64,000 bases of DNA, from assembly GCF_014385435.1 (NCBI RefSeq), contig NZ_JACSUD010000001.1, positions 1 to 64,000 on the forward strand, read 5' to 3'. Position 1 is the stretch's first letter. The number at the start of each line of letters is the position of its first letter. Under the pieces are notes generated by a model, which was not told where the DNA came from, did not search any database, and worked only from the letters and a program-made list of their open reading frames with translations. The stretch is from Alloprevotella sp. Lung230. GTDB taxonomy: Bacteria > Bacteroidota > Bacteroidia > Bacteroidales > Bacteroidaceae. Both the position numbers and the translations under genes were made by a program. Positions 1 to 64,000 of this stretch are shown piece by piece.

Positions 1-771
1 CTCATCGACCTGGGCATCGGCGTGCGTGCCTTCCGCAAGCACCTGAGCGACTATGGGCTCACCGTCCCACGCATCGCTGCCATCCTCGTCACCCACGATC
101 ACACCGACCACATCAAGGCAGTCGGCCCCCTCGCCCTCCAATTCCGCCTCCCCGTCTATGCCGCTCCGCTGGTGCACGAGGGGATGATGCGCAACCGCTT
201 CATGACCAAAAAAGTACCCCTCGAACAGCAGCGCCCCACCGAAGTGGGCGTCCCCTTTGAGGTGGGCAACTTCCGCATCACCCCCTTCGCCGTGCCGCAC
301 GATGCGCGCGACAACAACGGCTACTTCGTCGAACTCATCCATCCCGAGGAGGGCGGCGACATCTTCTCTCCCGCACCGGCCGACCCACGTCCCACCTTCT
401 GCCTCATCACCGATGCCGGACGCTTCACCGACGAGATGATTCCCTTCGTGCAGCGGGCACGCCACCTCATCATCGAGGCCAACTTCGACCGCACGATGCT
501 CGAAAACGGACCTTACCCACAGTTTCTCCAACAGCGCATCTCCAACGGACGCGGGCACATGGACAACCGCCTCACCGCCGAAGCCCTCCTCCGCCACCTC
601 ACGCCCATCACGCGTCGCATCTGGCTCTGCCACCTCAGCGAAGAGAACAATCGTCCGGAATTGGCGCACAAAACTGTGCAAAGTGCCATCGACCAGCTCC
701 CATTTCCTGACAAACCACAACTGGAAGTGCTGCGGCGGCGCACACCATCGGGGCTGATACGCCTCGACTGA
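1..771 (+). CDS. MBL-fold metallo-hydrolase, YycJ/WalJ-like (5' truncated by window edge)
   Basis: The reading frame is open from the first base, so the start lies before the window; the GTG at 22 is an internal codon. The visible protein begins with LIDLGIG, typical of the first strand of YycJ-type metallo-beta-lactamase-fold proteins, followed by the metal motif THDHTDH at visible residues 31-37. A later GHMDNRLT and a terminal histidine-containing strand (LCHLSEENN) fit the family. Family knowledge: these are dinuclear-metal hydrolases, some acting as exonucleases linked to cell-wall or DNA metabolism; the substrate cannot be told from sequence. It is followed by a 170-bp gap before an unrelated secreted protein. 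Confidence 0.85.
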   Translation, partial: LIDLGIGVRAFRKHLSDYGLTVPRIAAILVTHDHTDHIKAVGPLALQFRLPVYAAPLVHEGMMRNRFMTKKVPLEQQRPTEVGVPFEVGNFRITPFAVPHDARDNNGYFVELIHPEEGGDIFSPAPADPRPTFCLITDAGRFTDEMIPFVQRARHLIIEANFDRTMLENGPYPQFLQQRISNGRGHMDNRLTAEALLRHLTPITRRIWLCHLSEENNRPELAHKTVQSAIDQLPFPDKPQLEVLRRRTPSGLIRLD

Positions 772-941
772 GCGCCGTGGGAATTGTGAAAACAACAATC
801 TTTTCGAAGGTCAGTTCTCAACAAAGCCTAAAAACTGCAAGATAATCGCCTGCGGCTCTTGCCAATCTGATTTTCTTTCCGACATTTGCGGTAATCAATC
901 CCCACAGCAAGGGCAGTTATCGACATTAAAACTCAGACGTT

Positions 942-1967
942 ATGAAAAGACTTTTGCTCTCCCTCGTCCTCCTCATCGCCGCCTCGGCCCTAAACGCCAT
1001 GAGCTATCGGGAAGCCCGCGAATACGCCTACTTCCTGACCGACAAAATGGCCTACGAACTGAACCTCACGCCCGAACAATACGACCGTTGCTATGAGGTG
1101 AACCTCGACTATCTCCTCGCCGTCGACAACCGCTACGATATCTTCGGCAACTACTGGTCATTTCGCGATGCCGACCTCCGCTACATCCTCTTCGACTGGC
1201 AATATGCCCTCTATCGCACAGCCGACTACTTCTTCCGTCCGCTCTCTTGGAGCCGCAACCGGTTTGTCTTCTCCATCTACACCCGCTACACCCGGCCCGA
1301 CTATTTCTACTACGACCGGCCCGATGTCTACATGAGCTATTCCGGCACGCGTTGGGCACAGCGCCGCCCGGGCACACTCTCGCCCTACCGCGACATGGTG
1401 TTCAGCGGCCGCAAAGGCGGTATGCGCGACAACTATGCCCCCGGCGACTATGGCTACAACTACAACAACGGCTATCGCTACAACGAGGACTACGACTACA
1501 ACGACTACTACGGCTACCGCAACAACTACGGCAATAGTTACGGCGGCCGCTACGAAGGCACGGGCCGATATGGCTCCGGCAACCGCTACGAAGGAGCTTA
1601 CGGCAACAACTACAACAACGGCAACCGCTACGAAGGCAGTGGGCGCTATGGTGGCAGCAACGGCTACACCTACGGCAACACTTACAGTACACCGTCCCGC
1701 CAAGAGGCCGACACGCCCCCCCACCGCAACGACAACCAAGGCTTCAACAGCCGCAACGGAGGGTTCGACAGCAGCACCATCGTGCGCGGCAATCGTGGCA
1801 ACGGCTTCAACGACAACAGTGGTTTCAACAGTAATTCCGGCAGCAACCGCAGCACTTTCACCCCCGACAACAGCGGGCAGAGTCGCCCCAACACCAACGT
1901 CCCACAGCAACAATCGGGCAGCACCCGCAATGTGGGCGGTGTGCAGATTATCGGTGGGCGTCGCTGA
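942..1967 (+). CDS. Secreted Tyr/Asn/Gly-rich low-complexity protein
   Basis: The 341-residue product starts with a clear signal peptide (MKRLLLSLVLLIAASALNA, cleavage near residue 19), so it is exported. Residues about 20-140 are an ordinary-looking domain rich in Tyr, Asp and Arg (an ELNLTPEQYDRCYEVNLDYL segment resembles the helical part of small periplasmic proteins). From about residue 165 the sequence becomes degenerate repeats of N-N-Y-G, R-Y-E-G and G-N-R-Y, then a Ser/Asn/Gly tail ending VGGVQIIGGRR. No enzyme motif is visible. The repeats suggest a flexible surface or periplasmic protein. I do not recognise a named family; function is unknown. It precedes a HAD phosphatase by 72 bp, with no evidence of shared function. 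Confidence 0.8.
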   Translation: MKRLLLSLVLLIAASALNAMSYREAREYAYFLTDKMAYELNLTPEQYDRCYEVNLDYLLAVDNRYDIFGNYWSFRDADLRYILFDWQYALYRTADYFFRPLSWSRNRFVFSIYTRYTRPDYFYYDRPDVYMSYSGTRWAQRRPGTLSPYRDMVFSGRKGGMRDNYAPGDYGYNYNNGYRYNEDYDYNDYYGYRNNYGNSYGGRYEGTGRYGSGNRYEGAYGNNYNNGNRYEGSGRYGGSNGYTYGNTYSTPSRQEADTPPHRNDNQGFNSRNGGFDSSTIVRGNRGNGFNDNSGFNSNSGSNRSTFTPDNSGQSRPNTNVPQQQSGSTRNVGGVQIIGGRR

Positions 1968-2039
1968 TGACGTGCCCACTTACACGAAGCCTCCGTTCCG
2001 CCGGGGACGTATCTCCCTCTTTTTTACCTCAACACGTCT

Positions 2040-2699
2040 ATGTATTCCACCCTTCTCTTTGACCTCGACGGCACACTGCTCGACACTTTGAACGACTTGG
2101 CCGACAGCGTCAATTACGCTCTTTCCACCCACCACCTCCCTTTGCGTTCACAAAGGGAGGTGCGCGCGTTTTTAGGAAACGGCATTCACAATCTCATCGC
2201 TCAATCCGTGCCGGCCACGCTTCCGCAGGCCGACTTAGAGACCGTGTTCCAAACCTTCCGCGCCCACTACCTCGACCACTGCCTCGACCAGACCGCCCCC
2301 TATCCCGGTGTCCTCGACCTACTCCGTCGGCTTCAAGGACGCGGTGTGAAGATGGGCATCATCAGTAACAAACTCCAGCCTGCGGTGTCGGAACTCAACC
2401 ATTTGTTTTTTGCCGACTTCATCGACATAGCCATCGGCGAAAGCCCCACCACACGACGCAAGCCTCATCCTGACGCTGTGCTGCACGCGATGGAGCAACT
2501 CGCTGCCGACCCGCACACCACGCTCTACGTGGGCGACAGCGAGGTGGATTACGCCACGGCACGCGCGGCCGGCGTGGCTTCGGCGCTGGTGTTGTGGGGC
2601 TTTCGGGATGAACCCGACCTGCGCCTGCTGCACGCTGACCACTACCTCTCCTCTCCTCACGAATTGCTCGCTCTCGCGGCACCACAGCGGGAGGAGTAG
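2040..2699 (+). CDS. gph: HAD-superfamily phosphatase, phosphoglycolate phosphatase-like
   Basis: A 219-residue HAD subfamily IA hydrolase. Motif I FDLDGTLLDT holds the nucleophile Asp8 and acid Asp10. Motif II is the Ser in GIISNK near residue 105, motif III is the Lys in RRKPHPDAV, and motif IV is YVGDSEVDYATARAAG. A helical cap domain lies between motifs I and II. Family knowledge: Gph removes 2-phosphoglycolate, a by-product of DNA repair and oxygenase reactions; related members act on pyrophosphate or nucleotides, so substrate assignment is moderate. Length is normal for the family. It ends about 100 bp before queD, which has its own promoter, so it is probably a separate unit. Confidence 0.85.
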   Translation: MYSTLLFDLDGTLLDTLNDLADSVNYALSTHHLPLRSQREVRAFLGNGIHNLIAQSVPATLPQADLETVFQTFRAHYLDHCLDQTAPYPGVLDLLRRLQGRGVKMGIISNKLQPAVSELNHLFFADFIDIAIGESPTTRRKPHPDAVLHAMEQLAADPHTTLYVGDSEVDYATARAAGVASALVLWGFRDEPDLRLLHADHYLSSPHELLALAAPQREE

Positions 2700-2706
2700 G
2701 AAGAAA

Positions 2707-2738
2707 TTTGTGAAAACGGAAAAAAAAGTGTATCTTTG
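2707..2738 (+). promoter_or_regulatory. Bacteroidetes-type promoter for queD-queE
   Basis: TTTG at 2707-2710 and TATCTTTG at 2731-2738, separated by 20 bp, match the Bacteroidetes -33/-7 consensus. Transcription would begin near 2745, which leaves only about 20 nt before the ATG at 2767 and a more usual leader before the ATG at 2800. Confidence 0.75.
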
Positions 2739-2799
2739 CAGTCATTTTTAATAGGTATTCCTCGGGATGCCGCTTGTTTCTTTTTCGACAATCACATTT

Positions 2800-3153
2800 A
2801 TGTACTACATATCCAAACGCATTGAAATCTCCTACGCCCACCAACTGGTGCTGGACTACGAGAGCAAATGCACCCACCTCCATGGACACAACGGCATCGT
2901 CACGGTGTTTTGCTGTGCCGAAACCCTCGACCACAACGGGATGGTCACCGACTTCACCCACGTCAAGGAACGCGTGCAGAAGAAGCTCGACCACCGCAAC
3001 GTCAACGACATCCTCAATTTCAACACTACCGCCGAGAACATGGCGCGCTGGATTTGTGAGCAAGTGCCCAATGCCTACAAGGTGATGTTTCAAGAAAGCG
3101 AAGGCAACATTGCCGTCTACGTGAAGCCGGGATTTGAAAACGCGGCACTCTGA
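2800..3153 (+). CDS. queD: 6-carboxy-5,6,7,8-tetrahydropterin synthase QueD
   Basis: A 117-residue member of the PTPS/QueD family. It converts 7,8-dihydroneopterin triphosphate to 6-carboxytetrahydropterin, an early step to preQ0 and queuosine in tRNA. Zinc ligands are visible as His14 (SYAHQL) and the HLHGHN motif (His28, His30), with catalytic Cys24. The start at 2800 gives MYYISKRIEISYAHQL, the usual N-terminus; an in-frame ATG at 2767 would add MPLVSFSTITF and sits very close to the inferred transcription start. The stop overlaps the queE start (TGATG), so the two are translationally coupled. Confidence 0.93.
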   Translation: MYYISKRIEISYAHQLVLDYESKCTHLHGHNGIVTVFCCAETLDHNGMVTDFTHVKERVQKKLDHRNVNDILNFNTTAENMARWICEQVPNAYKVMFQESEGNIAVYVKPGFENAAL

Positions 3154-3728
3154 TGAAAGTCAATGAGATTTTCTATTCCTTACAAGGCGAGGGCTACTGG
3201 ACAGGAACAGCGGCCGTGTTCGTCCGACTGAGCGGTTGCAACCTGCGCTGTTCTTTCTGCGACACGGCACACGAAGCCGGCGAGCCCCTCACCGAAGCGG
3301 CCATCGTCGAAGCCGTGGCTCAATATCCGGCCCGCCATGTGGTCATCACCGGAGGAGAACCCTCGCTGTCGCTCACGGCATCGCTCGTCGATGCGCTCCA
3401 CGCCATCGGACGCTTTGTCGCGGTAGAGACCAACGGAACGCGCCCCCTGCCCGACAATGTCGACTGGATTACGCTCTCGCCCAAAGATGCTTTCGAGCGA
3501 AACGGGACGCCCATCCTCACGCGCTGCGATGAACTCAAAGTGGTGTTTGACGGCAGCGAGCCAAAGACTTATGAGGGCATCACGTCCACTCACCGATTTC
3601 TGCAACCTTGCGATGTGGGCGATGCCCGAAAGAATGCCGAAATCATGGCTGCCTGTATCCACTTCATCAAGACTCACCCCACGTGGCGTCTCTCTCTCCA
3701 AACGCACAAGATAACCCAAATTCGGTAA
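3153..3728 (+). CDS. queE: 7-carboxy-7-deazaguanine synthase QueE (radical SAM)
   Basis: A 191-residue short-form QueE. It rearranges 6-carboxytetrahydropterin, the QueD product, to 7-carboxy-7-deazaguanine using S-adenosylmethionine and an iron-sulfur cluster. The radical SAM motif is Cys29-x3-Cys33-x2-Cys36 ([11 protein letters not shown]), preceded by the QueE signature [12 protein letters not shown] and followed by the SAM-binding [10 protein letters not shown]. The ATG overlaps the last base of the queD stop codon. queC, the next pathway gene, is not in this window. The gene ends 47 bp before lepA and may be cotranscribed with it. Confidence 0.95.
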
Positions 3729-3775
3729 CCACCGGACACTTTCCTTTCCCCACCCGTTTTAGAAGTCCACCCAAC

Positions 3776-5557
<1,782 letters not shown>

Positions 5558-5593
5558 CCCACGAACAAACCTCTTAATATTCGCCATAAGGAT

Positions 5594-6613
5594 ATGATTA
5601 GCAAAATCAACGACATTCTCGCCGAAGTGCCCAAACTCATCGCTGAGAACGAAGAACAACTCGAAGCACTTCGACTGAAATACCTCAGTAAGAAGGGCCT
5701 GGTCAATCAGCTCATGGCTGACTTCCGCAACGTGGCTGCGGAGCAAAAACGCGAAGTAGGCATGCGCGTCAACGAACTCAAAGACGCCCTGCAAACCCGC
5801 TTCAACGAACTCAAAGCACAACTGTCCACCGCTGAGGAAGATCACAGCGACCTCGACCTCACCCGAACGCCCTACCCCATCGCGCTCGGCACACGCCACC
5901 CCCTCTCGCTCGTCAAGCAGGAAATCATCGACATCTTCGGCCGCATGGGCTTCTCCCTCGCCGATGGTCCTGAGGTGGAAGACGACTGGCACGTGTTTGG
6001 CTCGATGAACTTTGCCGACGACCACCCTGCACGTGACATGCAGGACACATTCTTCATCGAGAGCCATCCCGACATCATCCTTCGCACTCACACTTCCAGC
6101 GTGCAAAGCCGCGTGATGGAGCAACAGCAACCGCCCATCCGCGTCATCTGCCCCGGCCGCGTCTATCGCAACGAAGCCATCTCGGCGCGCGCCCACTGCT
6201 TCTTCCACCAGGTTGAAGGGCTTTACATTGATAAGGATGTTTCGTTCACCGACTTAAAGCAGGTGCTCCTCACCTTCGCCCGCGAAATGTTTGGTGCCGA
6301 CACACAAATCCGCCTGCGTCCCTCTTACTTCCCCTTCACCGAACCTTCGGCCGAGATGGACATCTCCTGCAACATCTGCGGCGGCGATGGATGCGGTTTC
6401 TGTAAGCACACCGGATGGGTCGAAATCCTCGGATGTGGTATGGTCGACCCTGCCGTGCTCGAAGCCAACGGCATCGACTCCACCGTCTACAAAGGCTATG
6501 CTTTCGGCATGGGTGTGGAGCGCATCACCAACCTCAAATATCAAGTCAAGGATCTCCGCTTGTTCTCCGAAAACGATGTGCGCTTCCTCGACGAATTTAT
6601 GGCCGCCCACTAA
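5594..6613 (+). CDS. pheS: Phenylalanyl-tRNA synthetase alpha subunit
   Basis: A 339-residue PheS. With PheT it forms the alpha2beta2 synthetase that charges tRNA-Phe. An N-terminal coiled-coil (about residues 1-90) is followed by the class II catalytic core: motif 1 around HPLSLVKQEIIDIFGRMGF, motif 2 in GRVYRNEAISARAHCFFHQVEGL, and motif 3 GMGVERITNLKYQVKDLRLF near the C-terminus. It lies 36 bp after lepA and may be in that unit. pheT is 11 kb away on the same strand rather than adjacent. A strong terminator follows. Confidence 0.97.
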   Translation: MISKINDILAEVPKLIAENEEQLEALRLKYLSKKGLVNQLMADFRNVAAEQKREVGMRVNELKDALQTRFNELKAQLSTAEEDHSDLDLTRTPYPIALGTRHPLSLVKQEIIDIFGRMGFSLADGPEVEDDWHVFGSMNFADDHPARDMQDTFFIESHPDIILRTHTSSVQSRVMEQQQPPIRVICPGRVYRNEAISARAHCFFHQVEGLYIDKDVSFTDLKQVLLTFAREMFGADTQIRLRPSYFPFTEPSAEMDISCNICGGDGCGFCKHTGWVEILGCGMVDPAVLEANGIDSTVYKGYAFGMGVERITNLKYQVKDLRLFSENDVRFLDEFMAAH

Positions 6614-6628
6614 CCCTTCTCTTCCCCT

Positions 6629-6688
6629 ACACCCACACGACTTTCTTCCGACCCACCCGAGTGGGGTCAAGTCGTGTGGGTGTTTTTG
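6629..6688 (+). terminator. Intrinsic terminator after pheS
   Basis: A 13-bp arm at 6629-6641 (ACACCCACACGAC) pairs exactly with 6671-6683, with a smaller inner hairpin, and the right arm runs into a T-rich tract. It ends the pheS unit and covers a false upstream start (6674) of the next gene. Confidence 0.8.
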
Positions 6689-6709
6689 TTGCCACAAAGC
6701 CACCGACCT

Positions 6710-7612
6710 ATGCTCTCCATCCTCATCCCGACCTACAACGTCGACTGCCTGCGACTGGTCACCGACCTCCACCAACAATGCGAAGAACTGCAAGCCCAGT
6801 TTGGCGCGACGACCTTCGACTACGAAATCCTTGTGGCCGACGATGCCGGCACCGACACAGCCGTCATTGAGCGCAATGAGCTGATGGAATGCTTCGACAA
6901 CACGCGCTACATCCGCCTGCAGCACAACTGCGGACGCGCCCTCGTCTGCAATTTCCTCTTCGACGAGGCCCGCTTCGACCATCTCCTCCTTATGGATGCC
7001 GATGCCGAGGTGTGCAGCGAAAGTTTCCTCTACGACTACTGGATGCAACGCACCACGGCCGATGTTTTGGTGGGCAGCATACGCACTCCCGACACCGCAC
7101 CACGCGGCCACGAACTGCGGTTGAAGTATGAGCACGCGGCCCATCGCATCCGCACCACGGCCTATCGCAATGCCCATCCCGCCGCCCACTTCTCCACCTT
7201 CAACGTTCTTTTCTCCCGCCGTACCATCGAGCAAGTCCATTTCGACAATCGCTGCACGGAATACGGCTACGAAGATGCCCTTATGGGCTACACCCTCGTC
7301 GAGCGCGGCTTCTCCATCCGTCACATCGACAACCCACTCCTCCACATCGGCATCAACAGCAACGAGAGTTTTCTGCGCAACACCGAAACCGCCTTGCGCG
7401 TGCTCCGCCGTCTCGGACCGCCGCTCACCGACCACGCCCACATCGCCCGCCTCCACACTCGCTTGTCACGTCTCGGTCTGCTCCCGCTCCTTCGCTGCTG
7501 GCATCGGGCCTTTGCTCCCTTTGAGCGGCGCAATCTCCTCTCTCGCCGCCCCCTGCTCTGGGTGTTCAACCTCTACAAACTCGGCTGCTACGCCTCCCTC
7601 ACCACGACCTAA
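6710..7612 (+). CDS. Family 2 glycosyltransferase
   Basis: A 300-residue GT-A fold glycosyltransferase. The N-terminus MLSILIPTYN is the first strand of GT2 enzymes; ILVADDAGTD is the nucleotide-binding acidic motif, and LLMDADAEV (about residues 100-108) is the DxD metal site. A C-terminal acidic region (EYGYEDALMGYTLVERGF) resembles the catalytic-base motif ED of the family. No membrane span is evident, so it is probably cytoplasmic and transfers a sugar from a nucleotide sugar to a lipid or polysaccharide acceptor that cannot be predicted. The start at 6710 is chosen because the upstream in-frame ATG (6674) lies in the terminator stem. The helicase gene starts 14 bp downstream. Confidence 0.88.
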   Translation: MLSILIPTYNVDCLRLVTDLHQQCEELQAQFGATTFDYEILVADDAGTDTAVIERNELMECFDNTRYIRLQHNCGRALVCNFLFDEARFDHLLLMDADAEVCSESFLYDYWMQRTTADVLVGSIRTPDTAPRGHELRLKYEHAAHRIRTTAYRNAHPAAHFSTFNVLFSRRTIEQVHFDNRCTEYGYEDALMGYTLVERGFSIRHIDNPLLHIGINSNESFLRNTETALRVLRRLGPPLTDHAHIARLHTRLSRLGLLPLLRCWHRAFAPFERRNLLSRRPLLWVFNLYKLGCYASLTTT

Positions 7613-7626
7613 ATCTCTCCTCCGCC

Positions 7627-10122
7627 ATGTCCACTTCCCAACCTCTGTTTGACGCCGCCCAAGACACCGTCGTCCGCTTTGCCCAAGGCCGCGCACTCGT
7701 GCTTGCCGCTCCCGGTTGCGGCAAAACCCACCTCCTCACCCACCGCATCGTCCAAGCGCACACCGTCGACGGCGTGCCTTACGACCAAATGCTCTGCCTC
7801 ACCTTCACCAACCGCGCCTCACGCTCCATGGCCGAACGCGTGGCCGAAGTCATGGGCAGTCTGCCCGAAGGCCTCTTCGTGGGCAACATCCACCGCTTCT
7901 GCATCCGCTTCCTCTTCGACAACGCCCTTCTCCCTCTCGGCACCACCATCATCGACGACATCGACCAAGCCGAAATCCTCACCGAACTGGCTCAAACGGC
8001 CTTCGACGAAGACGGCAGTCCACGCACTCTCACCGCCGCCGATGTGAGAAAAACCATCCACGCTGCCGCCCGACTGCTCGAAAGCCGACACCAGATCCCG
8101 GCCGACCTTCACCTCCACAAGCACGCCGACACGGAATACACCCACTTTGCGCAGCGCTACCTCGACTATAAGCACGACAACCAGCTCATCGACTTCGACG
8201 ACATCCTCATCCTCACCTATGCCCACCTCGCCCGAAAGTCGGTGGCCGACATGGCCTACACTTGGTTGCAGGTCGATGAAGTGCAGGACCTCAACCCCCT
8301 CCAGCTCGCCATCATCGACCTCTTGGCCGCCCCCGATGCCACCCTCCTCTACCTCGGCGATGAGCGACAAGCGGTCTACTCCTTCATGGGCACCGATGCA
8401 CAGAGTGTCGACCGTCTGGCGCAGTTGTGCCAAGGGCATGTGTTCCACCTTTCCAACAACTATCGAAGCCCCGAATATCTCCTCGACTTCCTCAACGACT
8501 ATGCCCACAGCGTGCTCCACGTCCCCTTGGAACAACTCCCCACCGCCATCGACTCCCGCCACATCGACGATGGCCTTCTCCTGTTACGCGGTGAGCAGAT
8601 CGGCTACCGTGAGAGCACACAGCCTCAGCTCATTGCCCGCCACGCCCGCCAACTTTACGCGCAGACCGAGGGCGAAAGCATCGGCATTCTCGTGCGCAGC
8701 AATCTGGAAGCCGAACTCCTCTCGCAGGCCCTCACCGACGAGGGACTTCCCCACCTGAGCATCACCCGCCGCGATGTGTTCAAGAGCATCGACTTCAAAG
8801 TGATTTATGCCCATTTCTCCGTCGTGCTCAACGACACCCGCCACACCGACTGGGCCCGACTGCTCCATCACACCAGTGTCATCGAGTCGATGGACTATGC
8901 CCGCCGCTGCCTACGCCGCATGCGCACCATCGGCCTCACACCCACCGACCTCATCCACTACGACCGCAGCAGTTATTGTCTGGAGGCGGCACGCAGCGTG
9001 AGGGGACGCACCCTCGTGGTCTTCGACACAGAGACCACAGGCACCGATATCTTCCACGACGACATCATCCAGATTGCGGCCGTCAAGCTCTGCAATGGCA
9101 AGGTGGTCGAAGGCAGCGAACTCGACCTCATCATCGAGACCGACCGCCCCATCCCCGAAATGCTGGGTGACCTCCACAACCCGATGGTCGAAGAGTATCT
9201 CCGCCGTCCCCACCTCTCGCCCGAAGAAGCCTTTGCTCGCTTCCTCGACTACGTAGGCGATGCCGAACTCGTGGGGCACAACGTCCACTTCGACCTCAAC
9301 ATCCTCACAGCCAATCTCCGCCGCCGAACACCCCGGCTCGCCCTTGCCAATCGCCCCGTCTGGGACACCCTCAAACTGGCACGTCTCCTCGACCCCGACC
9401 TGCCGCGCTATCGGCTCGTCGACCTCCTTGACACCTATGGACTGGCGGGCGAAAACTCCCACAACGCGGCCGACGACATCCAAGCCACGGTGACGCTCCT
9501 CCTCCACCTCTGCCCCATCGCCGAAAGCCGGGCCGAAGCGCAAACCGAATTCCTCGACAACAACTGGACGCGTACCATGCGCCGCCGCTTGCTTGACCGC
9601 TACGCCCCGCTCTACCTCCACACCCACAATATCCTTTCCTCTCCCACGATCGATGCCGAGCACAGCCTCCCCCACGAGTTGGCCTACATCCACGACGCTC
9701 TTGCCGCGCTCGGCGCCATCACGCCCCTCCTCTTTCTGCCCCAAATCTGCGAACTCATCGGGCGGATGGTTCCTTCCGACAGCCCCTTCTTCGATCAGCT
9801 TGACCATCATCTCTACGAAATCCGCAGTTTCAGCGAGTCCGACCTTTTTGAAAGCCGCATCTTTGCCGAGCGCGTCTTCGTCATGACCCTCCACAAGGCC
9901 AAAGGTTTGGAGTTCGACCACGTCATCCTCCACAATATCTCCGAGGGCGTCTTTCCCCATCCACGCAGCAATCCCGACGACTGCGCCGAGACGGCCCGCC
10001 TGCTCTACGTCGGCCTCTCCCGCGCTCGCGCCACCCTCACCGTGGCTTTTGCACCGCGCCTTTCACCCTTCCTGGCCGACCATCCCGAAGTGATGGCCCA
10101 CTTCAAGTCGCTGGAAGAATAG
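7627..10122 (+). CDS. UvrD/Rep-like helicase with an inserted DEDDh 3'-5' exonuclease domain
   Basis: An 831-residue SF1A helicase. Walker A is APGCGKT (Lys33), motif II is VDEVQDLN (about residue 220), and motif III/Q-type GDERQAVYSFMG follows. Motifs V and VI are at the C-terminus: FVMTLHKAKGLEFDHV (about 755-770) and LLYVGLSRARATL. Between the two helicase halves, at about residues 463-640, sits a complete DnaQ-like exonuclease: FDTETTGTD (Asp467, Glu469), GHNVHFD (Asp556) and HNAADD (His612, Asp617). This order suggests a protein that unwinds DNA and trims 3' ends in one chain, for repair or replication-fork processing. Family knowledge supports each domain; the combined role is inference. 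It follows the GT2 gene closely but is functionally unrelated. Confidence 0.9.
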   Translation: MSTSQPLFDAAQDTVVRFAQGRALVLAAPGCGKTHLLTHRIVQAHTVDGVPYDQMLCLTFTNRASRSMAERVAEVMGSLPEGLFVGNIHRFCIRFLFDNALLPLGTTIIDDIDQAEILTELAQTAFDEDGSPRTLTAADVRKTIHAAARLLESRHQIPADLHLHKHADTEYTHFAQRYLDYKHDNQLIDFDDILILTYAHLARKSVADMAYTWLQVDEVQDLNPLQLAIIDLLAAPDATLLYLGDERQAVYSFMGTDAQSVDRLAQLCQGHVFHLSNNYRSPEYLLDFLNDYAHSVLHVPLEQLPTAIDSRHIDDGLLLLRGEQIGYRESTQPQLIARHARQLYAQTEGESIGILVRSNLEAELLSQALTDEGLPHLSITRRDVFKSIDFKVIYAHFSVVLNDTRHTDWARLLHHTSVIESMDYARRCLRRMRTIGLTPTDLIHYDRSSYCLEAARSVRGRTLVVFDTETTGTDIFHDDIIQIAAVKLCNGKVVEGSELDLIIETDRPIPEMLGDLHNPMVEEYLRRPHLSPEEAFARFLDYVGDAELVGHNVHFDLNILTANLRRRTPRLALANRPVWDTLKLARLLDPDLPRYRLVDLLDTYGLAGENSHNAADDIQATVTLLLHLCPIAESRAEAQTEFLDNNWTRTMRRRLLDRYAPLYLHTHNILSSPTIDAEHSLPHELAYIHDALAALGAITPLLFLPQICELIGRMVPSDSPFFDQLDHHLYEIRSFSESDLFESRIFAERVFVMTLHKAKGLEFDHVILHNISEGVFPHPRSNPDDCAETARLLYVGLSRARATLTVAFAPRLSPFLADHPEVMAHFKSLEE

Positions 10123-10136
10123 AACGTCCTCCCGTC

Positions 10137-10182
10137 GAAAAAAAGACCGAACCCACCTTGAGTGAGTTCGGCCTTTCTTTTT
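10137..10182 (+). terminator. Intrinsic terminator after the helicase-exonuclease gene
   Basis: Arms containing AGACCGAACCCA (from about 10144) and TGAGTTCGGCCTTT (10163-10176) form a hairpin followed by CTTTTTG. It lies 15 bp after the stop codon. Confidence 0.75.
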
Positions 10183-10299
10183 GTAGTCAAAAGGTTCGGG
10201 ACAGGCGCGGCTACTTTCCCCCATGAAGACAAAAGTTGATGCGGACCTACACATTCTTACCTAGAAGTGTCGAAAAGTCAACTACGTCAAAGATATTCT

Positions 10300-10383
10300 A
10301 TAATTCAAGGTTTGGTTTATATAAACCAAGCTTTGAATTACATAAACCAAACCTTGAATTATATAAACCAAACCTTGGTTTAT
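10300..10383. repeat. Quadruple 21-bp near-palindromic intergenic array, AT-rich family, copy 1
   Basis: Four consecutive 21-bp units begin at 10300, 10321, 10342 and 10363. Each has ATAAACCAA near one end and TTGGTTTAT or TTGAATTAT/C at the other, so each is nearly its own reverse complement; unit 3 is the exact reverse complement of unit 1. It sits between convergent genes (helicase and prfC), flanked by both terminators. A related array is at 27914-27997. The remainder of the 400-bp gap holds only the two terminators. Confidence 0.9.
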
Positions 10384-10448
10384 AGATTACTCGTGAGCTT
10401 TCGAAGTTTTTCGGCTTCATAGCGAACTTCTGACAGCCGATGAAGAAG

Positions 10449-10491
10449 TAAAAAAGCGATGCCCTGTTCGTGGAGGAACAGGGCATCGCTT
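10449..10491 (-). terminator. Intrinsic terminator of prfC
   Basis: Perfect arms 10454-10469 and 10476-10491 (AAGCGATGCCCTGTTC and its complement) with a 6-nt loop. On the minus strand the stem is followed by a run of T. It lies 30 bp beyond the prfC stop codon. Confidence 0.85.
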
Positions 10492-10520
10492 AGTTGGGAA
10501 GGGGAGAAGGGTAAAGTCCG

Positions 10521-12092
10521 TTAGAATTCGCTCGTGAAGTGGAAGCGAATATCCTTGAAATCCTGCTGTGCCATTTGGAGCACGTAACCAGAGTCGGCGA
10601 GGAAGACATCGCGGCCGTCACGGTCTTTGGCCATATATTGGTATTTTCGCTTCTTGAATTGTTCGAGTTGGGCGGGATCGTCACTCTCAATCCAGCAGGC
10701 TTTATAGAGCGAGATGGGTTCCCAGCGGCACTTCGCGCCATACTCGTTTTCGAGGCGGTACTGAATGACTTCAAACTGGAGTTGTCCGACAGTGCCGATG
10801 ATTTTGCGGCCGTTGAATTCGTTGACAAAAAGTTGCGCCACACCTTCGTCCATGAGTTGGTCAATGCCCTTTTGCAGTTGCTTGGTCTTCATGGGGTCGG
10901 CATTTTCGATGTATTTGAACATCTCTGGCGAGAAGGAAGGAAGGCCGCGGAAGTGCATTATCTCGCCTTCGGTGAGGGTGTCGCCGATTTTGAAAATGCC
11001 GTTGTCGGGCAATCCGACAATATCGCCGGGGTAGGCTTCGTCAATCGTTTCTTTGCGCTGCGCCATAAATTGTGTGGGTGAGGAAAAACGCACCGTTTTT
11101 CCGTTGCGCACATGAAGATAAGGGGCATTACGCACGAATTTGCCCGAACACACCTTGCAAAAGGCGATGCAGGAGCGGTGGTTGGGGTCGATGTTGGCCG
11201 TGATTTTGAAGATGAAGCCGGAGAACTTCTTCTCTTCAGGGTCCACCAGGCGCTCTTCGGCCTGCGTGGGGCGGGGTGAAGGAGCGATCTTGACAAAGCA
11301 GTCGAGGAGTTCCTTCACACCGAAGTTGTTGAGCGCCGACCCGAAGAAGACGGGGGCAACGTCAGCGGCACGATAGGTGTCGAGGTCGAAGTCGGGATAG
11401 ACACCTTCGATGAGTTCGAGATCGTCGCGGAGCTTGGCAGCATCGGTTTCGCCCACATTGGCTTCGAGTTCGCCAGGTGCTTTGATGTCTACAGCCACCT
11501 TTTCCGTAACCTTTTGTTTGTCGGCCACGAAGAGGTCGAGTTGTTGCTCATAGATGTTGTAGACGCCTTTGAAGCGCTGGCCCTGGTTGATGGGCCAAGA
11601 AAGGGGGCGCACGTGGATTTGGAGTTCCTCTTCCAGTTCATCGAGCAGGTCGAAAGGGTCGCGACCCTCACGGTCCATCTTATTGACAAAGATAATGACA
11701 GGGGTTTTACGCATGCGGCAGACGGTCATGAGTTTGCGGGTCTGCGCCTCCACGCCTTTTGCGCCATCAACCACGATGATGGCCGAATCTACTGCGGTGA
11801 GCGTGCGGAAAGTATCTTCGGCAAAGTCTTGGTGACCGGGAGTGTCGAGGATGTTTACCTTATAGCCCTCGTAGTCGAACTCCATGACGGAGGTGGTGAC
11901 GGAGATACCACGCTGCTTTTCGATTTCCATCCAGTCGGAGGTCGCGGTCTTCTTGATTTTATTGCTTTTCACCGCTCCTGCCACTTGGATTTGACCACCG
12001 AAAAGGAGGAGCTTCTCGGTGAGCGTAGTCTTACCGGCGTCGGGGTGAGAAATGATGGCAAAGGTACGTCTGCGTTCGATTTCGGGATTCAT
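10521..12092 (-). CDS. prfC: Peptide chain release factor 3 (RF3)
   Basis: A 523-residue GTPase, normal for RF3 (about 525-530). It removes RF1 or RF2 from the ribosome after peptide release. The N-terminus has the P-loop [14 protein letters not shown], then the RF3 marker ...[23 protein letters not shown] (switch I), [16 protein letters not shown], and the G4 motif [16 protein letters not shown]. The C-terminal domain carries [23 protein letters not shown], typical of RF3. The start codon lies only 16 bp after the tamB stop on the same strand, so it is probably the last gene of a barrel protein-tamB-prfC unit. Confidence 0.97.
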
Positions 12093-12107
12093 TCTATTCT
12101 GAGTTTT

Positions 12108-15100
12108 TTATCTTGTTTTGGCGTTTGTGGAGGCAGGGGCGGTGTTGCTTTTGGACTTGTTCTTTCGTTTGCGCGAGAAGAGGTCGCGCAGGGAGGTAAA
12201 GTCGCGCTTGAGTTGAATGCCCACTCCTTGTGTAGTTAGGGTGGATTTTGTGAAGTATCGGTCGTTGGTTTCGCTGTAAGCCTTGAGGTTGACGGTGCCG
12301 GTGGGCGTGAGGAGGTAGTGGACATCAAAGTCGCCCACAAAGTTGGTGGTTGCAGCCTGCCGATCGTGGTAGCCTACCTTACCGTTCACCAGCAGGCGGT
12401 TGTTGAAGAGGCGGCCGGAGAGGGAGCCGTCCACTTCCATATCTTCCCATCCCAATTGTCCTGTGGCAACATTGGCTCCAAATGTCCAGTTGGAGGCACC
12501 CATAGCGTTGGAGATGATGTTGTTGATTTGAGAGGAAAGCGTGTTGGTGAGCAGGGATTTCATCATTACCGTCGACTGCGACTGCCCTGTGGCCGATTCT
12601 GTTGCGGCATAGTTGTACGTGAAGAAGCGGCCGACACCGAGGAGATAGAGCACTTGCATCGTGCGGTCTTCGTCGGAGGCGATGAGGTTGCGCACCATCA
12701 TCTTTTCGTCTTCGCCCACGTTGGGGAGGTCGAAGTCGAGCGCCAGATTCATGTTGCTCATCTTTCCGGTGAAATTGACCAGGCAATTAACGGGGGTCGT
12801 ATTGTTGGCAAATCCACTGCCGATATTGAGGTCGGCCAGCGAAGCAGAATTGACGAGGTAGGAGGCTTTGACGTTGACATCGGCATCCTGCGGATCGCCC
12901 GAGAAGTTGATCGTTCCGCCGGGTAGGAGGGTGAAGTTCTTCTTGATGACGTTTTGGATGCTTAAATCGTAATTGCCTTGTACAATGTTGTAAGTGCCGA
13001 ACATTAAGAAAGCACCTTTATTATAATAGGAGGCTTGGATTTGTCCATTGCCGTGTACGGTGATGACATCGCCGCTTTTGGCATCGGTGACCATGCGGAG
13101 AGTCGAGGAGGGTCGCACCTCTACGTCCATATTGAGGCGGATATTGGTTTTGGCATTCTTCTCCTGTTCCGCCCGTTTCTGTGCTTCACGATGTTGGTGG
13201 AGCGTGGAGTCGGATGTTTCGATGGTGCGCGGTGTAGCATCGCTAAAGGTGAGCAACTCACCATTTCCGGCATCGGGTGTGTCCAGAATATAAGTCAGCG
13301 TACTGCCTTCTTCGGTGGCTACGCGGATGTCGGCATTCAATTGCCCCGCTCCACCAAAAAGATGCACATTGCCCGTACCAAAAGCTGTGGAGAAGAAGGG
13401 CATGTCTATTTCGTAGGGACGGTCGTACAGTTTGAGGTTGTTGCCCGCCATCGTAAAGTCATAGTTGAAATGCTTCAGATGACTGTGGCGCAAAGCTCCC
13501 GTTACTGTTCCCTCTCCTTTCAGTCCATCGCGCAAAGTGGCGCGATCAAGCCGAAACTCTCCGGGCATAATGGTCACGTTGGCATCCGTGACGTTATAAG
13601 CAACGCCCGTCACAGGCACGCGTGCCGAAGCCGAACCATGTTCAAAGCCTTCAAAATCGATATTCTTGAAACCGCCGAACACACGGCAGTAGCCAGTGGC
13701 ACGTCCTTCAAACTGGTCAAAAATCCCCTCGGTATATGTACGTAGAAAACCCAGAGAAGTATTTTCACTTCTCACCTTGAGATCGAGTTCTTTGCGACCG
13801 AGGCTCACAAACCCATTCACTTCCGTGTGGCTCAGCCCCGGCTCACGAATGTCGGCATCAAGCGATATTGTTTTTTCTCCACCCTCAAATCGGCCTTTCA
13901 CGAGGGCATGTCCCAGTGGTGCATCATTGAAGCGGAAGTTTGGAATGTCGAGTTCAGCGGTCAGGGTCAGTTGGCCGTTGTCGGAAGGCCGCAGTACACC
14001 GCGCCCCGTGGCGTGTCCACCAAACGTAACATCGTCAAATCCTGTCATCTCCAGCGCATAACCCACATCGACTTTGCGCAAATCAATCACCAGTCCGTCA
14101 TGCCCTTTGGCATAAGCACCCGACACGGCAATCCGCTGGTCGGCGTGGACGAGCGAAAGATTGGTAATGTTGAGCTGCCCTCCTTGGAGTGTGATGTTTC
14201 CAGGCTCGATGTTCCACACGCTGTCATTGATGGCCAAGGCTGTGGGAAGGATGTCGGTAGAAAACTGCCATTTTTCACTTCCTCCATGTAAATTCTGGAA
14301 TTGCGTAGACGTTTGCAGTTTACCATAAAGCCGCCCTTCACGCAATTCTCGCCACTCCAACCGGGTGAGTAATCGACCCTGTTGGGTTTGGGCTTGTAGT
14401 TCAACTTGCAAATCTGCATGTTTTCCAGGGTGGATGGCTTTCAATAAGCACGACACACTGTCGCCATCACTTCGCGCCATCAGCGAAAAGTCTTGAATAC
14501 TCTCATCTCCTATCTTCACGTCGGGAGCAGAAGCCAGTAGGCGGAAACGGCGTCCGTCGGTAGTGGCCGACCCGCTCACGCTGATGGGTTGTGGCGCAGA
14601 AACATCGGCTTTGAGAAGGCGCTGAAAGAAATCGGTGCGCTTCACCAATAGGGCGAACGAAAGCCGAGAGTCCGCCGAACTCAAGGAGGTTGAAGCAGGT
14701 TGGAGAGAGGGTTTAGGACGGCCTTCGCTTTGCATCAGTTGTTGTGCCAAGTGGTTTTGCAAGCGCTGCACGAGTTGTTTCAAATGGAGGACATCCCAAA
14801 CACCATCGGCTTCCATATCGGCAAAATCACTTTGCAACTGTAAGTGAGTACCTTGTTTCTGAGGGCGGGCAGTCAAACGCAAATGTTCCAAAACATAAGG
14901 ATTGGCATTGAGCTGGTCGCCTTGTAGCACAAAATCCTTCACCTCCAAACTGCCTTCCTGTGGCTGTGCATGGAGGCGGGGAAGGTGAGCCGTGGCTTCA
15001 AAGGAGAAAGCCCCATTGTTCCATTGCTTGGTCAGCCCCAATGCTCCGGGAATGATGCGCGAAACGTCAAGATGGAGTTGTAACTGCGAGGGGTGCCAGT

Positions 15101-16622
15101 TTGAACTGAGCGCTGCCGAAGCCTTGGCTTCAAAATGTGCGATGGGATCTTCCAACTTCAGTTGAACACGTGCTTGCTGCTGTTGCAAATCCGCTTGGGT
15201 ATGCAAACCGCGAAGCTCGCGCCCTTCCCAAGTGAATCGAGGGACGTGCAGTTCTACCTGACCTTGGGGAAGTCCGCCCTTAGGCAGTTCGACGCTCCCT
15301 TTGAGATGGAAATCCATTTGTGTAGGCACGTACTTGTGGGCATACAGCAGAGAGGGCTTGAAGTTGACGGAGGAAAGTTGTCCTTGCACGTGGCGGTGGG
15401 CATAGCGTACGTCCGTAGCAAGGACACCCAAGGCAGAAGTAATGGTTCCCTTAAAGTGTGCCGATGCTTTTCGGCCATATCCGCCTTCTCCCTTCACCAA
15501 AATATCGCCCGTTTTCGCCAACCACGTGGGGCGTTGTTGAGGGGGGAGAAGGTTCAATACCTGCATTTGCAAAGGTTCGGCCACAAACAGACGTTCCACC
15601 TCGCCCGACACGGTTTCCAAACGCTTGTTGCGCCAAAGCAGGTGGGCACGTCCTTGAAGCTGTAACGTCCCCGCTTCGTTTTGAAGGGTCAATGACTGAA
15701 ATTGCCAAAGGCGTGGCGATAAGTCAAATCCGGCACTGAGAGTGAACGTCTGAGGGAGTTTTTGGAGGTGGGGAAGAAAAGGTGCTGCATCGCGAGTGGA
15801 GAGCACCGCTTGCTCCAAGCGTCCTTTGGTGGTGAGGGTTTGCCGGAAGCGCTGAATATCGGCAGTGGCATCATATCGTAGTAACAAGTCTTCTTGTTGC
15901 AGGCGGGAGTGGGCAGTCTGCAACAATAGTCCGCGAAGCACACATTGGTGTCGATTGGCAGCCAACCGCAACCGCAACTCTCGCAGTTGCAGCCCGCAAG
16001 CCTCACGGGCTTGCAAATGGCGTACACGCAGGTTGATGCTGTCATTGCTCAGATGCTTGAGACTCACGATGGCATCGAAGTCGGTCAAAGCCACATGATG
16101 CGGAGAGAACACTCCGGAAGTCGGTGCGGCTTCATACCACTCATCATAGCGTACCTCACAGCGACGCATGATGAGCGAGTTGATGCGCAGATGGAGAGGA
16201 GTTGTTTCTCCTCCCTCACTTTTGAAGGCATCTAAGATATACTGAAAATTAGTGCGTCCACTGCGCGTTTCCTTATAGAGGTTCACTTTTCCATCCAGCA
16301 GAGCAATGTTGCGCAAGGAAATTTGCTTGCGCAGCAAAGAGCGTAATTCGATTTTACCAAAGAGAAGGCGACTTTCCAGTAAAACCTTGTTTTTACGATC
16401 GCGCACCACTACATCGTGCAGCGAAACACTATTGAACAAACCGAACGCTAACCCTCCGATTTCGACATCCGAATGGATTTGGTCTTCGATCTGCTCTTCT
16501 ATGGCATCGGCCACAAAGCGCTGTACACTCGAGTTGTCGAGTGCAATCAGCAGCAAGGTGTAAAGGGCGATGAGCACACCTGCCGTCCATTGGAAGAGTA
16601 GTCGAAAGGAAAGTTTTCGCAT
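12108..16622 (-). CDS. TamB-family translocation/assembly module protein (DUF490)
   Basis: A 1504-residue protein with one N-terminal membrane helix (FQWTAGVLIALYTLLLIAL, about residues 10-28), then long beta-rich AsmA/TamB repeats, and a C-terminal DUF490 domain from about residue 1050. The end has the conserved ASYLVNSASLADLNIG and VMMKSLLTNTLSSQINNI segments. Family knowledge: TamB spans the periplasm as a hydrophobic groove and carries phospholipid to, or helps assemble proteins in, the outer membrane, in many bacteria with the BamA-like TamA. Here the gene just upstream (35 bp) encodes a small outer-membrane barrel, not TamA. The middle region is Gln-rich. prfC follows within 16 bp. Confidence 0.9.
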   Translation of the reverse strand: MRKLSFRLLFQWTAGVLIALYTLLLIALDNSSVQRFVADAIEEQIEDQIHSDVEIGGLAFGLFNSVSLHDVVVRDRKNKVLLESRLLFGKIELRSLLRKQISLRNIALLDGKVNLYKETRSGRTNFQYILDAFKSEGGETTPLHLRINSLIMRRCEVRYDEWYEAAPTSGVFSPHHVALTDFDAIVSLKHLSNDSINLRVRHLQAREACGLQLRELRLRLAANRHQCVLRGLLLQTAHSRLQQEDLLLRYDATADIQRFRQTLTTKGRLEQAVLSTRDAAPFLPHLQKLPQTFTLSAGFDLSPRLWQFQSLTLQNEAGTLQLQGRAHLLWRNKRLETVSGEVERLFVAEPLQMQVLNLLPPQQRPTWLAKTGDILVKGEGGYGRKASAHFKGTITSALGVLATDVRYAHRHVQGQLSSVNFKPSLLYAHKYVPTQMDFHLKGSVELPKGGLPQGQVELHVPRFTWEGRELRGLHTQADLQQQQARVQLKLEDPIAHFEAKASAALSSNWHPSQLQLHLDVSRIIPGALGLTKQWNNGAFSFEATAHLPRLHAQPQEGSLEVKDFVLQGDQLNANPYVLEHLRLTARPQKQGTHLQLQSDFADMEADGVWDVLHLKQLVQRLQNHLAQQLMQSEGRPKPSLQPASTSLSSADSRLSFALLVKRTDFFQRLLKADVSAPQPISVSGSATTDGRRFRLLASAPDVKIGDESIQDFSLMARSDGDSVSCLLKAIHPGKHADLQVELQAQTQQGRLLTRLEWRELREGRLYGKLQTSTQFQNLHGGSEKWQFSTDILPTALAINDSVWNIEPGNITLQGGQLNITNLSLVHADQRIAVSGAYAKGHDGLVIDLRKVDVGYALEMTGFDDVTFGGHATGRGVLRPSDNGQLTLTAELDIPNFRFNDAPLGHALVKGRFEGGEKTISLDADIREPGLSHTEVNGFVSLGRKELDLKVRSENTSLGFLRTYTEGIFDQFEGRATGYCRVFGGFKNIDFEGFEHGSASARVPVTGVAYNVTDANVTIMPGEFRLDRATLRDGLKGEGTVTGALRHSHLKHFNYDFTMAGNNLKLYDRPYEIDMPFFSTAFGTGNVHLFGGAGQLNADIRVATEEGSTLTYILDTPDAGNGELLTFSDATPRTIETSDSTLHQHREAQKRAEQEKNAKTNIRLNMDVEVRPSSTLRMVTDAKSGDVITVHGNGQIQASYYNKGAFLMFGTYNIVQGNYDLSIQNVIKKNFTLLPGGTINFSGDPQDADVNVKASYLVNSASLADLNIGSGFANNTTPVNCLVNFTGKMSNMNLALDFDLPNVGEDEKMMVRNLIASDEDRTMQVLYLLGVGRFFTYNYAATESATGQSQSTVMMKSLLTNTLSSQINNIISNAMGASNWTFGANVATGQLGWEDMEVDGSLSGRLFNNRLLVNGKVGYHDRQAATTNFVGDFDVHYLLTPTGTVNLKAYSETNDRYFTKSTLTTQGVGIQLKRDFTSLRDLFSRKRKNKSKSNTAPASTNAKTR

Positions 16623-16657
16623 AAATCCAGCTGTTCGAGAACAGCACTTGCAAATCT

Positions 16658-17428
16658 CTATTTTTTACGTTTTACGTCGAGCAAATAAGAAATCTTTGCC
16701 GAGATGGTATTGTGGGGTGAGCGACTGAAAGGGTCGCGTTTGGAGTTGCCAAACAAGTCGGCCAATCCATAATAGTAGCGGGCATCCAGCACGAAACGTC
16801 CCACTTTGGTAGCCACTTCCATGCCCAATCCGGCACAAATCCCGTAGTCGAAATGATGTTCGATGGGTTTGTCATATTGCGCAAAGACGTTGTTGGCGCG
16901 GTCGGGCACCGTTGTGCCGGAGAGAACGCGGGTAGTCCAAGTGGATGAACGCAGTTCTTTTTCCTGCAACGCATATCCCAGTTGAGGGCCGGCCAAAAGA
17001 AAGCCTTTCACTCCACGCTGTTCACGCCCAAACCCCAAGTTGGCTAAAATGGGCAGTTGCAGATAGTCGATGCGGCGCTCGTAGGTGTCGGCCAACTTGA
17101 CGCTTTGACTCGAATAGATGTCTTCCTTCCAACCCAAACGAGCATAATTGAGCTCAACTTGGATGGCACAAATCATACTGAAATATTTCTCACTGGTGTA
17201 GCGCGCCGTCAGACCGATAGTGGGGGCGGTAAGGTAGGTTTGGCGAATGTTGGGCTGAAACAACACCTTGTTCATTTGTACCCCGGCATTGACACCAACC
17301 ACCCAGTCGTTTCGAGGCGATCCCACTTGGGCGTAGGTCGGCAGAAGGGCGATGAGTAGCAGTACCAACCACCCGGCTCTCAGGGAGTAAAATTGAAGAA
17401 ATGGAGCGAAAAAAAAGGCTTTTTTCAT
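16658..17428 (-). CDS. Outer-membrane beta-barrel protein, PorT/OMP_b-brl_2-like
   Basis: A 256-residue exported protein. It starts MKKAFFFAPFLQF, with a hydrophobic signal segment to TYAQ, followed by NDWVVGVNAGVQMNKVLFQP and alternating strands ending in the aromatic-rich GRFVLDARYYYGLADLF and ISAKISYLLDVKRKK. The pattern fits the PorT-like small barrels of Bacteroidetes (PF13568). An in-frame ATG at 17458 would add ten residues before the lysines; the start at 17428 gives a better signal peptide. It lies 35 bp upstream of tamB, so it may be cotranscribed with it; whether it works with TamB is unknown. Confidence 0.8.
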   Translation of the reverse strand: MKKAFFFAPFLQFYSLRAGWLVLLLIALLPTYAQVGSPRNDWVVGVNAGVQMNKVLFQPNIRQTYLTAPTIGLTARYTSEKYFSMICAIQVELNYARLGWKEDIYSSQSVKLADTYERRIDYLQLPILANLGFGREQRGVKGFLLAGPQLGYALQEKELRSSTWTTRVLSGTTVPDRANNVFAQYDKPIEHHFDYGICAGLGMEVATKVGRFVLDARYYYGLADLFGNSKRDPFSRSPHNTISAKISYLLDVKRKK

Positions 17429-17475
17429 CACGTTGAAAATGAGGGGCTTAAAAAGCACTGAGCGGCTCGCAAATT

Positions 17476-17559
17476 TACCTCAGAGGTAGTTTTTTCTATC
17501 TCAGAGGTAAAAAAATCTACCTCTGAGATAAATAAATTTAGTTCTGAGGTAAATTTCAC
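17476..17559. repeat. Quadruple 21-bp near-palindromic array, CTCAGAG family, copy 1
   Basis: Four 21-bp units begin at 17476, 17497, 17518 and 17539. Each is centred on a dyad such as TACCTCAGAGGTA, followed by an A/T-rich linker. The array lies in the 370-bp divergent gap between the barrel-protein gene and pheT, starting about 50 bp upstream of the barrel gene start. A related array in reverse orientation is at 45007-45069. Confidence 0.88.
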
Positions 17560-17703
17560 GCGCTGTCTCTGTGCAAAAAGCACAATATAGATATTGGACG
17601 CGAAGATACGCAAAAATCCTTGCTTTCTCCTTATTAGAATCTGAAAAACTGCAATTCATTCCGTTTTCGTTCCGTTCTATTTTCTGTTTTCAAAAGAATT
17701 TGC

Positions 17704-17711
17704 TAATTTTG
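17704..17711 (+). promoter_or_regulatory. Promoter -7 box for pheT
   Basis: TAATTTTG matches the Bacteroidetes -7 consensus and predicts a leader of about 80 nt before pheT. No clear TTTG box is seen at the expected -33 position, so only the -7 element is supported. Confidence 0.55.
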
Positions 17712-17800
17712 CGCTGATTTATGCAGCGCTGTGCCTTGTCCTTCTTGACAAGGGTGTTTGGAACATATCGCAGCCCTACGTTTGCAAACAGATTTAGATT

Positions 17801-20269
17801 ATGAACATATCCTATAAGTGGCTGAAAGAGTATGTCGATTTTGACCTTTCGGCCGAAGAAGTTGCAGTTGCCCTTACCTCCATCGGTTTGGAAGTGGGCA
17901 GCGTTGAAGAGGTGCAAACCATCCGTGGAGGTTTGAAAGGCTTGGTGGTGGGACACGTCCTCACGTGTGAAGCACACCCCAATTCCGATCACATGCACAT
18001 CACCACTGTCGACCTCGGCAATGGCGAAGCTCCCACGCAAATTGTGTGCGGCGCGCATAACGTAGCGGCCGGACAAAAAGTGATTGTGGCCACTTTGGGC
18101 ACGAAACTCTACGACGGCGACAGCGAATTTACGATTAAGAAATCAAAGTTGCGTGGTGTCGAAAGTAACGGTATGATTTGTGCCGAAGATGAAATCGGCG
18201 TTGGGACAAACCACGACGGCATCATGGTGCTGCCGGCTGAAACGCAGGTGGGTACTCCTGCTGCTGAATACTTTGGTTTGGAAAGCGATTTCCTCATTGA
18301 AGTAGACATCACCCCCAACCGCGCCGATGCTTGTTCGCATTGGGGCGTGGCACGCGATTTGTACGCTTACCTTCTGCGCAATAACCTTCCCACGGCTTTG
18401 CATCGTCCCACCGACGAGGCATTCAGCGTAGACAACCACGACCTTCCCATCGAAGTGGTGGTGGAAAATACGGAAGCTTGCCCACGCTATTGTGCCGTTA
18501 CGGTGAGTGGTTGTGAAGTGAAGGAGAGCCCGAAATGGTTGCAGGATAAATTGACGACCATCGGTTTGCGTCCGATCAACAACATTGTGGACATCACCAA
18601 CTACGTGATGATGGCCTACGGACAGCCCCTCCACTGCTTTGATGCCGACATGGTGAAAGGCAATAAGGTGGTGGTGAAGTCGATGCCCGAAGGTACGAAG
18701 TTTGTCACCCTCGATGGTGAAGAACATACTCTCTCCGACCGTGATTTGGCCATCTGCAATGCTGAAGAACCCATGTGCATTGCCGGAGTGTTTGGCGGTA
18801 AGGGTAGTGGCACCTATGAAACGACCACCAATGTGCTTTTTGAAAGTGCCTATTTCCACCCCACATGGATTCGCAAAAGCGCTCGTCGTCACGGCCTGAA
18901 TACAGATGCTTCTTTCCGTTTCGAGCGGGGTATCGATCCCGATGGACAGATTTACGCCCTCAAACAAGCGGCTTTGCTCGCTAAGGAGTTGGCGGGCGGT
19001 ACTATCTCTATGGAAATCGTTGATGTGGAAGCCCCCGGTTTGACGAAGAAGTTTGAAGTTGAACTTCCCTATCAATATACCACCGACATTATCGGTAAAG
19101 ACATTCCCCACACGCTCATCAAAACGATTGTAGAGGCTTTGGAAATGAAGGTCGTGGAGGAAACTCCCGAAGCGCTTCGCCTTGAAGTGCCGGCTTACCG
19201 CGTTGATGTGCAGCGCCCCTGCGATGTGGTGGAGGACGTGCTCCGCATCTACGGTTATAACAACGTGGAAATTCCCACCAGCCTCAAATCCTCACTGACC
19301 ATCAAGGGTATTCACGATGTGAGTTTCCGTTTGCAAACCTTGGTGAGCGAACAACTCGTGGGCTGTGGTTTCAACGAAATCCTCAACAACTCTCTTACTC
19401 GAGAGGCTTATTATAACGAAAGTAAAACTTATGCGCCCGAACATCTCGTGCGCCTTATCAACCCGCTTTCGACCGACCTCAACGTGATGCGCCAAACACT
19501 CCTCTTCGGTGGTTTGGAGAGCATTGCCCACAACGCAAACCGAAAAGCATCGAACCTCCGCTTCTTCGAGTTTGGCAACTGCTACCACTTCGATGCCGAC
19601 AAGAAAAATCCCGAAAAGGTTTTGGCTGGTTACAGCGAAGAGCAACACCTCGGTCTGTGGCTCACCGGTAAGCGCGTGGAAGACTCTTGGGCGCATGCCG
19701 ATGAGGCCTCTAATATCTACGAACTGAAGGCTTATGCCCTCAACGTACTCAAACGCTTGGGTATCTCATTGGCCGGACTGCTGGTTGAGGACGGAAAAAG
19801 CGATATTTTCTCGAAGAGTATCGCTGTGACCGACCGCAATGGCAAACTCTATCTCGAACTTGGTCTGGTCAAAAAGACCTTCCTCGTGGCTTGCGAAGTT
19901 GAACAAGAAGTGTACTATGCCGACTTTAATTGGTCGCTGCTCATGAAGAAACTTCCCAAGAAGGAGGTTTCTTACAAGGAGTTGCCCAAATTCCCTGCTG
20001 TGCGTCGCGACCTTGCCCTCTTGCTGGACAGCTCGGTGAAGTTTGCTGATATCGAACGCATTGCTTTTGCCACTGAAAAGAAACTCCTCCGTCGCGTCGA
20101 ACTTTTCGATGTTTACGAAGGTAAGCAACTTGAAGCTGGCAAAAAGAGTTATGCCGTGGCGTTCATCCTCCAGGATGAAACCAAGACGATGAACGATAAG
20201 CAGACTGAGGCTATCATGAGCAAGATTATCGCTCAACTCGAAAAGCAACTCGGCGCAACACTGAGATAA
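17801..20269 (+). CDS. pheT: Phenylalanyl-tRNA synthetase beta subunit
   Basis: An 822-residue PheT, full length for bacteria. Visible in order: the MNISYKWLKEYVDFDLSAEEVA N-terminus, an EMAP-type tRNA-binding domain (about residues 40-150, with VGHVLTCEAHPNSDHMHITTVDLG), the B3/B4 editing domain (about 215-385), B5 (from about 405), the catalytic-like core containing LLFGGLESIAHNANRK, and the C-terminal FDX-ACB domain (about 730-820). It partners with PheS, encoded 11 kb away on the same strand. The yebC-type gene follows after 42 bp. Confidence 0.97.
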   Translation: MNISYKWLKEYVDFDLSAEEVAVALTSIGLEVGSVEEVQTIRGGLKGLVVGHVLTCEAHPNSDHMHITTVDLGNGEAPTQIVCGAHNVAAGQKVIVATLGTKLYDGDSEFTIKKSKLRGVESNGMICAEDEIGVGTNHDGIMVLPAETQVGTPAAEYFGLESDFLIEVDITPNRADACSHWGVARDLYAYLLRNNLPTALHRPTDEAFSVDNHDLPIEVVVENTEACPRYCAVTVSGCEVKESPKWLQDKLTTIGLRPINNIVDITNYVMMAYGQPLHCFDADMVKGNKVVVKSMPEGTKFVTLDGEEHTLSDRDLAICNAEEPMCIAGVFGGKGSGTYETTTNVLFESAYFHPTWIRKSARRHGLNTDASFRFERGIDPDGQIYALKQAALLAKELAGGTISMEIVDVEAPGLTKKFEVELPYQYTTDIIGKDIPHTLIKTIVEALEMKVVEETPEALRLEVPAYRVDVQRPCDVVEDVLRIYGYNNVEIPTSLKSSLTIKGIHDVSFRLQTLVSEQLVGCGFNEILNNSLTREAYYNESKTYAPEHLVRLINPLSTDLNVMRQTLLFGGLESIAHNANRKASNLRFFEFGNCYHFDADKKNPEKVLAGYSEEQHLGLWLTGKRVEDSWAHADEASNIYELKAYALNVLKRLGISLAGLLVEDGKSDIFSKSIAVTDRNGKLYLELGLVKKTFLVACEVEQEVYYADFNWSLLMKKLPKKEVSYKELPKFPAVRRDLALLLDSSVKFADIERIAFATEKKLLRRVELFDVYEGKQLEAGKKSYAVAFILQDETKTMNDKQTEAIMSKIIAQLEKQLGATLR

Positions 20270-20311
20270 GCACAAATCATCTAAAACAAAATAACTAAAC
20301 CATATTTTCCC

Positions 20312-21055
20312 ATGGGAAGAGCATTTGAATATCGTAAGGCCGCTAAAATGAAGCGCTGGGGCCACATGGCTCGTACATTTACCAAAATTGGTAAGCAGAT
20401 TGCCGTAGCTGTTAAGGCCGGCGGTCCTGAACCCGAAATGAACCCCGCCCTGCGCGCCATCATTGCCACTGCAAAGCGCGAGAACATGCCTAAGGACAAC
20501 ATCGATCGCGCCATCAAAAACGCGATGGGTAAAGACCAAAGCGATTATAAGACCATGACCTATGAGGGCTACGGCCCCCACGGCATCGCTGTCTTTGTCG
20601 ACACGCTCACTGACAACCCTACCCGCACTGTGGGTGACGTTCGTTCTGTCTTCAACAAGTTCAGCGGCAACCTTGGTACGATGGGTTCGCTCGCCTTCCT
20701 CTTCGATCACAAGTGTGTCTTTGCCTTCAAGAAGACTGAGGGTTTGGATATGGAAGAAATGATTCTCGACCTCATCGACTACGGCGTAGAAGACGAATTT
20801 GACGAAGACGAGGAAGAAGGTACCATCACGATTTATGGCGACCCGAAGTCGTTCAACGAAATCCAGAAGCATCTTGAAAGCGAAGGTTTCGAAATCGTTA
20901 GTGCTGAGTTTACCTATATTCCTAACGACCTTAAAGACGTGACTGATGAACAGCGCGAAACCCTCGATAAGATGGTAGAACGCCTTGAAGATTTTGACGA
21001 TGTTCAGAACGTCTACACCAACATGAAGCCCGCTGAGGGCGACGGCGAGGAATAA
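20312..21055 (+). CDS. YebC/PmpR-family DNA-binding/translation regulator
   Basis: A 247-residue YebC/TACO1-family protein. It starts with MGRAFEYRKAAKMKRWGHMARTFTKIGKQI, the family N-terminus, contains NMPKDNIDRAIKNAMGK, and ends with an acidic C-terminal tail (ENVYTNMKPAEGDGEE-like). Family knowledge: members have been described as transcriptional regulators and, more recently, as factors that relieve ribosome stalling at proline stretches; which applies here is unknown. It lies 42 bp after pheT and is followed by a strong bidirectional terminator. Confidence 0.93.
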   Translation: MGRAFEYRKAAKMKRWGHMARTFTKIGKQIAVAVKAGGPEPEMNPALRAIIATAKRENMPKDNIDRAIKNAMGKDQSDYKTMTYEGYGPHGIAVFVDTLTDNPTRTVGDVRSVFNKFSGNLGTMGSLAFLFDHKCVFAFKKTEGLDMEEMILDLIDYGVEDEFDEDEEEGTITIYGDPKSFNEIQKHLESEGFEIVSAEFTYIPNDLKDVTDEQRETLDKMVERLEDFDDVQNVYTNMKPAEGDGEE

Positions 21056-21076
21056 CCTTCCCCTCCTACCAAAACA

Positions 21077-21112
21077 AAAGCCCGACTTCTCAAAGTTGAG
21101 AAGTCGGGCTTT
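21077..21112. terminator. Bidirectional terminator between the yebC-type gene and ugd
   Basis: A perfect 17-bp stem, 21077-21093 (AAAGCCCGACTTCTCAA) with 21096-21112, and a 2-nt loop. A/T-rich sequence flanks both sides, so it can serve both converging genes. Confidence 0.85.
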
Positions 21113-21157
21113 GACGTTTGTTGCGCTTCGCTCATCGGGCGAAAAAGGCATCTGAAA

Positions 21158-22411
21158 TTAGTCGCGAGAGAAAAGGTCGCGGGTGTAGACGCGTTCGCGC
21201 ACATCATCGAGTTGCGCATCGTAGCGGTTGGCGATGATGGCCTGCGACTGCGCTTTGAAAGCCGCGAGGTCATTGACCACCCGGCTGCCGAAGAAGGTTT
21301 CGCCATCGCGGAGCGTGGGTTCGTAGATGATGACGCGTGCGCCTTTGGCTTTGATGCGCTTCATCACCCCTTGGATGGAGCTCTGACGGAAGTTGTCGGA
21401 GTTCGACTTCATCGTGAGGCGATAGACCCCGATGATGCAGTCGCGCTCTTCGCATCGGTCGAAATCTCCACGATTATAATAAGCGTAGTAGCCGGCCATT
21501 TGCAGGACGCGGTCGGCGATGAAGTCTTTGCGCGTCACGTTGGAGTCGACAATGGCACGCACCAAGTTTTGCGGAACGTCTTGGTAGTTGGCGAGGAGTT
21601 GCTTGGTGTCCTTGGGGAGGCAATAGCCGCCGTAACCAAAAGAGGGATTGTTGTAGTGCATGCCGATGCGCGGGTCGAGGCAGACACCATTGATGATGGC
21701 CCGCGGATCGAGTCCTTTCATCTCGGCATAGGTGTCGAGTTCATTGAAATAGCTCACGCGCAGCGCCAAATAAGTGTTGGCGAAGAGTTTCACCGCCTCG
21801 GCCTCGGTGAGCCCCATAAAGAGGGTGTCCACTTCGGGCTTGAGCGCCCCTTGTTGGAGGAGCGCTGCAAAAGTGTGTGCCGCCTCATCAAGGCGTGGGT
21901 CGCCTTCTGGTCGCCCCACGATGATGCGCGAGGGATAGAGGTTGTCGTAAAGGGCTTTGCTCTCACGCAGAAACTCGGGCGAAAAGAGGATGTTGTCGCT
22001 TCCCACATTTCGGCGCAACTGTTCGGTATAGCCCACCGGGATGGTACTTTTGATGACCATCAGCGCGTCAGGATTGGCCGCCATCACCTGCCGCACCACG
22101 GCTTCCACGGCTGTGGTGTCGAAGTGGTTCGTGTGCGAATCGTAGTTGGTGGGTGTGGCGATGACCACGATTTCGGCTTCGGCATAAGCGCCGGCGGCAT
22201 CGAGTGTAGCGGTGAGGTTGAGCGGCTTTTCGGCCAGATATTGCTCAATGTAGTCGTCTTGGATGGGCGACTGCCGGCGATTGACCAAGTCCACGCGCTC
22301 CGCGTTGATGTCTACGGCCGTGACGAGGTTGTGTTGGGCAAGAAGGGTGGCGATGCTCAGGCCGACGTAGCCTGTACCTGCCACAGCAATGCGATAAGGT
22401 CTCATGGGCAT
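21158..22411 (-). CDS. ugd: UDP-glucose 6-dehydrogenase
   Basis: A 417-residue UDP-glucose/GDP-mannose dehydrogenase family enzyme. It oxidises UDP-glucose to UDP-glucuronate with two NAD+. The Rossmann motif is [15 protein letters not shown] (residues 10-24), the central helix follows, and the catalytic cysteine is in [18 protein letters not shown] (about residue 260). The C-terminal UDP-binding domain contains [20 protein letters not shown]. Product use is probably capsule, exopolysaccharide or LPS sugar. [10 protein letters not shown] at 22405 is an equally possible start. The gene is monocistronic, with a tRNA gene upstream. Confidence 0.95.
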
Positions 22412-22464
22412 TTAACTGAAAAAAGGTAAGTTCTTTCCGGAACTTACCTTTGTAATTTAGAGAG

Positions 22465-22536
22465 TAGCGCCTACGGGAATCGAACCCGTATACCATGCGT
22501 GAGAGGCATGTATCCTAACCGTTAGATGAAAGCGCC
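22465..22536 (-). tRNA. tRNA-Glu (anticodon CTC)
   Basis: Seventy-two bases fold as a tRNA: acceptor GGCGCTT paired (with wobbles) to AGGCGCT, anticodon loop CTCTCAC giving anticodon CTC, and T-loop TTCGATT. The discriminator is A and no CCA is encoded. Confidence 0.93.
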
Positions 22537-22579
22537 GTGCACTGAAACGTCAAGACGATTTGGTTTGAGTTTCACGCTG

Positions 22580-22611
22580 CAAAAGTACACTCTTTTTTCC
22601 GTGCAACCAAA
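22580..22611 (-). promoter_or_regulatory. Promoter for tRNA-Glu
   Basis: On the minus strand, TTTG (22608-22611) and TACTTTTG (22580-22587) are 20 bp apart, which places transcription start about 35 bp before the tRNA. Confidence 0.75.
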
Positions 22612-22703
22612 TTTTTCAAGGCTTTTTTCAGAAGGGCACGCGATTTCAGCGCTGATGCGGCACCGAAAGAAGCCGAAGTCGTGATGTCGGGCCGGCACGC
22701 CCC

Positions 22704-23975
22704 TCACGCCTCGGCATCGTTGCGGTAGCTGCGCAAAGAGATTTTGAGCAATTCGTTCTTGCGCGTCACCCACCAAGCCAAGAGGCCGTAGACGAACACC
22801 TGCCCCCAAAGCACAAGGTATTCGTGCTGCACCTCGGGCAGATGAGCGCCCATCGTGTTGAGGCGGATGAAGCCATTGACGCCGAAAGTGGAGGGCACAA
22901 GACAGGAGAAGGCTTTCCAATACCAAGGGAAGGCGCTTCCCGGCCAACTCACGCCGGAAAGGAACAACATCGGGATGGACGAGAAGACCACGAGCAGGAT
23001 GATGATCTCACGGTTGCGCGGCAAACTACCGATGGTGATGGCAAAGAAGATGGAGGCGAGCAGGAAGGGAAGGGCGAAGAGCAAAATCTCCCACGGGTTG
23101 CCGATTTGAGGCAAACTGAACAAGCGGGGGACAACAAAAAGGCAATAGAACGTCACCGGGATGTAGATGACCAAGAAAGCCATGCTTCGTCCTAAAAGTT
23201 GGCGCACGGCCCGCCGCGATGCGTGCTGCGGCTGTGGGCGGCGAGGATGACTTCGTGTGGGAAGTTCGGTGGTTTGTGCGTCTTCGATGAGCTGTCGGGC
23301 ATCGAGCGTAAATTCCTCCGTGGGGGGGAAATGGTGCGAACGCTCCATGCGCTCACGGCGTGTACCGGCCTCCATACCAACACCGAGCAAGAGCGTTTGT
23401 TGCAGCAGAATGATGAGCACCGCGGGGATGAGGAACGAAGCAAAACCACTCTGCGGATTGAAGAGCGCCACTTGTTCGTAACGCAGCGGATGTTGGGTGA
23501 TTTCATCTTCGCGCTGTGTGATGTTGCCGGCACGCTCCACTTTGATGTCGGCGTTCATCGCCAGCGAAACATCGGTCGTGGCGGCCAGCACGGCTTTATA
23601 ATAGAGCATCCCACTCATGTCAATGAACACCCCCACGCGAGTTTGCTCCATACGCGCCAACCGCTTCGTAAAGTCGGCCGGAATTTGCAGGATGCCGTAG
23701 GCCTCACGTCGGCGCACATAGCCCTCGGCCTCGCTCATCGATGCGGCGTGAGAAATGATGCGCACATCGGCCGTGGCATCCACCCGACGCACAAACTCCC
23801 GACTGCGGGTCGAGCCGTCGGCATCAACCACCACAACAGGCACCTCGCGCACCGTTTCGCCCGTATAAATAAAGGCGTAAAGGAGCGGATAGACCAGCGG
23901 CACAAGAATCAGGAAAATGATGAGCCCCTGATCGGTAAAGATGTCGCGGATGGCATTTCGAAAAGCTTTGTTCAT
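22704..23975 (-). CDS. ABC-2-type membrane permease (YbhR/YhgE-like), second subunit
   Basis: A 423-residue ABC-2 permease. One N-terminal membrane span (LIIFLILVPLVYPLLYAFIY, about residues 16-35) precedes a large extracytoplasmic domain (residues about 40-195). A cluster of five C-terminal spans follows (FLIPAVLIILLQQTLLLGVG, MAFLVIYIPVTFYCLFVV, ILLFALPFLLASIFFAITIG, IIILLVVFSSIPMLFLSGV, EYLVLWGQVFVYGLLAWW). A hydrophilic loop of about 55 residues rich in Arg, His and Pro separates the first two of those spans. The last gene of the efflux operon, 12 bp after the paralogous permease. No ATPase gene is present nearby. Confidence 0.88.
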   Translation of the reverse strand: MNKAFRNAIRDIFTDQGLIIFLILVPLVYPLLYAFIYTGETVREVPVVVVDADGSTRSREFVRRVDATADVRIISHAASMSEAEGYVRRREAYGILQIPADFTKRLARMEQTRVGVFIDMSGMLYYKAVLAATTDVSLAMNADIKVERAGNITQREDEITQHPLRYEQVALFNPQSGFASFLIPAVLIILLQQTLLLGVGMEAGTRRERMERSHHFPPTEEFTLDARQLIEDAQTTELPTRSHPRRPQPQHASRRAVRQLLGRSMAFLVIYIPVTFYCLFVVPRLFSLPQIGNPWEILLFALPFLLASIFFAITIGSLPRNREIIILLVVFSSIPMLFLSGVSWPGSAFPWYWKAFSCLVPSTFGVNGFIRLNTMGAHLPEVQHEYLVLWGQVFVYGLLAWWVTRKNELLKISLRSYRNDAEA

Positions 23976-23987
23976 GATGGAGGTCTG

Positions 23988-25139
23988 TTAGGGTTCGTAA
24001 GCGATGCGCGTCATCAAGGTCTTGAAACGCCCCACAAAGAGCAAAGGAAGGAGGGCAAAACCACAGAGGGCGGCAAAATGAGGCCAGGCGTTGAGCAGCG
24101 GATAGCCATCGAGCGCGCAGTTGACATAGAGCAGATAGTAATAGCGGAGGGGAAACAGCGCCGCCAGCCCTTGTAGGACAGGGTGCATGGCCATGGCGGG
24201 AAACGACATTCCGCAGATGCTGAAAGAGATGACGCCCCACAACGAAGCAAAACTCAAACCCAGGCGCGGCACAGGGAGCGCACAAATCATCAATACTCCC
24301 AGCCCTTGCGAGGCGAGCACCATCAGTCCCGAGAGCAGCAACATCGTGGGGATGCCGCAGAAGCAGGGGAAGTGCAGATAGCCATAGAGATAGAGTGCCA
24401 TCCCGACCGCCATGAGGAGAAATAGGAGCGTGTGCAGCGCCAGTTTGCCAAAGAGGGCTTTGAAGGCCGACCCGTCGGCCAGCACGAGCAGCGCACGTCC
24501 GTTGCCGTCCTTGACCTCCTGCCCGATGGAGAAGACGGTGATGAAGAAAATCATCAGCGAGAGCATGCCTGGTCCGAGGATGTTGGAGAGATAGACGTTG
24601 TAGTTGAGCGAAGGATTGCCGATGGGGTGGGCCTCCACCACGATGGGCTGGAGCACGGCCATGGCCTGCCGAGAAGTGGCGCCGCGTGCCAAGAGGACCG
24701 AGCGTCCGGCCGCTCCGCCCGCCAGTTCGCTCATGGTGCGCATGTCCTTATAGAGCAGTGAGCCGGCCATGAGGAAAGTGTTGTTGGTGTAGAACGAGAC
24801 GATGGGCGACTCCTGCCGCATCAAGCGACGCGTGGTGCCTCGAGGGATGTAGTAGAAGGCATAAATCTCGCCACGCTGCACCGCCCTCCGCGCTTCGCTC
24901 ACCGAGGCATAGTGCGCCACGATGCGCGTGGTCTGGAAGGCATCGAGGTTGCGGGCAATGCCGCGCGAGGTGCTCGTCTGGTCCTCATCGACCATGGCTG
25001 CCGGCAGTCCTTCCGGCAGTCCGCTTCCCATGATGGTGGTGAAGAAGACGATGCAGAAGAGCGGCACAGCCACTATACAGAAGATGTAGATGGGGCGCGT
25101 GAGCAAACGCCGCCATTCACGAATGAAAACTTTGTACAT
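23988..25139 (-). CDS. ABC-2-type membrane permease (YbhS-like), first subunit
   Basis: A 383-residue ABC-2 permease with the same layout as its neighbour: N-terminal span (PIYIFCIVAVPLFCIVFFTTI), an extracytoplasmic domain to about residue 185, then five spans including MLSLMIFFITVFSIGQEVKDGNG and MLLLSGLMVLASQGLGVLMI. Paralogy with the 22704-23975 product suggests a heterodimer. Family knowledge: such permeases with HlyD and TolC partners export drugs, lipids or other amphipaths out of Gram-negative cells. It starts 23 bp after the HlyD gene. Confidence 0.88.
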   Translation of the reverse strand: MYKVFIREWRRLLTRPIYIFCIVAVPLFCIVFFTTIMGSGLPEGLPAAMVDEDQTSTSRGIARNLDAFQTTRIVAHYASVSEARRAVQRGEIYAFYYIPRGTTRRLMRQESPIVSFYTNNTFLMAGSLLYKDMRTMSELAGGAAGRSVLLARGATSRQAMAVLQPIVVEAHPIGNPSLNYNVYLSNILGPGMLSLMIFFITVFSIGQEVKDGNGRALLVLADGSAFKALFGKLALHTLLFLLMAVGMALYLYGYLHFPCFCGIPTMLLLSGLMVLASQGLGVLMICALPVPRLGLSFASLWGVISFSICGMSFPAMAMHPVLQGLAALFPLRYYYLLYVNCALDGYPLLNAWPHFAALCGFALLPLLFVGRFKTLMTRIAYEP

Positions 25140-25162
25140 AAAGGTTTGCGCGCCAAGCGTCT

Positions 25163-26143
25163 TTATTTGAGAAGCACCGACATGCCGGGACGCAGTCCTT
25201 CGACCTTCTCAATGGGCGTGGCCTTGACTTGGAAAGTCTTCATGTCATACTGCCCCGTAGTTTTGGTGGCTTTCCAGGCGGCATAGGTGCCCATATCCTT
25301 GATATTGGTGATGCGCAGGCGGACGGCCTTGTCGCCGAGCGCGGGCACCACGGCATCGACCACGGCGTTCATCTTGATTTGCGAGAGATGGTCCTCACGG
25401 ACGTTGAAAGCCACCCACATTTTGTCCATCAGCGCCACGTTCATCACGGGTGCTCCCGTGCCGACAAGTTCGCCAAGCGAGGGGAAGATGTCCGTCACCT
25501 CCCCATCGAGGCTCGCCCGCAGCACCGTCTCTTTCAGATAACTACGCACCTCACGGATGGCCCCTTCGGCCCGTTGCACCACGGCCGCGGCGGCCTGCTT
25601 GTCTTCGAGTTGCGCTCCGTTCTTAGCCAAATCATATTGCGACTTGGCCGCACGCTCAGTGGCGATGGCGGCATCGCGTTGTGCCACGACCTCGTCCAAC
25701 TTTTGAGCGGTGGCTACACCCTCGTCGTGCAACCGCTTGACGCGGGCATAACTCTTTTCCATCACTTGGCGGCCGGCAATGGCCTTCTGCCAGAGTTCGT
25801 AGGCACCTTGGATTTGTTCTTCCCGCGCGCCCTTCTGCGCCTTCCGGCTTTGTGCAGCGGCAGCGGCCTCGGCACCCTCGGCCTGCGTCAGTTTGGCGGC
25901 AACATCGGGCGCTTCCAGAACAGCGAGGACGTCGCCGGCGTGCACCTTCTGCCCTTCTTCCACGAGGATTTTGGCCACACGACCGGGCACTTTGCTCGAC
26001 ACGCGATATTCGGTCACTTCCACTTCGCCTTGGATGATTTCCTTTTCGGGGCGGAAAGCGTAAAAGCCACAAACGGCCGAAAGAACGACAACGGCTACGA
26101 TGAGCAAGAGAGCCGGGATATAATTAGGAGCTTTGCGTTTCAT
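25163..26143 (-). CDS. HlyD-family membrane fusion protein
   Basis: A 326-residue periplasmic adaptor. A single N-terminal membrane anchor (PALLLIVAVVVLSAVCGFYAF) is followed by a lipoyl half-motif (VSSKVPGRVAKILVEEGQKVHAGDVLAVLEAP, about residues 47-80). A long alanine- and glutamine-rich coiled-coil hairpin occupies about 85-200, and the second lipoyl half follows (VLRASLDGEVTDIFPSLGELVGTGAPVM). It links the inner-membrane permeases to the TolC protein encoded 30 bp upstream, forming a trans-envelope channel. Confidence 0.93.
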   Translation of the reverse strand: MKRKAPNYIPALLLIVAVVVLSAVCGFYAFRPEKEIIQGEVEVTEYRVSSKVPGRVAKILVEEGQKVHAGDVLAVLEAPDVAAKLTQAEGAEAAAAAQSRKAQKGAREEQIQGAYELWQKAIAGRQVMEKSYARVKRLHDEGVATAQKLDEVVAQRDAAIATERAAKSQYDLAKNGAQLEDKQAAAAVVQRAEGAIREVRSYLKETVLRASLDGEVTDIFPSLGELVGTGAPVMNVALMDKMWVAFNVREDHLSQIKMNAVVDAVVPALGDKAVRLRITNIKDMGTYAAWKATKTTGQYDMKTFQVKATPIEKVEGLRPGMSVLLK

Positions 26144-26173
26144 TGCTATAAGAGTATTTTGGTGTATAATGTA

Positions 26174-27664
26174 TTACTTTCCGAGGGCTTTGGCATAGGC
26201 CGCGCGGGTGAGCATGATGTCGATTTGGGCATCAATCTTGTCGCTGTGTGCTACCAGCCAAGCCGTCTGTGCCGCCAGCAGGTCACTGGTCGAAATCATA
26301 CCCTCGTCAAAGCCCAGTTTGCTCATGCGCAGGTTTTCTTCGGCCTTGTCCAGACTTTTCTGCGAAAGCCCGAGTTTGCGGTTGGCCTCATTGACGGCAA
26401 AAGCGCCTTGGTGCACTTGCAGCGTGATCTTTTCGCCCACCTCTTCGGCGCGGAGGGCCGCCATTCGGGCTTCGGCGCGGGCAGCGGCCACCTTGTGCCG
26501 TCCTTCGCCCCAATTCCAGAGGGGCACTTTCAGGGCAACGCCCACATTCCACGTGCCGTTGAGTTTGCGTTCAAAGCCGTTGGAGAGGGAGGGATAGTGT
26601 CCCAGGACGCCGGCGGTGAGAGCCAGTGTGGGGAGAAAGGCCGCTCGCTCGATTTTCACCTTTTCGTCGTAAATCTGCGTGGCCAGGCGGAGCTGCCGCA
26701 ATTCGGGGCGTGCAGTTAGCGCAGTGGCCTCGTCGGGCGTCACGTTGTCGGGCAGCACAGCGATGTCGTCCAGGAGTTCGTCGGTCAGCGTGGGTCGATC
26801 CGTGAGCGCCCATCCACACAGTTGGGCGAGCAGCATGCGCGAGAGCGTCAGTCCGTCGTCCACCTTGGTGAGGGTCATTTCAGCCTTGTTGAGTTCCACG
26901 CTCACGGCCAATTCGTTGGCGCGGGTGGCCAGGCCCTGCGCCATCATCTTCTCGACATCGCTGTGCAGATGGGCGAGCATGTCGCGATAGGCCGTGGCGA
27001 GTTTTTGCTTATTCACCAGGCTCACCACCTGCCAGTAGGCTTTGTCCACCTCCAGCACCAGTTCCTGCTCGTCGGCGCGAAGGCGCTCGCCGGCCAGTTG
27101 TTCGGAGTAGTGGGTGATGCGGTCGTAAGCTCGAATTTTGCCGCCCATGTAGAGCGGTTGTGTGAGCACGATGGCACCGACAGCGACGTTGCGCGTGTCG
27201 GTGTCGAAGGCATCGACCACGCTGCGCCCCACGGCATTGAGCCGTCCGGCCATCGCGGGCATTCCCGCCTGCACACGTTGAATGAGGGGTGCCAGTCCGG
27301 GATTGGCGGCGATGAGCCCCTGTGCCATTTGTGCAAACTCGGGGGTGATGGCGCCCACGAGGTGGGTACCCAGATGGGAGAGGGAGTTCTTCTGGTCGTT
27401 GTTGAGGAGCGACACGCGCTCGCCCAGGTGGGTGTAGGCGGCAGTGGCCGAAAGTTTGGGCAGATAGTTGGTGCGTGCAGCGTTGTGCTCGTGTCGTGCT
27501 TTCTCCACGGCGAGTTGTGCCATACGGATGCCCTTGTTGTGTTGCAAAGCCATCGTCCGGCAGGAGTCGAGCGAGAGCGATGGCATCGTGGCAGTTTTTT
27601 GGGAAAAAGCCGAAAAATAGAACATCCCGAGAAAGAGGAGTACGAGACAGGATAATCGTTTCAT
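26174..27664 (-). CDS. TolC-family outer-membrane efflux protein
   Basis: A 496-residue outer-membrane factor. The signal peptide is MKRLSCLVLLFLGMFYFSAFSQ. Two structural repeats of long helices follow (around ARHEHNAARTNYLPKLSATAAYTHLG and KVKIERAAFLPTLALTAGVLGHYPSL), as is usual for the family. It is the promoter-proximal gene of a four-gene operon (outer-membrane factor, adaptor, two permeases) with short gaps of 12-30 bp. A Bacteroidetes promoter lies just upstream. No regulator gene is adjacent. Confidence 0.93.
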   Translation of the reverse strand: MKRLSCLVLLFLGMFYFSAFSQKTATMPSLSLDSCRTMALQHNKGIRMAQLAVEKARHEHNAARTNYLPKLSATAAYTHLGERVSLLNNDQKNSLSHLGTHLVGAITPEFAQMAQGLIAANPGLAPLIQRVQAGMPAMAGRLNAVGRSVVDAFDTDTRNVAVGAIVLTQPLYMGGKIRAYDRITHYSEQLAGERLRADEQELVLEVDKAYWQVVSLVNKQKLATAYRDMLAHLHSDVEKMMAQGLATRANELAVSVELNKAEMTLTKVDDGLTLSRMLLAQLCGWALTDRPTLTDELLDDIAVLPDNVTPDEATALTARPELRQLRLATQIYDEKVKIERAAFLPTLALTAGVLGHYPSLSNGFERKLNGTWNVGVALKVPLWNWGEGRHKVAAARAEARMAALRAEEVGEKITLQVHQGAFAVNEANRKLGLSQKSLDKAEENLRMSKLGFDEGMISTSDLLAAQTAWLVAHSDKIDAQIDIMLTRAAYAKALGK

Positions 27665-27697
27665 TTCTTCTTGTTGTTACGTTTTGTGGATGGGTTG

Positions 27698-27728
27698 CAA
27701 AAATACGGCATTTTTAGATACGGACAAA
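27698..27728 (-). promoter_or_regulatory. Promoter for the efflux operon
   Basis: On the minus strand, TTTG (27725-27728) and TATTTTTG (27698-27705) are separated by 19 bp. The start would be about 25-30 bp upstream of the TolC gene. Confidence 0.7.
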
Positions 27729-27913
27729 AGGATTACCGAAATATCGAACAATGATGCCCACGAAAAAGCAAGGAAAAGAGCGGATGACTTCGGAATGGGC
27801 GTTCCGAAAGCCGACGTCTGCCGCCAAGGCAGCCCCACGGACGACAAACTCAACGGTATCGGACGAAAAGTTCCGCAGCCCACAGAAAAAGTTGTCGGGA
27901 AGCTTCGCAATCT

Positions 27914-27997
27914 ATAAACCAAGGTTTGGTTTATATAAACCAAAGTTTGAATTACATAAACCAAGGTTTGAATTATATAAACCAAACCTTGGTTTAT
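27914..27997. repeat. Quadruple 21-bp near-palindromic array, AT-rich family, copy 2
   Basis: Four 21-bp units begin at 27914, 27935, 27956 and 27977. Unit 4 is the exact reverse complement of unit 1, so the array as a whole is bounded by inverted repeats (ATAAACCAAGG...). By eye it differs from the copy at 10300-10383 at about 8 of 84 positions in the same orientation. It lies in the 636-bp divergent gap between the TolC and sulfatase genes; apart from this and two promoters I see nothing else there. Because 21 is a multiple of three it creates spurious open frames. Confidence 0.9.
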
Positions 27998-28169
27998 AGA
28001 TTATCTCCCATTCCGATCACTTTCGGAAGGAGGGAGATAAGTATGAAAGCCTCCGAAAGAAAGATGCGCCCATCGGCCGACACCATATATAATAGACCGT
28101 TCTTCTGCCACACCCCACCACCAATCGCAGGGACATCGGCCGAAAAGGCGGGACAAAAGTCTGCAAAAC

Positions 28170-28201
28170 TTTGCCCAATCGGCCTAAAATCTGTAAATTT
28201 G
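28170..28201 (+). promoter_or_regulatory. Promoter for the sulfatase-family gene
   Basis: TTTG (28170-28173) and TAAATTTG (28194-28201) with a 20-bp spacer, giving a leader of roughly 90 nt before the ATG at 28301. Confidence 0.75.
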
Positions 28202-28300
28202 CGCTGCACAGTGCGGCAGTGCACCGTGCCGGTGCGCCGAGTGCCCTATGTTTCCCACCTTTTTCCCACTTTCTGTCAGCACTCTGCCCCATCACTCATC

Positions 28301-30127
28301 ATGACACGCAAATCTTTCGAACGCCTTTTCACATGGATTAGTCTGCCCCTGGTGCGCCATGGCGTGTTTCTCGCCGCCATGGTCGTGCTGGCCATCACGA
28401 CAAGCGCCATCGTGGGTCGTCCCAACTCGCGCCAGGGCTTCTTTGCCGTGCAGTTTTTTGTGGACATGTATGCGTTTTGCCTGCTGCTCTGCCTGCTGCC
28501 GCCGCGCCTGCGGTCGGTGCTGAAATGTGCCCTCTATGTGGGAGCCTATGTGCTGGCGGTGGTCGAGACGTTCTTGTTCTATCGGTTCAATCTCTACTTT
28601 TCGCCCACGATGCTCAACCTCCTGCTGGAGACCAACCCCAACGAGGCGGGTGAGTTCCTCATGGGCTGTGTGAAGAGTGTGGAGTTGTGGCGCACGTTGA
28701 GCATTTACGCCTTGATTTTGCTGGGCAACGTGTTTCTGGCTCGCTACGGCTACACGACGTGGAAAGGCGTCTGCCGCGCGCTGCGCGTACATCGCCACTG
28801 GTGGATGCAGCGGCTGGGATTTGCCCTGCGCTTCTATCTCATGCCCACGGCCGCCTTGGGCGGGCTGACGGTGGGGCTGGTGCCGTGGGTGGGCGAAAAA
28901 GGGAAAATGGTGAATTTTCTGCGCAACGAGCACACCCGCGATGCTGAGCGCGTGCCGGTGCACATCTTCTATACACCGTTCTATCGATTGCTGCACGCCG
29001 CTCACTTTCTCCACATCGCCCGCGTCGAAACGGAGCACCTGATGGAGCGGATGAGCGCACTGCGGGTAGACTCGTGTGCCGCCACCTGCCCCAATCTGGT
29101 GGTCATTGTGGGCGAGAGCTACAACAAGCACCACGCCGCCCTCTATGGCTACGATCTGCCCACCACACCCCATCTCTCGCGGCTGGCACGGCGCGGCACG
29201 TTGCAGGTGTTTACAGACGTTGTCACCCCTTGGAACGTGACGAGCCAATGCTTCAAGTCGTTCCTCTCCACCCACAGCGTCGACCAGCCCGGCACGTGGG
29301 CCGACGGAGTGCTGTTTCCCACCCTCTTCCGCCGCGCCGGCTATAAAGTGGCGTTCGCCACCAATCAGTTTTACCACTCGGCCGCGCAAGGGGTCATCGA
29401 CTTCAACGGCTCGTTCTTCCTCAACGATGTGCGGATGGACAGTCTGTGTTTCGACTTCCGCAACCGCTTTCGCTGTCACCCCGAAGGACAGTTTACCTCC
29501 CTCCTGCGCGGCTACACGCCGGGCGAGCGCAACCTCTATCTGCTCCACCTCTATGGGCAGCACATGGAGTATGCGCAACGCTATCCCAAGGACTGGAAGT
29601 TCTTTTCGGCGGCCGACATCAAGCGCCCCGACCTGAGCGAGCGCGAACGCGCCATCGTGGCCGACTACGACAACGCCACGCGCTACAACGACGAGGTGGT
29701 GGCGCGCATCATGGCGCACTTTCGCCGCGAAGACGCTCTGGTCATCTACTTCTCCGACCACGGCGAGGAGGTCTACGATGGCGACATCGGCATCTACGGC
29801 CGCAACCACATGCCGGTACCCACGGCACAGGTGCTCCGTGGGGAATACGAAATTCCCTTCATGATGTGGGGATCTCCCCGCTTCCGCAAGCGGCATCCCG
29901 AGGTGTGGGCGCGCATCAAGGCAGCCCGCCACCGCCCGTTCAGTCACGACGACCTGCCGCATCTGCTTATGGGATTGGCAGGCATCGCCACTCCCCTCTA
30001 CGCCCCACAACGCGACCTCCTCTCGCCTCACTTCCGACCGCAACGCCGCCTCGTGAAGAACGATGTGGACTACGACCGGGTGATGCAGCGCGCTGCCTCA
30101 CCGGCCGTCGGCACCCGACAGCGGTAG
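28301..30127 (+). CDS. Sulfatase-family membrane phosphotransferase (EptA/phosphoethanolamine transferase-like)
   Basis: A 608-residue protein. About five N-terminal membrane spans (to about residue 190) anchor a periplasmic alkaline-phosphatase-fold domain. The metal and nucleophile region is NLVVIVGESYNKHHAALYGYDLPTTPHL (about 264-291), followed by NVTSQCFKSFLST and a metal motif FSDHGEEVYDG (about 483). Family knowledge: enzymes of this type move phosphoethanolamine from phosphatidylethanolamine to lipid A or other surface glycans; the acceptor here is unknown. The frame is open back to 27926 through the repeat array, but MTRKSFERLFTWISLPL at 28301 fits the promoter and the first membrane helix. 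An acyltransferase gene follows. Confidence 0.88.
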   Translation: MTRKSFERLFTWISLPLVRHGVFLAAMVVLAITTSAIVGRPNSRQGFFAVQFFVDMYAFCLLLCLLPPRLRSVLKCALYVGAYVLAVVETFLFYRFNLYFSPTMLNLLLETNPNEAGEFLMGCVKSVELWRTLSIYALILLGNVFLARYGYTTWKGVCRALRVHRHWWMQRLGFALRFYLMPTAALGGLTVGLVPWVGEKGKMVNFLRNEHTRDAERVPVHIFYTPFYRLLHAAHFLHIARVETEHLMERMSALRVDSCAATCPNLVVIVGESYNKHHAALYGYDLPTTPHLSRLARRGTLQVFTDVVTPWNVTSQCFKSFLSTHSVDQPGTWADGVLFPTLFRRAGYKVAFATNQFYHSAAQGVIDFNGSFFLNDVRMDSLCFDFRNRFRCHPEGQFTSLLRGYTPGERNLYLLHLYGQHMEYAQRYPKDWKFFSAADIKRPDLSERERAIVADYDNATRYNDEVVARIMAHFRREDALVIYFSDHGEEVYDGDIGIYGRNHMPVPTAQVLRGEYEIPFMMWGSPRFRKRHPEVWARIKAARHRPFSHDDLPHLLMGLAGIATPLYAPQRDLLSPHFRPQRRLVKNDVDYDRVMQRAASPAVGTRQR

Positions 30128-30165
30128 TTTTCTCCCTTCGGCCTCCTTTCCTCCTCTTTCTGCCT

Positions 30166-31245
30166 ATGACCCTCTCCCGCCGCGACACCTCTTTTCTCAA
30201 AGGCTTTGCCATCCTGCTCATTGCGCTCCACAATTTCTGCCACTGGCTGCCCATGGCGGTGGTGGAAAACGAATATACCTTCCAACTCGACCGCATTTGG
30301 AAATATGTGGGTTATCTCGAAGCGGGGCGCCCGCACGTGGTGCTCAACTTTCTTTCTCACTTCGGGCATTATGGTGTGCCGCTGTTCCTCTTTTTGAGCG
30401 GCTACGGCCTCGTCAAGAAATACGAACAGATGGGGGCACCCACACCGAGCACCGGACGCTTCTTGTGGAATCACCTCACGAAACTCTGGAAACTGATGGT
30501 ACCGGCTGTCGCGCTCTTCATCTTGACGGAATGGTGCTTCCGCGGTGGTTTCCATCGCGATGGGTATTGGGTGGCGCTGATGTTGGGGTATGTGACGAAC
30601 CTCGTGCCCGGCGCCAATCTCATCCTCGGTCCGTGGTGGTTCTTCTCGCTCATCGTGCAGTTCTACCTGCTCTATCGGCTCGTGCTCCATCGCTTCCGCT
30701 CGCCCTGGCTGCTGTGGGGATTGGTGGGGGCATCGCTCCTCTTTCAGGCTTGGCTCTACATGGGCGACATTCACTTCTCCTTTGCCCACAAAGACATCTA
30801 CGCGCTGGACTATGTGCGCTACAACGCTCTCGGTCACCTGCTCTCCTTTGCCTTGGGCATCGCTTGGGCGCGCAAGCCGCTGAACGCCCCTCCCCTCCCG
30901 ATGATGCTCGCCGGCTGGGTGCTCACAATAGCTTCGGCCTTCAACGTCTGGCTGTGGTTTTTCTCGCCGCTGTTTGCCGTGATGGCTCTGCTGCCTTTGG
31001 CGCAACTGGTGCGCGAAGGACGTGTGCGGCGCTTCTTGGAGTGGATGGGCCCGATTTCGGCCGCCGTGTTTGCCTTCCATCCCATCGTGCGCCACTACCT
31101 CATCCTGCCCGCTGGGCGGGCGGTGCGCATGGGCGAACCGACGCTGGTCTACGGTGAAATTGTGCTCTACCTGCTCATCGTCGTCCTCCTGGCCTGGGGT
31201 TACACCCGCCTCACGGTCATCCTCTTTTCTCACAAAAACAAGTAA
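30166..31245 (+). CDS. Acyltransferase family 3 (OafA-like) membrane protein
   Basis: A 359-residue multi-span protein. The N-terminus RRDTSFLKGFAILLIALHNFCHWLP is the acyltransferase-3 signature region, with a catalytic-type His22 in LLIALHNF. Next comes FLSHFGHYGVPLFLFLSGYGLVKKYE, also typical, and then about eight more hydrophobic spans. Family knowledge: such proteins transfer acetyl or other acyl groups to surface sugars or lipids. The upstream open frame to 29446 overlaps the sulfatase gene and is a shadow. The 38-bp gap to the sulfatase gene suggests a shared transcript, consistent with two envelope-modifying enzymes. Confidence 0.87.
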   Translation: MTLSRRDTSFLKGFAILLIALHNFCHWLPMAVVENEYTFQLDRIWKYVGYLEAGRPHVVLNFLSHFGHYGVPLFLFLSGYGLVKKYEQMGAPTPSTGRFLWNHLTKLWKLMVPAVALFILTEWCFRGGFHRDGYWVALMLGYVTNLVPGANLILGPWWFFSLIVQFYLLYRLVLHRFRSPWLLWGLVGASLLFQAWLYMGDIHFSFAHKDIYALDYVRYNALGHLLSFALGIAWARKPLNAPPLPMMLAGWVLTIASAFNVWLWFFSPLFAVMALLPLAQLVREGRVRRFLEWMGPISAAVFAFHPIVRHYLILPAGRAVRMGEPTLVYGEIVLYLLIVVLLAWGYTRLTVILFSHKNK

Positions 31246-31262
31246 CTCCCTTTTTTTTGATT

Positions 31263-31841
31263 ATGCTCACACGAGAACAACGCGAAGACATCGGCCGGGC
31301 GCTCGAAACAATGCGCCAAGGCGGTGTGGTGCTCTACCCCACCGACACCATTTGGGGATTGGGCTGCGACGCCACCAATCCGGAAGCCGTGGCCAAAGTC
31401 TACGCCATCAAACAGCGCGCCGATGCCAAGGCGCTCATCAGTCTGGTGGACAGTGAAACGAAAATCGGCTTCTACGTGCCCGATGTGCCGGACGTGGCGT
31501 GGGACTTGATAGAATGTGCCGAACGCCCCCTCACCATCATCTATGACAACGTGCGCAACCTCGCCCCCAACCTTAAAGCCGACGACGGCAGCGCGGCACT
31601 GCGCGTGACGAAGGAGGAGTTTTCCCACGAACTCTGCCTGCGCATGAAACGCGCTGTGGTGAGCACCTCCGCCAACATCAGCGGTCAACCCGCCCCACGC
31701 TGCTTTGCCGATATCTCTCCCGCCATCCTGGAAGCCGTAGACTACGTTTGCACCTCGCGGCGAGAGGAGAAGGACAACGGCAAGGCTTCGTCGATTGTCA
31801 AACTCACGGCTTCGGCCGAGATTACCATCATTCGCCCATAA
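31263..31841 (+). CDS. TsaC/YrdC/YciO-type L-threonylcarbamoyladenylate synthase
   Basis: A 192-residue YrdC-domain protein. It has the fold signature GGVVLYPTDTIWGLGCDA (about residues 19-36), KVYAIKQRADAKALISLV with the binding lysine and arginine, and VVSTSANISGQPA (Ser-x-x-Asn). Family knowledge: TsaC makes the threonylcarbamoyl-AMP used to form t6A37 in tRNAs reading ANN codons. YciO paralogs have a similar sequence, so the exact role is slightly uncertain. The ATG at 31263 is preferred over a TTG two codons earlier. It follows the acyltransferase by 17 bp. Confidence 0.88.
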   Translation: MLTREQREDIGRALETMRQGGVVLYPTDTIWGLGCDATNPEAVAKVYAIKQRADAKALISLVDSETKIGFYVPDVPDVAWDLIECAERPLTIIYDNVRNLAPNLKADDGSAALRVTKEEFSHELCLRMKRAVVSTSANISGQPAPRCFADISPAILEAVDYVCTSRREEKDNGKASSIVKLTASAEITIIRP

Positions 31842-31902
31842 TTCGTACCTAAAAGGGCTGTTCAACCGGCGTTCAGCATACGCCACAGCAACGATTGTAC
31901 AG

Positions 31903-33660
31903 ATGATTTGGATTCAACGCAAACTTTCGAAAAAGCAATTTCTCCTCTTACTCAGTCTCTGCGTGGGCTTGGCTTCGGGAATTGCCGCCAATCTGCTGAA
32001 ATGGTTCATCCACGTGGTAGAGGAACTCCTCACCCACAACTTTGAGGTCACAAGCTCCAATGCACTCTACCTACTCTACCCCGCCATCGGCATCTTGATT
32101 TCGGCTTTGTTCATCCGCTACGTGGTGAGGGACAACATCGGCCACGGCGTCACGAAAATTCTCTACTCCCTCTCGCGCAACCAAGGCTACATCCGCGACC
32201 ACAACACGTGGTCGTCGATGGTGGCTTCGGGCATCACGATTGGTTTTGGCGGTTCGGTGGGTTCGGAATCGCCCATTGTGCTCACCGGTTCGGCCATCGG
32301 CAGCCGCTTCGGCCGCTGGTTTGACATGGACCACCGCACCTTGATGCTCCTCGTGGGCTGCGGGGCTTCAGGCGCTGTGGCGGGGGTCTACAAAGCACCC
32401 ATCGCCGGACTGGTGTTTACGATAGAGGTACTGATGATCGACCTGACAATGTCGTCGCTCGTGCCTCTGCTCATCTCTTGTGCTTCGGCCACCTGCGTGA
32501 GCTACTTTCTATCGGGCAACGACACAATGTTTCACTTCGACCTGAACGACCCCTTTGTGGTGGGGCGCGTGCCCGGCGCCATCGTGTTGGGCATCCTGTG
32601 CGGACTGATAGGGCTCTACTTCACCCGCGTGACCAACTGGATTGAGCAGCAGTTCGGCAAAATCAAGAACATGTACAAGCGATGGCTGCTCGGTGCTGTG
32701 GTGCTCGCGGTGCTCATCTACCTCTTCCCACCGCTCTACGGCGAAGGCTATTCGGTCATCAGTACGCTCGTCAACAGTGTGCAGACCCACAACGCCACGG
32801 ACTTGATGAACAACTCCCTCTTCTATGGGCACAACAACTTCCTGCTCCTCTACTTGACGCTCATCGTGCTGGTGAAAGTGTTTGCTTCGACCGCCACCAC
32901 CAGCGGTGGTGGATGCGGTGGTACGTTTGCTCCCTCCCTCTTCTTAGGAAGCATGTCGGGCTTTGTGTTTGCCAGCGTTTGGAACCTTTTCCTTCCTGCA
33001 GAACTCCAGCTCTCTCCTACCAACTGCTGCCTCTATGGGATGTCGGGCGTCATCAGTGCCGTGTTTCACGCACCGCTCATGGGCATCTTCCTCATTGCCG
33101 AACTCACCGGCGGCTACCGGCTCCTCGTGCCGCTCATCATCGTGGCGGCCATCAGCTACGTGACCATTCACGCCTTCGAACCACACAGCATCTACTCCAT
33201 GCGTCTGGCGCGGCGCGGCGAACTGCTCACGCACCACAAAGACCAGAGTGTGCTCACCCTCATGAATCTCGATGCCGTGACCGACAAAGGCCGCCCCACC
33301 CTCACGCCGGACATGTCGCTCGGCAAGATGCTGCAACTCGTGGCCAACAGCAAGCGCCTGCACTTTGCCGTTTGCAGTCCCGACGGGATGTTGCTCGGTG
33401 TCATCAACCTCAACAACATCCGCCACCTCATCTTTCGCTCCGAACTGTACAACACGTTCACCGTCAACGGACTGATGAAGCCCCCCTATGCCATCGTGCG
33501 CACCGACGACAGTATGCCCGAGATTATGGACAAGTTCCAGCAGCACGACGCCGGCACTCTGCCGGTGACCAGCCCTGATGGGCGCTATGTGGGCTTCGTG
33601 AGTCGTGCCCGCCTCTACAGCGCCTACCGCGAAATCCTCAAAGACTTTTCTGAAGAATAA
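31903..33660 (+). CDS. ClC-family chloride channel/transporter with CBS domains
   Basis: A 585-residue ClC protein. The selectivity-filter helices are visible: GFGGSVGSESPIVLTGSAIGSRFG near residue 115, with the gating glutamate in GSESP rather than the common GREGP. GCGASGAVAGVYKAPIAGLVFTIE follows, then GGGCGGTFAPSLFLGSMSGF near 345. About ten further hydrophobic segments fit the ClC fold. The C-terminal 130 residues carry two CBS motifs (from about 470), which usually bind adenine nucleotides. Whether it is a channel or a proton antiporter is unclear. The upstream open frame to 31795 overlaps the TsaC gene; the start at 31903 opens MIWIQRKLSKKQFLLLLSL. Confidence 0.93.
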   Translation: MIWIQRKLSKKQFLLLLSLCVGLASGIAANLLKWFIHVVEELLTHNFEVTSSNALYLLYPAIGILISALFIRYVVRDNIGHGVTKILYSLSRNQGYIRDHNTWSSMVASGITIGFGGSVGSESPIVLTGSAIGSRFGRWFDMDHRTLMLLVGCGASGAVAGVYKAPIAGLVFTIEVLMIDLTMSSLVPLLISCASATCVSYFLSGNDTMFHFDLNDPFVVGRVPGAIVLGILCGLIGLYFTRVTNWIEQQFGKIKNMYKRWLLGAVVLAVLIYLFPPLYGEGYSVISTLVNSVQTHNATDLMNNSLFYGHNNFLLLYLTLIVLVKVFASTATTSGGGCGGTFAPSLFLGSMSGFVFASVWNLFLPAELQLSPTNCCLYGMSGVISAVFHAPLMGIFLIAELTGGYRLLVPLIIVAAISYVTIHAFEPHSIYSMRLARRGELLTHHKDQSVLTLMNLDAVTDKGRPTLTPDMSLGKMLQLVANSKRLHFAVCSPDGMLLGVINLNNIRHLIFRSELYNTFTVNGLMKPPYAIVRTDDSMPEIMDKFQQHDAGTLPVTSPDGRYVGFVSRARLYSAYREILKDFSEE

Positions 33661-33669
33661 CTCCGCCCC

Positions 33670-34407
33670 ATGACCTACCAGCAAGAAACCATCAAGCCCT
33701 ATTCGCCCGACGGTGCCAAGGGCGCACAAGTCGAGCAGATGTTCGACAGTATTGCCCACTCCTACGATCTGCTCAACCACACCCTCTCCCTGGGGATCGA
33801 CAAGTCGTGGCGGCGGGCGGCCATCGACAGCCTGAAACCCTTCGCACCGCAACACTTGCTCGATGTGGCCACCGGCACCGGCGACTTTGCCCTCATGGCC
33901 ATGCACCGTCTCGCCCCGAAACACATTGTGGGCGTGGACCTCTCGGAGGGGATGCTCCAAGTGGGACAGGAGAAGATGGCCCGCGAGGGACTTTCGGAGA
34001 AGATAGAGTTGCGCAAGGCTGACTGCATGCAGCTCGACCTGCCCGACAACACCTTCGACGCCGTCACCGTGGCCTACGGCGTGCGCAACTTTGAAGACCT
34101 CGACCGCGGTCTGCGGGAGATGCGCCGCGTGCTGCGCCCCGGCGGTCGCCTCGTCATCATCGAACTCACCAGCCCCATCCGCTTCCCGATGAAGCAGCTG
34201 TTCTGGCTCTACGCCCACGTGCTCATGCCGCTGGTGGGCAAACTCGTCTCGAAAGACAGCAAAGCCTACTCCTACCTCCCCGCCACGATGGAGGCTTTCC
34301 CGCAGGGCGAAGTGATGCAGCGCATCTTGGAGCACGCCGGCTATGTCGACGTTCGCTTCAAACGCTTCACCTTCGGCCTCTCGACGCTCTACACCGCTGC
34401 CAAATAA
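33670..34407 (+). CDS. menG: Demethylmenaquinone methyltransferase (MenG/UbiE)
   Basis: A 245-residue SAM-dependent methyltransferase. UbiE signatures are visible: [21 protein letters not shown] (residues 28-48), the SAM loop [15 protein letters not shown], and [26 protein letters not shown]. The last methylation step of menaquinone synthesis is expected, because Bacteroidetes use menaquinone rather than ubiquinone for anaerobic respiration. It starts 9 bp after the ClC gene and ends 7 bp before aroE, so it is in one transcript with the latter. Confidence 0.96.
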
Positions 34408-34414
34408 ACCGCCC

Positions 34415-35188
34415 ATGGAACGCTACGGACTCATCGGACATCCGCTCGGCCACAGTTTTTCGGCTGACTTCTTCAACCACCGTTTTGCCAGTGAAGGACG
34501 GGCGGCACGCTACGACCTCTTCCCGATGGAGTACCTCACCGATTTGCACGCCTTCGCCGAGCAACATCCGGAACTACGGGGGCTGAACGTGACCATCCCC
34601 CACAAGCAAAGCATCATCGCCCAACTTGATGCCCTTTCGCCGCAGGCCGAGCGCATCGGTGCGGTCAACGTGGTGAAAATAGACCGCCGCCCGGACGGCA
34701 TCCGCCTCACCGGCCACAACACCGACATCATCGGTTTCTGCGACAGCCTGCGCCCTCTGCTGCGCCCGCACCATCGGCACGCTCTCGTGCTCGGCACGGG
34801 AGGAGCGTCGAAAGCCGTCATCGTCGGTCTGCACACGCTGGGCATCATCCCTCGGTGCGTCACTCGGCAGCGGAAAAGCGCGACCCTCGAAGTGGGCGGC
34901 TGCGACTTCCCTCTCCTCGAATATACCGACCTCACGCCGGCCCTCATCGCTAACACTCCGCTCATCGTCAACTGCTCGCCGGTGGGGATGACACCTCACA
35001 TCGGCCAAGTCCCACGGCTCCCCTACGAAGCCCTCACCAGCCGGCATCTGCTCTACGATCTGGTCTACAATCCCGAAGAAACTCGTTTCCTCGCCTTAGG
35101 ACGAAAGCACGGTGCCGCAGTCAAAAACGGTCTGGAAATGCTCCACCGACAAGCGATTGCGGCTTGGGACATCTGGCAGGAGGACTAA
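34415..35188 (+). CDS. aroE: Shikimate dehydrogenase
   Basis: A 257-residue AroE, which reduces 3-dehydroshikimate to shikimate with NADPH for chorismate and aromatic amino acids. The substrate site is visible as GHPLGHSFSADFFNHRF (residues 8-24) and LNVTIPHKQSI with the catalytic lysine. The nucleotide loop is VLGTGGASKAVIVGL, and NCSPVGM and KNGLEMLHRQA complete the signature. The start at 34415 gives MERYGLIGHPLGHS; an open frame back to 34343 overlaps menG. Chorismate also feeds menaquinone, which may explain the pairing with menG. Confidence 0.96.
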   Translation: MERYGLIGHPLGHSFSADFFNHRFASEGRAARYDLFPMEYLTDLHAFAEQHPELRGLNVTIPHKQSIIAQLDALSPQAERIGAVNVVKIDRRPDGIRLTGHNTDIIGFCDSLRPLLRPHHRHALVLGTGGASKAVIVGLHTLGIIPRCVTRQRKSATLEVGGCDFPLLEYTDLTPALIANTPLIVNCSPVGMTPHIGQVPRLPYEALTSRHLLYDLVYNPEETRFLALGRKHGAAVKNGLEMLHRQAIAAWDIWQED

Positions 35189-35230
35189 ACCACCTCACTC
35201 TTCTTCCGGCAAAATACCCAACTTAGAGGA

Positions 35231-35261
35231 TTGTGCCTTTCGCCTTTTCGTTGTACCTTTG
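35231..35261 (+). promoter_or_regulatory. Promoter for the ZIP transporter gene
   Basis: TTG (35231-35233) and TACCTTTG (35254-35261), 20 bp apart, giving a leader of about 20 nt. Confidence 0.65.
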
Positions 35262-35285
35262 CGCTCAATAAACACCCATCCGCCT

Positions 35286-36110
35286 ATGTCTACCGTCACA
35301 GCGGCCTTTCTGCTCACCCTGCTCGCCGGACTCTCCACCGGCATCGGCAGCGCCATCGCGTTCTTCACCCGCCGCACCAACACCACCTTCCTTTCGCTCG
35401 CCCTCGGTTTCTCGGCCGGGGTGATGATTTACGTCTCCTTTGTCGAACTCCTGGCCAACGCCATCCGCTCCCTCACCACCCTCCACGGCACCAAGATGGG
35501 CAGCACACTCGCCACGCTGGCCTTCTTCGGCGGCATCCTCTTCATCCTCATCATCGACTTCTTCGTGCCGGAGGCCGAAAACCCGCACGAAATGCACAAC
35601 GTCGAGGAGATGAGCACCGAGGAGCGCGTGCGGCATCAGCCCAAGCCCTTCAGCCACAACCGCCTGCTGCGCACCGGGTTGGTCACCGCCCTCGTGCTGG
35701 CCATCCACAACTTCCCCGAGGGAATGGTCACCTTCATCACCGCCCTCAAAGACTCCCAGCTCGCCATCCCCATCGCCGTGGCTATCGCCATCCACAACAT
35801 CCCCGAAGGCATCGCCGTGTCGGTGCCCATCTTCTATGCCACCGGCGATCGCGTCCGCGCCTTCCGCCTCTCCTTTCTCTCCGGACTGGCCGAACCCATC
35901 GGTGCTCTCATCGGCTACCTCATCTTAGCCCCCTTCCTCACCGATGACATGTTTGGCTACATCTTTGCGGCCATCGCCGGCATCATGGTCTACATCTCGC
36001 TTGACGAGCTCCTCCCTTCGGCCGAACGCTACGGCAAGCACCACTTTGCCATCTTCGGCCTTATTGCCGGTATGGCGGTGATGGCGGTGAGCCTGATTTT
36101 GCTCAACTAA
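35286..36110 (+). CDS. ZIP-family metal transporter (ZupT-like)
   Basis: A 274-residue ZIP protein with eight predicted spans. The two metal-binding helices carry HNFPEGMVTF and HNIPEGIAVSVP (about residues 141-185), the ZupT/GufA-type signature. A cytoplasmic loop between spans 3 and 4 holds HEMHNVEEMSTEERVRHQPKPF. Family knowledge: ZupT takes up zinc with broad divalent-metal activity. The gene has its own promoter and is terminated by a perfect hairpin. The upstream open frame to 35112 is a shadow of aroE. Confidence 0.93.
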   Translation: MSTVTAAFLLTLLAGLSTGIGSAIAFFTRRTNTTFLSLALGFSAGVMIYVSFVELLANAIRSLTTLHGTKMGSTLATLAFFGGILFILIIDFFVPEAENPHEMHNVEEMSTEERVRHQPKPFSHNRLLRTGLVTALVLAIHNFPEGMVTFITALKDSQLAIPIAVAIAIHNIPEGIAVSVPIFYATGDRVRAFRLSFLSGLAEPIGALIGYLILAPFLTDDMFGYIFAAIAGIMVYISLDELLPSAERYGKHHFAIFGLIAGMAVMAVSLILLN

Positions 36111-36207
36111 TCCCCACACGGTGATGTCCGCTCCAAAGCGGAGGACGACTTCCTTCTCCAGTTCTGCTTCGTCCGGCTTCGCGCGCTCCATCCGACGCTC
36201 TGAAGCG

Positions 36208-36251
36208 CCCAAAAGGCCGAACTTTCCATGTGGAAAGTTCGGCCTTTTGGG
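36208..36251. terminator. Bidirectional terminator between the ZIP and CCA/PcnB genes
   Basis: Perfect 21-bp arms at 36208-36228 and 36231-36251 with a two-base loop (core AAAAGGCCGAACTTTCCA). The A and T runs at either end serve both strands. Confidence 0.88.
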
Positions 36252-36321
36252 ATGCCACGCGAAAGGGTTAGCCTCAAAATGGACATCGGTTTCGAAAGAA
36301 AGGGTCATGCAGGCACTGCCA

Positions 36322-37839
36322 TCAGGACTGCTCCACCACCGGTATCAATCCCATACGTTTGGCGCGTTCGACGATGAAGGCGAGGGCGGCATCGTGCTCG
36401 TTGGGCACCACTCCGTCGAGGATGGCATCTTTGAGCGCCGACTTGAGCGCGCCGATTTCCGCACAAGGTCGGAGATTGAACAGACGCATGATTTCATCAC
36501 CATTCACCGGCGGCTGGAAATTTCGGATACGGTCTTTTTCCTCCAAATCCACAAGTTTTTGACGCACGAGGCGGTAGTTTTCGTGAAATCCGCGCTTCCG
36601 GCGCTCGTTTTTCGAAGTGATGTCGGCCTCGCAGAGCATCATCAGGTCGTCGATGTCGTCGCCCGCTTCGAAGAGCAGCCGGCGCACGGCCGAGTCGGTC
36701 ACGCCGTCGTCGGCAATGTTGATGGGGCGCATGTGGAGGTCGACCAGCCGCTCCACATAGTGCAGTCGCTCGTCGAGGGGGAGCTTGAGGCGGCGGAAGA
36801 GGGGCTTGACCATGCGCATGCCGAGGTAGTTGTGGTTGTGGAAGGTCCAGCCCACCTTGGCATCCCAGCGCTTCGAGCGGGGCTTACCGATGTCGTGGAG
36901 CAGCGTGGCCCATCGGAGGTAGAGCTTGTGGTCATGGGGGATTGTTTTACCCTGAGCTTCGATTTCGGCTTGTCGGGCCACGAGGTTCTCCAACACTTCG
37001 AGAGTGTGATAGAAGTTGTTTTTGTGCTTTCGGCCATTGCGTTCCTCTACGATGTCGAGGGCCGTGAGCTCGGGCAGAATGATGTCGAGCAGGCCGCAGC
37101 GATGCAGGTCAATAAAGCCCTTGGAGGGATACGGGGCGAGCATAATCTTGTTGAGTTCATCGATAATGCGTTCGCCCGAAATGATGCCGATGCGCTCTTT
37201 GTTGCGAGCGAGGGCTTCGAAGGTTTCCGCTTCAATTTGGAAGTTGAGCTGCGTGGCAAAGCGGATGCATCGCATCATCCGAAGCGGGTCGTCGCTGAAG
37301 GTGATGTCGGGGTCGAGAGGCGTGGCAATGATGCCGTCTTCCAGGTCGAGAAGGCCGTCGAATGGGTCCACCAGTTCAGCAAAACGCGCCTTATTGAGGC
37401 AGAGGGCGAGAGCGTTGATGGTGAAATCGCGCCGTCGCTGGTCGTCGTCGAGTGTCCCATCCTCGACGATGGGTTTGCGCGAGTCGTGGCTGTAACTCTC
37501 CTTTCGCGCTCCTACAAATTCGATTTCTTCTTCCACCTGTCGGTTTTCGCCTTCGTGCTCCACCCGATGATGCCATTTCACCTGAGCCGTTCCGAAGTTG
37601 CGGAACACCGAGCAATGTGCCCCCTTGCCCAAACGTCGTGCAAAGGCTTGGGCCACTTCAATGCCCGAACCCACCACGACGATGTCGACATCTTTCGACG
37701 GCCGCTCCAGCAGCAAATCGCGCACATAGCCACCGACGATGTAGGCTTCGACGCCCAGCGCATCGACCGTGGCAGAAAGTTGCTGAAAGATGGGAGCGGA
37801 AAGTCGTTGGGCAAATTCCGCTTGAGTAAGCATTTTCAT
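36322..37839 (-). CDS. CCA tRNA nucleotidyltransferase / poly(A) polymerase family protein with HD domain
   Basis: A 505-residue class II nucleotidyltransferase. The head has GGYVRDLLLERPSKDVDIVVVG (about residues 35-56), giving the Gly-Gly and Asp-x-Asp metal motifs. The template region ...RRRDFTINALALCL follows, and DPLRMMRCIRFATQLNF is the neck motif. An HD-type hydrolase segment is visible as LLHDIGKPRSKRW at about 310. Expected function is adding or repairing the CCA end of tRNA, which suits this window because none of the tRNA genes encode CCA. Poly(A) polymerase activity cannot be excluded. Start MKMLTQ or MLTQ two codons later. Confidence 0.9.
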   Translation of the reverse strand: MKMLTQAEFAQRLSAPIFQQLSATVDALGVEAYIVGGYVRDLLLERPSKDVDIVVVGSGIEVAQAFARRLGKGAHCSVFRNFGTAQVKWHHRVEHEGENRQVEEEIEFVGARKESYSHDSRKPIVEDGTLDDDQRRRDFTINALALCLNKARFAELVDPFDGLLDLEDGIIATPLDPDITFSDDPLRMMRCIRFATQLNFQIEAETFEALARNKERIGIISGERIIDELNKIMLAPYPSKGFIDLHRCGLLDIILPELTALDIVEERNGRKHKNNFYHTLEVLENLVARQAEIEAQGKTIPHDHKLYLRWATLLHDIGKPRSKRWDAKVGWTFHNHNYLGMRMVKPLFRRLKLPLDERLHYVERLVDLHMRPINIADDGVTDSAVRRLLFEAGDDIDDLMMLCEADITSKNERRKRGFHENYRLVRQKLVDLEEKDRIRNFQPPVNGDEIMRLFNLRPCAEIGALKSALKDAILDGVVPNEHDAALAFIVERAKRMGLIPVVEQS

Positions 37840-37903
37840 AACGTGAGACTGTGTGATAAGGGGGAGAATGAGGAGGGGAGAGCCGATGCCACCCCATCGG
37901 AAA

Positions 37904-37943
37904 GCAAAAAGAGCGAGTTAGCCCCGTAAGACTAACTCGCTGA
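37904..37943 (-). terminator. Terminator after tsf
   Basis: On the minus strand, AGCGAGTTAG pairs with CTAACTCGCT and is followed by CTTTTTG. It closes the rplM-rpsI-rpsB-tsf operon 30 bp after the stop codon. Confidence 0.85.
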
Positions 37944-37971
37944 GATTTGTCAATCTAAATCAGGATTCAGA

Positions 37972-38967
37972 TTATTCGGCACGAAGCGTGAAGCGCTTGA
38001 AGTTGGTCACGGTCAAGCCTTTTTCAACCTCGTTGAGGTACTGAGCCACGCTCTTGGTCTTGTCCCAGATAAACTCTTGGTCGAGCAAGCAAACTTCCTT
38101 GAAGAACTTGTTGAGACGGCCTTTGGCGATGTTCTGAATCATACCTTCGTTGAGGTTGGCTTCCTTCTCGGCAGCAGTCGTAGCCTTGAGCTGACGGATT
38201 TCCTCAGCCTGGGCTTCGGTGATGTTGCCCTTCATGATGCCTTCGTTGAGGTGCTCTTCGCTTTCAGCGATGTAAAGGTTGAAACCAGCCTTCTTGAGAG
38301 CTGCTTCAACGGCTTTCTGGACTTGTTCGAGGCGAGTCTTCTCAACTGCCACCTTCAGTTCGTTGTCCTTCACTTCCTGAGAAACGCCGTTTTCGTCTAC
38401 AGCGATGGGGGCAGCCGAAGCCACTTGCATGGCGATGTTCTTGCCTACAGTCTCATCGGCCACCTTGCTGCTGAGCGCAACGAGGGTGCAAAGGCTGTTG
38501 TTGTTGGCGTGGTTGTAAGCGGCGAGGCTTTCACCTTCTACAACGAGGTAAGCGTCAAGTTCCATCTTTTCGCCCGTGATACCGGATTGGTCCGTGATAC
38601 GGTCGGCCACGGTACGGCCATCGAGCGTGAGCGCCTTCACCTCTTCTACGCTTGTGCAGCGTGCAATCACTGCTGCGTCAAGGATGTCCTTGGCCAGTGC
38701 CACGAAGTCGGCGTTCTTAGCCACGAAGTCGGTTTCGCACTTAAGGGCGAGAATAGCACCATAGTTGCCATCTACCTTTACGAGCACGCAACCTTCAGCA
38801 GCCTCACGGTCGGAACGCTTAGCGGCAATAGCCTGACCGCGCTTGCGCACGAGTTCTACAGCAGCATCAAGATCGCCTTCTGCTTCTGCGAGGGCATTCT
38901 TACAATCGCTCAAACCAGCACCGGTGAGGGCGCGGAGCTTCTTGATATCTTCAATATTTACAGCCAT
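37972..38967 (-). CDS. tsf: Elongation factor Ts
   Basis: A 331-residue EF-Ts, which exchanges GDP for GTP on EF-Tu. The N-terminal UBA-like domain is IKKLRALTGAGLSDCKNALAEAEGDLDAAVELVRKRG (residues 7-43). CETDFVAKNADFVALAKDI is the conserved core motif, and two dimerisation subdomains follow. The frame is open to 39033, but MAVNIEDIKKLRALTGAG at 38967 is the canonical start. It is separated from rpsB by a 96-bp spacer that holds a terminator-like hairpin. Confidence 0.96.
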   Translation of the reverse strand: MAVNIEDIKKLRALTGAGLSDCKNALAEAEGDLDAAVELVRKRGQAIAAKRSDREAAEGCVLVKVDGNYGAILALKCETDFVAKNADFVALAKDILDAAVIARCTSVEEVKALTLDGRTVADRITDQSGITGEKMELDAYLVVEGESLAAYNHANNNSLCTLVALSSKVADETVGKNIAMQVASAAPIAVDENGVSQEVKDNELKVAVEKTRLEQVQKAVEAALKKAGFNLYIAESEEHLNEGIMKGNITEAQAEEIRQLKATTAAEKEANLNEGMIQNIAKGRLNKFFKEVCLLDQEFIWDKTKSVAQYLNEVEKGLTVTNFKRFTLRAE

Positions 38968-38997
38968 TTTGGATATAGTATTTCTTGGGGTTTCTAC

Positions 38998-39047
38998 AAA
39001 AAAGATTACAAGGTCACTCGGTCGAGCGACCAATCAACCCTGTAATC
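38998..39047 (-). terminator. Terminator-like hairpin between rpsB and tsf
   Basis: On the minus strand, GATTACAGGG pairs with CCTTGTAATC, with an inner pairing of GGTCGCTCG and CGAGTGACC, followed by six T residues. It lies within the rpsB-tsf spacer and could act as a partial terminator that lowers tsf relative to rpsB. Confidence 0.75.
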
Positions 39048-39063
39048 TCTGTCATTTTTATGA

Positions 39064-39861
39064 TTATTCAGCAGCAGGTGCTTCAGCTTCTTCGGCCTTC
39101 TCGGCACGAGCGCGCTGGTTGCGACGGGGTTTAGCCTCACCTTCACCGGCAGCGTCAGCATCTACCTTTTCCATCTTGCGTTCCTGAATGCCTTCTGCAA
39201 TAGCAGCGCAGCAAGCATCGAGAATGACTTCAATGCTCTTAGTGGCATCGTCATTGGCGGGGATAGCAAAATCTACGAGGTTGGGGTCTGCATTGGTGTC
39301 TACGATGCCAAACACGGGGATGCCCAAGCGGATGGCTTCCTTCACAGCGATGTGTTCCTTGCACACGTCAACCACGAAGAGGGCAGCGGGCAGGCGATTG
39401 AGGTCGGCGATAGAACCGAGGTTCTTCTCAAGCTTGGCACGCTGGCGGCTGATTTGGAGGATTTCACGCTTGGAGAGGTTGGAGAAAGTGCCATCTGCGG
39501 TGAGCTTGTCGATGTTAGCCATCTTCTTCACCGCCTTGCGGATGGTGGGGAAGTTGGTGAGCATACCACCGGGCCAGCGCTCAGCAACGTAAGGCATATT
39601 GACAGCTGCGGCCTTCTCGGCAACAGTCAGTTTGGCCTGTTTCTTAGTAGCTACAAAAAGGATGCGACGACCAGACTTTGCGATTTCTTTGAGCGCTTCA
39701 GCAGCTTCGTCAATTTTAGCAACAGTCTTGTGGAGGTCAATGATGTGAATACCGTTGCGCTCCATGAAGATGTAAGGAGCCATAGCGGGATTCCACTTGC
39801 GTTTGAGGTGGCCGAAGTGGCAGCCGGCCTCGAGGAGGGTTTCAAAATTTGTTCTTGACAT
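39064..39861 (-). CDS. rpsB: 30S ribosomal protein S2
   Basis: A 265-residue S2. It starts MSRTNFETLLEAGCHFGHLKRKWNPAMAPYIF, with the usual GxHFGH motif, and contains RILFVATKKQAKLTVAEKA, the WPGGMLTNFPTIRKAVKK segment and GIPVFGIVDTNADPNLVDFAIPANDDATKSI. A charged, alanine- and glutamate-rich tail of about 40 residues ends the protein. It follows rpsI by about 250 bp of untranslated sequence, in which I find no clear promoter but a small hairpin (AAGCTCTCGCAGCTT on the minus strand). Confidence 0.97.
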   Translation of the reverse strand: MSRTNFETLLEAGCHFGHLKRKWNPAMAPYIFMERNGIHIIDLHKTVAKIDEAAEALKEIAKSGRRILFVATKKQAKLTVAEKAAAVNMPYVAERWPGGMLTNFPTIRKAVKKMANIDKLTADGTFSNLSKREILQISRQRAKLEKNLGSIADLNRLPAALFVVDVCKEHIAVKEAIRLGIPVFGIVDTNADPNLVDFAIPANDDATKSIEVILDACCAAIAEGIQERKMEKVDADAAGEGEAKPRRNQRARAEKAEEAEAPAAE

Positions 39862-40112
39862 TTTGAAAGATGTTTGTTTTGTTTACATTCCGTTTGAGTT
39901 GTGAAGCATTCTAACCTCTTTGAGTAAAGACGTATCAGCCACTCTACTGAGCAGCGCGTGCCTCAAAAGCGTACCATCTCTTAAGCTGCGAGAGCTTCGA
40001 TGGGAAGTTCAACCAATCTGCGGGTAGCGCAATGCTTTCTCAAGCCACTTACGGTCGAGCAGATTTGGATGCTAAACGTTGTTCCAATTTCAGCAAACTT
40101 GCCGATAATAGA

Positions 40113-40499
40113 TTAACGCTTGCTGAACTGGAAGCGGCGACGTGCCTTGGGCTGACCGGGCTTCTTGCGCTCCACCTGACGAGGGTCACGAGTCATGAAG
40201 CCTTCTGCGCGAAGAGCCTTCTTGTCTTCGGCATTGATCTTAACGAGAGCACGAGCAATGGCCAAGCGAAGGGCCTGGCTTTGGCCGGTGAAGCCACCAC
40301 CATTGAGGTTCACCTTGATGTCATACTTTTCAGTAGCTTCGAGGAGAGCAAGGGGTTGCTTGACTACAAATTGGAGGATGGGAGAGGGGAAGTATTCAGT
40401 GAGGTCACGTTTATTGATGGTGATCTTACCAGTACCCTCGGTCAGAAAGATACGGGCCACGGCGCTCTTGCGACGGCCCAATGCGTTGATCATTTCCAT
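40113..40499 (-). CDS. rpsI: 30S ribosomal protein S9
   Basis: A 128-residue S9. MEMINALGRRKSAVARIFLTEGTGKITINKRDLTEYFP is the canonical N-terminus. GGGFTGQSQALRLAIARALVKIN and the basic C-terminus ending KPGQPKARRRFQFSKR complete the protein; the C-terminal arginine contacts P-site tRNA. It starts 9 bp after rplM, with which it is always cotranscribed. Confidence 0.98.
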   Translation of the reverse strand: MEMINALGRRKSAVARIFLTEGTGKITINKRDLTEYFPSPILQFVVKQPLALLEATEKYDIKVNLNGGGFTGQSQALRLAIARALVKINAEDKKALRAEGFMTRDPRQVERKKPGQPKARRRFQFSKR

Positions 40500-40508
40500 G
40501 TGTCTGAA

Positions 40509-40970
40509 TTACTTAAGGGAGTTAATATCAATGGCCTTGGGGCTTTGTGCTTCGTGCTTGTGTTCTGTGCCGGTGTAGACATAGAGATTGCCGAGAAGCT
40601 TAGCGCCGAGACGGTTCTTGGGGAGCATACCCTTAACGACACGACGGATGAGTTTGTCTGTTCCATTGGGCTTTGCCAGAATCGAAGCGGGAGTGTGCTC
40701 ACGCTGACCACCGGGATAGCCTGTGTAGGAGAGATAAACGCGGTCGGTCATCTTCTTACCCGTAAGGATAAACTTGTCCGCGTTGATGATAATAACGTTG
40801 TCACCGCAGTCTACGTGAGGAGTAAAGTTGGGCTTGTACTTACCACGGAGGAGCTTAGCGACTTTTGAAGCAAGGCGGCCGAGCACTTGGTCTGTGGCGT
40901 CAACCACCACCCATTCTTTCTGAGCAGTTTCCTTGTTTGCAGAAATGGTCTTGTAGCTTAAAGTGTCCAT
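40509..40970 (-). CDS. rplM: 50S ribosomal protein L13
   Basis: A 153-residue L13, first gene of the L13-S9-S2-EF-Ts group. Family motifs are WVVVDATDQVLGRLASKVAKLLRGKYKPNFTPHVDCGDNVIIINADK and RMLPKNRLGAKLLGNLYVYTGTEHKHEAQSPKAID (with GML in place of RML). A structured leader of about 160 nt precedes it, behind a well-matched promoter, so leader-based autoregulation is likely. Confidence 0.98.
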   Translation of the reverse strand: MDTLSYKTISANKETAQKEWVVVDATDQVLGRLASKVAKLLRGKYKPNFTPHVDCGDNVIIINADKFILTGKKMTDRVYLSYTGYPGGQREHTPASILAKPNGTDKLIRRVVKGMLPKNRLGAKLLGNLYVYTGTEHKHEAQSPKAIDINSLK

Positions 40971-41130
40971 TCTAAGTTGTTAATTGTTTGTAGTTACTAA
41001 GGGGAATTGAATCCCTAATTCTAATAAATTATCATTTTTCTCTGCGATTCACTAACCACCACGTTCGGCCAAAGAACGTAGCTATTAACACACAGATAGC
41101 GCCTCAAAAGAGGCCACTTGATAATAATCG
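40971..41130 (-). ncRNA. Structured leader of rplM (candidate L13 leader)
   Basis: The roughly 160-nt leader contains two perfect small hairpins: GCCTC/GAGGC (41101-41114) and ACGTTC/GAACGT (41061-41079). A palindrome around AGGGATTCAATTCCCCTTA lies nearer the start codon. Leader RNAs preceding L13 in Bacteroidia have been described; I infer that this is one, but could not align it. Confidence 0.5.
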
Positions 41131-41135
41131 GCATG

Positions 41136-41167
41136 CAAAATTACGCATTTCTACTGAAACAGCCAAA
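41136..41167 (-). promoter_or_regulatory. Promoter of the rplM operon
   Basis: On the minus strand, TTTG (41164-41167) and TAATTTTG (41136-41143), exactly 20 bp apart. It is a close match to the Bacteroidetes consensus. Confidence 0.8.
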
Positions 41168-41255
41168 CTCTCTCCTATTTTTCATATAGAATCGTCGATG
41201 AACGTCTACTTTGAAAGCACATTTTTGAACATACACACTTGAATGTTGCGAATAC

Positions 41256-41792
41256 CTACCGATGGGCTTTCAGCATTGAGCAATCTTTGCCTTCAAGCGT
41301 GAGGAGAGCCACTTTGCGATCCAACCCTCCGGCATAGCCACGCATAGAGCCATCAGTACCCAAGACACGATGGCAAGGGATGATGAGCGAAATCGGGTTG
41401 CGCCCGATGGCCGTAGATGCCGCGCGAACGGCAGGAGCGGGCTGTCCAAGGCGCTGAGCCACGCGATGGGCAATTTCGGTGTAAGTAGTGGTCGTGGCAG
41501 GAGGAACGAGGAGCATCTCCTGCCAAACAGCCTGCATAAAAGGCGTACCTTGTGGTTTTAGTCGGCCCTGAAAAGTGGGATGTTCTCCGGCAAAGTAGGC
41601 ATCGAGCCACTGGCGGGCAGCCACGAGAAAAGGCGCATCCTTCGGGGCGTCTTCCCACTGCTCGCTATCCAATGGAAAGCGCTTTTGTCCGACAAACCAA
41701 AGGCCGTACAAGTCGTTGCCATTTCCGGCCATCAACATCGGGCCGAGAGGGGAGACATAGGTAGCTTTTTGAAACGTAAGTTGAGATTTCAT
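41256..41792 (-). CDS. ogt: Methylated-DNA-protein-cysteine S-methyltransferase
   Basis: A 178-residue O6-alkylguanine-DNA alkyltransferase. The active site is SLIIPCHRVLGTDGSMRGYAGG with the acceptor cysteine in PCHR. The helix-turn-helix DNA-binding part (AVWQEMLLVPPATTTTYTEIAHRVAQRLGQPAPAVRAAS) precedes it. The protein repairs O6-methylguanine stoichiometrically. MKSQLTFQKATYVSPLG at 41792 is chosen over an open frame reaching 41891, which overlaps the YitT gene. The two genes are 34 bp apart and may be cotranscribed. Confidence 0.94.
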   Translation of the reverse strand: MKSQLTFQKATYVSPLGPMLMAGNGNDLYGLWFVGQKRFPLDSEQWEDAPKDAPFLVAARQWLDAYFAGEHPTFQGRLKPQGTPFMQAVWQEMLLVPPATTTTYTEIAHRVAQRLGQPAPAVRAASTAIGRNPISLIIPCHRVLGTDGSMRGYAGGLDRKVALLTLEGKDCSMLKAHR

Positions 41793-41826
41793 GGTGAGGC
41801 AGGAAAAAAGGGAAATCAATGGGTAA

Positions 41827-42894
41827 TCACAAATTGAGTGCATCGGCAGTGGGAAGTTCCTTCCAGCGATAGCCATAGGCATCGTAGGCATCCGTCACGA
41901 CCACAAAGCAATCCGGGGCCATCTGCTTGATGCCATCCGTGATGGTAGGCAGTTCTTTGTTGCGCACCACCATGAGGAGAATTTCCTTGCCGGCTTCGCT
42001 ATACAATCCGCGGGCATCGGTGCGCGTGGCGGTGCGGTCGAGGGTGGTGAGAATCCAGTTGCGCAAGATGGTTGACTCTTCTTTTGTGCAAATGATGTGC
42101 ACCAGCATGCAATCCTTTGCACCGCTCAGCACAATGGCAATGGAGCGATTGAGGAGATACATCGTGATGAGCGAATAGAACGACAGCATCCAAGAACGCG
42201 GAGCAGCATTGCTGCTTTCGGGAAGGCCGAAGCCCATACCAATGACCATGAGGCCGGCGAGCACAATCGATCCGTCGACCATCATCATCGAATTGGCAAA
42301 GCGGATGTGGGTGAACTTGTGCACCAGCATCGCAATCACATCACTGCCTCCACTGGAAGCCTGCTGGCGGATGATCAATCCCGTGCCGACCCCAATGAGC
42401 GCGCCACCGATGAGGGCGCTGACGATCAAATCGTGCGTCATGTCCAGATGTCCGCCAAGGATGAGCCCGGGGTCAAGACGGCGCAAAGCCTCGGCCGTAG
42501 GGTAGGACCAAGACGAGAGCAGATTGACCATCAAAGGCAGAGAGATGGCGGCAATGAGGGTGCGAAATCCCAAGCGTCCGCCCAGCACCAAACTGGAGAT
42601 TAGCAACAGGGGTATTTGGATGAGCAAGGCGTAAGTGCCGACCTGTAAGATGGGGAACAAAGCATGCAGAACAATGCAGATACCAAAAATCCCTCCCGGA
42701 ACGAGGCCGTAGGGGTTGATAAAATAGGTCAGGCCGATGGCGGCAATCAGGCACCCAAACAAGATGCCACCGATGGCGCGAAGGGAATCGGGGCGTGACA
42801 AGTCATAGAGTTGCTGCTTGACAAAAGCCATCCAAGCAGGGCGAGGGGCAGACGTCTGCAAATCTACCGATGTAGAAGGCGAAGATGGTTTCAT
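41827..42894 (-). CDS. YitT-family membrane protein (DUF161/DUF2179)
   Basis: A 355-residue protein. Five to six membrane spans in residues about 35-250 (ALLIQIPLLLISSLVLGGRLGF, HDLIVSALIGGALIGVGTGLIIRQ and the SSGGSDVIAMLVHKF motif) match YitT. The C-terminal soluble DUF2179 domain includes ILTTLDRTATRTDARGLYSEAGKEILLMVV. Family function is not established. It opens a unit with ogt and diverges from the acyl-CoA synthetase. Confidence 0.88.
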   Translation of the reverse strand: MKPSSPSTSVDLQTSAPRPAWMAFVKQQLYDLSRPDSLRAIGGILFGCLIAAIGLTYFINPYGLVPGGIFGICIVLHALFPILQVGTYALLIQIPLLLISSLVLGGRLGFRTLIAAISLPLMVNLLSSWSYPTAEALRRLDPGLILGGHLDMTHDLIVSALIGGALIGVGTGLIIRQQASSGGSDVIAMLVHKFTHIRFANSMMMVDGSIVLAGLMVIGMGFGLPESSNAAPRSWMLSFYSLITMYLLNRSIAIVLSGAKDCMLVHIICTKEESTILRNWILTTLDRTATRTDARGLYSEAGKEILLMVVRNKELPTITDGIKQMAPDCFVVVTDAYDAYGYRWKELPTADALNL

Positions 42895-42914
42895 AGAGGA
42901 TTAAAATATGCGTG

Positions 42915-42945
42915 CAAAAGTAGGATATTTGTGTGGATGTGCAAA
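42915..42945 (-). promoter_or_regulatory. Promoter for the YitT gene (and ogt)
   Basis: On the minus strand, TTTG (42942-42945) and TACTTTTG (42915-42922) are 19 bp apart. Confidence 0.72.
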
Positions 42946-42964
42946 ACTTTTTGTAGTGAAAATG

Positions 42965-42993
42965 TTGGGTGTCGGTATTTTTTGCTATTTTTG
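42965..42993 (+). promoter_or_regulatory. Promoter for the acyl-CoA synthetase gene
   Basis: TATTTTTG (42986-42993) with TTGG upstream at 42965-42968. Together with the minus-strand promoter it makes a compact divergent promoter region. Confidence 0.6.
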
Positions 42994-43023
42994 CGTCCAT
43001 CAAGCATTACAATGATATCTCCT

Positions 43024-44916
43024 ATGAAGAAAACCATCGTCGACGTATTTGAAGCATCTGTTCAGCAATATCCCAACAACACTTTCCTGATGGAAAAGGT
43101 CGGCACACAATGGCACAATTCGAGCTATGCCGACATTCGCGACCAAGTCTATGCCTTGGGGGCGGGTTTGCAAGCCCTTGGCGTACAACCCGGCGACCAC
43201 ATTGCCTTGCTGAGCGAGGGGCGCAACCTCTGGATTGTGAGCGAACTGGCCATGTTTTATGCCGGTGCAGTCAATGTGCCGCTCAGTGTCAAACTCGAAG
43301 AGAGCAACGACCTCCTCTTTCGCCTCTCCCATGGCGATGTGCACGAAGTGGTGGTGAGCGGTTTGCAGTTGGAAAAGGTGCGTAAAGTTCGCCATCAACT
43401 GCCCCTTTTGCGCCACGTCATTGTGCTCGATGCCCAAGCCCACTACGAAGAAGGCGAAATCTTTGTGGGCGACCTGATGGCGCGAGGTCGACAATTTATG
43501 GAAGAGCAGGGCATGGAGCGTTTTCTCGCTGTGGGACGTGCGCTCACCAACGACACAATAGCCACCATCACCTACACTTCCGGCACAACCGCCGACCCCA
43601 AGGGCGTGTGCCTGACCCACCGCAACTATACCGCCAATGTGGAGCAATGCCTCAGCCGTGTGCCCATCGACCACACTTGGCGCACCCTCATCATCCTGCC
43701 GCTCGACCATTGCTTTGCGCATGTCGTGGGCTTCTATGTGATGATGATGCAAGGCGCCACGGCAGCCACCGTGCAAGTGGGGCGAACTGCCAGCGAAACA
43801 CTCAAAAACATTCCGCACAACATCCGCGAGGTGCGCCCACACTTCATTCTCTCTGTGCCGGCTTTGGCCAAGAGTTTCAAAAAAGCCATTGAGCAAAACA
43901 TCCGTCGCCAAGGACCGGTTGCGGAGCGATTGTTTGAACTGGGCAAGCGCGCTCGCCAGGCTTATTATGGAGAGAGCTGTCTGGATCACCGTGGCACGCG
44001 TGCTGCCCTGCTGCCGGTTGTGAAATTCTTCGACAAAATCCTTTTCGACAAAATTCGTGAGAGTTTTGGCGGCGAACTGCGTTTCTTCATCGGTGGCGGT
44101 GCACTGCTCGACAAGGAATTGCAGCATTTCTATGTAGGCATCGGTATGCCGATGTTTCAAGGCTACGGCTTGAGCGAGGCCACCCCTGTCATCAGTACGA
44201 ACACTCAGGACTATTATCGATTTGGAAGTAGTGGGCGCTTGGTGGAGCCTCTCGAATTGAAGATCTGCGATGCCGATGGCAACAGCCTTCCGGTCGGGCA
44301 GGAGGGCGAAATTGTGGTTCGAGGTGAAAATGTGATGGCCGGCTATTGGAAAAATCCCGAAGCCACCGCCGAAGCACTTCGTGACGGATGGCTCTATACG
44401 GGCGACTTAGGCTACATGACCTCCGAAGGTTTGCTCTACGTGAAGGGGCGCTTCAAGAGTCTGCTCATCAGCAGCGATGGCGAGAAGTACAGCCCCGAAG
44501 GTATCGAAGAGGCACTCGTGGCTCTCTGCCCCAGCATTGAGCAGGTGATGCTCTACAACAACCAAAGCCCGGCCACGGCAGCCCTCATTGTCCCTAATCG
44601 TGAGCATCTGCGTCGTTTAGGCTTTGACTTACAGAGCAAGACGGGATGTCGAGATGCCATTCGTCAGATTCAAACCGAAGTGTCAGCCTTTCGCGCAGGG
44701 GGTGAGCATCAAGGCATGTTCCCAGAGCGCTGGTTGCCGGCTATCTTGGCCATTCTCTCAGAACCTTTCAGCGAAAAGAATCGGCAAATCAACAGTACGA
44801 TGAAGATGGTGCGTCCGGTGATTGAACGCGCCTATGCCGAGCGCTTGGTCTACCTCTACACGCCCGAAGGCAAGCAACCGGACAATCCTCAAAACCTCAT
44901 TGCGATGAGGGGATAA
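43024..44916 (+). CDS. Long-chain acyl-CoA synthetase, AMP-forming
   Basis: A 630-residue ANL-superfamily ligase. The AMP-binding signature is TITYTSGTTADPKGVCLTHRNY (about residues 180-200), then QGYGLSEATPVIST. YTGDLGYMTSEGLLYVKGRFKSLLISSDGEKYSPEGIEEAL is the hinge and C-terminal core. Family knowledge: it activates fatty acids to acyl-CoA (or acyl-AMP) in the cytoplasm or at the membrane. MKKTIVDVFEASVQQYP at 43024 fits family starts; ATG at 43012 would sit only about 12 nt from the promoter start. The open frame to 42811 overlaps the divergent gene. Confidence 0.94.
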   Translation: MKKTIVDVFEASVQQYPNNTFLMEKVGTQWHNSSYADIRDQVYALGAGLQALGVQPGDHIALLSEGRNLWIVSELAMFYAGAVNVPLSVKLEESNDLLFRLSHGDVHEVVVSGLQLEKVRKVRHQLPLLRHVIVLDAQAHYEEGEIFVGDLMARGRQFMEEQGMERFLAVGRALTNDTIATITYTSGTTADPKGVCLTHRNYTANVEQCLSRVPIDHTWRTLIILPLDHCFAHVVGFYVMMMQGATAATVQVGRTASETLKNIPHNIREVRPHFILSVPALAKSFKKAIEQNIRRQGPVAERLFELGKRARQAYYGESCLDHRGTRAALLPVVKFFDKILFDKIRESFGGELRFFIGGGALLDKELQHFYVGIGMPMFQGYGLSEATPVISTNTQDYYRFGSSGRLVEPLELKICDADGNSLPVGQEGEIVVRGENVMAGYWKNPEATAEALRDGWLYTGDLGYMTSEGLLYVKGRFKSLLISSDGEKYSPEGIEEALVALCPSIEQVMLYNNQSPATAALIVPNREHLRRLGFDLQSKTGCRDAIRQIQTEVSAFRAGGEHQGMFPERWLPAILAILSEPFSEKNRQINSTMKMVRPVIERAYAERLVYLYTPEGKQPDNPQNLIAMRG

Positions 44917-45006
44917 GACAAGTATTTTTAGGGGGGCCTCTACCCCTTCTCCAGCAGTTGCGAGAAAATCATATCGTTGCAACTTGCTCCCTTGATTAAG
45001 CGCATT

Positions 45007-45069
45007 CACCTCAGACCTAAAATTTCTCAGCTCAGAGCTGCGTAAATTTAGGTCTGAGGTAGATTTTTC
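45007..45069. repeat. 21-bp near-palindromic array, CTCAGAG family, copy 2 (three units)
   Basis: Units begin at 45007, 45028 and 45049 with the dyads ACCTCAGACCT, AGCTCAGAGCT and AGGTCTGAGGT. The next 21 bp no longer show a dyad, so the copy appears to be three units. In reverse complement it matches the second half of the array at 17476-17559, including a downstream GCGCT. Confidence 0.8.
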
Positions 45070-45139
45070 TACAAAGGACATTTCGAAAGGGCGAACATCT
45101 GTCGTGACGACATCCACTTATACCCCTTCATCCCTTACA

Positions 45140-45382
45140 TCCCTCGCGCGCGTGCGCGCATATACGCGTATATACAACTATATAGTCCTTATTTTTGCCT
45201 TCACTGCTTTCACCACACGTCATCAAAGCCGATAGTCTGCAGTTTATGGTGAAGCTTTTTTTATGAAGTTCACCTCTTTTTCCTTCACCGCCAACAAGCT
45301 AACAATAAGCACCTTACATTCATTGGTGAAGGAGTGAAAGCAAAATCATCCACTCATTGTATAGGGAACGCGCGCGAGGGAG
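45140..45382. repeat. Short element bounded by a 14-bp inverted repeat, with an alternating purine-pyrimidine tract
   Basis: TCCCTCGCGCGCGT (45140-45153) is repeated exactly in inverse orientation at 45369-45382. The left end continues into GTGCGCGCATATACGCGTATATAC, an alternating purine-pyrimidine run. Between the ends, GGTGAAG or its complement recurs several times. No ORF of note is inside. It fills much of the 600-bp gap between the ligase and bamD. Confidence 0.6.
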
Positions 45383-45472
45383 ATTGAGGTTCGTTTGACA
45401 AAACCTTTCAGCATTGCGCTTCTTTTTTTTGCGCCTTTTAGAGATTAAGACTGGGAAAAGAGAGGCCGAAAC

Positions 45473-45503
45473 TTGGAAGAATGCCACAAAATGCGTAAAT
45501 TTG
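45473..45503 (+). promoter_or_regulatory. Promoter for the bamD unit
   Basis: TTG (45473-45475) and TAAATTTG (45496-45503) are 20 bp apart, with the bamD ATG about 20 bp further on. Confidence 0.7.
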
Positions 45504-45522
45504 CACGGCAAAAAATAGTAAC

Positions 45523-46368
45523 ATGAAGCAGACCCTCCTCATATTCCTGCTGGCTCTTGTCGCCTTCGTCTCGTGCAACGACTACAACAATGTGCTCAAA
45601 TCCAACGATTTGAGTTATCGTTACGAAGCCGCCAAACAATACTACTACCAGGGCGACTACAATCAGGCCAACACCTTGCTTGTTGACCTCATTGCCGCTG
45701 CCAAAGGAACAAATCAGGCCGAAGAGTCGCTGTTTCTGCTCGGACTTTCGGCCTATAAGGGTCGTGACTACGAAGCGGCCGCCACATATTTCAAGAAATA
45801 CTACGAAAGTTATCCCCGTGGCACTTACGTAGAGGAAGCGCACCTCTATGCCGGACGCGCGCTCTATGCCAAGACACCGGAGCCTCGTTTGGATCAGACC
45901 GACACTTACACCGCCATCACGGAGTTGCGCGACTTCATCGAAGCCTACCCCGGCAGCCGCTATCGTGCAGAAGCCGAAAAGATTATCTTCGAGCTGCAAG
46001 ACAAACTGATTGAAAAAGAGTTTTTGGCGGCCAAACTCTATTATGACCTCGGGGGATATTTTGGAAATTGCGGCAGTGGCGAGAGCAACTACCAAGCGTG
46101 CATCATCACCGCACAAAATGCCATTAATGACTACCCCTACACACCGCGTAGAGAGGAGTTTGCCATCCTCATCCTCAAGTCGAAGTTTGAACTTGCGGCA
46201 CAGAGTATCGACAGCAAAAAAGAAGAGCGCTACCACGCCGCCATTGATGAATACTATGGTTTCACCAATGAGTTCCCCGACTCTAAGTTTATGCCCAAGG
46301 CTCGTGCCCTCTTCGACAGCGCCAAAGCCTACTCCACTCCCGTAGACACCGCAGCGGTAGAGAAATAA
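45523..46368 (+). CDS. bamD: Outer membrane assembly lipoprotein BamD
   Basis: A 281-residue lipoprotein. The signal peptide MKQTLLIFLLALVAFVSC ends in a lipobox cysteine at residue 18. Tandem TPR motifs follow (YEAAKQYYYQGDYNQANTLLVDLIAAA, AATYFKKYYESYPRGTYVEEAHLYAGRALY and others). Family knowledge: BamD is the essential partner of BamA in folding outer-membrane proteins. rpoZ and a DUF4293 gene follow, an arrangement usual in Bacteroidetes. Confidence 0.95.
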   Translation: MKQTLLIFLLALVAFVSCNDYNNVLKSNDLSYRYEAAKQYYYQGDYNQANTLLVDLIAAAKGTNQAEESLFLLGLSAYKGRDYEAAATYFKKYYESYPRGTYVEEAHLYAGRALYAKTPEPRLDQTDTYTAITELRDFIEAYPGSRYRAEAEKIIFELQDKLIEKEFLAAKLYYDLGGYFGNCGSGESNYQACIITAQNAINDYPYTPRREEFAILILKSKFELAAQSIDSKKEERYHAAIDEYYGFTNEFPDSKFMPKARALFDSAKAYSTPVDTAAVEK

Positions 46369-46418
46369 TCATTCTCCCCACTTTCCTCCTTCCGAAACAA
46401 AAACTTTATCATATCGTC

Positions 46419-46763
46419 ATGGATTATAAAAAGTCTAAAGCCCCCACCAACACTATCACGCACAACCTGATGGATTTTGCAGAACCCACAGGCAACATTT
46501 ATGAGAGTTTGGTCATCATGGGCAAGCGTGCCAACCAGATTTCGGCACAGATGAAAGAAGACCTCAGCCGTAAGCTCAAAGAGTTTGCCTCCGGCACAGA
46601 CACGCTCGAAGAAACCTTTGAAAATCGTGAGCAAATCGAGATTTCCCGCTACTACGAACGCCTGCCGAAGAGCACGCTCATTGCAGCCGAAGACTTTTTG
46701 CACGGCAAGGTCTACTTCCGCAATCCACTCAAAGAGCGCGATCAGCAACTCAACAACGACTAA
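46419..46763 (+). CDS. rpoZ: RNA polymerase omega subunit (Bacteroidetes RpoZ)
   Basis: A 114-residue omega-like protein. The conserved block is NLMDFAEPTGNIYESLVIMGKRANQIS (residues 17-43), followed by acidic and basic helices and KSTLIAAEDFLHGKVYFRNPLKERDQQLNND. Family knowledge: omega helps assemble and stabilise RNA polymerase. It follows bamD by 50 bp, supporting cotranscription. Confidence 0.9.
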   Translation: MDYKKSKAPTNTITHNLMDFAEPTGNIYESLVIMGKRANQISAQMKEDLSRKLKEFASGTDTLEETFENREQIEISRYYERLPKSTLIAAEDFLHGKVYFRNPLKERDQQLNND

Positions 46764-46807
46764 CTCATTCCTCGGCACTTCACCGCACCTGCCGTATTCC
46801 CCCAAAC

Positions 46808-46860
46808 GCCACAGGGTCTCTAAGTGTCGCAGCGACCTTAGAGACCCTGTGCGGTGTTCT
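46808..46860 (+). terminator. Hairpin after rpoZ
   Basis: CACAGGGTCTCTAAG (46810-46824) pairs with CTTAGAGACCCTGTG (46837-46851), extended by GTCGC/GCGAC inside. A T-rich stretch begins only about 10 bp further on, so it may be a terminator or a pausing structure. Confidence 0.6.
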
Positions 46861-46895
46861 GTTCTCCTCTTGTTTTCAACGCTTCAACTCTCTTG

Positions 46896-47369
46896 ATGAT
46901 GATACAACGCATTCAAAACCTCTACCTCTTTTTGGCCATCATCGCTATGGCACTCATTTTCTTCTTCTCCCAAGGTTGGTATCTTGTGGGCAGTGGAAAG
47001 TTCTACACCCTCACCCTTTTCGGTTTGCAAGAAGGGGGCACTGAGCCTTTCAAAACTCCCATGTCCTACTATAATGTAGCACTTTTTCTCGTGCTCACGC
47101 TCATCAATCTGGTGTGGACTTTTTGCTCCTATCGCAATCTCAAAGCCCAACGCATGCGGGCCGTCATCTCGATGGTGTTCATCGTGCTCTATTGTGCCAT
47201 GGATCTAACGTTCGTGGTCGGATTCTATGGGGATCTCCCCGGTGTGGCCAACTTTGTGCCCAACATCGGCATTTTCCTGCCATTGGCTGCCCTACTCTTC
47301 ACAGGTTTGGCTTGGCGCGGCATTCAGCGCGACTACAAGCTCATTCGCTCTGTCGATCGCATTCGTTAA
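46896..47369 (+). CDS. DUF4293-family membrane protein
   Basis: A 157-residue integral membrane protein with four spans (LYLFLAIIAMALIFFFSQ, YYNVALFLVLTLINLVWTF, ISMVFIVLYCAMDLTFVVGFYG, GIFLPLAALLFTGLAW). The N-terminal MIQRIQNLYLFLA and C-terminal RGIQRDYKLIRSVDRIR match DUF4293 proteins, which are restricted to Bacteroidetes and uncharacterised. The frame is open back to 46854, but starts at 46896 or 46899 are more natural. It is downstream of bamD-rpoZ. Confidence 0.85.
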   Translation: MMIQRIQNLYLFLAIIAMALIFFFSQGWYLVGSGKFYTLTLFGLQEGGTEPFKTPMSYYNVALFLVLTLINLVWTFCSYRNLKAQRMRAVISMVFIVLYCAMDLTFVVGFYGDLPGVANFVPNIGIFLPLAALLFTGLAWRGIQRDYKLIRSVDRIR

Positions 47370-47399
47370 TCTATTCGTCCGCTCGTCATTGCAACGACG

Positions 47400-47594
47400 A
47401 AGTAGGTGTTCAGCACGGATTGATACTATATATGTTTCATCTTGTCGTCAGTTTGTCTTTGTAAGGAAGGAGTGTAGCGGGCTACACGACTGATGCACAA
47501 AGACCAAATGGCGGAAAAGGGAAACAAAGATGGTGTCAAAGTAGAGAACATCCTACGATTAAGATAGCTACGATTAATTTTTGAACACCTACTT
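47400..47594. mobile_element. MITE-like element, copy 1, abutting ssb
   Basis: A 195-bp segment bounded by AAGTAGGTGTTCA (47400) and its complement TGAACACCTACTT (ending 47594). In reverse orientation it matches 63538-63731 over its full length at roughly three quarters of positions or more, by eye. No transposase is encoded. Its right end directly precedes the ssb ATG, so the ssb leader derives from the element. A 67-codon minus-strand ORF inside has a counterpart in the second copy. Confidence 0.85.
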
Positions 47595-48044
47595 ATGAAC
47601 AAAGTGATGCTCATTGGCAATGTAGGCAAAGACCCCGAAGTGCGCTACATTGACCAAAACGTGTGTACTGCCAAACTCTCTTTGGCCACCACAACGCCCG
47701 GCTACACACTTCCTAATGGGACTCAGGTGCCGGAACGTGCCGAATGGCATCATCTGCTCTTTTGGCGTCGGCTGGCCGAAGTCGTGGAAAAGTATGTGCG
47801 CAAAGGCGACAAACTCTATGTAGAGGGCGAAATTCGTACGCGCAACTACACTGACCACCAAGGCATCGTGCGCTATGTCACCGAGGTGTGGGTCAACAAC
47901 ATGGAAATGCTCACGCCCAAAGGACAGACCGCTGCTGCTCCCACTACGGCCGCCCCTGCCTCAGCGCCCTCAACGGCAGCTGCCGGGACATCAGGCACAG
48001 ACGCTCCTTCTACCCCTCCACGTCCCACCGAGGCGCCATTCTAA
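47595..48044 (+). CDS. ssb: Single-stranded DNA-binding protein
   Basis: A 149-residue SSB. The OB fold starts MNKVMLIGNVGKDPEVRYIDQNVCTAKLSLATTT and covers residues 1-105, ending ...RYVTEVWVNNMEMLTP. A Pro/Ala/Thr/Ser-rich linker follows, and the tip is RPTEAPF, which has only one acidic residue where family members usually have two or more (DDIPF-type). The ATG immediately follows the MITE end. The PPTase gene starts 11 bp downstream. Confidence 0.95.
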   Translation: MNKVMLIGNVGKDPEVRYIDQNVCTAKLSLATTTPGYTLPNGTQVPERAEWHHLLFWRRLAEVVEKYVRKGDKLYVEGEIRTRNYTDHQGIVRYVTEVWVNNMEMLTPKGQTAAAPTTAAPASAPSTAAAGTSGTDAPSTPPRPTEAPF

Positions 48045-48055
48045 TCTTTGTTGCT

Positions 48056-48670
48056 ATGCCTTTTCTCAAAGAAACACAAATAGATGACGTGAGCATCTCG
48101 TTTTGGCACATTACAGAGTGCCAAAACGAGATGCTCGCGCTTTTGCCCAACAATCGGCACTATGCCGAACAAGTAGCGACCTTCCGCTCCGAACGCCGAC
48201 GAAAAGAGTGGCTCGCTGTGCGATGTCTGCTCCACCGGCAACTCGGCCCGGAAGCCGAAATCGGTTATCTTTCCACGGGGCGGCCGGTGTTACTCAATGT
48301 TGATTTGGAGGTGAGCATCAGTCATTCCGACCATCTTGCGGCCCTTGCCATCGCCCCTTCGGGTATGGAGGTGGGCATCGACATTGAGCATAACATCGAC
48401 CGTGCCTTCCGACTCGTCCATCGCTTTCTCACCGATGAGGAACAAGAAGAGCTCATCGTGACGCCCAGCGATGCCACCTTGCTTTGGTGTGCCAAAGAGG
48501 CGGTCTACAAATTGTGCGACACCGAAGGACTGAGTTTTCTCGATGACATCTGTTTAGAAATGGAGCGTGGGCAGCTCCTTGCGAAACTGCCCACGCTCAA
48601 TGAAGAGGCGGTGCTGCTGACCGATGTGGTGGAAGAGTGCGCCTTTGCTTTGGCCCGCTATCGCACTTAG
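48056..48670 (+). CDS. 4'-phosphopantetheinyl transferase (Sfp/AcpT superfamily)
   Basis: A 204-residue PPTase, which moves the phosphopantetheine arm of CoA onto acyl or peptidyl carrier proteins. The core motifs are MEVGIDIEHN (about residue 105) and LLWCAKEAVYKL (about 143-154) with the metal-binding Asp, Glu and Lys. The N-terminal VSISFWHITECQNEMLALLP resembles Bacteroidetes relatives, so the start at 48056 is sound. An exact 18-bp inverted repeat lies within codons 12-27. Confidence 0.9.
   Translation: MPFLKETQIDDVSISFWHITECQNEMLALLPNNRHYAEQVATFRSERRRKEWLAVRCLLHRQLGPEAEIGYLSTGRPVLLNVDLEVSISHSDHLAALAIAPSGMEVGIDIEHNIDRAFRLVHRFLTDEEQEELIVTPSDATLLWCAKEAVYKLCDTEGLSFLDDICLEMERGQLLAKLPTLNEEAVLLTDVVEECAFALARYRT
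48091..48136. repeat. Perfect 18-bp inverted repeat inside the PPTase coding region
   Basis: GAGCATCTCGTTTTGGCA (48091-48108) and its exact complement (48119-48136) flank a 10-nt loop. It resembles a terminator stem, but no U-run follows. Confidence 0.85.
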
Positions 48671-48690
48671 TCGTCCTTTCGAAACAACTC

Positions 48691-49581
48691 CTATCGGAGG
48701 TAAATCAAATCGCCCACCTGCGCAGCGTAGTCAGGACTGAGATAGTTGTACTTGTAGAGCCGTTCGAGACGGATGCAGTAGCGCTGCGAAATGCTATACA
48801 TCGACTCGCCGGGTTGCACCTTGTGGAAGGTATAGCGGAGTGCTTTGGCCACGTGCTTCTGTTTCTTTTTCAGATAGACGATATCGCCTTCCTGCAACAC
48901 GTAGTCGTCGCCCACTTCATTATATTTCCGAAGTTTTCCGGCACGCATATCGAGGTCACGTCCTATGCTTTCGTATGTGTCGCCACGGCGCGCGAGGACG
49001 TAGACGCGGTCGTTGCAGAGATAGAGTTCGCGTCCGCTGGCAAAGGCCCGATCCTCCTGCTTGGTACGATGCTTGTGCTTGCGGTCGAACTGCATCAATT
49101 CATAGCGTTCAACGACGTTGATGAGCAAATCGCCATAGCGCGGATTGGTGGCATAGCCCGCGGCTTTCAGCCCATAAGCCCAACCGCGATAGTCCGTCGG
49201 TTCGAGGGTAAAGAGCGAAGAGTAGCGGCCGCGCATGGAGAGAAAACGCGAGTGGTCTTCATAGCTTTCTCGGGCCGAGTTGTACTTTCGAAATTTCTCA
49301 TTGGGCGCATCGTCATGAGCCAGCACGTAAGGCCCCGTCCAGTCTCCCCCGACCTTGATACCAAAGTGGTTGTTGGACTTGAGCGTCAGTGCTGAGCGAC
49401 CGGCATTGCTTTCCAACAGCGCTTGCGCCAGTGTGATACTGGCCGGGATGCGGTAGCGATGCATTTGATCGATGGCCAACGACTTGTATTGGTCGATGTA
49501 TTGCTGATAGGCATTGATTTGCGCCGGAGCAAAGAGGACAATACCGCAGAAGAAGCAGAAAGGGAGGAGCAGTCTGAACAT
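48691..49581 (-). CDS. LysM-containing N-acetylglucosaminidase-type peptidoglycan hydrolase
   Basis: A 296-residue exported protein. The signal peptide MFRLLLPFCFFCGIVLFAPAQ is followed by a glucosaminidase domain (about residues 30-170) with the catalytic-type glutamate in ALLESNAGRS and SNNHFGIKVGGDWTGP. Two LysM-like repeats follow (YVLARRGDTYESIGRDLDMRAGKLRKYNEV and HKVQPGESMYSISQRYCIRLERLYKYNYL). Likely role: binding and cleaving cell-wall glycan strands. The start at 49581 is used rather than the 50-codon open extension to 49731, which crosses the promoter. Confidence 0.9.
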   Translation of the reverse strand: MFRLLLPFCFFCGIVLFAPAQINAYQQYIDQYKSLAIDQMHRYRIPASITLAQALLESNAGRSALTLKSNNHFGIKVGGDWTGPYVLAHDDAPNEKFRKYNSARESYEDHSRFLSMRGRYSSLFTLEPTDYRGWAYGLKAAGYATNPRYGDLLINVVERYELMQFDRKHKHRTKQEDRAFASGRELYLCNDRVYVLARRGDTYESIGRDLDMRAGKLRKYNEVGDDYVLQEGDIVYLKKKQKHVAKALRYTFHKVQPGESMYSISQRYCIRLERLYKYNYLSPDYAAQVGDLIYLR

Positions 49582-49663
49582 AGGTTTCAAGGCTTTTGCA
49601 GACGTGAGAGGAGATGAAGGGTGAGTAAAAGAGAATACGCCGTGGAGCGCTTGTTTTCTCTTG

Positions 49664-49671
49664 CAAAGATA
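49664..49671 (-). promoter_or_regulatory. Promoter -7 box for the LysM glucosaminidase gene
   Basis: TATCTTTG on the minus strand, divergent from the dnaG box at 49715. No consensus -33 element is seen. Confidence 0.5.
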
Positions 49672-49714
49672 CATCTTTTTCAACGGACGGCACGTATAAA
49701 CGCTCAAAAAGGTG

Positions 49715-49722
49715 TATCTTTG
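49715..49722 (+). promoter_or_regulatory. Promoter -7 box for dnaG
   Basis: TATCTTTG lies 27 bp before the dnaG ATG. The upstream -33 match is weak. Confidence 0.55.
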
Positions 49723-49748
49723 CTTTTCCAAATTCGATATGTTTCATC

Positions 49749-51887
49749 ATGATAGATCGTAGTACCATTGACCGCATCATGGCCGCAGCCGACATTGTCG
49801 ATGTGGTGAGTGACTTTGTGACCCTTCGTCGTTCGGGAGCGAACTTCAAAGGGCTTTGTCCGTTTCACGATGAGAAGACGCCTTCGTTCATGGTCTCGCC
49901 TGCCAAGCAACTCTGCAAGTGTTTCAGCTGTGGAGGAGGGGGAAATGTGGTCAACTTCGTGATGCAACACGAACAGATGACCTACCCCGAAGCTCTCAAA
50001 TGGCTCGGGCGGAAGTATGGCATCGAGGTCAAGGAACGAGAACTCACCGATGAACAGAAAGCTGCTGCCTCGGCACGCGAAGCCATGTTTGTAGTCAACG
50101 AGTGGGCGCGCGACTATTTTGTCGATACCCTCAACAACAGTGTCGATGGGCGTGCCATCGGCATGGCCTACTTCCGCTCCCGCGGTCTGCGCGACGACAT
50201 CATTCGCAAGTTCCAGCTCGGCTATGCGCTCAATCAGCGCGATGCCTTGGCCGGGGCGGCACTGAAAAAGGGCTTTGACGCGAAGCATGTGGAACGCACC
50301 GGACTCTGCTTTCGCACCGACGATGGACGTCTGCTCGACCGCTATCACGGGCGCGTCATCTTTCCCATCCACAGCGTGTCGGGGCGTGTGGTCGCTTTCG
50401 GTGGACGCTTTTTAGGCGATGCCAAAACGGCCAACACGGGGAAGTATGTCAACTCTCCCGAGTCGGAAATCTACTCCAAGAAGCGCGAACTCTACGGCCT
50501 CTACACCGCCAAGCAAGCCATCGTCAAGCACGATCGTTGCTATCTTGTGGAAGGCTATCTCGATGTGATTTCGATGTATCAGAACGGAGTGGAGAATGTG
50601 GTGGCTTCAAGCGGAACCTCCCTCACTCAAGAACAAGTACGTCTCATCCATCGCTTCACCTCCAACGTTACCGTGCTCTACGATGGCGATGCTGCCGGCA
50701 TCAAAGCCTCGCTGCGTGGCATTGACATTCTGCTGGCCGAAGGGCTCAACATCAAAGTGCTCCTCCTCCCCGATGGCGAAGATCCCGACAGCTTTGCCCA
50801 GTCGCATTCAGCACAGGAATTGCAAACTTACATCGAAGAACATCAGACCGACTTCATGAGTTTCAAGACCGACCTCCTCATGCAGGATGCCGCCCACGAC
50901 CCCATGAAGCGCGCCACCGTCATTCGCGACATCGTGCGCAGCATTGCCGTCATCCCCAGCGACATCGTTCGTCAAGTCTACATCCACGAACTCTCTGCGC
51001 GCATCGGGATGGAGGAGAGCACCATTGTCAACGAGGTGGCGGCCGAAATGCGCAAAGCCAAGGCGACAGTGCGTTCTACGCCATCGTCCGTTGCCTCACC
51101 GAAGGAAAAAGAGGGCGTTTCTCCCACCTCCGTTCCTCCTTCGAGTGCTGTGGCAGATGCTCCCGTGTTTGATGAAGAGGGCAACCTCGTGGCGCCACCT
51201 TCCTCGGCCGAAACTTCAGGCACCCCTCTTCCCGATGCTGCGGCCGATGTCTTTGCTGCGGCCTCTCCGGCTTTGCGCCGACTGCAAGCCTGCGAGCGTC
51301 ACCTGATGGAACTGGTGGTGCGCTACGGTGAATGTCCGATGCTGATGATGGAGCGCAAAGCCGATCGCCCACTGGAAGCCGCTTCAACGCCTACGCTGGA
51401 AGAAGCACCGACCGAATACGTCCCCATGCCCGACAGTCCCCTCGTAGCCTCCTACATTGCAGGAGAACTGCAAGCAGAAGGCATTACCCTCATGGAGGAA
51501 CTACACCGCGCCATCCTCACCGAAGCCGTTGAGCACGCCGATGAACCTGACTTCCACACTGCCACCTATTTTCCCCTCCACAGCAACCCGGAAATCAGTG
51601 TCCTTGCCTCCCGCCTCACCGATGAACGCTACCAACTTTCCTCGATGCAGCAAGAGGCCTATATCCCCGAAGAATATCGCCTCTCGGAGCTCGTGCCCCA
51701 TGTGCTCAACGACTACAAGTATGCCCTCCTCGCTTTGGAAAAGGAAGGACTTCTCCTACAACTGCGCTCTCCCTCCACACAGGCCAATCCCGAATCGGTA
51801 CTCCAACTCATGCAGCGTCTTGTTGTCCTCAACGAAATGGAGATGAGCTTTGCCAAAGTGCTCGGCGACCGCGTGGTCAACCGATAA
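49749..51887 (+). CDS. dnaG: DNA primase
   Basis: A 712-residue DnaG, which makes RNA primers for replication. The zinc finger has Cys37-x2-His40 and Cys58-x2-Cys61 (CPFH ... CFSC). The catalytic core and toprim domain contain CYLVEGYLDVISMYQNGVENVVASSG (about residue 265) and VLYDGDAAG (about 311). A low-complexity linker rich in Ser, Pro and Ala at about residues 440-520 precedes the C-terminal DnaB-binding region, making it longer than the usual 600-650. A bidirectional terminator follows. Confidence 0.96.
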   Translation: MIDRSTIDRIMAAADIVDVVSDFVTLRRSGANFKGLCPFHDEKTPSFMVSPAKQLCKCFSCGGGGNVVNFVMQHEQMTYPEALKWLGRKYGIEVKERELTDEQKAAASAREAMFVVNEWARDYFVDTLNNSVDGRAIGMAYFRSRGLRDDIIRKFQLGYALNQRDALAGAALKKGFDAKHVERTGLCFRTDDGRLLDRYHGRVIFPIHSVSGRVVAFGGRFLGDAKTANTGKYVNSPESEIYSKKRELYGLYTAKQAIVKHDRCYLVEGYLDVISMYQNGVENVVASSGTSLTQEQVRLIHRFTSNVTVLYDGDAAGIKASLRGIDILLAEGLNIKVLLLPDGEDPDSFAQSHSAQELQTYIEEHQTDFMSFKTDLLMQDAAHDPMKRATVIRDIVRSIAVIPSDIVRQVYIHELSARIGMEESTIVNEVAAEMRKAKATVRSTPSSVASPKEKEGVSPTSVPPSSAVADAPVFDEEGNLVAPPSSAETSGTPLPDAAADVFAAASPALRRLQACERHLMELVVRYGECPMLMMERKADRPLEAASTPTLEEAPTEYVPMPDSPLVASYIAGELQAEGITLMEELHRAILTEAVEHADEPDFHTATYFPLHSNPEISVLASRLTDERYQLSSMQQEAYIPEEYRLSELVPHVLNDYKYALLALEKEGLLLQLRSPSTQANPESVLQLMQRLVVLNEMEMSFAKVLGDRVVNR

Positions 51888-51974
51888 GCCTGGAACATCT
51901 CTGTCGATTTTAATCGCTGTCCTCAACGATTGTAGCCATGAAAGACTGAGTATACTTTTCTCTCCAAAGGAGAA

Positions 51975-52029
51975 CAAAAAAGCATCTCGACTTCTCTTTA
52001 TGTTATGCAGAGAAGTCGAGATGCTTTTT
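51975..52029. terminator. Bidirectional terminator between dnaG and the unknown gene
   Basis: AAAAAGCATCTCGACTTCTC pairs with GAGAAGTCGAGATGCTTTTT around a loop of about 12 nt. A and T runs lie at both ends. Confidence 0.88.
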
Positions 52030-52031
52030 GT

Positions 52032-52601
52032 TTAGAGTTCATCACCGATAAAATCGTAGGTAAAACTGCTGCCACGAGCCGATGGGAATTGACTGCGAGG
52101 GTCGATGTCTTGCCGATTTCTGAGGTGGTCGATGATGCGATTGTAGCACTCTTGCGCGGAATTGGCGTAGACATAGGCTGCGAAAGGAGTGTCGCTGTAC
52201 TGACATTTTTGTGTGCCGGGGATGAGGATGACACGTTTGAAGTTGATTTCGCCCAAGTACCAGCCCTCACGAGGTTCTTGCAGGAGACTTTGTCGGATTT
52301 CCTTCTCTTTCCGTACCGGATATTCGGGGAAGGAAGGGAGGGGCAGGTCGTCATTCGCATTTTTGCTGTTGGCCTTAAACTCTTCGAGGGTGTTGGCCGT
52401 AGTTTTGATGAGAATGAAGTAAATGCGAGGACGTACCTTGTAGCGCTTGGGGTAGGGAATGTCGCTGTTGATGTACTCCGCCAGTTCGTTCACCATCTCT
52501 TCGGTCATCGGAATTTCGCGCAAGGCTTCCAGAAACTCCAAGAGTTCGTCAAGACTGCGGGTAATGGTCTCGTGGTCGAAATAACGTACGTAAATGTTCA
52601 T
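52032..52601 (-). CDS. Conserved hypothetical protein, unknown function
   Basis: A 189-residue soluble protein starting MNIYVRYFDHETITRSLDELLEFLEALREIPMTEEMVNELAEYINSD. No signal peptide, membrane span or catalytic motif is visible. It has a repeated Phe/Tyr and Arg-rich core (RPRIYFILIKTTANTLEEFKAN) and a segment WYLGEINFKRVILIPGTQKCQYSDTPFAAYVYA that reads like a small alpha/beta domain. Coding periodicity and the shared terminator support a real gene. The frame is open to 52730 across a tRNA gene; the start at 52601 avoids that. It lies directly downstream of the tRNA cluster and might read from its promoter. Confidence 0.7.
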   Translation of the reverse strand: MNIYVRYFDHETITRSLDELLEFLEALREIPMTEEMVNELAEYINSDIPYPKRYKVRPRIYFILIKTTANTLEEFKANSKNANDDLPLPSFPEYPVRKEKEIRQSLLQEPREGWYLGEINFKRVILIPGTQKCQYSDTPFAAYVYANSAQECYNRIIDHLRNRQDIDPRSQFPSARGSSFTYDFIGDEL

Positions 52602-52688
52602 AGATGAAGAATGAAGAGAGGTTCTTGTGTGGGAAAAACAAAAAAGAAAGATGAAAAAAGCGAACTGCCTTTGGGCAATTCGCTTGTG

Positions 52689-52761
52689 AGCGGAAAACGA
52701 GACTCGAACTCGCGACCCCAACCTTGGCAAGGTTGTGCTCTACCAACTGAGCTATTTCCGC
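52689..52761 (-). tRNA. tRNA-Gly (anticodon GCC), copy 2 of cluster
   Basis: Seventy-three bases starting GCGGAAATAGCTCAGTTGG, with anticodon loop CTTGCCAAG giving GCC and T-loop TTCGAGT. The sequence is identical to 53058-53130. No CCA is encoded. Confidence 0.95.
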
Positions 52762-52771
52762 AAAATGAAAG

Positions 52772-52855
52772 TGAAGAGGAGGAGACTCGAACTCCCACGT
52801 CGCAATTGACACTACCCCCTCAAAGTAGCGCGTCTACCAATTCCGCCACCTCTCC
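52772..52855 (-). tRNA. tRNA-Leu (anticodon GAG)
   Basis: Eighty-four bases with a long variable arm, as for leucine tRNAs. The loop TTGAGGG gives anticodon GAG, and the acceptor GGAGAGG pairs with CCTCTTC with one wobble. Discriminator A. Confidence 0.93.
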
Positions 52856-52948
52856 ATTTTTCGTGGTTGTTCTGCTGTCGTTGGCTGATATCAGGGGGTG
52901 AATATCATCAGCAGAACTCTTGTTGCTTGTTGAATCATCGGGTTCTGT

Positions 52949-53029
52949 GCCCAGAACAGGACTCGAACCTGCACGTCGTGAAACACTCGCACCTGAAACG
53001 AGCGCGTCTACCATTCCGCCACCTGGGCT
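52949..53029 (-). tRNA. tRNA-Leu (anticodon CAG)
   Basis: Eighty-one bases with a variable arm. Acceptor GCCCAGG pairs with TCTGGGC, loop TTCAGGT gives anticodon CAG, and the discriminator is A. Confidence 0.93.
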
Positions 53030-53057
53030 TGAAGGTGATTCAACTTGTCCAAAAGTG

Positions 53058-53130
53058 AGCGGAAAACGAGACTCGAACTCGCGACCCCAACCTTGGCAAG
53101 GTTGTGCTCTACCAACTGAGCTATTTCCGC
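53058..53130 (-). tRNA. tRNA-Gly (anticodon GCC), copy 1 of cluster
   Basis: Seventy-three bases, identical to 52689-52761. This is the first tRNA of the minus-strand order Gly-Leu-Leu-Gly. Confidence 0.95.
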
Positions 53131-53179
53131 AAAACCGCTGCCCTTTTCAGTGCAGGAGCGTTATCTCTCAAACGCGGTG

Positions 53180-53210
53180 CAAAGGTACTACTTTTTTTGA
53201 TAACTGCAAG
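53180..53210 (-). promoter_or_regulatory. Promoter of the tRNA cluster
   Basis: On the minus strand, CTTG (53207-53210) and TACCTTTG (53180-53187) are 19 bp apart, about 50 bp before the first tRNA. Confidence 0.7.
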
Positions 53211-53275
53211 GGATTGCGAGGATATTTTTAATCCGGAGGTGTATTTTCTCCCATGGCCAACACCCTTTGAAAGGT

Positions 53276-54016
53276 TCATTTTGCATTTTCAAGTTCTCGG
53301 AGAAAACTTTCGGCAGCGAGCAGGCTGTCCTGTTTGCCGACATCAAGGAGGCGCAAATCCGATTGCGTCACACCGACAATATCCAGTTTGTCGCAGTTCT
53401 CAATATAAAACTGCATAATGGGGAACGCCTTGGGATAGGGGCTCATAAGTGAGGCGATGCGAGGCGACACACTATGAATGCCGGCAAAAGCCAGTTTTTG
53501 GCAGTCGGCAGGATTGAGATGGGGGATAGGGCTGCGCACTTCACCCGTGGCGGTATTGGTCCAGCCGACCATTCGATGCAGGTCGTCGAAAAGGAGATAG
53601 CGCTGGGTCTCGCGCTCGCTGACCATGAGCAACACGTCGTGCTGGTGCTGGTGGGCATAGAAGCCGGGAAGATCGGCATTGCTCAAAATGTCGACATTGT
53701 GGATGAGGATAGGCGTGTCGGATGCGGAAAACAAGGAGAGGGCTTGCCGAAGCCCACCACCGGTGTCAAGCAGTGCTGTGCGCTCATCGGAAATGTGGAG
53801 GTCTATCCCAAAATCATGTTGGGTAAGATAGTCAATAATTTGTTGGCCAAAGTGATGAATGTTCACCACCACTTCGGTGGCCCCGGCTGCAATGAGACGG
53901 CGAAGGGTGTGTTCCAAGAGTGGGCGGCCGCCCACGGGAACTAAGGCCTTGGGAAGAGTATCGGTGAGCGGACGGAGGCGAGTGCCTAGTCCGGCGGCAA
54001 AAAGCATAGCACGCAT
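53276..54016 (-). CDS. Sugar-1-phosphate nucleotidyltransferase (MurU/ManC-like)
   Basis: A 246-residue single-domain nucleotidyltransferase. The signature [33 protein letters not shown] (residues 4-36) binds [15 protein letters not shown] and [13 protein letters not shown] supply the metal aspartate. The short form without a hexapeptide-repeat tail resembles MurU (N-acetylmuramate-1-P uridylyltransferase, cell-wall recycling) or a mannose-1-phosphate guanylyltransferase. The substrate is not decided by sequence alone. It is preceded on the same strand by the DUF4270 gene and a terminator. Confidence 0.88.
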
Positions 54017-54065
54017 AAAGAAAAGAGGAAAAGGGTGTGAAGAAGGAAAATGAGCGACACCTCCC

Positions 54066-54104
54066 TTAAAAAGGAGGCCACGTCAAAGAGTTGACATGGC
54101 CTCT
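54066..54104 (-). terminator. Terminator after the DUF4270 gene
   Basis: On the minus strand, AGAGGCCATGTCAA pairs with TTGACGTGGCCTCC and is followed by TTTTT. It separates the DUF4270 unit from the nucleotidyltransferase gene. Confidence 0.8.
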
Positions 54105-54135
54105 GAGAGAGTTTCGCTGTGGTAGAAAAGAGCAG

Positions 54136-55614
54136 TTATTGCTTGAAACGACTGTAGATGACCGACATTTCCACAGGCTTTGTTCCGCCCTCGATGCGCA
54201 CGCTGGTGAGACCAAAATTATTTCTCACGCGCTGCAAAATTTTGTTGGTCCTTTTGGTGTAGACGTCTTGTTGGGTGAGGTAGTCGCCGGTGACCGGGAG
54301 GATGACCACTTTGTTCCAATTGGGATGGGCACTCTCCCAAGTACTCCATTTGGCGCGACGTGCCGCCTCGTCGTCGGTGGCAGTGACACCCGATTGCAGG
54401 TCGCGTACCTGACGCAGACGGGAGATAAGTGGAGCAATGTTGTCGAAGGCATAATAGCCTTTGGCATTGTAGTTGGCCACATAGCTGGTGATGTTGTTGG
54501 GCAACGCAGTGTGGCGGAAGAAGTGGTCGACACTATCGGAGGGCAGGAGCAAAATCAAATCGGGATGCTTCAAGGGATAAGTCACATTCTGCTGAGCGGC
54601 CAGTGTGCGGAAGAGCAACTTGGCACTGTTGATAGTGTCGTTGTAGTGAGTGCCCGCCACAATGTCGCTCACGGGAAGGGTGGCTTCGGTGTGGATGCCG
54701 CTCGGCGACTTGAGATAGGTGTAGGGGTGGGTGTCTGACAGCATCTCGGTCGGGAGTTCATTGTCCACGTGCGTGCTCTGAATCACTTCGCCCGTTGCCC
54801 CAAGGCGCAGCACCTTGTTGAGAAGGGTGTCTTTTCCGGCAGCGGTTTTGCTGTGTTGGCGATAGTAGAAGTCAAGCGTGGTCAGTTCCGAGTCAATCAT
54901 CGTGCCCACACCACCGGCATGCTTGAAGTAGAAACCGGCACACACGTGCTTGGCAAACTCATAAGAGTTCTTGAAGAAGTTGGCATTTTCGTAGTATTTG
55001 TTGAGAATGCCACTGCCAAAGTCGGTCGACAACCACACGGAGATGTCACGATAGAGTTTTTTGTTGTTCAGCACCGAAGCACTTTTGGTTTGGTCGAGCG
55101 CGGTGTAGGTGATGGTCTTGCGCTGAGCCGTGGTGGTGCTGAGAAATTGTGTCGGGTCGATGTCGGTGTAGTAGCTCGATTTCTCGCTCAACGTCTTTGC
55201 AGTGTCCAATTCCTGAACGTAGAGTTTCATCGTGGTCAGCGAGTCGCCATAATACTTATCGTGGAGAATGCGCAGCACGCACGAGTCGGCCACGACCTTG
55301 CCGTTGGCATCGGTTATCAGTTCCGACTTTGCCGGCAGACTGAACCCTTCGGGCATGTGAAACTGTGCCAAAAAGCTACTGGTGGTCATGGCCTGCGTCT
55401 CGGGATCAATCACGCTGCCCAAATAGCACTCGTTGGTGTTGGCCAACATCGCTCCCGTCTTTCGGGATTGAGTGGTCACCTTGAAGGTGTACTGGTCGGT
55501 CGAAACGTGGTCTTCATCGGGCATCACGCTGCCGCCGATGGCCGTGGCATCGTCGCTACACGCAGTTCCCAAGAGGGTGGAGGCCAGAAGGAGGAAGGCA
55601 GAAAAGCGTTTCAT
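54136..55614 (-). CDS. DUF4270-family lipoprotein
   Basis: A 492-residue lipoprotein. The signal peptide MKRFSAFLLLASTLLGTAC ends with Cys19. The body shows the DUF4270 pattern: DQYTFKVTTQSRKTGAMLANTNECYLGSVIDPETQAMTTSSFLAQF near the start, repeated beta strands, and LLLPSDSVDHFFRHTALPNN plus a C-terminal LTSVRIEGGTKPVEMSVIYSRFKQ. Family function is unknown. The gene lies 34 bp after the short GT5 gene on the same strand, a pairing that I recall as common in Bacteroidales. Confidence 0.88.
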   Translation of the reverse strand: MKRFSAFLLLASTLLGTACSDDATAIGGSVMPDEDHVSTDQYTFKVTTQSRKTGAMLANTNECYLGSVIDPETQAMTTSSFLAQFHMPEGFSLPAKSELITDANGKVVADSCVLRILHDKYYGDSLTTMKLYVQELDTAKTLSEKSSYYTDIDPTQFLSTTTAQRKTITYTALDQTKSASVLNNKKLYRDISVWLSTDFGSGILNKYYENANFFKNSYEFAKHVCAGFYFKHAGGVGTMIDSELTTLDFYYRQHSKTAAGKDTLLNKVLRLGATGEVIQSTHVDNELPTEMLSDTHPYTYLKSPSGIHTEATLPVSDIVAGTHYNDTINSAKLLFRTLAAQQNVTYPLKHPDLILLLPSDSVDHFFRHTALPNNITSYVANYNAKGYYAFDNIAPLISRLRQVRDLQSGVTATDDEAARRAKWSTWESAHPNWNKVVILPVTGDYLTQQDVYTKRTNKILQRVRNNFGLTSVRIEGGTKPVEMSVIYSRFKQ

Positions 55615-55648
55615 ACAATGGGGGAAAATGTTTCGTCACATGTGACAA

Positions 55649-56467
55649 CTATTCTTCGGATTCGTCACCAGCAATCTGCCGGTAGAAGTCTGCATAGGCT
55701 TCGGCGTTGGATTCTTCGGTCGCCTGCAAGGTCGGCACGCCGTGCTGCGCGGCATAGTCAGTGAGTTCTGTATGTCCGCCGGCTTGCACAAATCCGTCCG
55801 AGAAGTGGACGCCCAGTCGGCCCAGCGAGTCAGGGCGGGTGAAGTCTATCCCGGTCTCGGCAAGGAGTTGCGAAGTGGCTTCTCGGAAGGTCAAGCAGGC
55901 GGTGGCGTTGGCGGGAGGCGGCAACGTGGGCATCTCGTCGTGGGCAGAGAAAATCACTTTGACATTAGCAAAAGGTGGATCTCCGCGGAAAGCCGTCTTG
56001 ATGTAGAGCGGCACCACAGCCGACATCCAGCCCTGACAGTGGATAATGTCGGGCACCCAACGGAGCTTCTTCACCGTCTCCAAGACACCGCGTGCATAGA
56101 AGATGGCACGCTCCATGTTGTCGGCATATTCCTTACCCTCGTCATCCACCATCATCGCGCGCTTCAAGAAGAAGTCGTCGTTGTCGATGAAGTACACTTG
56201 CATACGGGCGGCTTGGATGGAAGCCACTTTGATAATGAGGGGGTGGTCGGTTTCATCGATGGCAATGTTCATTCCCGACAAGCGAATGACTTCGTGCAAT
56301 TGGTTGCGACGCTCGTTGATGTTGCCCCATTTCGGCATGAAAGTGCGAATTTCAAAGCCGCTCTCTTGAATGGCTTGGGGGATTTGACGCCCGGCAGTGG
56401 CCATTTTCGACTCGGGAACATACGGGAAAATTTCTTGGGTGATGAACAGGATTTTCTTGGCTTTCAT
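55649..56467 (-). CDS. Short glycogen/starch synthase-like protein (GT5 N-terminal domain only)
   Basis: A 272-residue protein with the N-terminal fold of GT5 glycogen synthases: MKAKKILFITQEIFPYVPESKMATAGRQIPQAI (residues 1-33, with Lys of the KxGGL-type site changed to KMATAG) and PDIIHCQGWMSAVVPLYIKTAF. It lacks the C-terminal GT-B half (normally about 200 residues more) that binds ADP-glucose. It may therefore not be catalytic. A very similar length is usual for this Bacteroidales gene next to DUF4270, so it is not a recent truncation. Confidence 0.85.
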   Translation of the reverse strand: MKAKKILFITQEIFPYVPESKMATAGRQIPQAIQESGFEIRTFMPKWGNINERRNQLHEVIRLSGMNIAIDETDHPLIIKVASIQAARMQVYFIDNDDFFLKRAMMVDDEGKEYADNMERAIFYARGVLETVKKLRWVPDIIHCQGWMSAVVPLYIKTAFRGDPPFANVKVIFSAHDEMPTLPPPANATACLTFREATSQLLAETGIDFTRPDSLGRLGVHFSDGFVQAGGHTELTDYAAQHGVPTLQATEESNAEAYADFYRQIAGDESEE

Positions 56468-56562
56468 TATTGAAGTAAATCAGCGTTTGCTGTATCTTGC
56501 TTTCTCTATGCCGAAAAGGATATGCAGCAGCCCTTTCGGCGCAGATACAATAAATTTTCGTG

Positions 56563-56570
56563 CAAAGTTA
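56563..56570 (-). promoter_or_regulatory. Promoter -7 box for the short GT5 unit
   Basis: TAACTTTG on the minus strand, about 95 bp before the start codon. No clear -33 element is seen. Confidence 0.5.
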
Positions 56571-56726
56571 CGAAAAAAAACGGCAACTTGTCTGCTTTTA
56601 AGTATCTTTTTGCCCCACAATGTCGGAACGACCCGGCATTTTTCGCTTCAAAGGCGGTGAGGGCGATGGATGCCGAGGATATCGTGGAAGTGCGTTCCGG
56701 TGGCGCACTGGTCGTAGATAAATTTC

Positions 56727-56814
56727 GTCCCTTCGGGAAGAGACAAACGTCCCTTCGGGAAGAAACGAATGTCTCCTCGCGAAGAGACGAACGTCCCCTC
56801 GCGAAGGGACGAAA
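56727..56814. repeat. Quadruple 22-bp near-palindromic array, GTCCCTTCGGGAAG family, copy 1
   Basis: Four 22-bp units begin at 56727, 56749, 56771 and 56793. Each is an 18-bp near-palindrome (for example GTCCCCTCGCGAAGGGAC) plus a 4-bp linker. In reverse complement, all four units match 63381-63468 in the same order, and the similarity runs into both flanks. It lies in the 650-bp divergent gap between the short GT5 and exporter genes; beyond it and two promoters I see nothing else in that gap. Confidence 0.92.
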
Positions 56815-57055
56815 ACTACAAAGGAGCGGGAAACGCCTACTTCCCACCCACAGATGAGGGCGACACTCCGCACGAAGTCGGGGAAACAGACGGTCTGTGC
56901 CGCCACGTCGGCCCTCTCGCGGAAAGCACAACCCGAAGGCCGAAAAGCACCGTCCGAAAGAAAGCGAGGCTCGTCGGCCCCTGCCACAAGGGCATCGGAA
57001 GACACTGTGCAGAGGATGGAAAAGGGCCGGCAGGCGTTGGGTTTTGCTCCGAGAG

Positions 57056-57087
57056 CTTGGCAAGGTCAAAAAAAAGTGGTACTTTTG
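57056..57087 (+). promoter_or_regulatory. Promoter for the ThrE-type exporter gene
   Basis: CTTG (57056-57059) and TACTTTTG (57080-57087) with a 20-bp spacer, 31 bp before the ATG. Confidence 0.72.
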
Positions 57088-57117
57088 TTCCATCGTCTTA
57101 AAAATTCCCTTTTCTGT

Positions 57118-58476
57118 ATGGCATCATCTCCCGAAACCCTCAACGAAAATGCACGCCGCGTGCACCGCAAGCTCACCATCCTGCTGCGCGCCGGCATGGT
57201 GCTGATGGAGAGTGCGGCCGACACCAACCGCATCGTCCGCAACATGAAGCGCATTGCCGCCTTCCTCGGGCTCGACGAGCGCTATCTGCACATCGATGTG
57301 CTCTACGGCACGCTCAAAGTCAATTACAGTGACGAGAGTCATTCGTTCAGCCGTTTTGTCCACTCCGACCGCTACACCATCAACATGAAAGCCCTTGCCG
57401 CGATGAGCCAACTCTCATGGCGCGCCATCCAGGAGGACTACACCATGTCGCGCTTTGAGCGGGTGGTCAACCGCATTGCACGCTCCCGCTCCGACTATCC
57501 CGCATGGCTCGTCACGCTGGGCGCTGCGATGGGTTGCGGGGGCTTTTGCGTGCTCTTCGGGGGCGACTGGCCCTCGTTCCTTCCGGCCATGGTGGCCGGT
57601 TGGGTGGGATTTTCGGTGCGGCGCGAGCTCTTGACACGCGGCTTCAACGTCTACATGGTCACCGCCCTCTCCGCCTTTCTGGCCACCCTGACGGTGTGGG
57701 GAATGATGCACCTGCTGCCGGAAGGATTTACCGACCACCCTTACCACCCCTTCCTCTCGTGCGCTCTCTTCCTCGTGCCCGGTGTGGCGCTCATCAACTT
57801 CCTCGACGACATGCTCGACAACTATTTGCTCATGGGGGTGGCGCGCTTCTCCAACGCCATGGTGCAGATTGCTTCGATGAGTTTCGGCATTGTGCTGGCC
57901 GTGAGTGTGTGCGGCGTCACCAACTTCTTGACCACACTGAGCATGGCGCCCGAAATCAGCTATTGGGAGGCCGCCATCGCCACCGGGATTTCGGCCATGG
58001 GCTTCGGCATGATTTTCAATGTGCCTCGGCGTTCGCTTCCGGCGGTTGCCCTGCTGGGCGTGTTGGCCATGTTCACACGCAACTTCATCGGATTCGAACT
58101 GGGACAGGGCTTGGTACTGGGATCGCTGGCCGGTGCTTCGCTCGTTTCCCTCATCGCGGTGCGCTTGGTGCAGCCCACGCGCAGCCCCAACCACGTGCTG
58201 AGCATTCCGAGCGTCATCCCGATGGTGCCGGGCATCTTGATGTATCGCGGCATTTTTGGTTTTGTGCGCATGGGCAACGAGGTAGAAGGTTTCCTGCGCT
58301 CCTTCGACTTTATGGTCAACGCCGCCCTCATCGTGCTGTGCATCTCCATCGGTGTGGCCATCCCCAACATCTTTGCCCGCCGCTGGATAGCCTCCACCCG
58401 CCGTGCCCACCTGAGCCGCCTCATCGAGGAACGCCGCAGCCGCGGCAAGTTTGTCGACCTTTCGGATTTCGACTGA
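57118..58476 (+). CDS. Threonine/serine exporter family protein (ThrE-like)
   Basis: A 452-residue fused ThrE protein. The N-terminal soluble region ending RRVHRKLTILLRAGMVLMESAADTNRIVRNMKRIAAFLGL (about residues 12-52) is the family signature. About ten membrane spans follow, in two halves: the first GCGGFCVLFGGDWPSFLPAMVAGWVGFSVRREL, the second PEISYWEAAIATGISAMGFGMIFNVPRRSLP and SIPSVIPMVPGILMYRGIFGFV. Family knowledge: export of threonine and serine. The start at 57118 matches the promoter; the open frame to 56854 contains the repeat-flank region. Confidence 0.92.
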   Translation: MASSPETLNENARRVHRKLTILLRAGMVLMESAADTNRIVRNMKRIAAFLGLDERYLHIDVLYGTLKVNYSDESHSFSRFVHSDRYTINMKALAAMSQLSWRAIQEDYTMSRFERVVNRIARSRSDYPAWLVTLGAAMGCGGFCVLFGGDWPSFLPAMVAGWVGFSVRRELLTRGFNVYMVTALSAFLATLTVWGMMHLLPEGFTDHPYHPFLSCALFLVPGVALINFLDDMLDNYLLMGVARFSNAMVQIASMSFGIVLAVSVCGVTNFLTTLSMAPEISYWEAAIATGISAMGFGMIFNVPRRSLPAVALLGVLAMFTRNFIGFELGQGLVLGSLAGASLVSLIAVRLVQPTRSPNHVLSIPSVIPMVPGILMYRGIFGFVRMGNEVEGFLRSFDFMVNAALIVLCISIGVAIPNIFARRWIASTRRAHLSRLIEERRSRGKFVDLSDFD

Positions 58477-58566
58477 CGGAGGCATAAACCCCTTGTAAAT
58501 ATATCGCAAACCTCTCATTGCGTCAAAAAGTAGCGCGCAAACGATACGTGACAACGTTTTTTTTCG

Positions 58567-58574
58567 TAATTTCG
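58567..58574 (+). promoter_or_regulatory. Possible promoter for pta-ackA
   Basis: TAATTTCG is one base from the TAnnTTTG box, 63 bp before pta. The -33 region has no clear match. Confidence 0.4.
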
Positions 58575-58637
58575 CAGTGGAAGCCTCAATCGGGCTTCCA
58601 GCATCGTTTCTTATTCTCAACTCCCTAAAATAGATTT

Positions 58638-59651
58638 ATGGCATTGATTGAACAACTCGTTGCAAAAGCAAAATCCAACAAGCAACGCATCGTTCTCCCC
58701 GAAGGCACGGAAGAACGCACTCTGAAAGCTGCCGACCGTGTCCTCGCCGAGGGCATTGCCGACCTCATCCTCTTGGGCGACCCCGAAGAAATCAAGGAGC
58801 TCGCCGCACAACACAACCTCCAACACATCGCCAAGGCCACCCTCATCGACCCACGCAACCACGCCAAGAAAGAAGAGTATGCCCAACTGCTGGCGCAGCT
58901 CCGCGCCAAGAAGGGCGTCACCATTGAGAGCGCACGCAGCATCGTGGAAAATCCCCTCTACCTGGGCAGTCTCATCATCAAGAGCGGCGATGCCGACGGA
59001 CAGTTGGCCGGTGCGCGCAACACCACGGGCGATGTGCTCCGCCCCGCCCTGCAAATCATCAAGACTCAGCCCGGCATCACTTGTGTGAGCGGAGCCATGA
59101 TTCTCATCACCCAAGCCCACGAATATGGGTCTGACGGTGTGGTGGTGATGGGCGATGTCGCCGTGACCCCCGTGCCCGATGCCAACCAACTGGCACAGAT
59201 TGCCGTGTGCTCGTCCGACACCGCACGTGCTGTGGCCGGTGTTGAACCTCGCGTGGCCATGCTCTCTTTCTCCACTTATGGCTCGGCCAAACACGAAGAT
59301 GTAGATAAAGTGGTGGAAGCCTTACACCTCGCCAAAGAGATGCGGCCCGAACTGATGATTGATGGTGAGTTGCAGGCCGATGCAGCGCTCGTGCCGAAGG
59401 TGGGCAAACTCAAAGCTCCCACCAGCCCCGTGGCCGGACAGGCCAATGTGCTCGTTGTACCCCGCTTGGAAGTGGGCAATATCGGTTACAAACTCGTGGA
59501 GCGCCTCGGCCACGCCGAAGCCATCGGCCCTATCCTCCAAGGCATCGCCCGCCCCGTCAACGACCTTTCGCGCGGCTGCTGCGTAGAGGACATCTACAAG
59601 ATGATTGCCATCACTGCCGTACAAGCCATTGCGGCCAAAGAACAAAACTAA
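58638..59651 (+). CDS. pta: Phosphate acetyltransferase
   Basis: A 337-residue Pta of the short type, without N-terminal DRTGG domain. It interconverts acetyl-CoA and acetyl phosphate. MALIEQLVAKAKSNKQRIVLPEGTEERTLKAADRVLAEGIADLILLG is the usual start, and the active-site segment SGAMILITQAHEYGSDGVVVMGDVAVTPVPDANQLAQIA and C-terminal GIARPVNDLSRGCCVEDIYKMIAITAVQA are conserved. It sits 19 bp upstream of ackA, giving the acetate-fermentation pair. Confidence 0.97.
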   Translation: MALIEQLVAKAKSNKQRIVLPEGTEERTLKAADRVLAEGIADLILLGDPEEIKELAAQHNLQHIAKATLIDPRNHAKKEEYAQLLAQLRAKKGVTIESARSIVENPLYLGSLIIKSGDADGQLAGARNTTGDVLRPALQIIKTQPGITCVSGAMILITQAHEYGSDGVVVMGDVAVTPVPDANQLAQIAVCSSDTARAVAGVEPRVAMLSFSTYGSAKHEDVDKVVEALHLAKEMRPELMIDGELQADAALVPKVGKLKAPTSPVAGQANVLVVPRLEVGNIGYKLVERLGHAEAIGPILQGIARPVNDLSRGCCVEDIYKMIAITAVQAIAAKEQN

Positions 59652-59670
59652 ACTCAACACTATTATCCCA

Positions 59671-60864
59671 ATGAAAATCCTCGTTATCAACTGCGGATCC
59701 AGCTCCATAAAATATAAACTCTACGAGATGGACGACAAGAGCGTTCTGGCCTCTGGCGGCATCGAACGCATCGGACAACAAGACGCTTTCTTAAAAGCAA
59801 CACTCAACGGCGAGAATCAAAAGATTGCCTTCGATTGCCCCACCCACACGGAGGGAATGAAGATGGTGTTCGACACGCTTACTCATTCCGAATACGGCGC
59901 CATCAAGAGCCTCGATGAGATTGCTGCCATCGGCCACCGCATTGTGGCGGGCGGTCGCTTCACCGAGAGCTGCCTTGTCGACGACAAAATGATGGAAGAA
60001 TGGGTGACCTATATGGACTTGGCTCCCGAACACAATCCCGGCCACCTCAAAGGCTACGAGGCAGTGAAACAAATGCTCCCCACGAAGCCCAACGTCTTTG
60101 TGTTCGACACCGCTTTCCATCAGACTATGCCCCGCAAGGCCTATATGTATGCCGTTCCCTACAAGTATTACGAAAACAACAACATCCGCCGCTGGGGCGC
60201 CCACGGCACGAGCCACCGCTTCGTCTCGAAGCGCGCTTGCGAAGTGCTCGGTGTGAAGCCCGAAGGACAGAAAATCATTGTTTGCCACGTGGGCAACGGT
60301 GCATCGGTATCAGCGATTGTCGACGGCAAATGCGTAGACACCTCTATGGGTCTCACTCCGTTGGAAGGATTGATGATGGGCACTCGTTCGGGCGACCTCG
60401 ATGCCTCCGTAGTACTCAGCATCATGGAAAGCGACAACCTCAGCCCCGCCGAAATGCGCTACCTCCTCAATAAGGAGTCGGGCGTGAAAGGCATTTCGGG
60501 CGTAGGCAGCGATATGCGCGACATTGAAAAGGCTGTGGCCGAAGGCAACGACCGCGCCATCCTCGCTCTTGAGATGTACAGCTACCGCATCAAGAAATAC
60601 ATCGGTGCTTATGCCGCAGCCATGGGCGGTCTCGACGCTGTGGTCTTCACTGCCGGTGTGGGCGAACACCAGTGGGACGTACGCTGGGAGGCTTGCGAAA
60701 GCCTTGAATTCCTCGGCCTGAAGATGGACTACGAGAAGAACAAGGCCAACTTCGGCGAAGAGGAAATCGTCTCTGCACCCGACAGCCGTGTAAAAGTGCT
60801 GGTCGTGCCCACCGACGAAGAACTGCTCATCGCCACCGATACGCTCGAACTCGTGACGCGATAA
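59671..60864 (+). CDS. ackA: Acetate kinase
   Basis: A 397-residue AckA, which forms ATP and acetate from acetyl phosphate and ADP. MKILVINCGSSSIKYKLYEMDD is the canonical N-terminus; VCHVGNGASVSAI (about residue 208), LEGLMMGTRSGDLDAS and DAVVFTAGVGEHQWDVR are the ASKHA-fold phosphate motifs. The frame is open back to 59605, but the start at 59671 is clearly right. It closes the pta-ackA operon. Confidence 0.98.
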   Translation: MKILVINCGSSSIKYKLYEMDDKSVLASGGIERIGQQDAFLKATLNGENQKIAFDCPTHTEGMKMVFDTLTHSEYGAIKSLDEIAAIGHRIVAGGRFTESCLVDDKMMEEWVTYMDLAPEHNPGHLKGYEAVKQMLPTKPNVFVFDTAFHQTMPRKAYMYAVPYKYYENNNIRRWGAHGTSHRFVSKRACEVLGVKPEGQKIIVCHVGNGASVSAIVDGKCVDTSMGLTPLEGLMMGTRSGDLDASVVLSIMESDNLSPAEMRYLLNKESGVKGISGVGSDMRDIEKAVAEGNDRAILALEMYSYRIKKYIGAYAAAMGGLDAVVFTAGVGEHQWDVRWEACESLEFLGLKMDYEKNKANFGEEEIVSAPDSRVKVLVVPTDEELLIATDTLELVTR

Positions 60865-60889
60865 GCGAAAGCTGAAACACCACCTTACG

Positions 60890-60929
60890 AAAAGAGGATG
60901 CACCACGCGATGGGTGCATCCTCTTTTTG
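60890..60929. terminator. Bidirectional terminator between ackA and the GH92 gene
   Basis: AAAAGAGGATGCACC (60890-60904) pairs with GGTGCATCCTCTTTT (60913-60927). A and T runs lie at both ends. Confidence 0.87.
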
Positions 60930-60969
60930 TTTTCCGTGATAACCACGAGAGAGAAGGAAAGGCGCGGCC

Positions 60970-63177
60970 CTACTTCCCGCCCATGACGAAGACGAGGCGG
61001 CCGCCGCGCACGATGTCGGCGTGTGAAATCGTGGGTTTCTTCCAGCGCTTGCCGTTGAGCCAAATCTCCTTGACGTAGAGATTGTCTTTCGACAGGTTGT
61101 GCGCTTCGATGACAAAGGTGCGGCCGCCGGGCAGGTGGAGCGTGACGGCAGGAAGTTGCGGCGCACCAAAGACGTACTGTCCGCTCACAGGGTCGACTGG
61201 ATAGAAGCCCATGGCCGAAAGCATGTACCACGCCGACATTTGCCCGCAATCGTCGTTGCCGCAAAGCCCCTCGGGTGTGGGGTGATACTGCGTGTCGCAA
61301 ATCTCACGCACCAACTCCTGCGTGCGCTCCGGCCGACCGGCCAGGGCGTAGAGATAGGCCACGTGGTGGGAAGGCTCGTTGCCGTGGGCATACTGTCCGA
61401 TGAGTCCCGTCACGTCAGGGAGGTTGACATCTTTGAGTTCGACCACAAAGAGACTGTCGAGCTTGTTGAGGAAGCGCTCACGGCCGCCCATCAAGCGGAT
61501 GAGGCCGGGCACATCGTGCTGCACGTGCCAAGTGTACTGCCAGGCGTTGCCCTCGGTGTAGTCGCCCGTGCCGCTCTCGGCGTGGCCGATGGCATCGGGG
61601 TGGAAAGGCGTGCGCCAGCGGCCTTGGCTGTCCTTGGGACGCATAAATCTGGTCGTGGGGTCGAAGAGGTGCTTGAAGTTGTCGGCGCGGGCAGCAAAGA
61701 ATTTCGCATCGCTCTTCTTGCCCAGTCGGCGGGCAAAGTCGGCCGCAGCATAATCGTCATAACAGAACTCTAAGGTTTGCGAAACACTTTCCAGCGGGAT
61801 GAGATCGTAGGGGTAGTAGCCGTAGCGGTTGTAGACCTCCCAATTCGATTTGGCAGGATGACTCTCCATGAGGGTCTTGCGCACCATGGCATAAGCCCTC
61901 TCGGCATCAAAACCCTTGATACCTTTGGCGTAGGCTTCGGCAATGACGCTCACGGCGTGGTTGCCAATCATCGTCTGCGTTTCTTTGCCCCACAGTGCCC
62001 AGATGGGGAGAAAACCTTGGTCCTCACCTTGCGCAATCATCGAGTTGACAAAAGCCCCCACCTTCTCGGGCGTCACCAGCGTGTAGAGCGGATGTGCCGC
62101 GCGATAGGTGTCCCAGAGCGAAAGAGTGGAATACATCTCCGTGCCGTCCACCGCCTTGACCTCCTCGCGACGGGTGTTGCGATAGCTGCCGTCGACGTCG
62201 GCGATGTTGTTGGGCTGGATGAGGGCGTGGTAGAACGAGGTGTAGAACATCTTCATCTGTTCCTCCGTGCCGGCGATGTCGATGCGGGAGAGATACTGTT
62301 CCCACGCCGCTTCGGCCGCTTCGGCCGTCTGATCAAACTGCTGCCAGCCGGGGAGTTCGGCCGCCAGATTGCGCCGAGCGCCCGCCACGCTGTGGGTCGA
62401 GAGGGCCACCTTCATCTCCAGCACCCCGGAGTCGGGAAAGTCCACCAGCAGGCGGCTGCCTTTGAATCCGGCGATGGGATTGAGCGAGGTGAAGCGCGTC
62501 ATCGGTTGCGAAAAACTAATGACAAAATAGACATCCTTGTCCACCCAAACCTCGCTGCGGATGTGTCCCGACAACGTCTGAGCATCGTCCCAGACAAACT
62601 CACACTCCTTGACGCGCTTGCGATAGCCCTCCCACGTCCAGGTGGGGCCGTGCTGCAAGTCGATGTAGACCGAGCGACGCGCACCGGGCTGAAACGTGTG
62701 TCGATAGTAGGCAACGTGGGGCGTGGCAGTGGCCTCCGTGCGCACCCCGGCATCGAGAAGTTCCACGGCGTAGTAGCCCGGGCGCGCTGTCTCCGTGCCC
62801 TTGCGACTGCCGAAGAGGTTCACCTTGTCGTTGCTTTGCGCCACGCCCGCCGTGTCGGCGATTTGGGCATACTGCCGCGAGACGGGCATGATGAGCAGGT
62901 CGCCCAGGTCGGTGCACCCCGTGCCGTTGAGGTGAGTCTGTGCGAAACCCCAGAAGCGGGCATCGCTGTGGATGTAGCCCGAGCAATACTTCCAGCCGGC
63001 CACGCCCGACGAGGGTCCGGGCTGCACGAGGCCGAAGGGGACAGTGGCGCCGGGAAAGGTGTGTCCCGTGGCGGCTGTGCCGATGAAGGGGTCGACGTGG
63101 CGCGTGTGCTTGTGGGCCGCGGCGGTGAGGGCAGCCCCCATCAGGAGCGCGGAGAGAAAGAAAGATTTGAGGATCAT
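60970..63177 (-). CDS. Glycoside hydrolase family 92 alpha-mannosidase
   Basis: A 735-residue exported GH92. The signal peptide MILKSFFLSALLMGAALTAAAH is followed by the family hallmark HVDPFIGTAATGHTFPGATVPFGLVQPGP (residues 27-55). Later conserved parts are WDTYRAAHPLYTLVTPEKVGAFVNSMIAQ, GNEPSHHVAYLY (about 600) and GNDDCGQMSAWYMLSAMGFYPVDPVSGQY (about 640). Family knowledge: calcium-dependent exo-acting alpha-mannosidases that trim N-glycan mannose. The start at 63177 is preferred to 63252. No SusC/D pair flanks it in the visible region. Confidence 0.95.
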   Translation of the reverse strand: MILKSFFLSALLMGAALTAAAHKHTRHVDPFIGTAATGHTFPGATVPFGLVQPGPSSGVAGWKYCSGYIHSDARFWGFAQTHLNGTGCTDLGDLLIMPVSRQYAQIADTAGVAQSNDKVNLFGSRKGTETARPGYYAVELLDAGVRTEATATPHVAYYRHTFQPGARRSVYIDLQHGPTWTWEGYRKRVKECEFVWDDAQTLSGHIRSEVWVDKDVYFVISFSQPMTRFTSLNPIAGFKGSRLLVDFPDSGVLEMKVALSTHSVAGARRNLAAELPGWQQFDQTAEAAEAAWEQYLSRIDIAGTEEQMKMFYTSFYHALIQPNNIADVDGSYRNTRREEVKAVDGTEMYSTLSLWDTYRAAHPLYTLVTPEKVGAFVNSMIAQGEDQGFLPIWALWGKETQTMIGNHAVSVIAEAYAKGIKGFDAERAYAMVRKTLMESHPAKSNWEVYNRYGYYPYDLIPLESVSQTLEFCYDDYAAADFARRLGKKSDAKFFAARADNFKHLFDPTTRFMRPKDSQGRWRTPFHPDAIGHAESGTGDYTEGNAWQYTWHVQHDVPGLIRLMGGRERFLNKLDSLFVVELKDVNLPDVTGLIGQYAHGNEPSHHVAYLYALAGRPERTQELVREICDTQYHPTPEGLCGNDDCGQMSAWYMLSAMGFYPVDPVSGQYVFGAPQLPAVTLHLPGGRTFVIEAHNLSKDNLYVKEIWLNGKRWKKPTISHADIVRGGRLVFVMGGK

Positions 63178-63207
63178 AAAAGAAAGAGGATTAGGTGTTT
63201 CTGCCCA

Positions 63208-63239
63208 CAAAGATACGACTAAATCGGGATACCTCCAAG
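63208..63239 (-). promoter_or_regulatory. Promoter for the GH92 gene
   Basis: On the minus strand, CTTG (63236-63239) and TATCTTTG (63208-63215) with a 20-bp spacer. Confidence 0.75.
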
Positions 63240-63380
63240 GCCGAGACACCATCCACCTGCATTTTTACGCAAGAAAAGCACACGCACAGCAGAACATTTT
63301 CATCGGAACTCCGAAACGCTGCGCGTTTTTCTCCACTCTCCGCACAAGAAGTAGTTTGTTTTCCGAGGCTCGCAGCATTC

Positions 63381-63468
63381 GTCCCTTCCCGATGGGACAT
63401 TCGTCTCTTCCCGAGGAAACATTCGTTTCTTCGCGAAGGGACGTTTGTCTCTTCCTGAAGGGACGAAA
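63381..63468. repeat. Quadruple 22-bp near-palindromic array, GTCCCTTCGGGAAG family, copy 2
   Basis: Units begin at 63381, 63403, 63425 and 63447. They match the reverse complement of the array at 56727-56814 unit by unit, with a similar flanking sequence on both sides. It lies between the GH92 promoter and MITE copy 2, inside a 680-bp gap. Confidence 0.92.
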
Positions 63469-63537
63469 ATTACCTGCGACTCGCGCGCCGGTGGAAGGCA
63501 CTCCGTTGCGCCGACCACTTTGCCCCCCTTTTTAGAT

Positions 63538-63731
63538 AAGTAGGTGTTCAAAATTAAACGTAGCTATCTTCATTGTAGGATGTTCTCTACTTTGATACCC
63601 TCTTTGTTTTCCTTTCCCGCCACCTCACCTTTGTTCATCCCTCGTGCAGCCTGCTACACTTCTTCTTCGCAAAGACGACCTGATGAAAAAATGAAACAAA
63701 TAGGGTATCAATTCATTTCGAGCACCTACTT
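63538..63731. mobile_element. MITE-like element, copy 2 (opposite orientation)
   Basis: A 194-bp segment bounded by AAGTAGGTGTTCA and GCACCTACTT. It is the reverse complement counterpart of 47400-47594. An extended end (ATAAGTAGGTG) flanked by TA on both sides suggests possible TA-target insertion. The plus-strand 63-codon ORF inside matches the minus-strand ORF of copy 1. Confidence 0.85.
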
Positions 63732-63785
63732 ATAAGCGACACTCCATCGTATAGCACCATTGCCGTCGGCAAAAGCCAGACCACC

Positions 63786-63817
63786 GTTGCCTATGCCGAG
63801 AATAATACGTAACTTTG
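63786..63817 (+). promoter_or_regulatory. Promoter for the TonB-receptor-like gene
   Basis: GTTG (63786-63789) and TAACTTTG (63810-63817), 20 bp apart, 41 bp before the ATG. Confidence 0.7.
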
Positions 63818-63858
63818 CAGCGTTTTTTTCATCCAACACCGCTAAACTCCTTCTTCTC

Positions 63859-64000
63859 ATGAAGCCACTTTTCACCCTGAGCCTCCTCACGGCACTCCCA
63901 CTCTGTGCCCAAGCGCACACGGCGATGCCGGCAGCGGCCGACAGCGTGCAACGCGACACCGTGAAGCTCGAAAGCGCCCTCATCGTGGGCCAGCGCCAGA
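63859..64000 (+). CDS. Probable TonB-dependent receptor (3' truncated by window edge)
   Basis: The first 47 residues are visible: signal peptide MKPLFTLSLLTALPLCAQA, then a short linker and DTVKLESALIVGQRQ, which resembles the start of the plug domain of TonB-dependent receptors (LEEVVVTGQR-type). The rest lies outside the window, so the assignment rests on one motif. Confidence 0.5.
   Translation, partial: MKPLFTLSLLTALPLCAQAHTAMPAAADSVQRDTVKLESALIVGQRQ

Follow-up and report, generated by a model that had tools for sequence, protein, structure and literature searches.

Within the 64-kb window, which is the whole stretch of DNA that was analysed, lie two arrays that each comprise four 20-bp imperfect dyads joined by 2-bp spacers, one at 56726–56811 on the forward strand and one at 63380–63465 on the reverse strand. 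Both are placed between divergent genes, the first between a glycogen synthase and a ThrE exporter and the second between a glycoside hydrolase family 92 (GH92) gene and an unnamed gene. These arrays, here called family A, share the window with arrays of families B and C.

55649–56467, reverse strand: gene with a starch/glycogen synthase domain (PF08323), a neighbour given for context only
56690–56725, reverse strand: left arm of the 56726 element, with loose conservation over some 36 bp outward; also present in the copies at 63380 and 93464
56726–56811, forward strand: family A array, YGTYYCNTCNNGANGRRACR (20 bp) four times, at 56726, 56748, 56770 and 56792, with AA joints and a pitch of 22 bp
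56812–56847, forward strand: right arm of the 56726 element, with the same loose consensus inverted, AWnACTAYnnGCG...GCGACCGGAAnC
57118–58476, forward strand: gene for a ThrE threonine/serine exporter (PF06738), a neighbour given for context only
60970–63177, reverse strand: gene of glycoside hydrolase family 92 (PF07971), a neighbour given for context only
63344–63379, reverse strand: opposite arm of the 63380 element, with weak conservation
63380–63465, reverse strand: second family A array, with units and order as in the 56726 array once reverse-complemented
63466–63501, forward strand: one arm of the 63380 element, a homologue of the left arm at 56690–56725
10298–10385, forward strand: family B array, four dyads TAA(AC/TT)CAANNNTTG(GT/AA)TTA at 21 bp, of the same design as family A in unrelated sequence
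17475–17552, forward strand: family C array, four CTA-N9-TAG units with core CCTCAGAGG and A/T hexamers between them, at a pitch of 21 bp
27912–27999, forward strand: family B array of four dyads with a 21-bp pitch; the array at C1:301174 is identical but has different flanks

The initial annotation had described the family A pair as four-unit arrays with the same unit order in opposite orientation, and this was borne out. With the 63380 array turned to the opposite strand, the two copies match in register at 73 of their 80 unit bases, a score that tops all 24 unit orders, whose mean is 65.5, and a similarity search aligns 56702–56813 with 63378–63489 at 88% (E 1.6e-35). One flank is common to both copies over about 36 bp, the match reaching back to about 56689. 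The annotation's claim that similarity extends into both flanks also stands, in that loose conservation of the family A arms reaches about +36 on either side, although this very extent makes the element nearer 160 bp than the 140 bp proposed. No Rfam model matched at the window arrays at gathering thresholds, and a known structured RNA family was rejected on that ground. Elsewhere the window carries an L13-Bacteroidia leader and, at 52689–53130 on the reverse strand, four clustered tRNA genes, a pair of which score identically.

Across the 2.49-Mb genome, family A occupies 14 loci, of which 12 hold four units, one holds two and one holds a single unit. A degenerate two-unit pattern finds 16 forward and 17 reverse matches in the genome as opposed to none for the reversed control, so the pattern is not a product of chance, and the further copies uphold the view that this is a dispersed element of low copy number and not the outcome of separate expansions at each site. 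Unit number in family A is constrained, not fixed. The conserved unit order holds for the trio 56726/63380/93464 (the last being C1:93464), but not family-wide, as just 7 of the 66 family A pairs score highest with their units in register; sequence comparison supports the two window copies and C1:93464 being copies of one another. All 14 arrays are intergenic according to gene calls made with a home-made hexamer caller rather than a published one. The orientation of their neighbouring genes (six tandem, five divergent, two convergent and one contig end) resembles the background of 52/22/17, on which ground a promoter or terminator bias was rejected.

Family A was absent from 57 congeners, and a degenerate pattern of its junctions, searched for in about 85,000 species from which records of the source genome were possibly left out, gave a single match, in an alphaproteobacterium, that is probably due to chance. 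As far as these sequences tell, family A is private to the species. The congeners, too diverged or not syntenic at the corresponding regions, offered no orthologous site at which family A could be compared. The patterns of families A, B and D had no match in IMG/VR, and a phage origin was rejected for that reason.

The design is not confined to one sequence. At least five sequence-unrelated families (A–E), with about 125 arrays in one genome, usually have three to four dyads at exactly 21 or 22 bp, lie mostly between genes and, where examined, carry mirror-symmetric arms. Genome searches returned about 40 B arrays and about 40 C arrays, with a further pattern search adding to C; random stretches sampled from the genome brought out family D (about 9 arrays) and family E (about 10), and these two and any others found in this way come from 18% of the genome. 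Four more 22-bp arrays of other sequences (G000: L216:12714-12773, L224:15824-15895, L224:3198-3252 and L212:15089-15154) are candidate families beyond these. By pattern, family B comprises 27 arrays of four units, six of three, two of two, two of one and one of five, a count in which at least two degenerate arrays (C1:402210 and C6:24741) come out one unit short and two further single-unit sites are unmatched. The modal number is four in B and E and three in C and D, so that the fixed number of four that had been suggested holds for 12 of 14 family A arrays without being a rule for the design.

Pitch is more uniform than unit number. Joints fall at 22 bp in families A (39/39), D (16/16) and E (25/25) and at 21 bp in B (99/99); in C there are 81 at 21 bp plus four at 42 bp, the latter because one unit went unrecognised. 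No off-pitch joint was seen in families A–E, in statistics that rest on similarity and pattern searches, which favour regular arrays. B and C arrays segregate by contig, with a co-occurrence of 93 against an expected 139 ± 8 and with one contig, C3, holding 11 C arrays and no B array. This could reflect a marking of chromosome domains; tested as a macrodomain effect against distance from oriC, the segregation gave p values of 0.09–0.46 that vary with the assumed origin. Some C arrays lie inside predicted genes (G000:C11:70372-70451, C3:27704-27785 and C3:7828-7892) and may be readable there as heptapeptide repeats, 21 bp being seven codons.

Sampled congeners hold 21–22-bp arrays of other sequences, and relatives also hold arrays of this period that are not clearly palindromic. 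Of 58 genomes of the genus, 20 contain the family C skeleton, CTA-N9-TAR-W6, for which the reversed control gave hardly any matches. The cores within the skeleton differ between species (e.g., CTACTCGGCGTTTAG, CTAGTCGGCGACTAG and CTAGGTCCGCGGTAG). Counts are high in a few genomes (G000 33, G010 54, G023 36); many of the 20 have one to five matches, and single matches can be chance. In the wider family, outside the genus, G113 alone was clearly above control. It is important to stress that this skeleton test concerns family C, and that it would bear on family A through the shared design.

The bases of the dyads themselves are unevenly constrained. In family A half-sites, T3, C6, T8 and C9 are present in 102/102 and G2 in 101/102, while positions 1, 4, 5, 7 and 10 vary; judged from the sequences, this is the pattern to be expected of contacted and uncontacted bases. 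Family B half-sites fall into two discrete states, TAAACCAA (193) and TAATTCAA (81), the position counts showing no intermediates among the 274 half-sites; these states (AC or TT) look copied from two templates, pointing to recent copying rather than binding-site degeneracy. The B arms carry A[C/G]TTT near +19 and +40, and weakly near +61, at the array's own 21-bp phase and on both sides in 33 of 36 arrays. In the outward first 14 bases of the same arms, TAnnTTTG was found in 12/72 as compared with 1/72 in a control stretch. TAnnTTTG is the Bacteroidota -7 promoter motif, and outward promoters in the B arms are possible.

The arms also inform on how the arrays multiply. B arrays that are 97–100% identical at different loci have arms that are 47% identical beside the array and 24% beyond +50, which is barely above the 36% of unrelated pairs near the array and at background beyond +50. 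On these comparisons, copying or homogenisation thus seems to have affected the cores of B arrays and left their flanks out. The idea that B arrays land between arms already in place was rejected, as 464 kb held no arm pair without an array.

The reading we favour, with moderate confidence and from sequence comparison, is that the phased palindromes are docking arrays for putative dimeric DNA-binding proteins, spread as small dispersed elements. Each 20-bp imperfect dyad would be an operator-like site for such a sequence-specific dimer, and with sites exactly two helical turns apart (22 bp in A, 21 bp in other families) one dimer would sit on every two turns. Some four dimers could then stand side by side on one helix face, making cooperative binding possible, while the mirror-symmetric arms would lengthen the element on both sides and its copies would be dispersed into intergenic DNA. 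The reading draws on the observed copy number, geometry, invariant half-site positions, lack of covariation and intergenic placement. In its favour we count that the pitch is invariant despite family A units differing at many positions, that half-sites combine invariant with free positions, that the arm motif of family B keeps the 21-bp phase, that at least five unrelated sequences and the arrays of congeners share one geometry, and that orientation relative to genes is like background. Against it we count the search bias in the pitch statistics, the polarity of founder units, the discrete half-site states of family B and the arrays in relatives that are not clearly palindromic. We infer the existence of the protein, its cooperativity and any downstream role, which might lie in local nucleoid structure, insulation or regulation.

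The initial annotation had left the choice between a folded hairpin and a protein-binding array, and the binding array fits better because the pitch is exact, the half-site positions are invariant and compensatory changes are not enriched. That the arrays are instead RNA or single-strand hairpin elements (REP/BIME-like, mRNA stabilisers, attenuators or substrates of a Y1 transposase) appears quite improbable, even though folding predictions for four window arrays gave long nested hairpins on either strand in every case (z −6 to −12). Stability on paper is expected from any array of near-palindromes, and pairing between units is not specific: nested 1-4/2-3 pairing is no better than 1-3/2-4, which makes the fold a by-product of near-palindromic units. 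Perfect dyads are rare (A 1/51, B 15/137, D 1/25, E 2/35), and the compensatory changes that the annotation had suggested looking for are, with arrays oriented, at or below shuffle expectation in all five families (A 13 vs 16.9, B 6 vs 28, C 5 vs 5.3, D 1 vs 1.6, E 3 vs 6.9). The dyad is therefore not kept as a stem, and hairpin covariation within and between units was rejected. The deficit, seen in B even with oriented arrays, may arise partly from asymmetric or polar founder units, and we read it as an absence of stem selection, not as proof of selection against palindromes. Moreover, neither the orientation of the arrays nor their position with respect to genes is fixed, and family A arrays typically have T before and A after on both strands, leaving no U-run behind the stem. 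The genome does hold one gene for a Y1_Tnp (RAYT-type) protein of about 150 aa (G000:C3:119869-120216, L231), but it sits within a dense and separate repeat complex (CGCCCCCGAAGGGGACGCC, CCGTAGG...CCTACGG) and not among family A repeats; gene and repeats are a REP-like system of their own.

A better, if still somewhat unlikely, alternative to docking arrays is a non-autonomous MITE-like element with an incidental short minisatellite, as in BrickBuilt, whose dyads would be just substrates of a transposase or of recombination and which would spread by transposition or ectopic recombination. Such an element would be dispersed, intergenic and private to the species, as family A is; the trio has unit order and one arm in common, and the one- and two-unit copies resemble deletion products. 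Likewise, G010, the nearest relative sampled, lacks one family D array together with the DNA around it, the genes on either side being near-identical, although the junction is not clean. What this account lacks is ends: around the 14 family A arrays there is no consistent target-site duplication (TSD) and no sharp or long terminal inverted repeat (TIR), so that neither the element ends and target duplication that the annotation proposed defining nor the TIR and TSD of a MITE in general were recovered, and conservation fades smoothly outward instead of peaking at the ends. Copying alone also leaves the same pitch and the three to four units of unrelated families unexplained. Ordinary tandem-duplication noise or an assembly artefact, without significance, is very improbable; bacterial genomes often contain short tandem repeats and some G010 contig ends fall in such arrays, but the exact pitch, the dispersal in many copies, the empty reversed control, the mirror-symmetric arms and the recurrence of one design in several sequence families and species all speak against it.

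Palindromes scattered through bacterial genomes tend to be regarded as remnants of REPs or MITEs. The same helical geometry over unrelated sequences in one genome and over others in related species points instead to a constraint of DNA–protein architecture, not of sequence or RNA folding, and if a binder exists, the docking arrays would make up, in Bacteroidia, a new class of chromosomal binding system that is defined by repeats. These elements are also a test case for identical short arrays arising at unlinked sites with unrelated flanks. A more speculative extension, which we consider doubtful, is docking on a lineage-wide scale, in which the geometry (two turns per dyad, about three to four dyads, symmetric arms) would be kept while the core sequence turns over between species, the families marking chromosome regions and possibly co-evolving with fast-diverging DNA-binding proteins.

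Among known systems, the initial annotation had raised BrickBuilt, a MITE of Porphyromonas gingivalis that has 1 to 22.8 direct repeats of 23 bp, about 19 copies, a leader and a tail that are free of repeats and reach up to about 300 bp, and terminal inverted repeats of IS5 type (PMC4596501). The likeness is one of kind only: both occur in Bacteroidota as species-restricted, intergenic tandem repeats within a dispersed element with predicted long stem-loops (PMC4596501), and family A is indeed multi-copy, intergenic in 14/14 cases and absent from the 57 congeners. In contrast to BrickBuilt, however, the units are dyads, usually three to four in number, with short mirror-symmetric arms and at least five families in one genome. 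Unit number behaves differently too, family A having a 22-bp pitch and four units in 12/14 arrays, and the BrickBuilt terminal inverted repeat GAGACCTTTGCA and IS5-type ends find no better match in the flanks of the 14 family A arrays than in shuffled flanks. REPs have an unpaired GTAG/CGTC tag on one side and form mostly head-to-head dimers, with GTAG types associated with RAYT genes (PMC3733652). The arrays resemble them as short, mainly intergenic palindromes with many copies and several families per genome, and the family A unit starts with CGTC (PMC3733652); they differ in that CGTC...GACG lies inside the family A dyad on both sides and in forming direct arrays of three to four units at a fixed helical pitch. 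A RAYT/REP origin was rejected, the sole Y1_Tnp gene being flanked by its different repeat, as was a CRISPR array, with just 2 bp between the 20-bp family A dyads. Operator and iteron arrays (e.g., plasmid iterons) are tandem binding sites two helical turns apart that lie beside the binder's gene at one control locus. The present arrays share their spacing of about 22 bp on one helix face and their operator-like half-sites, yet are dispersed over dozens of intergenic sites without a linked binder identified. The literature searched yielded no description of multi-family arrays of such design, and since the tested defining features fail for both BrickBuilt and REPs, the arrays belong to neither. 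We file them as a variant of dispersed extragenic palindromic repeats, of which BrickBuilt and REPs are the closest described kinds.
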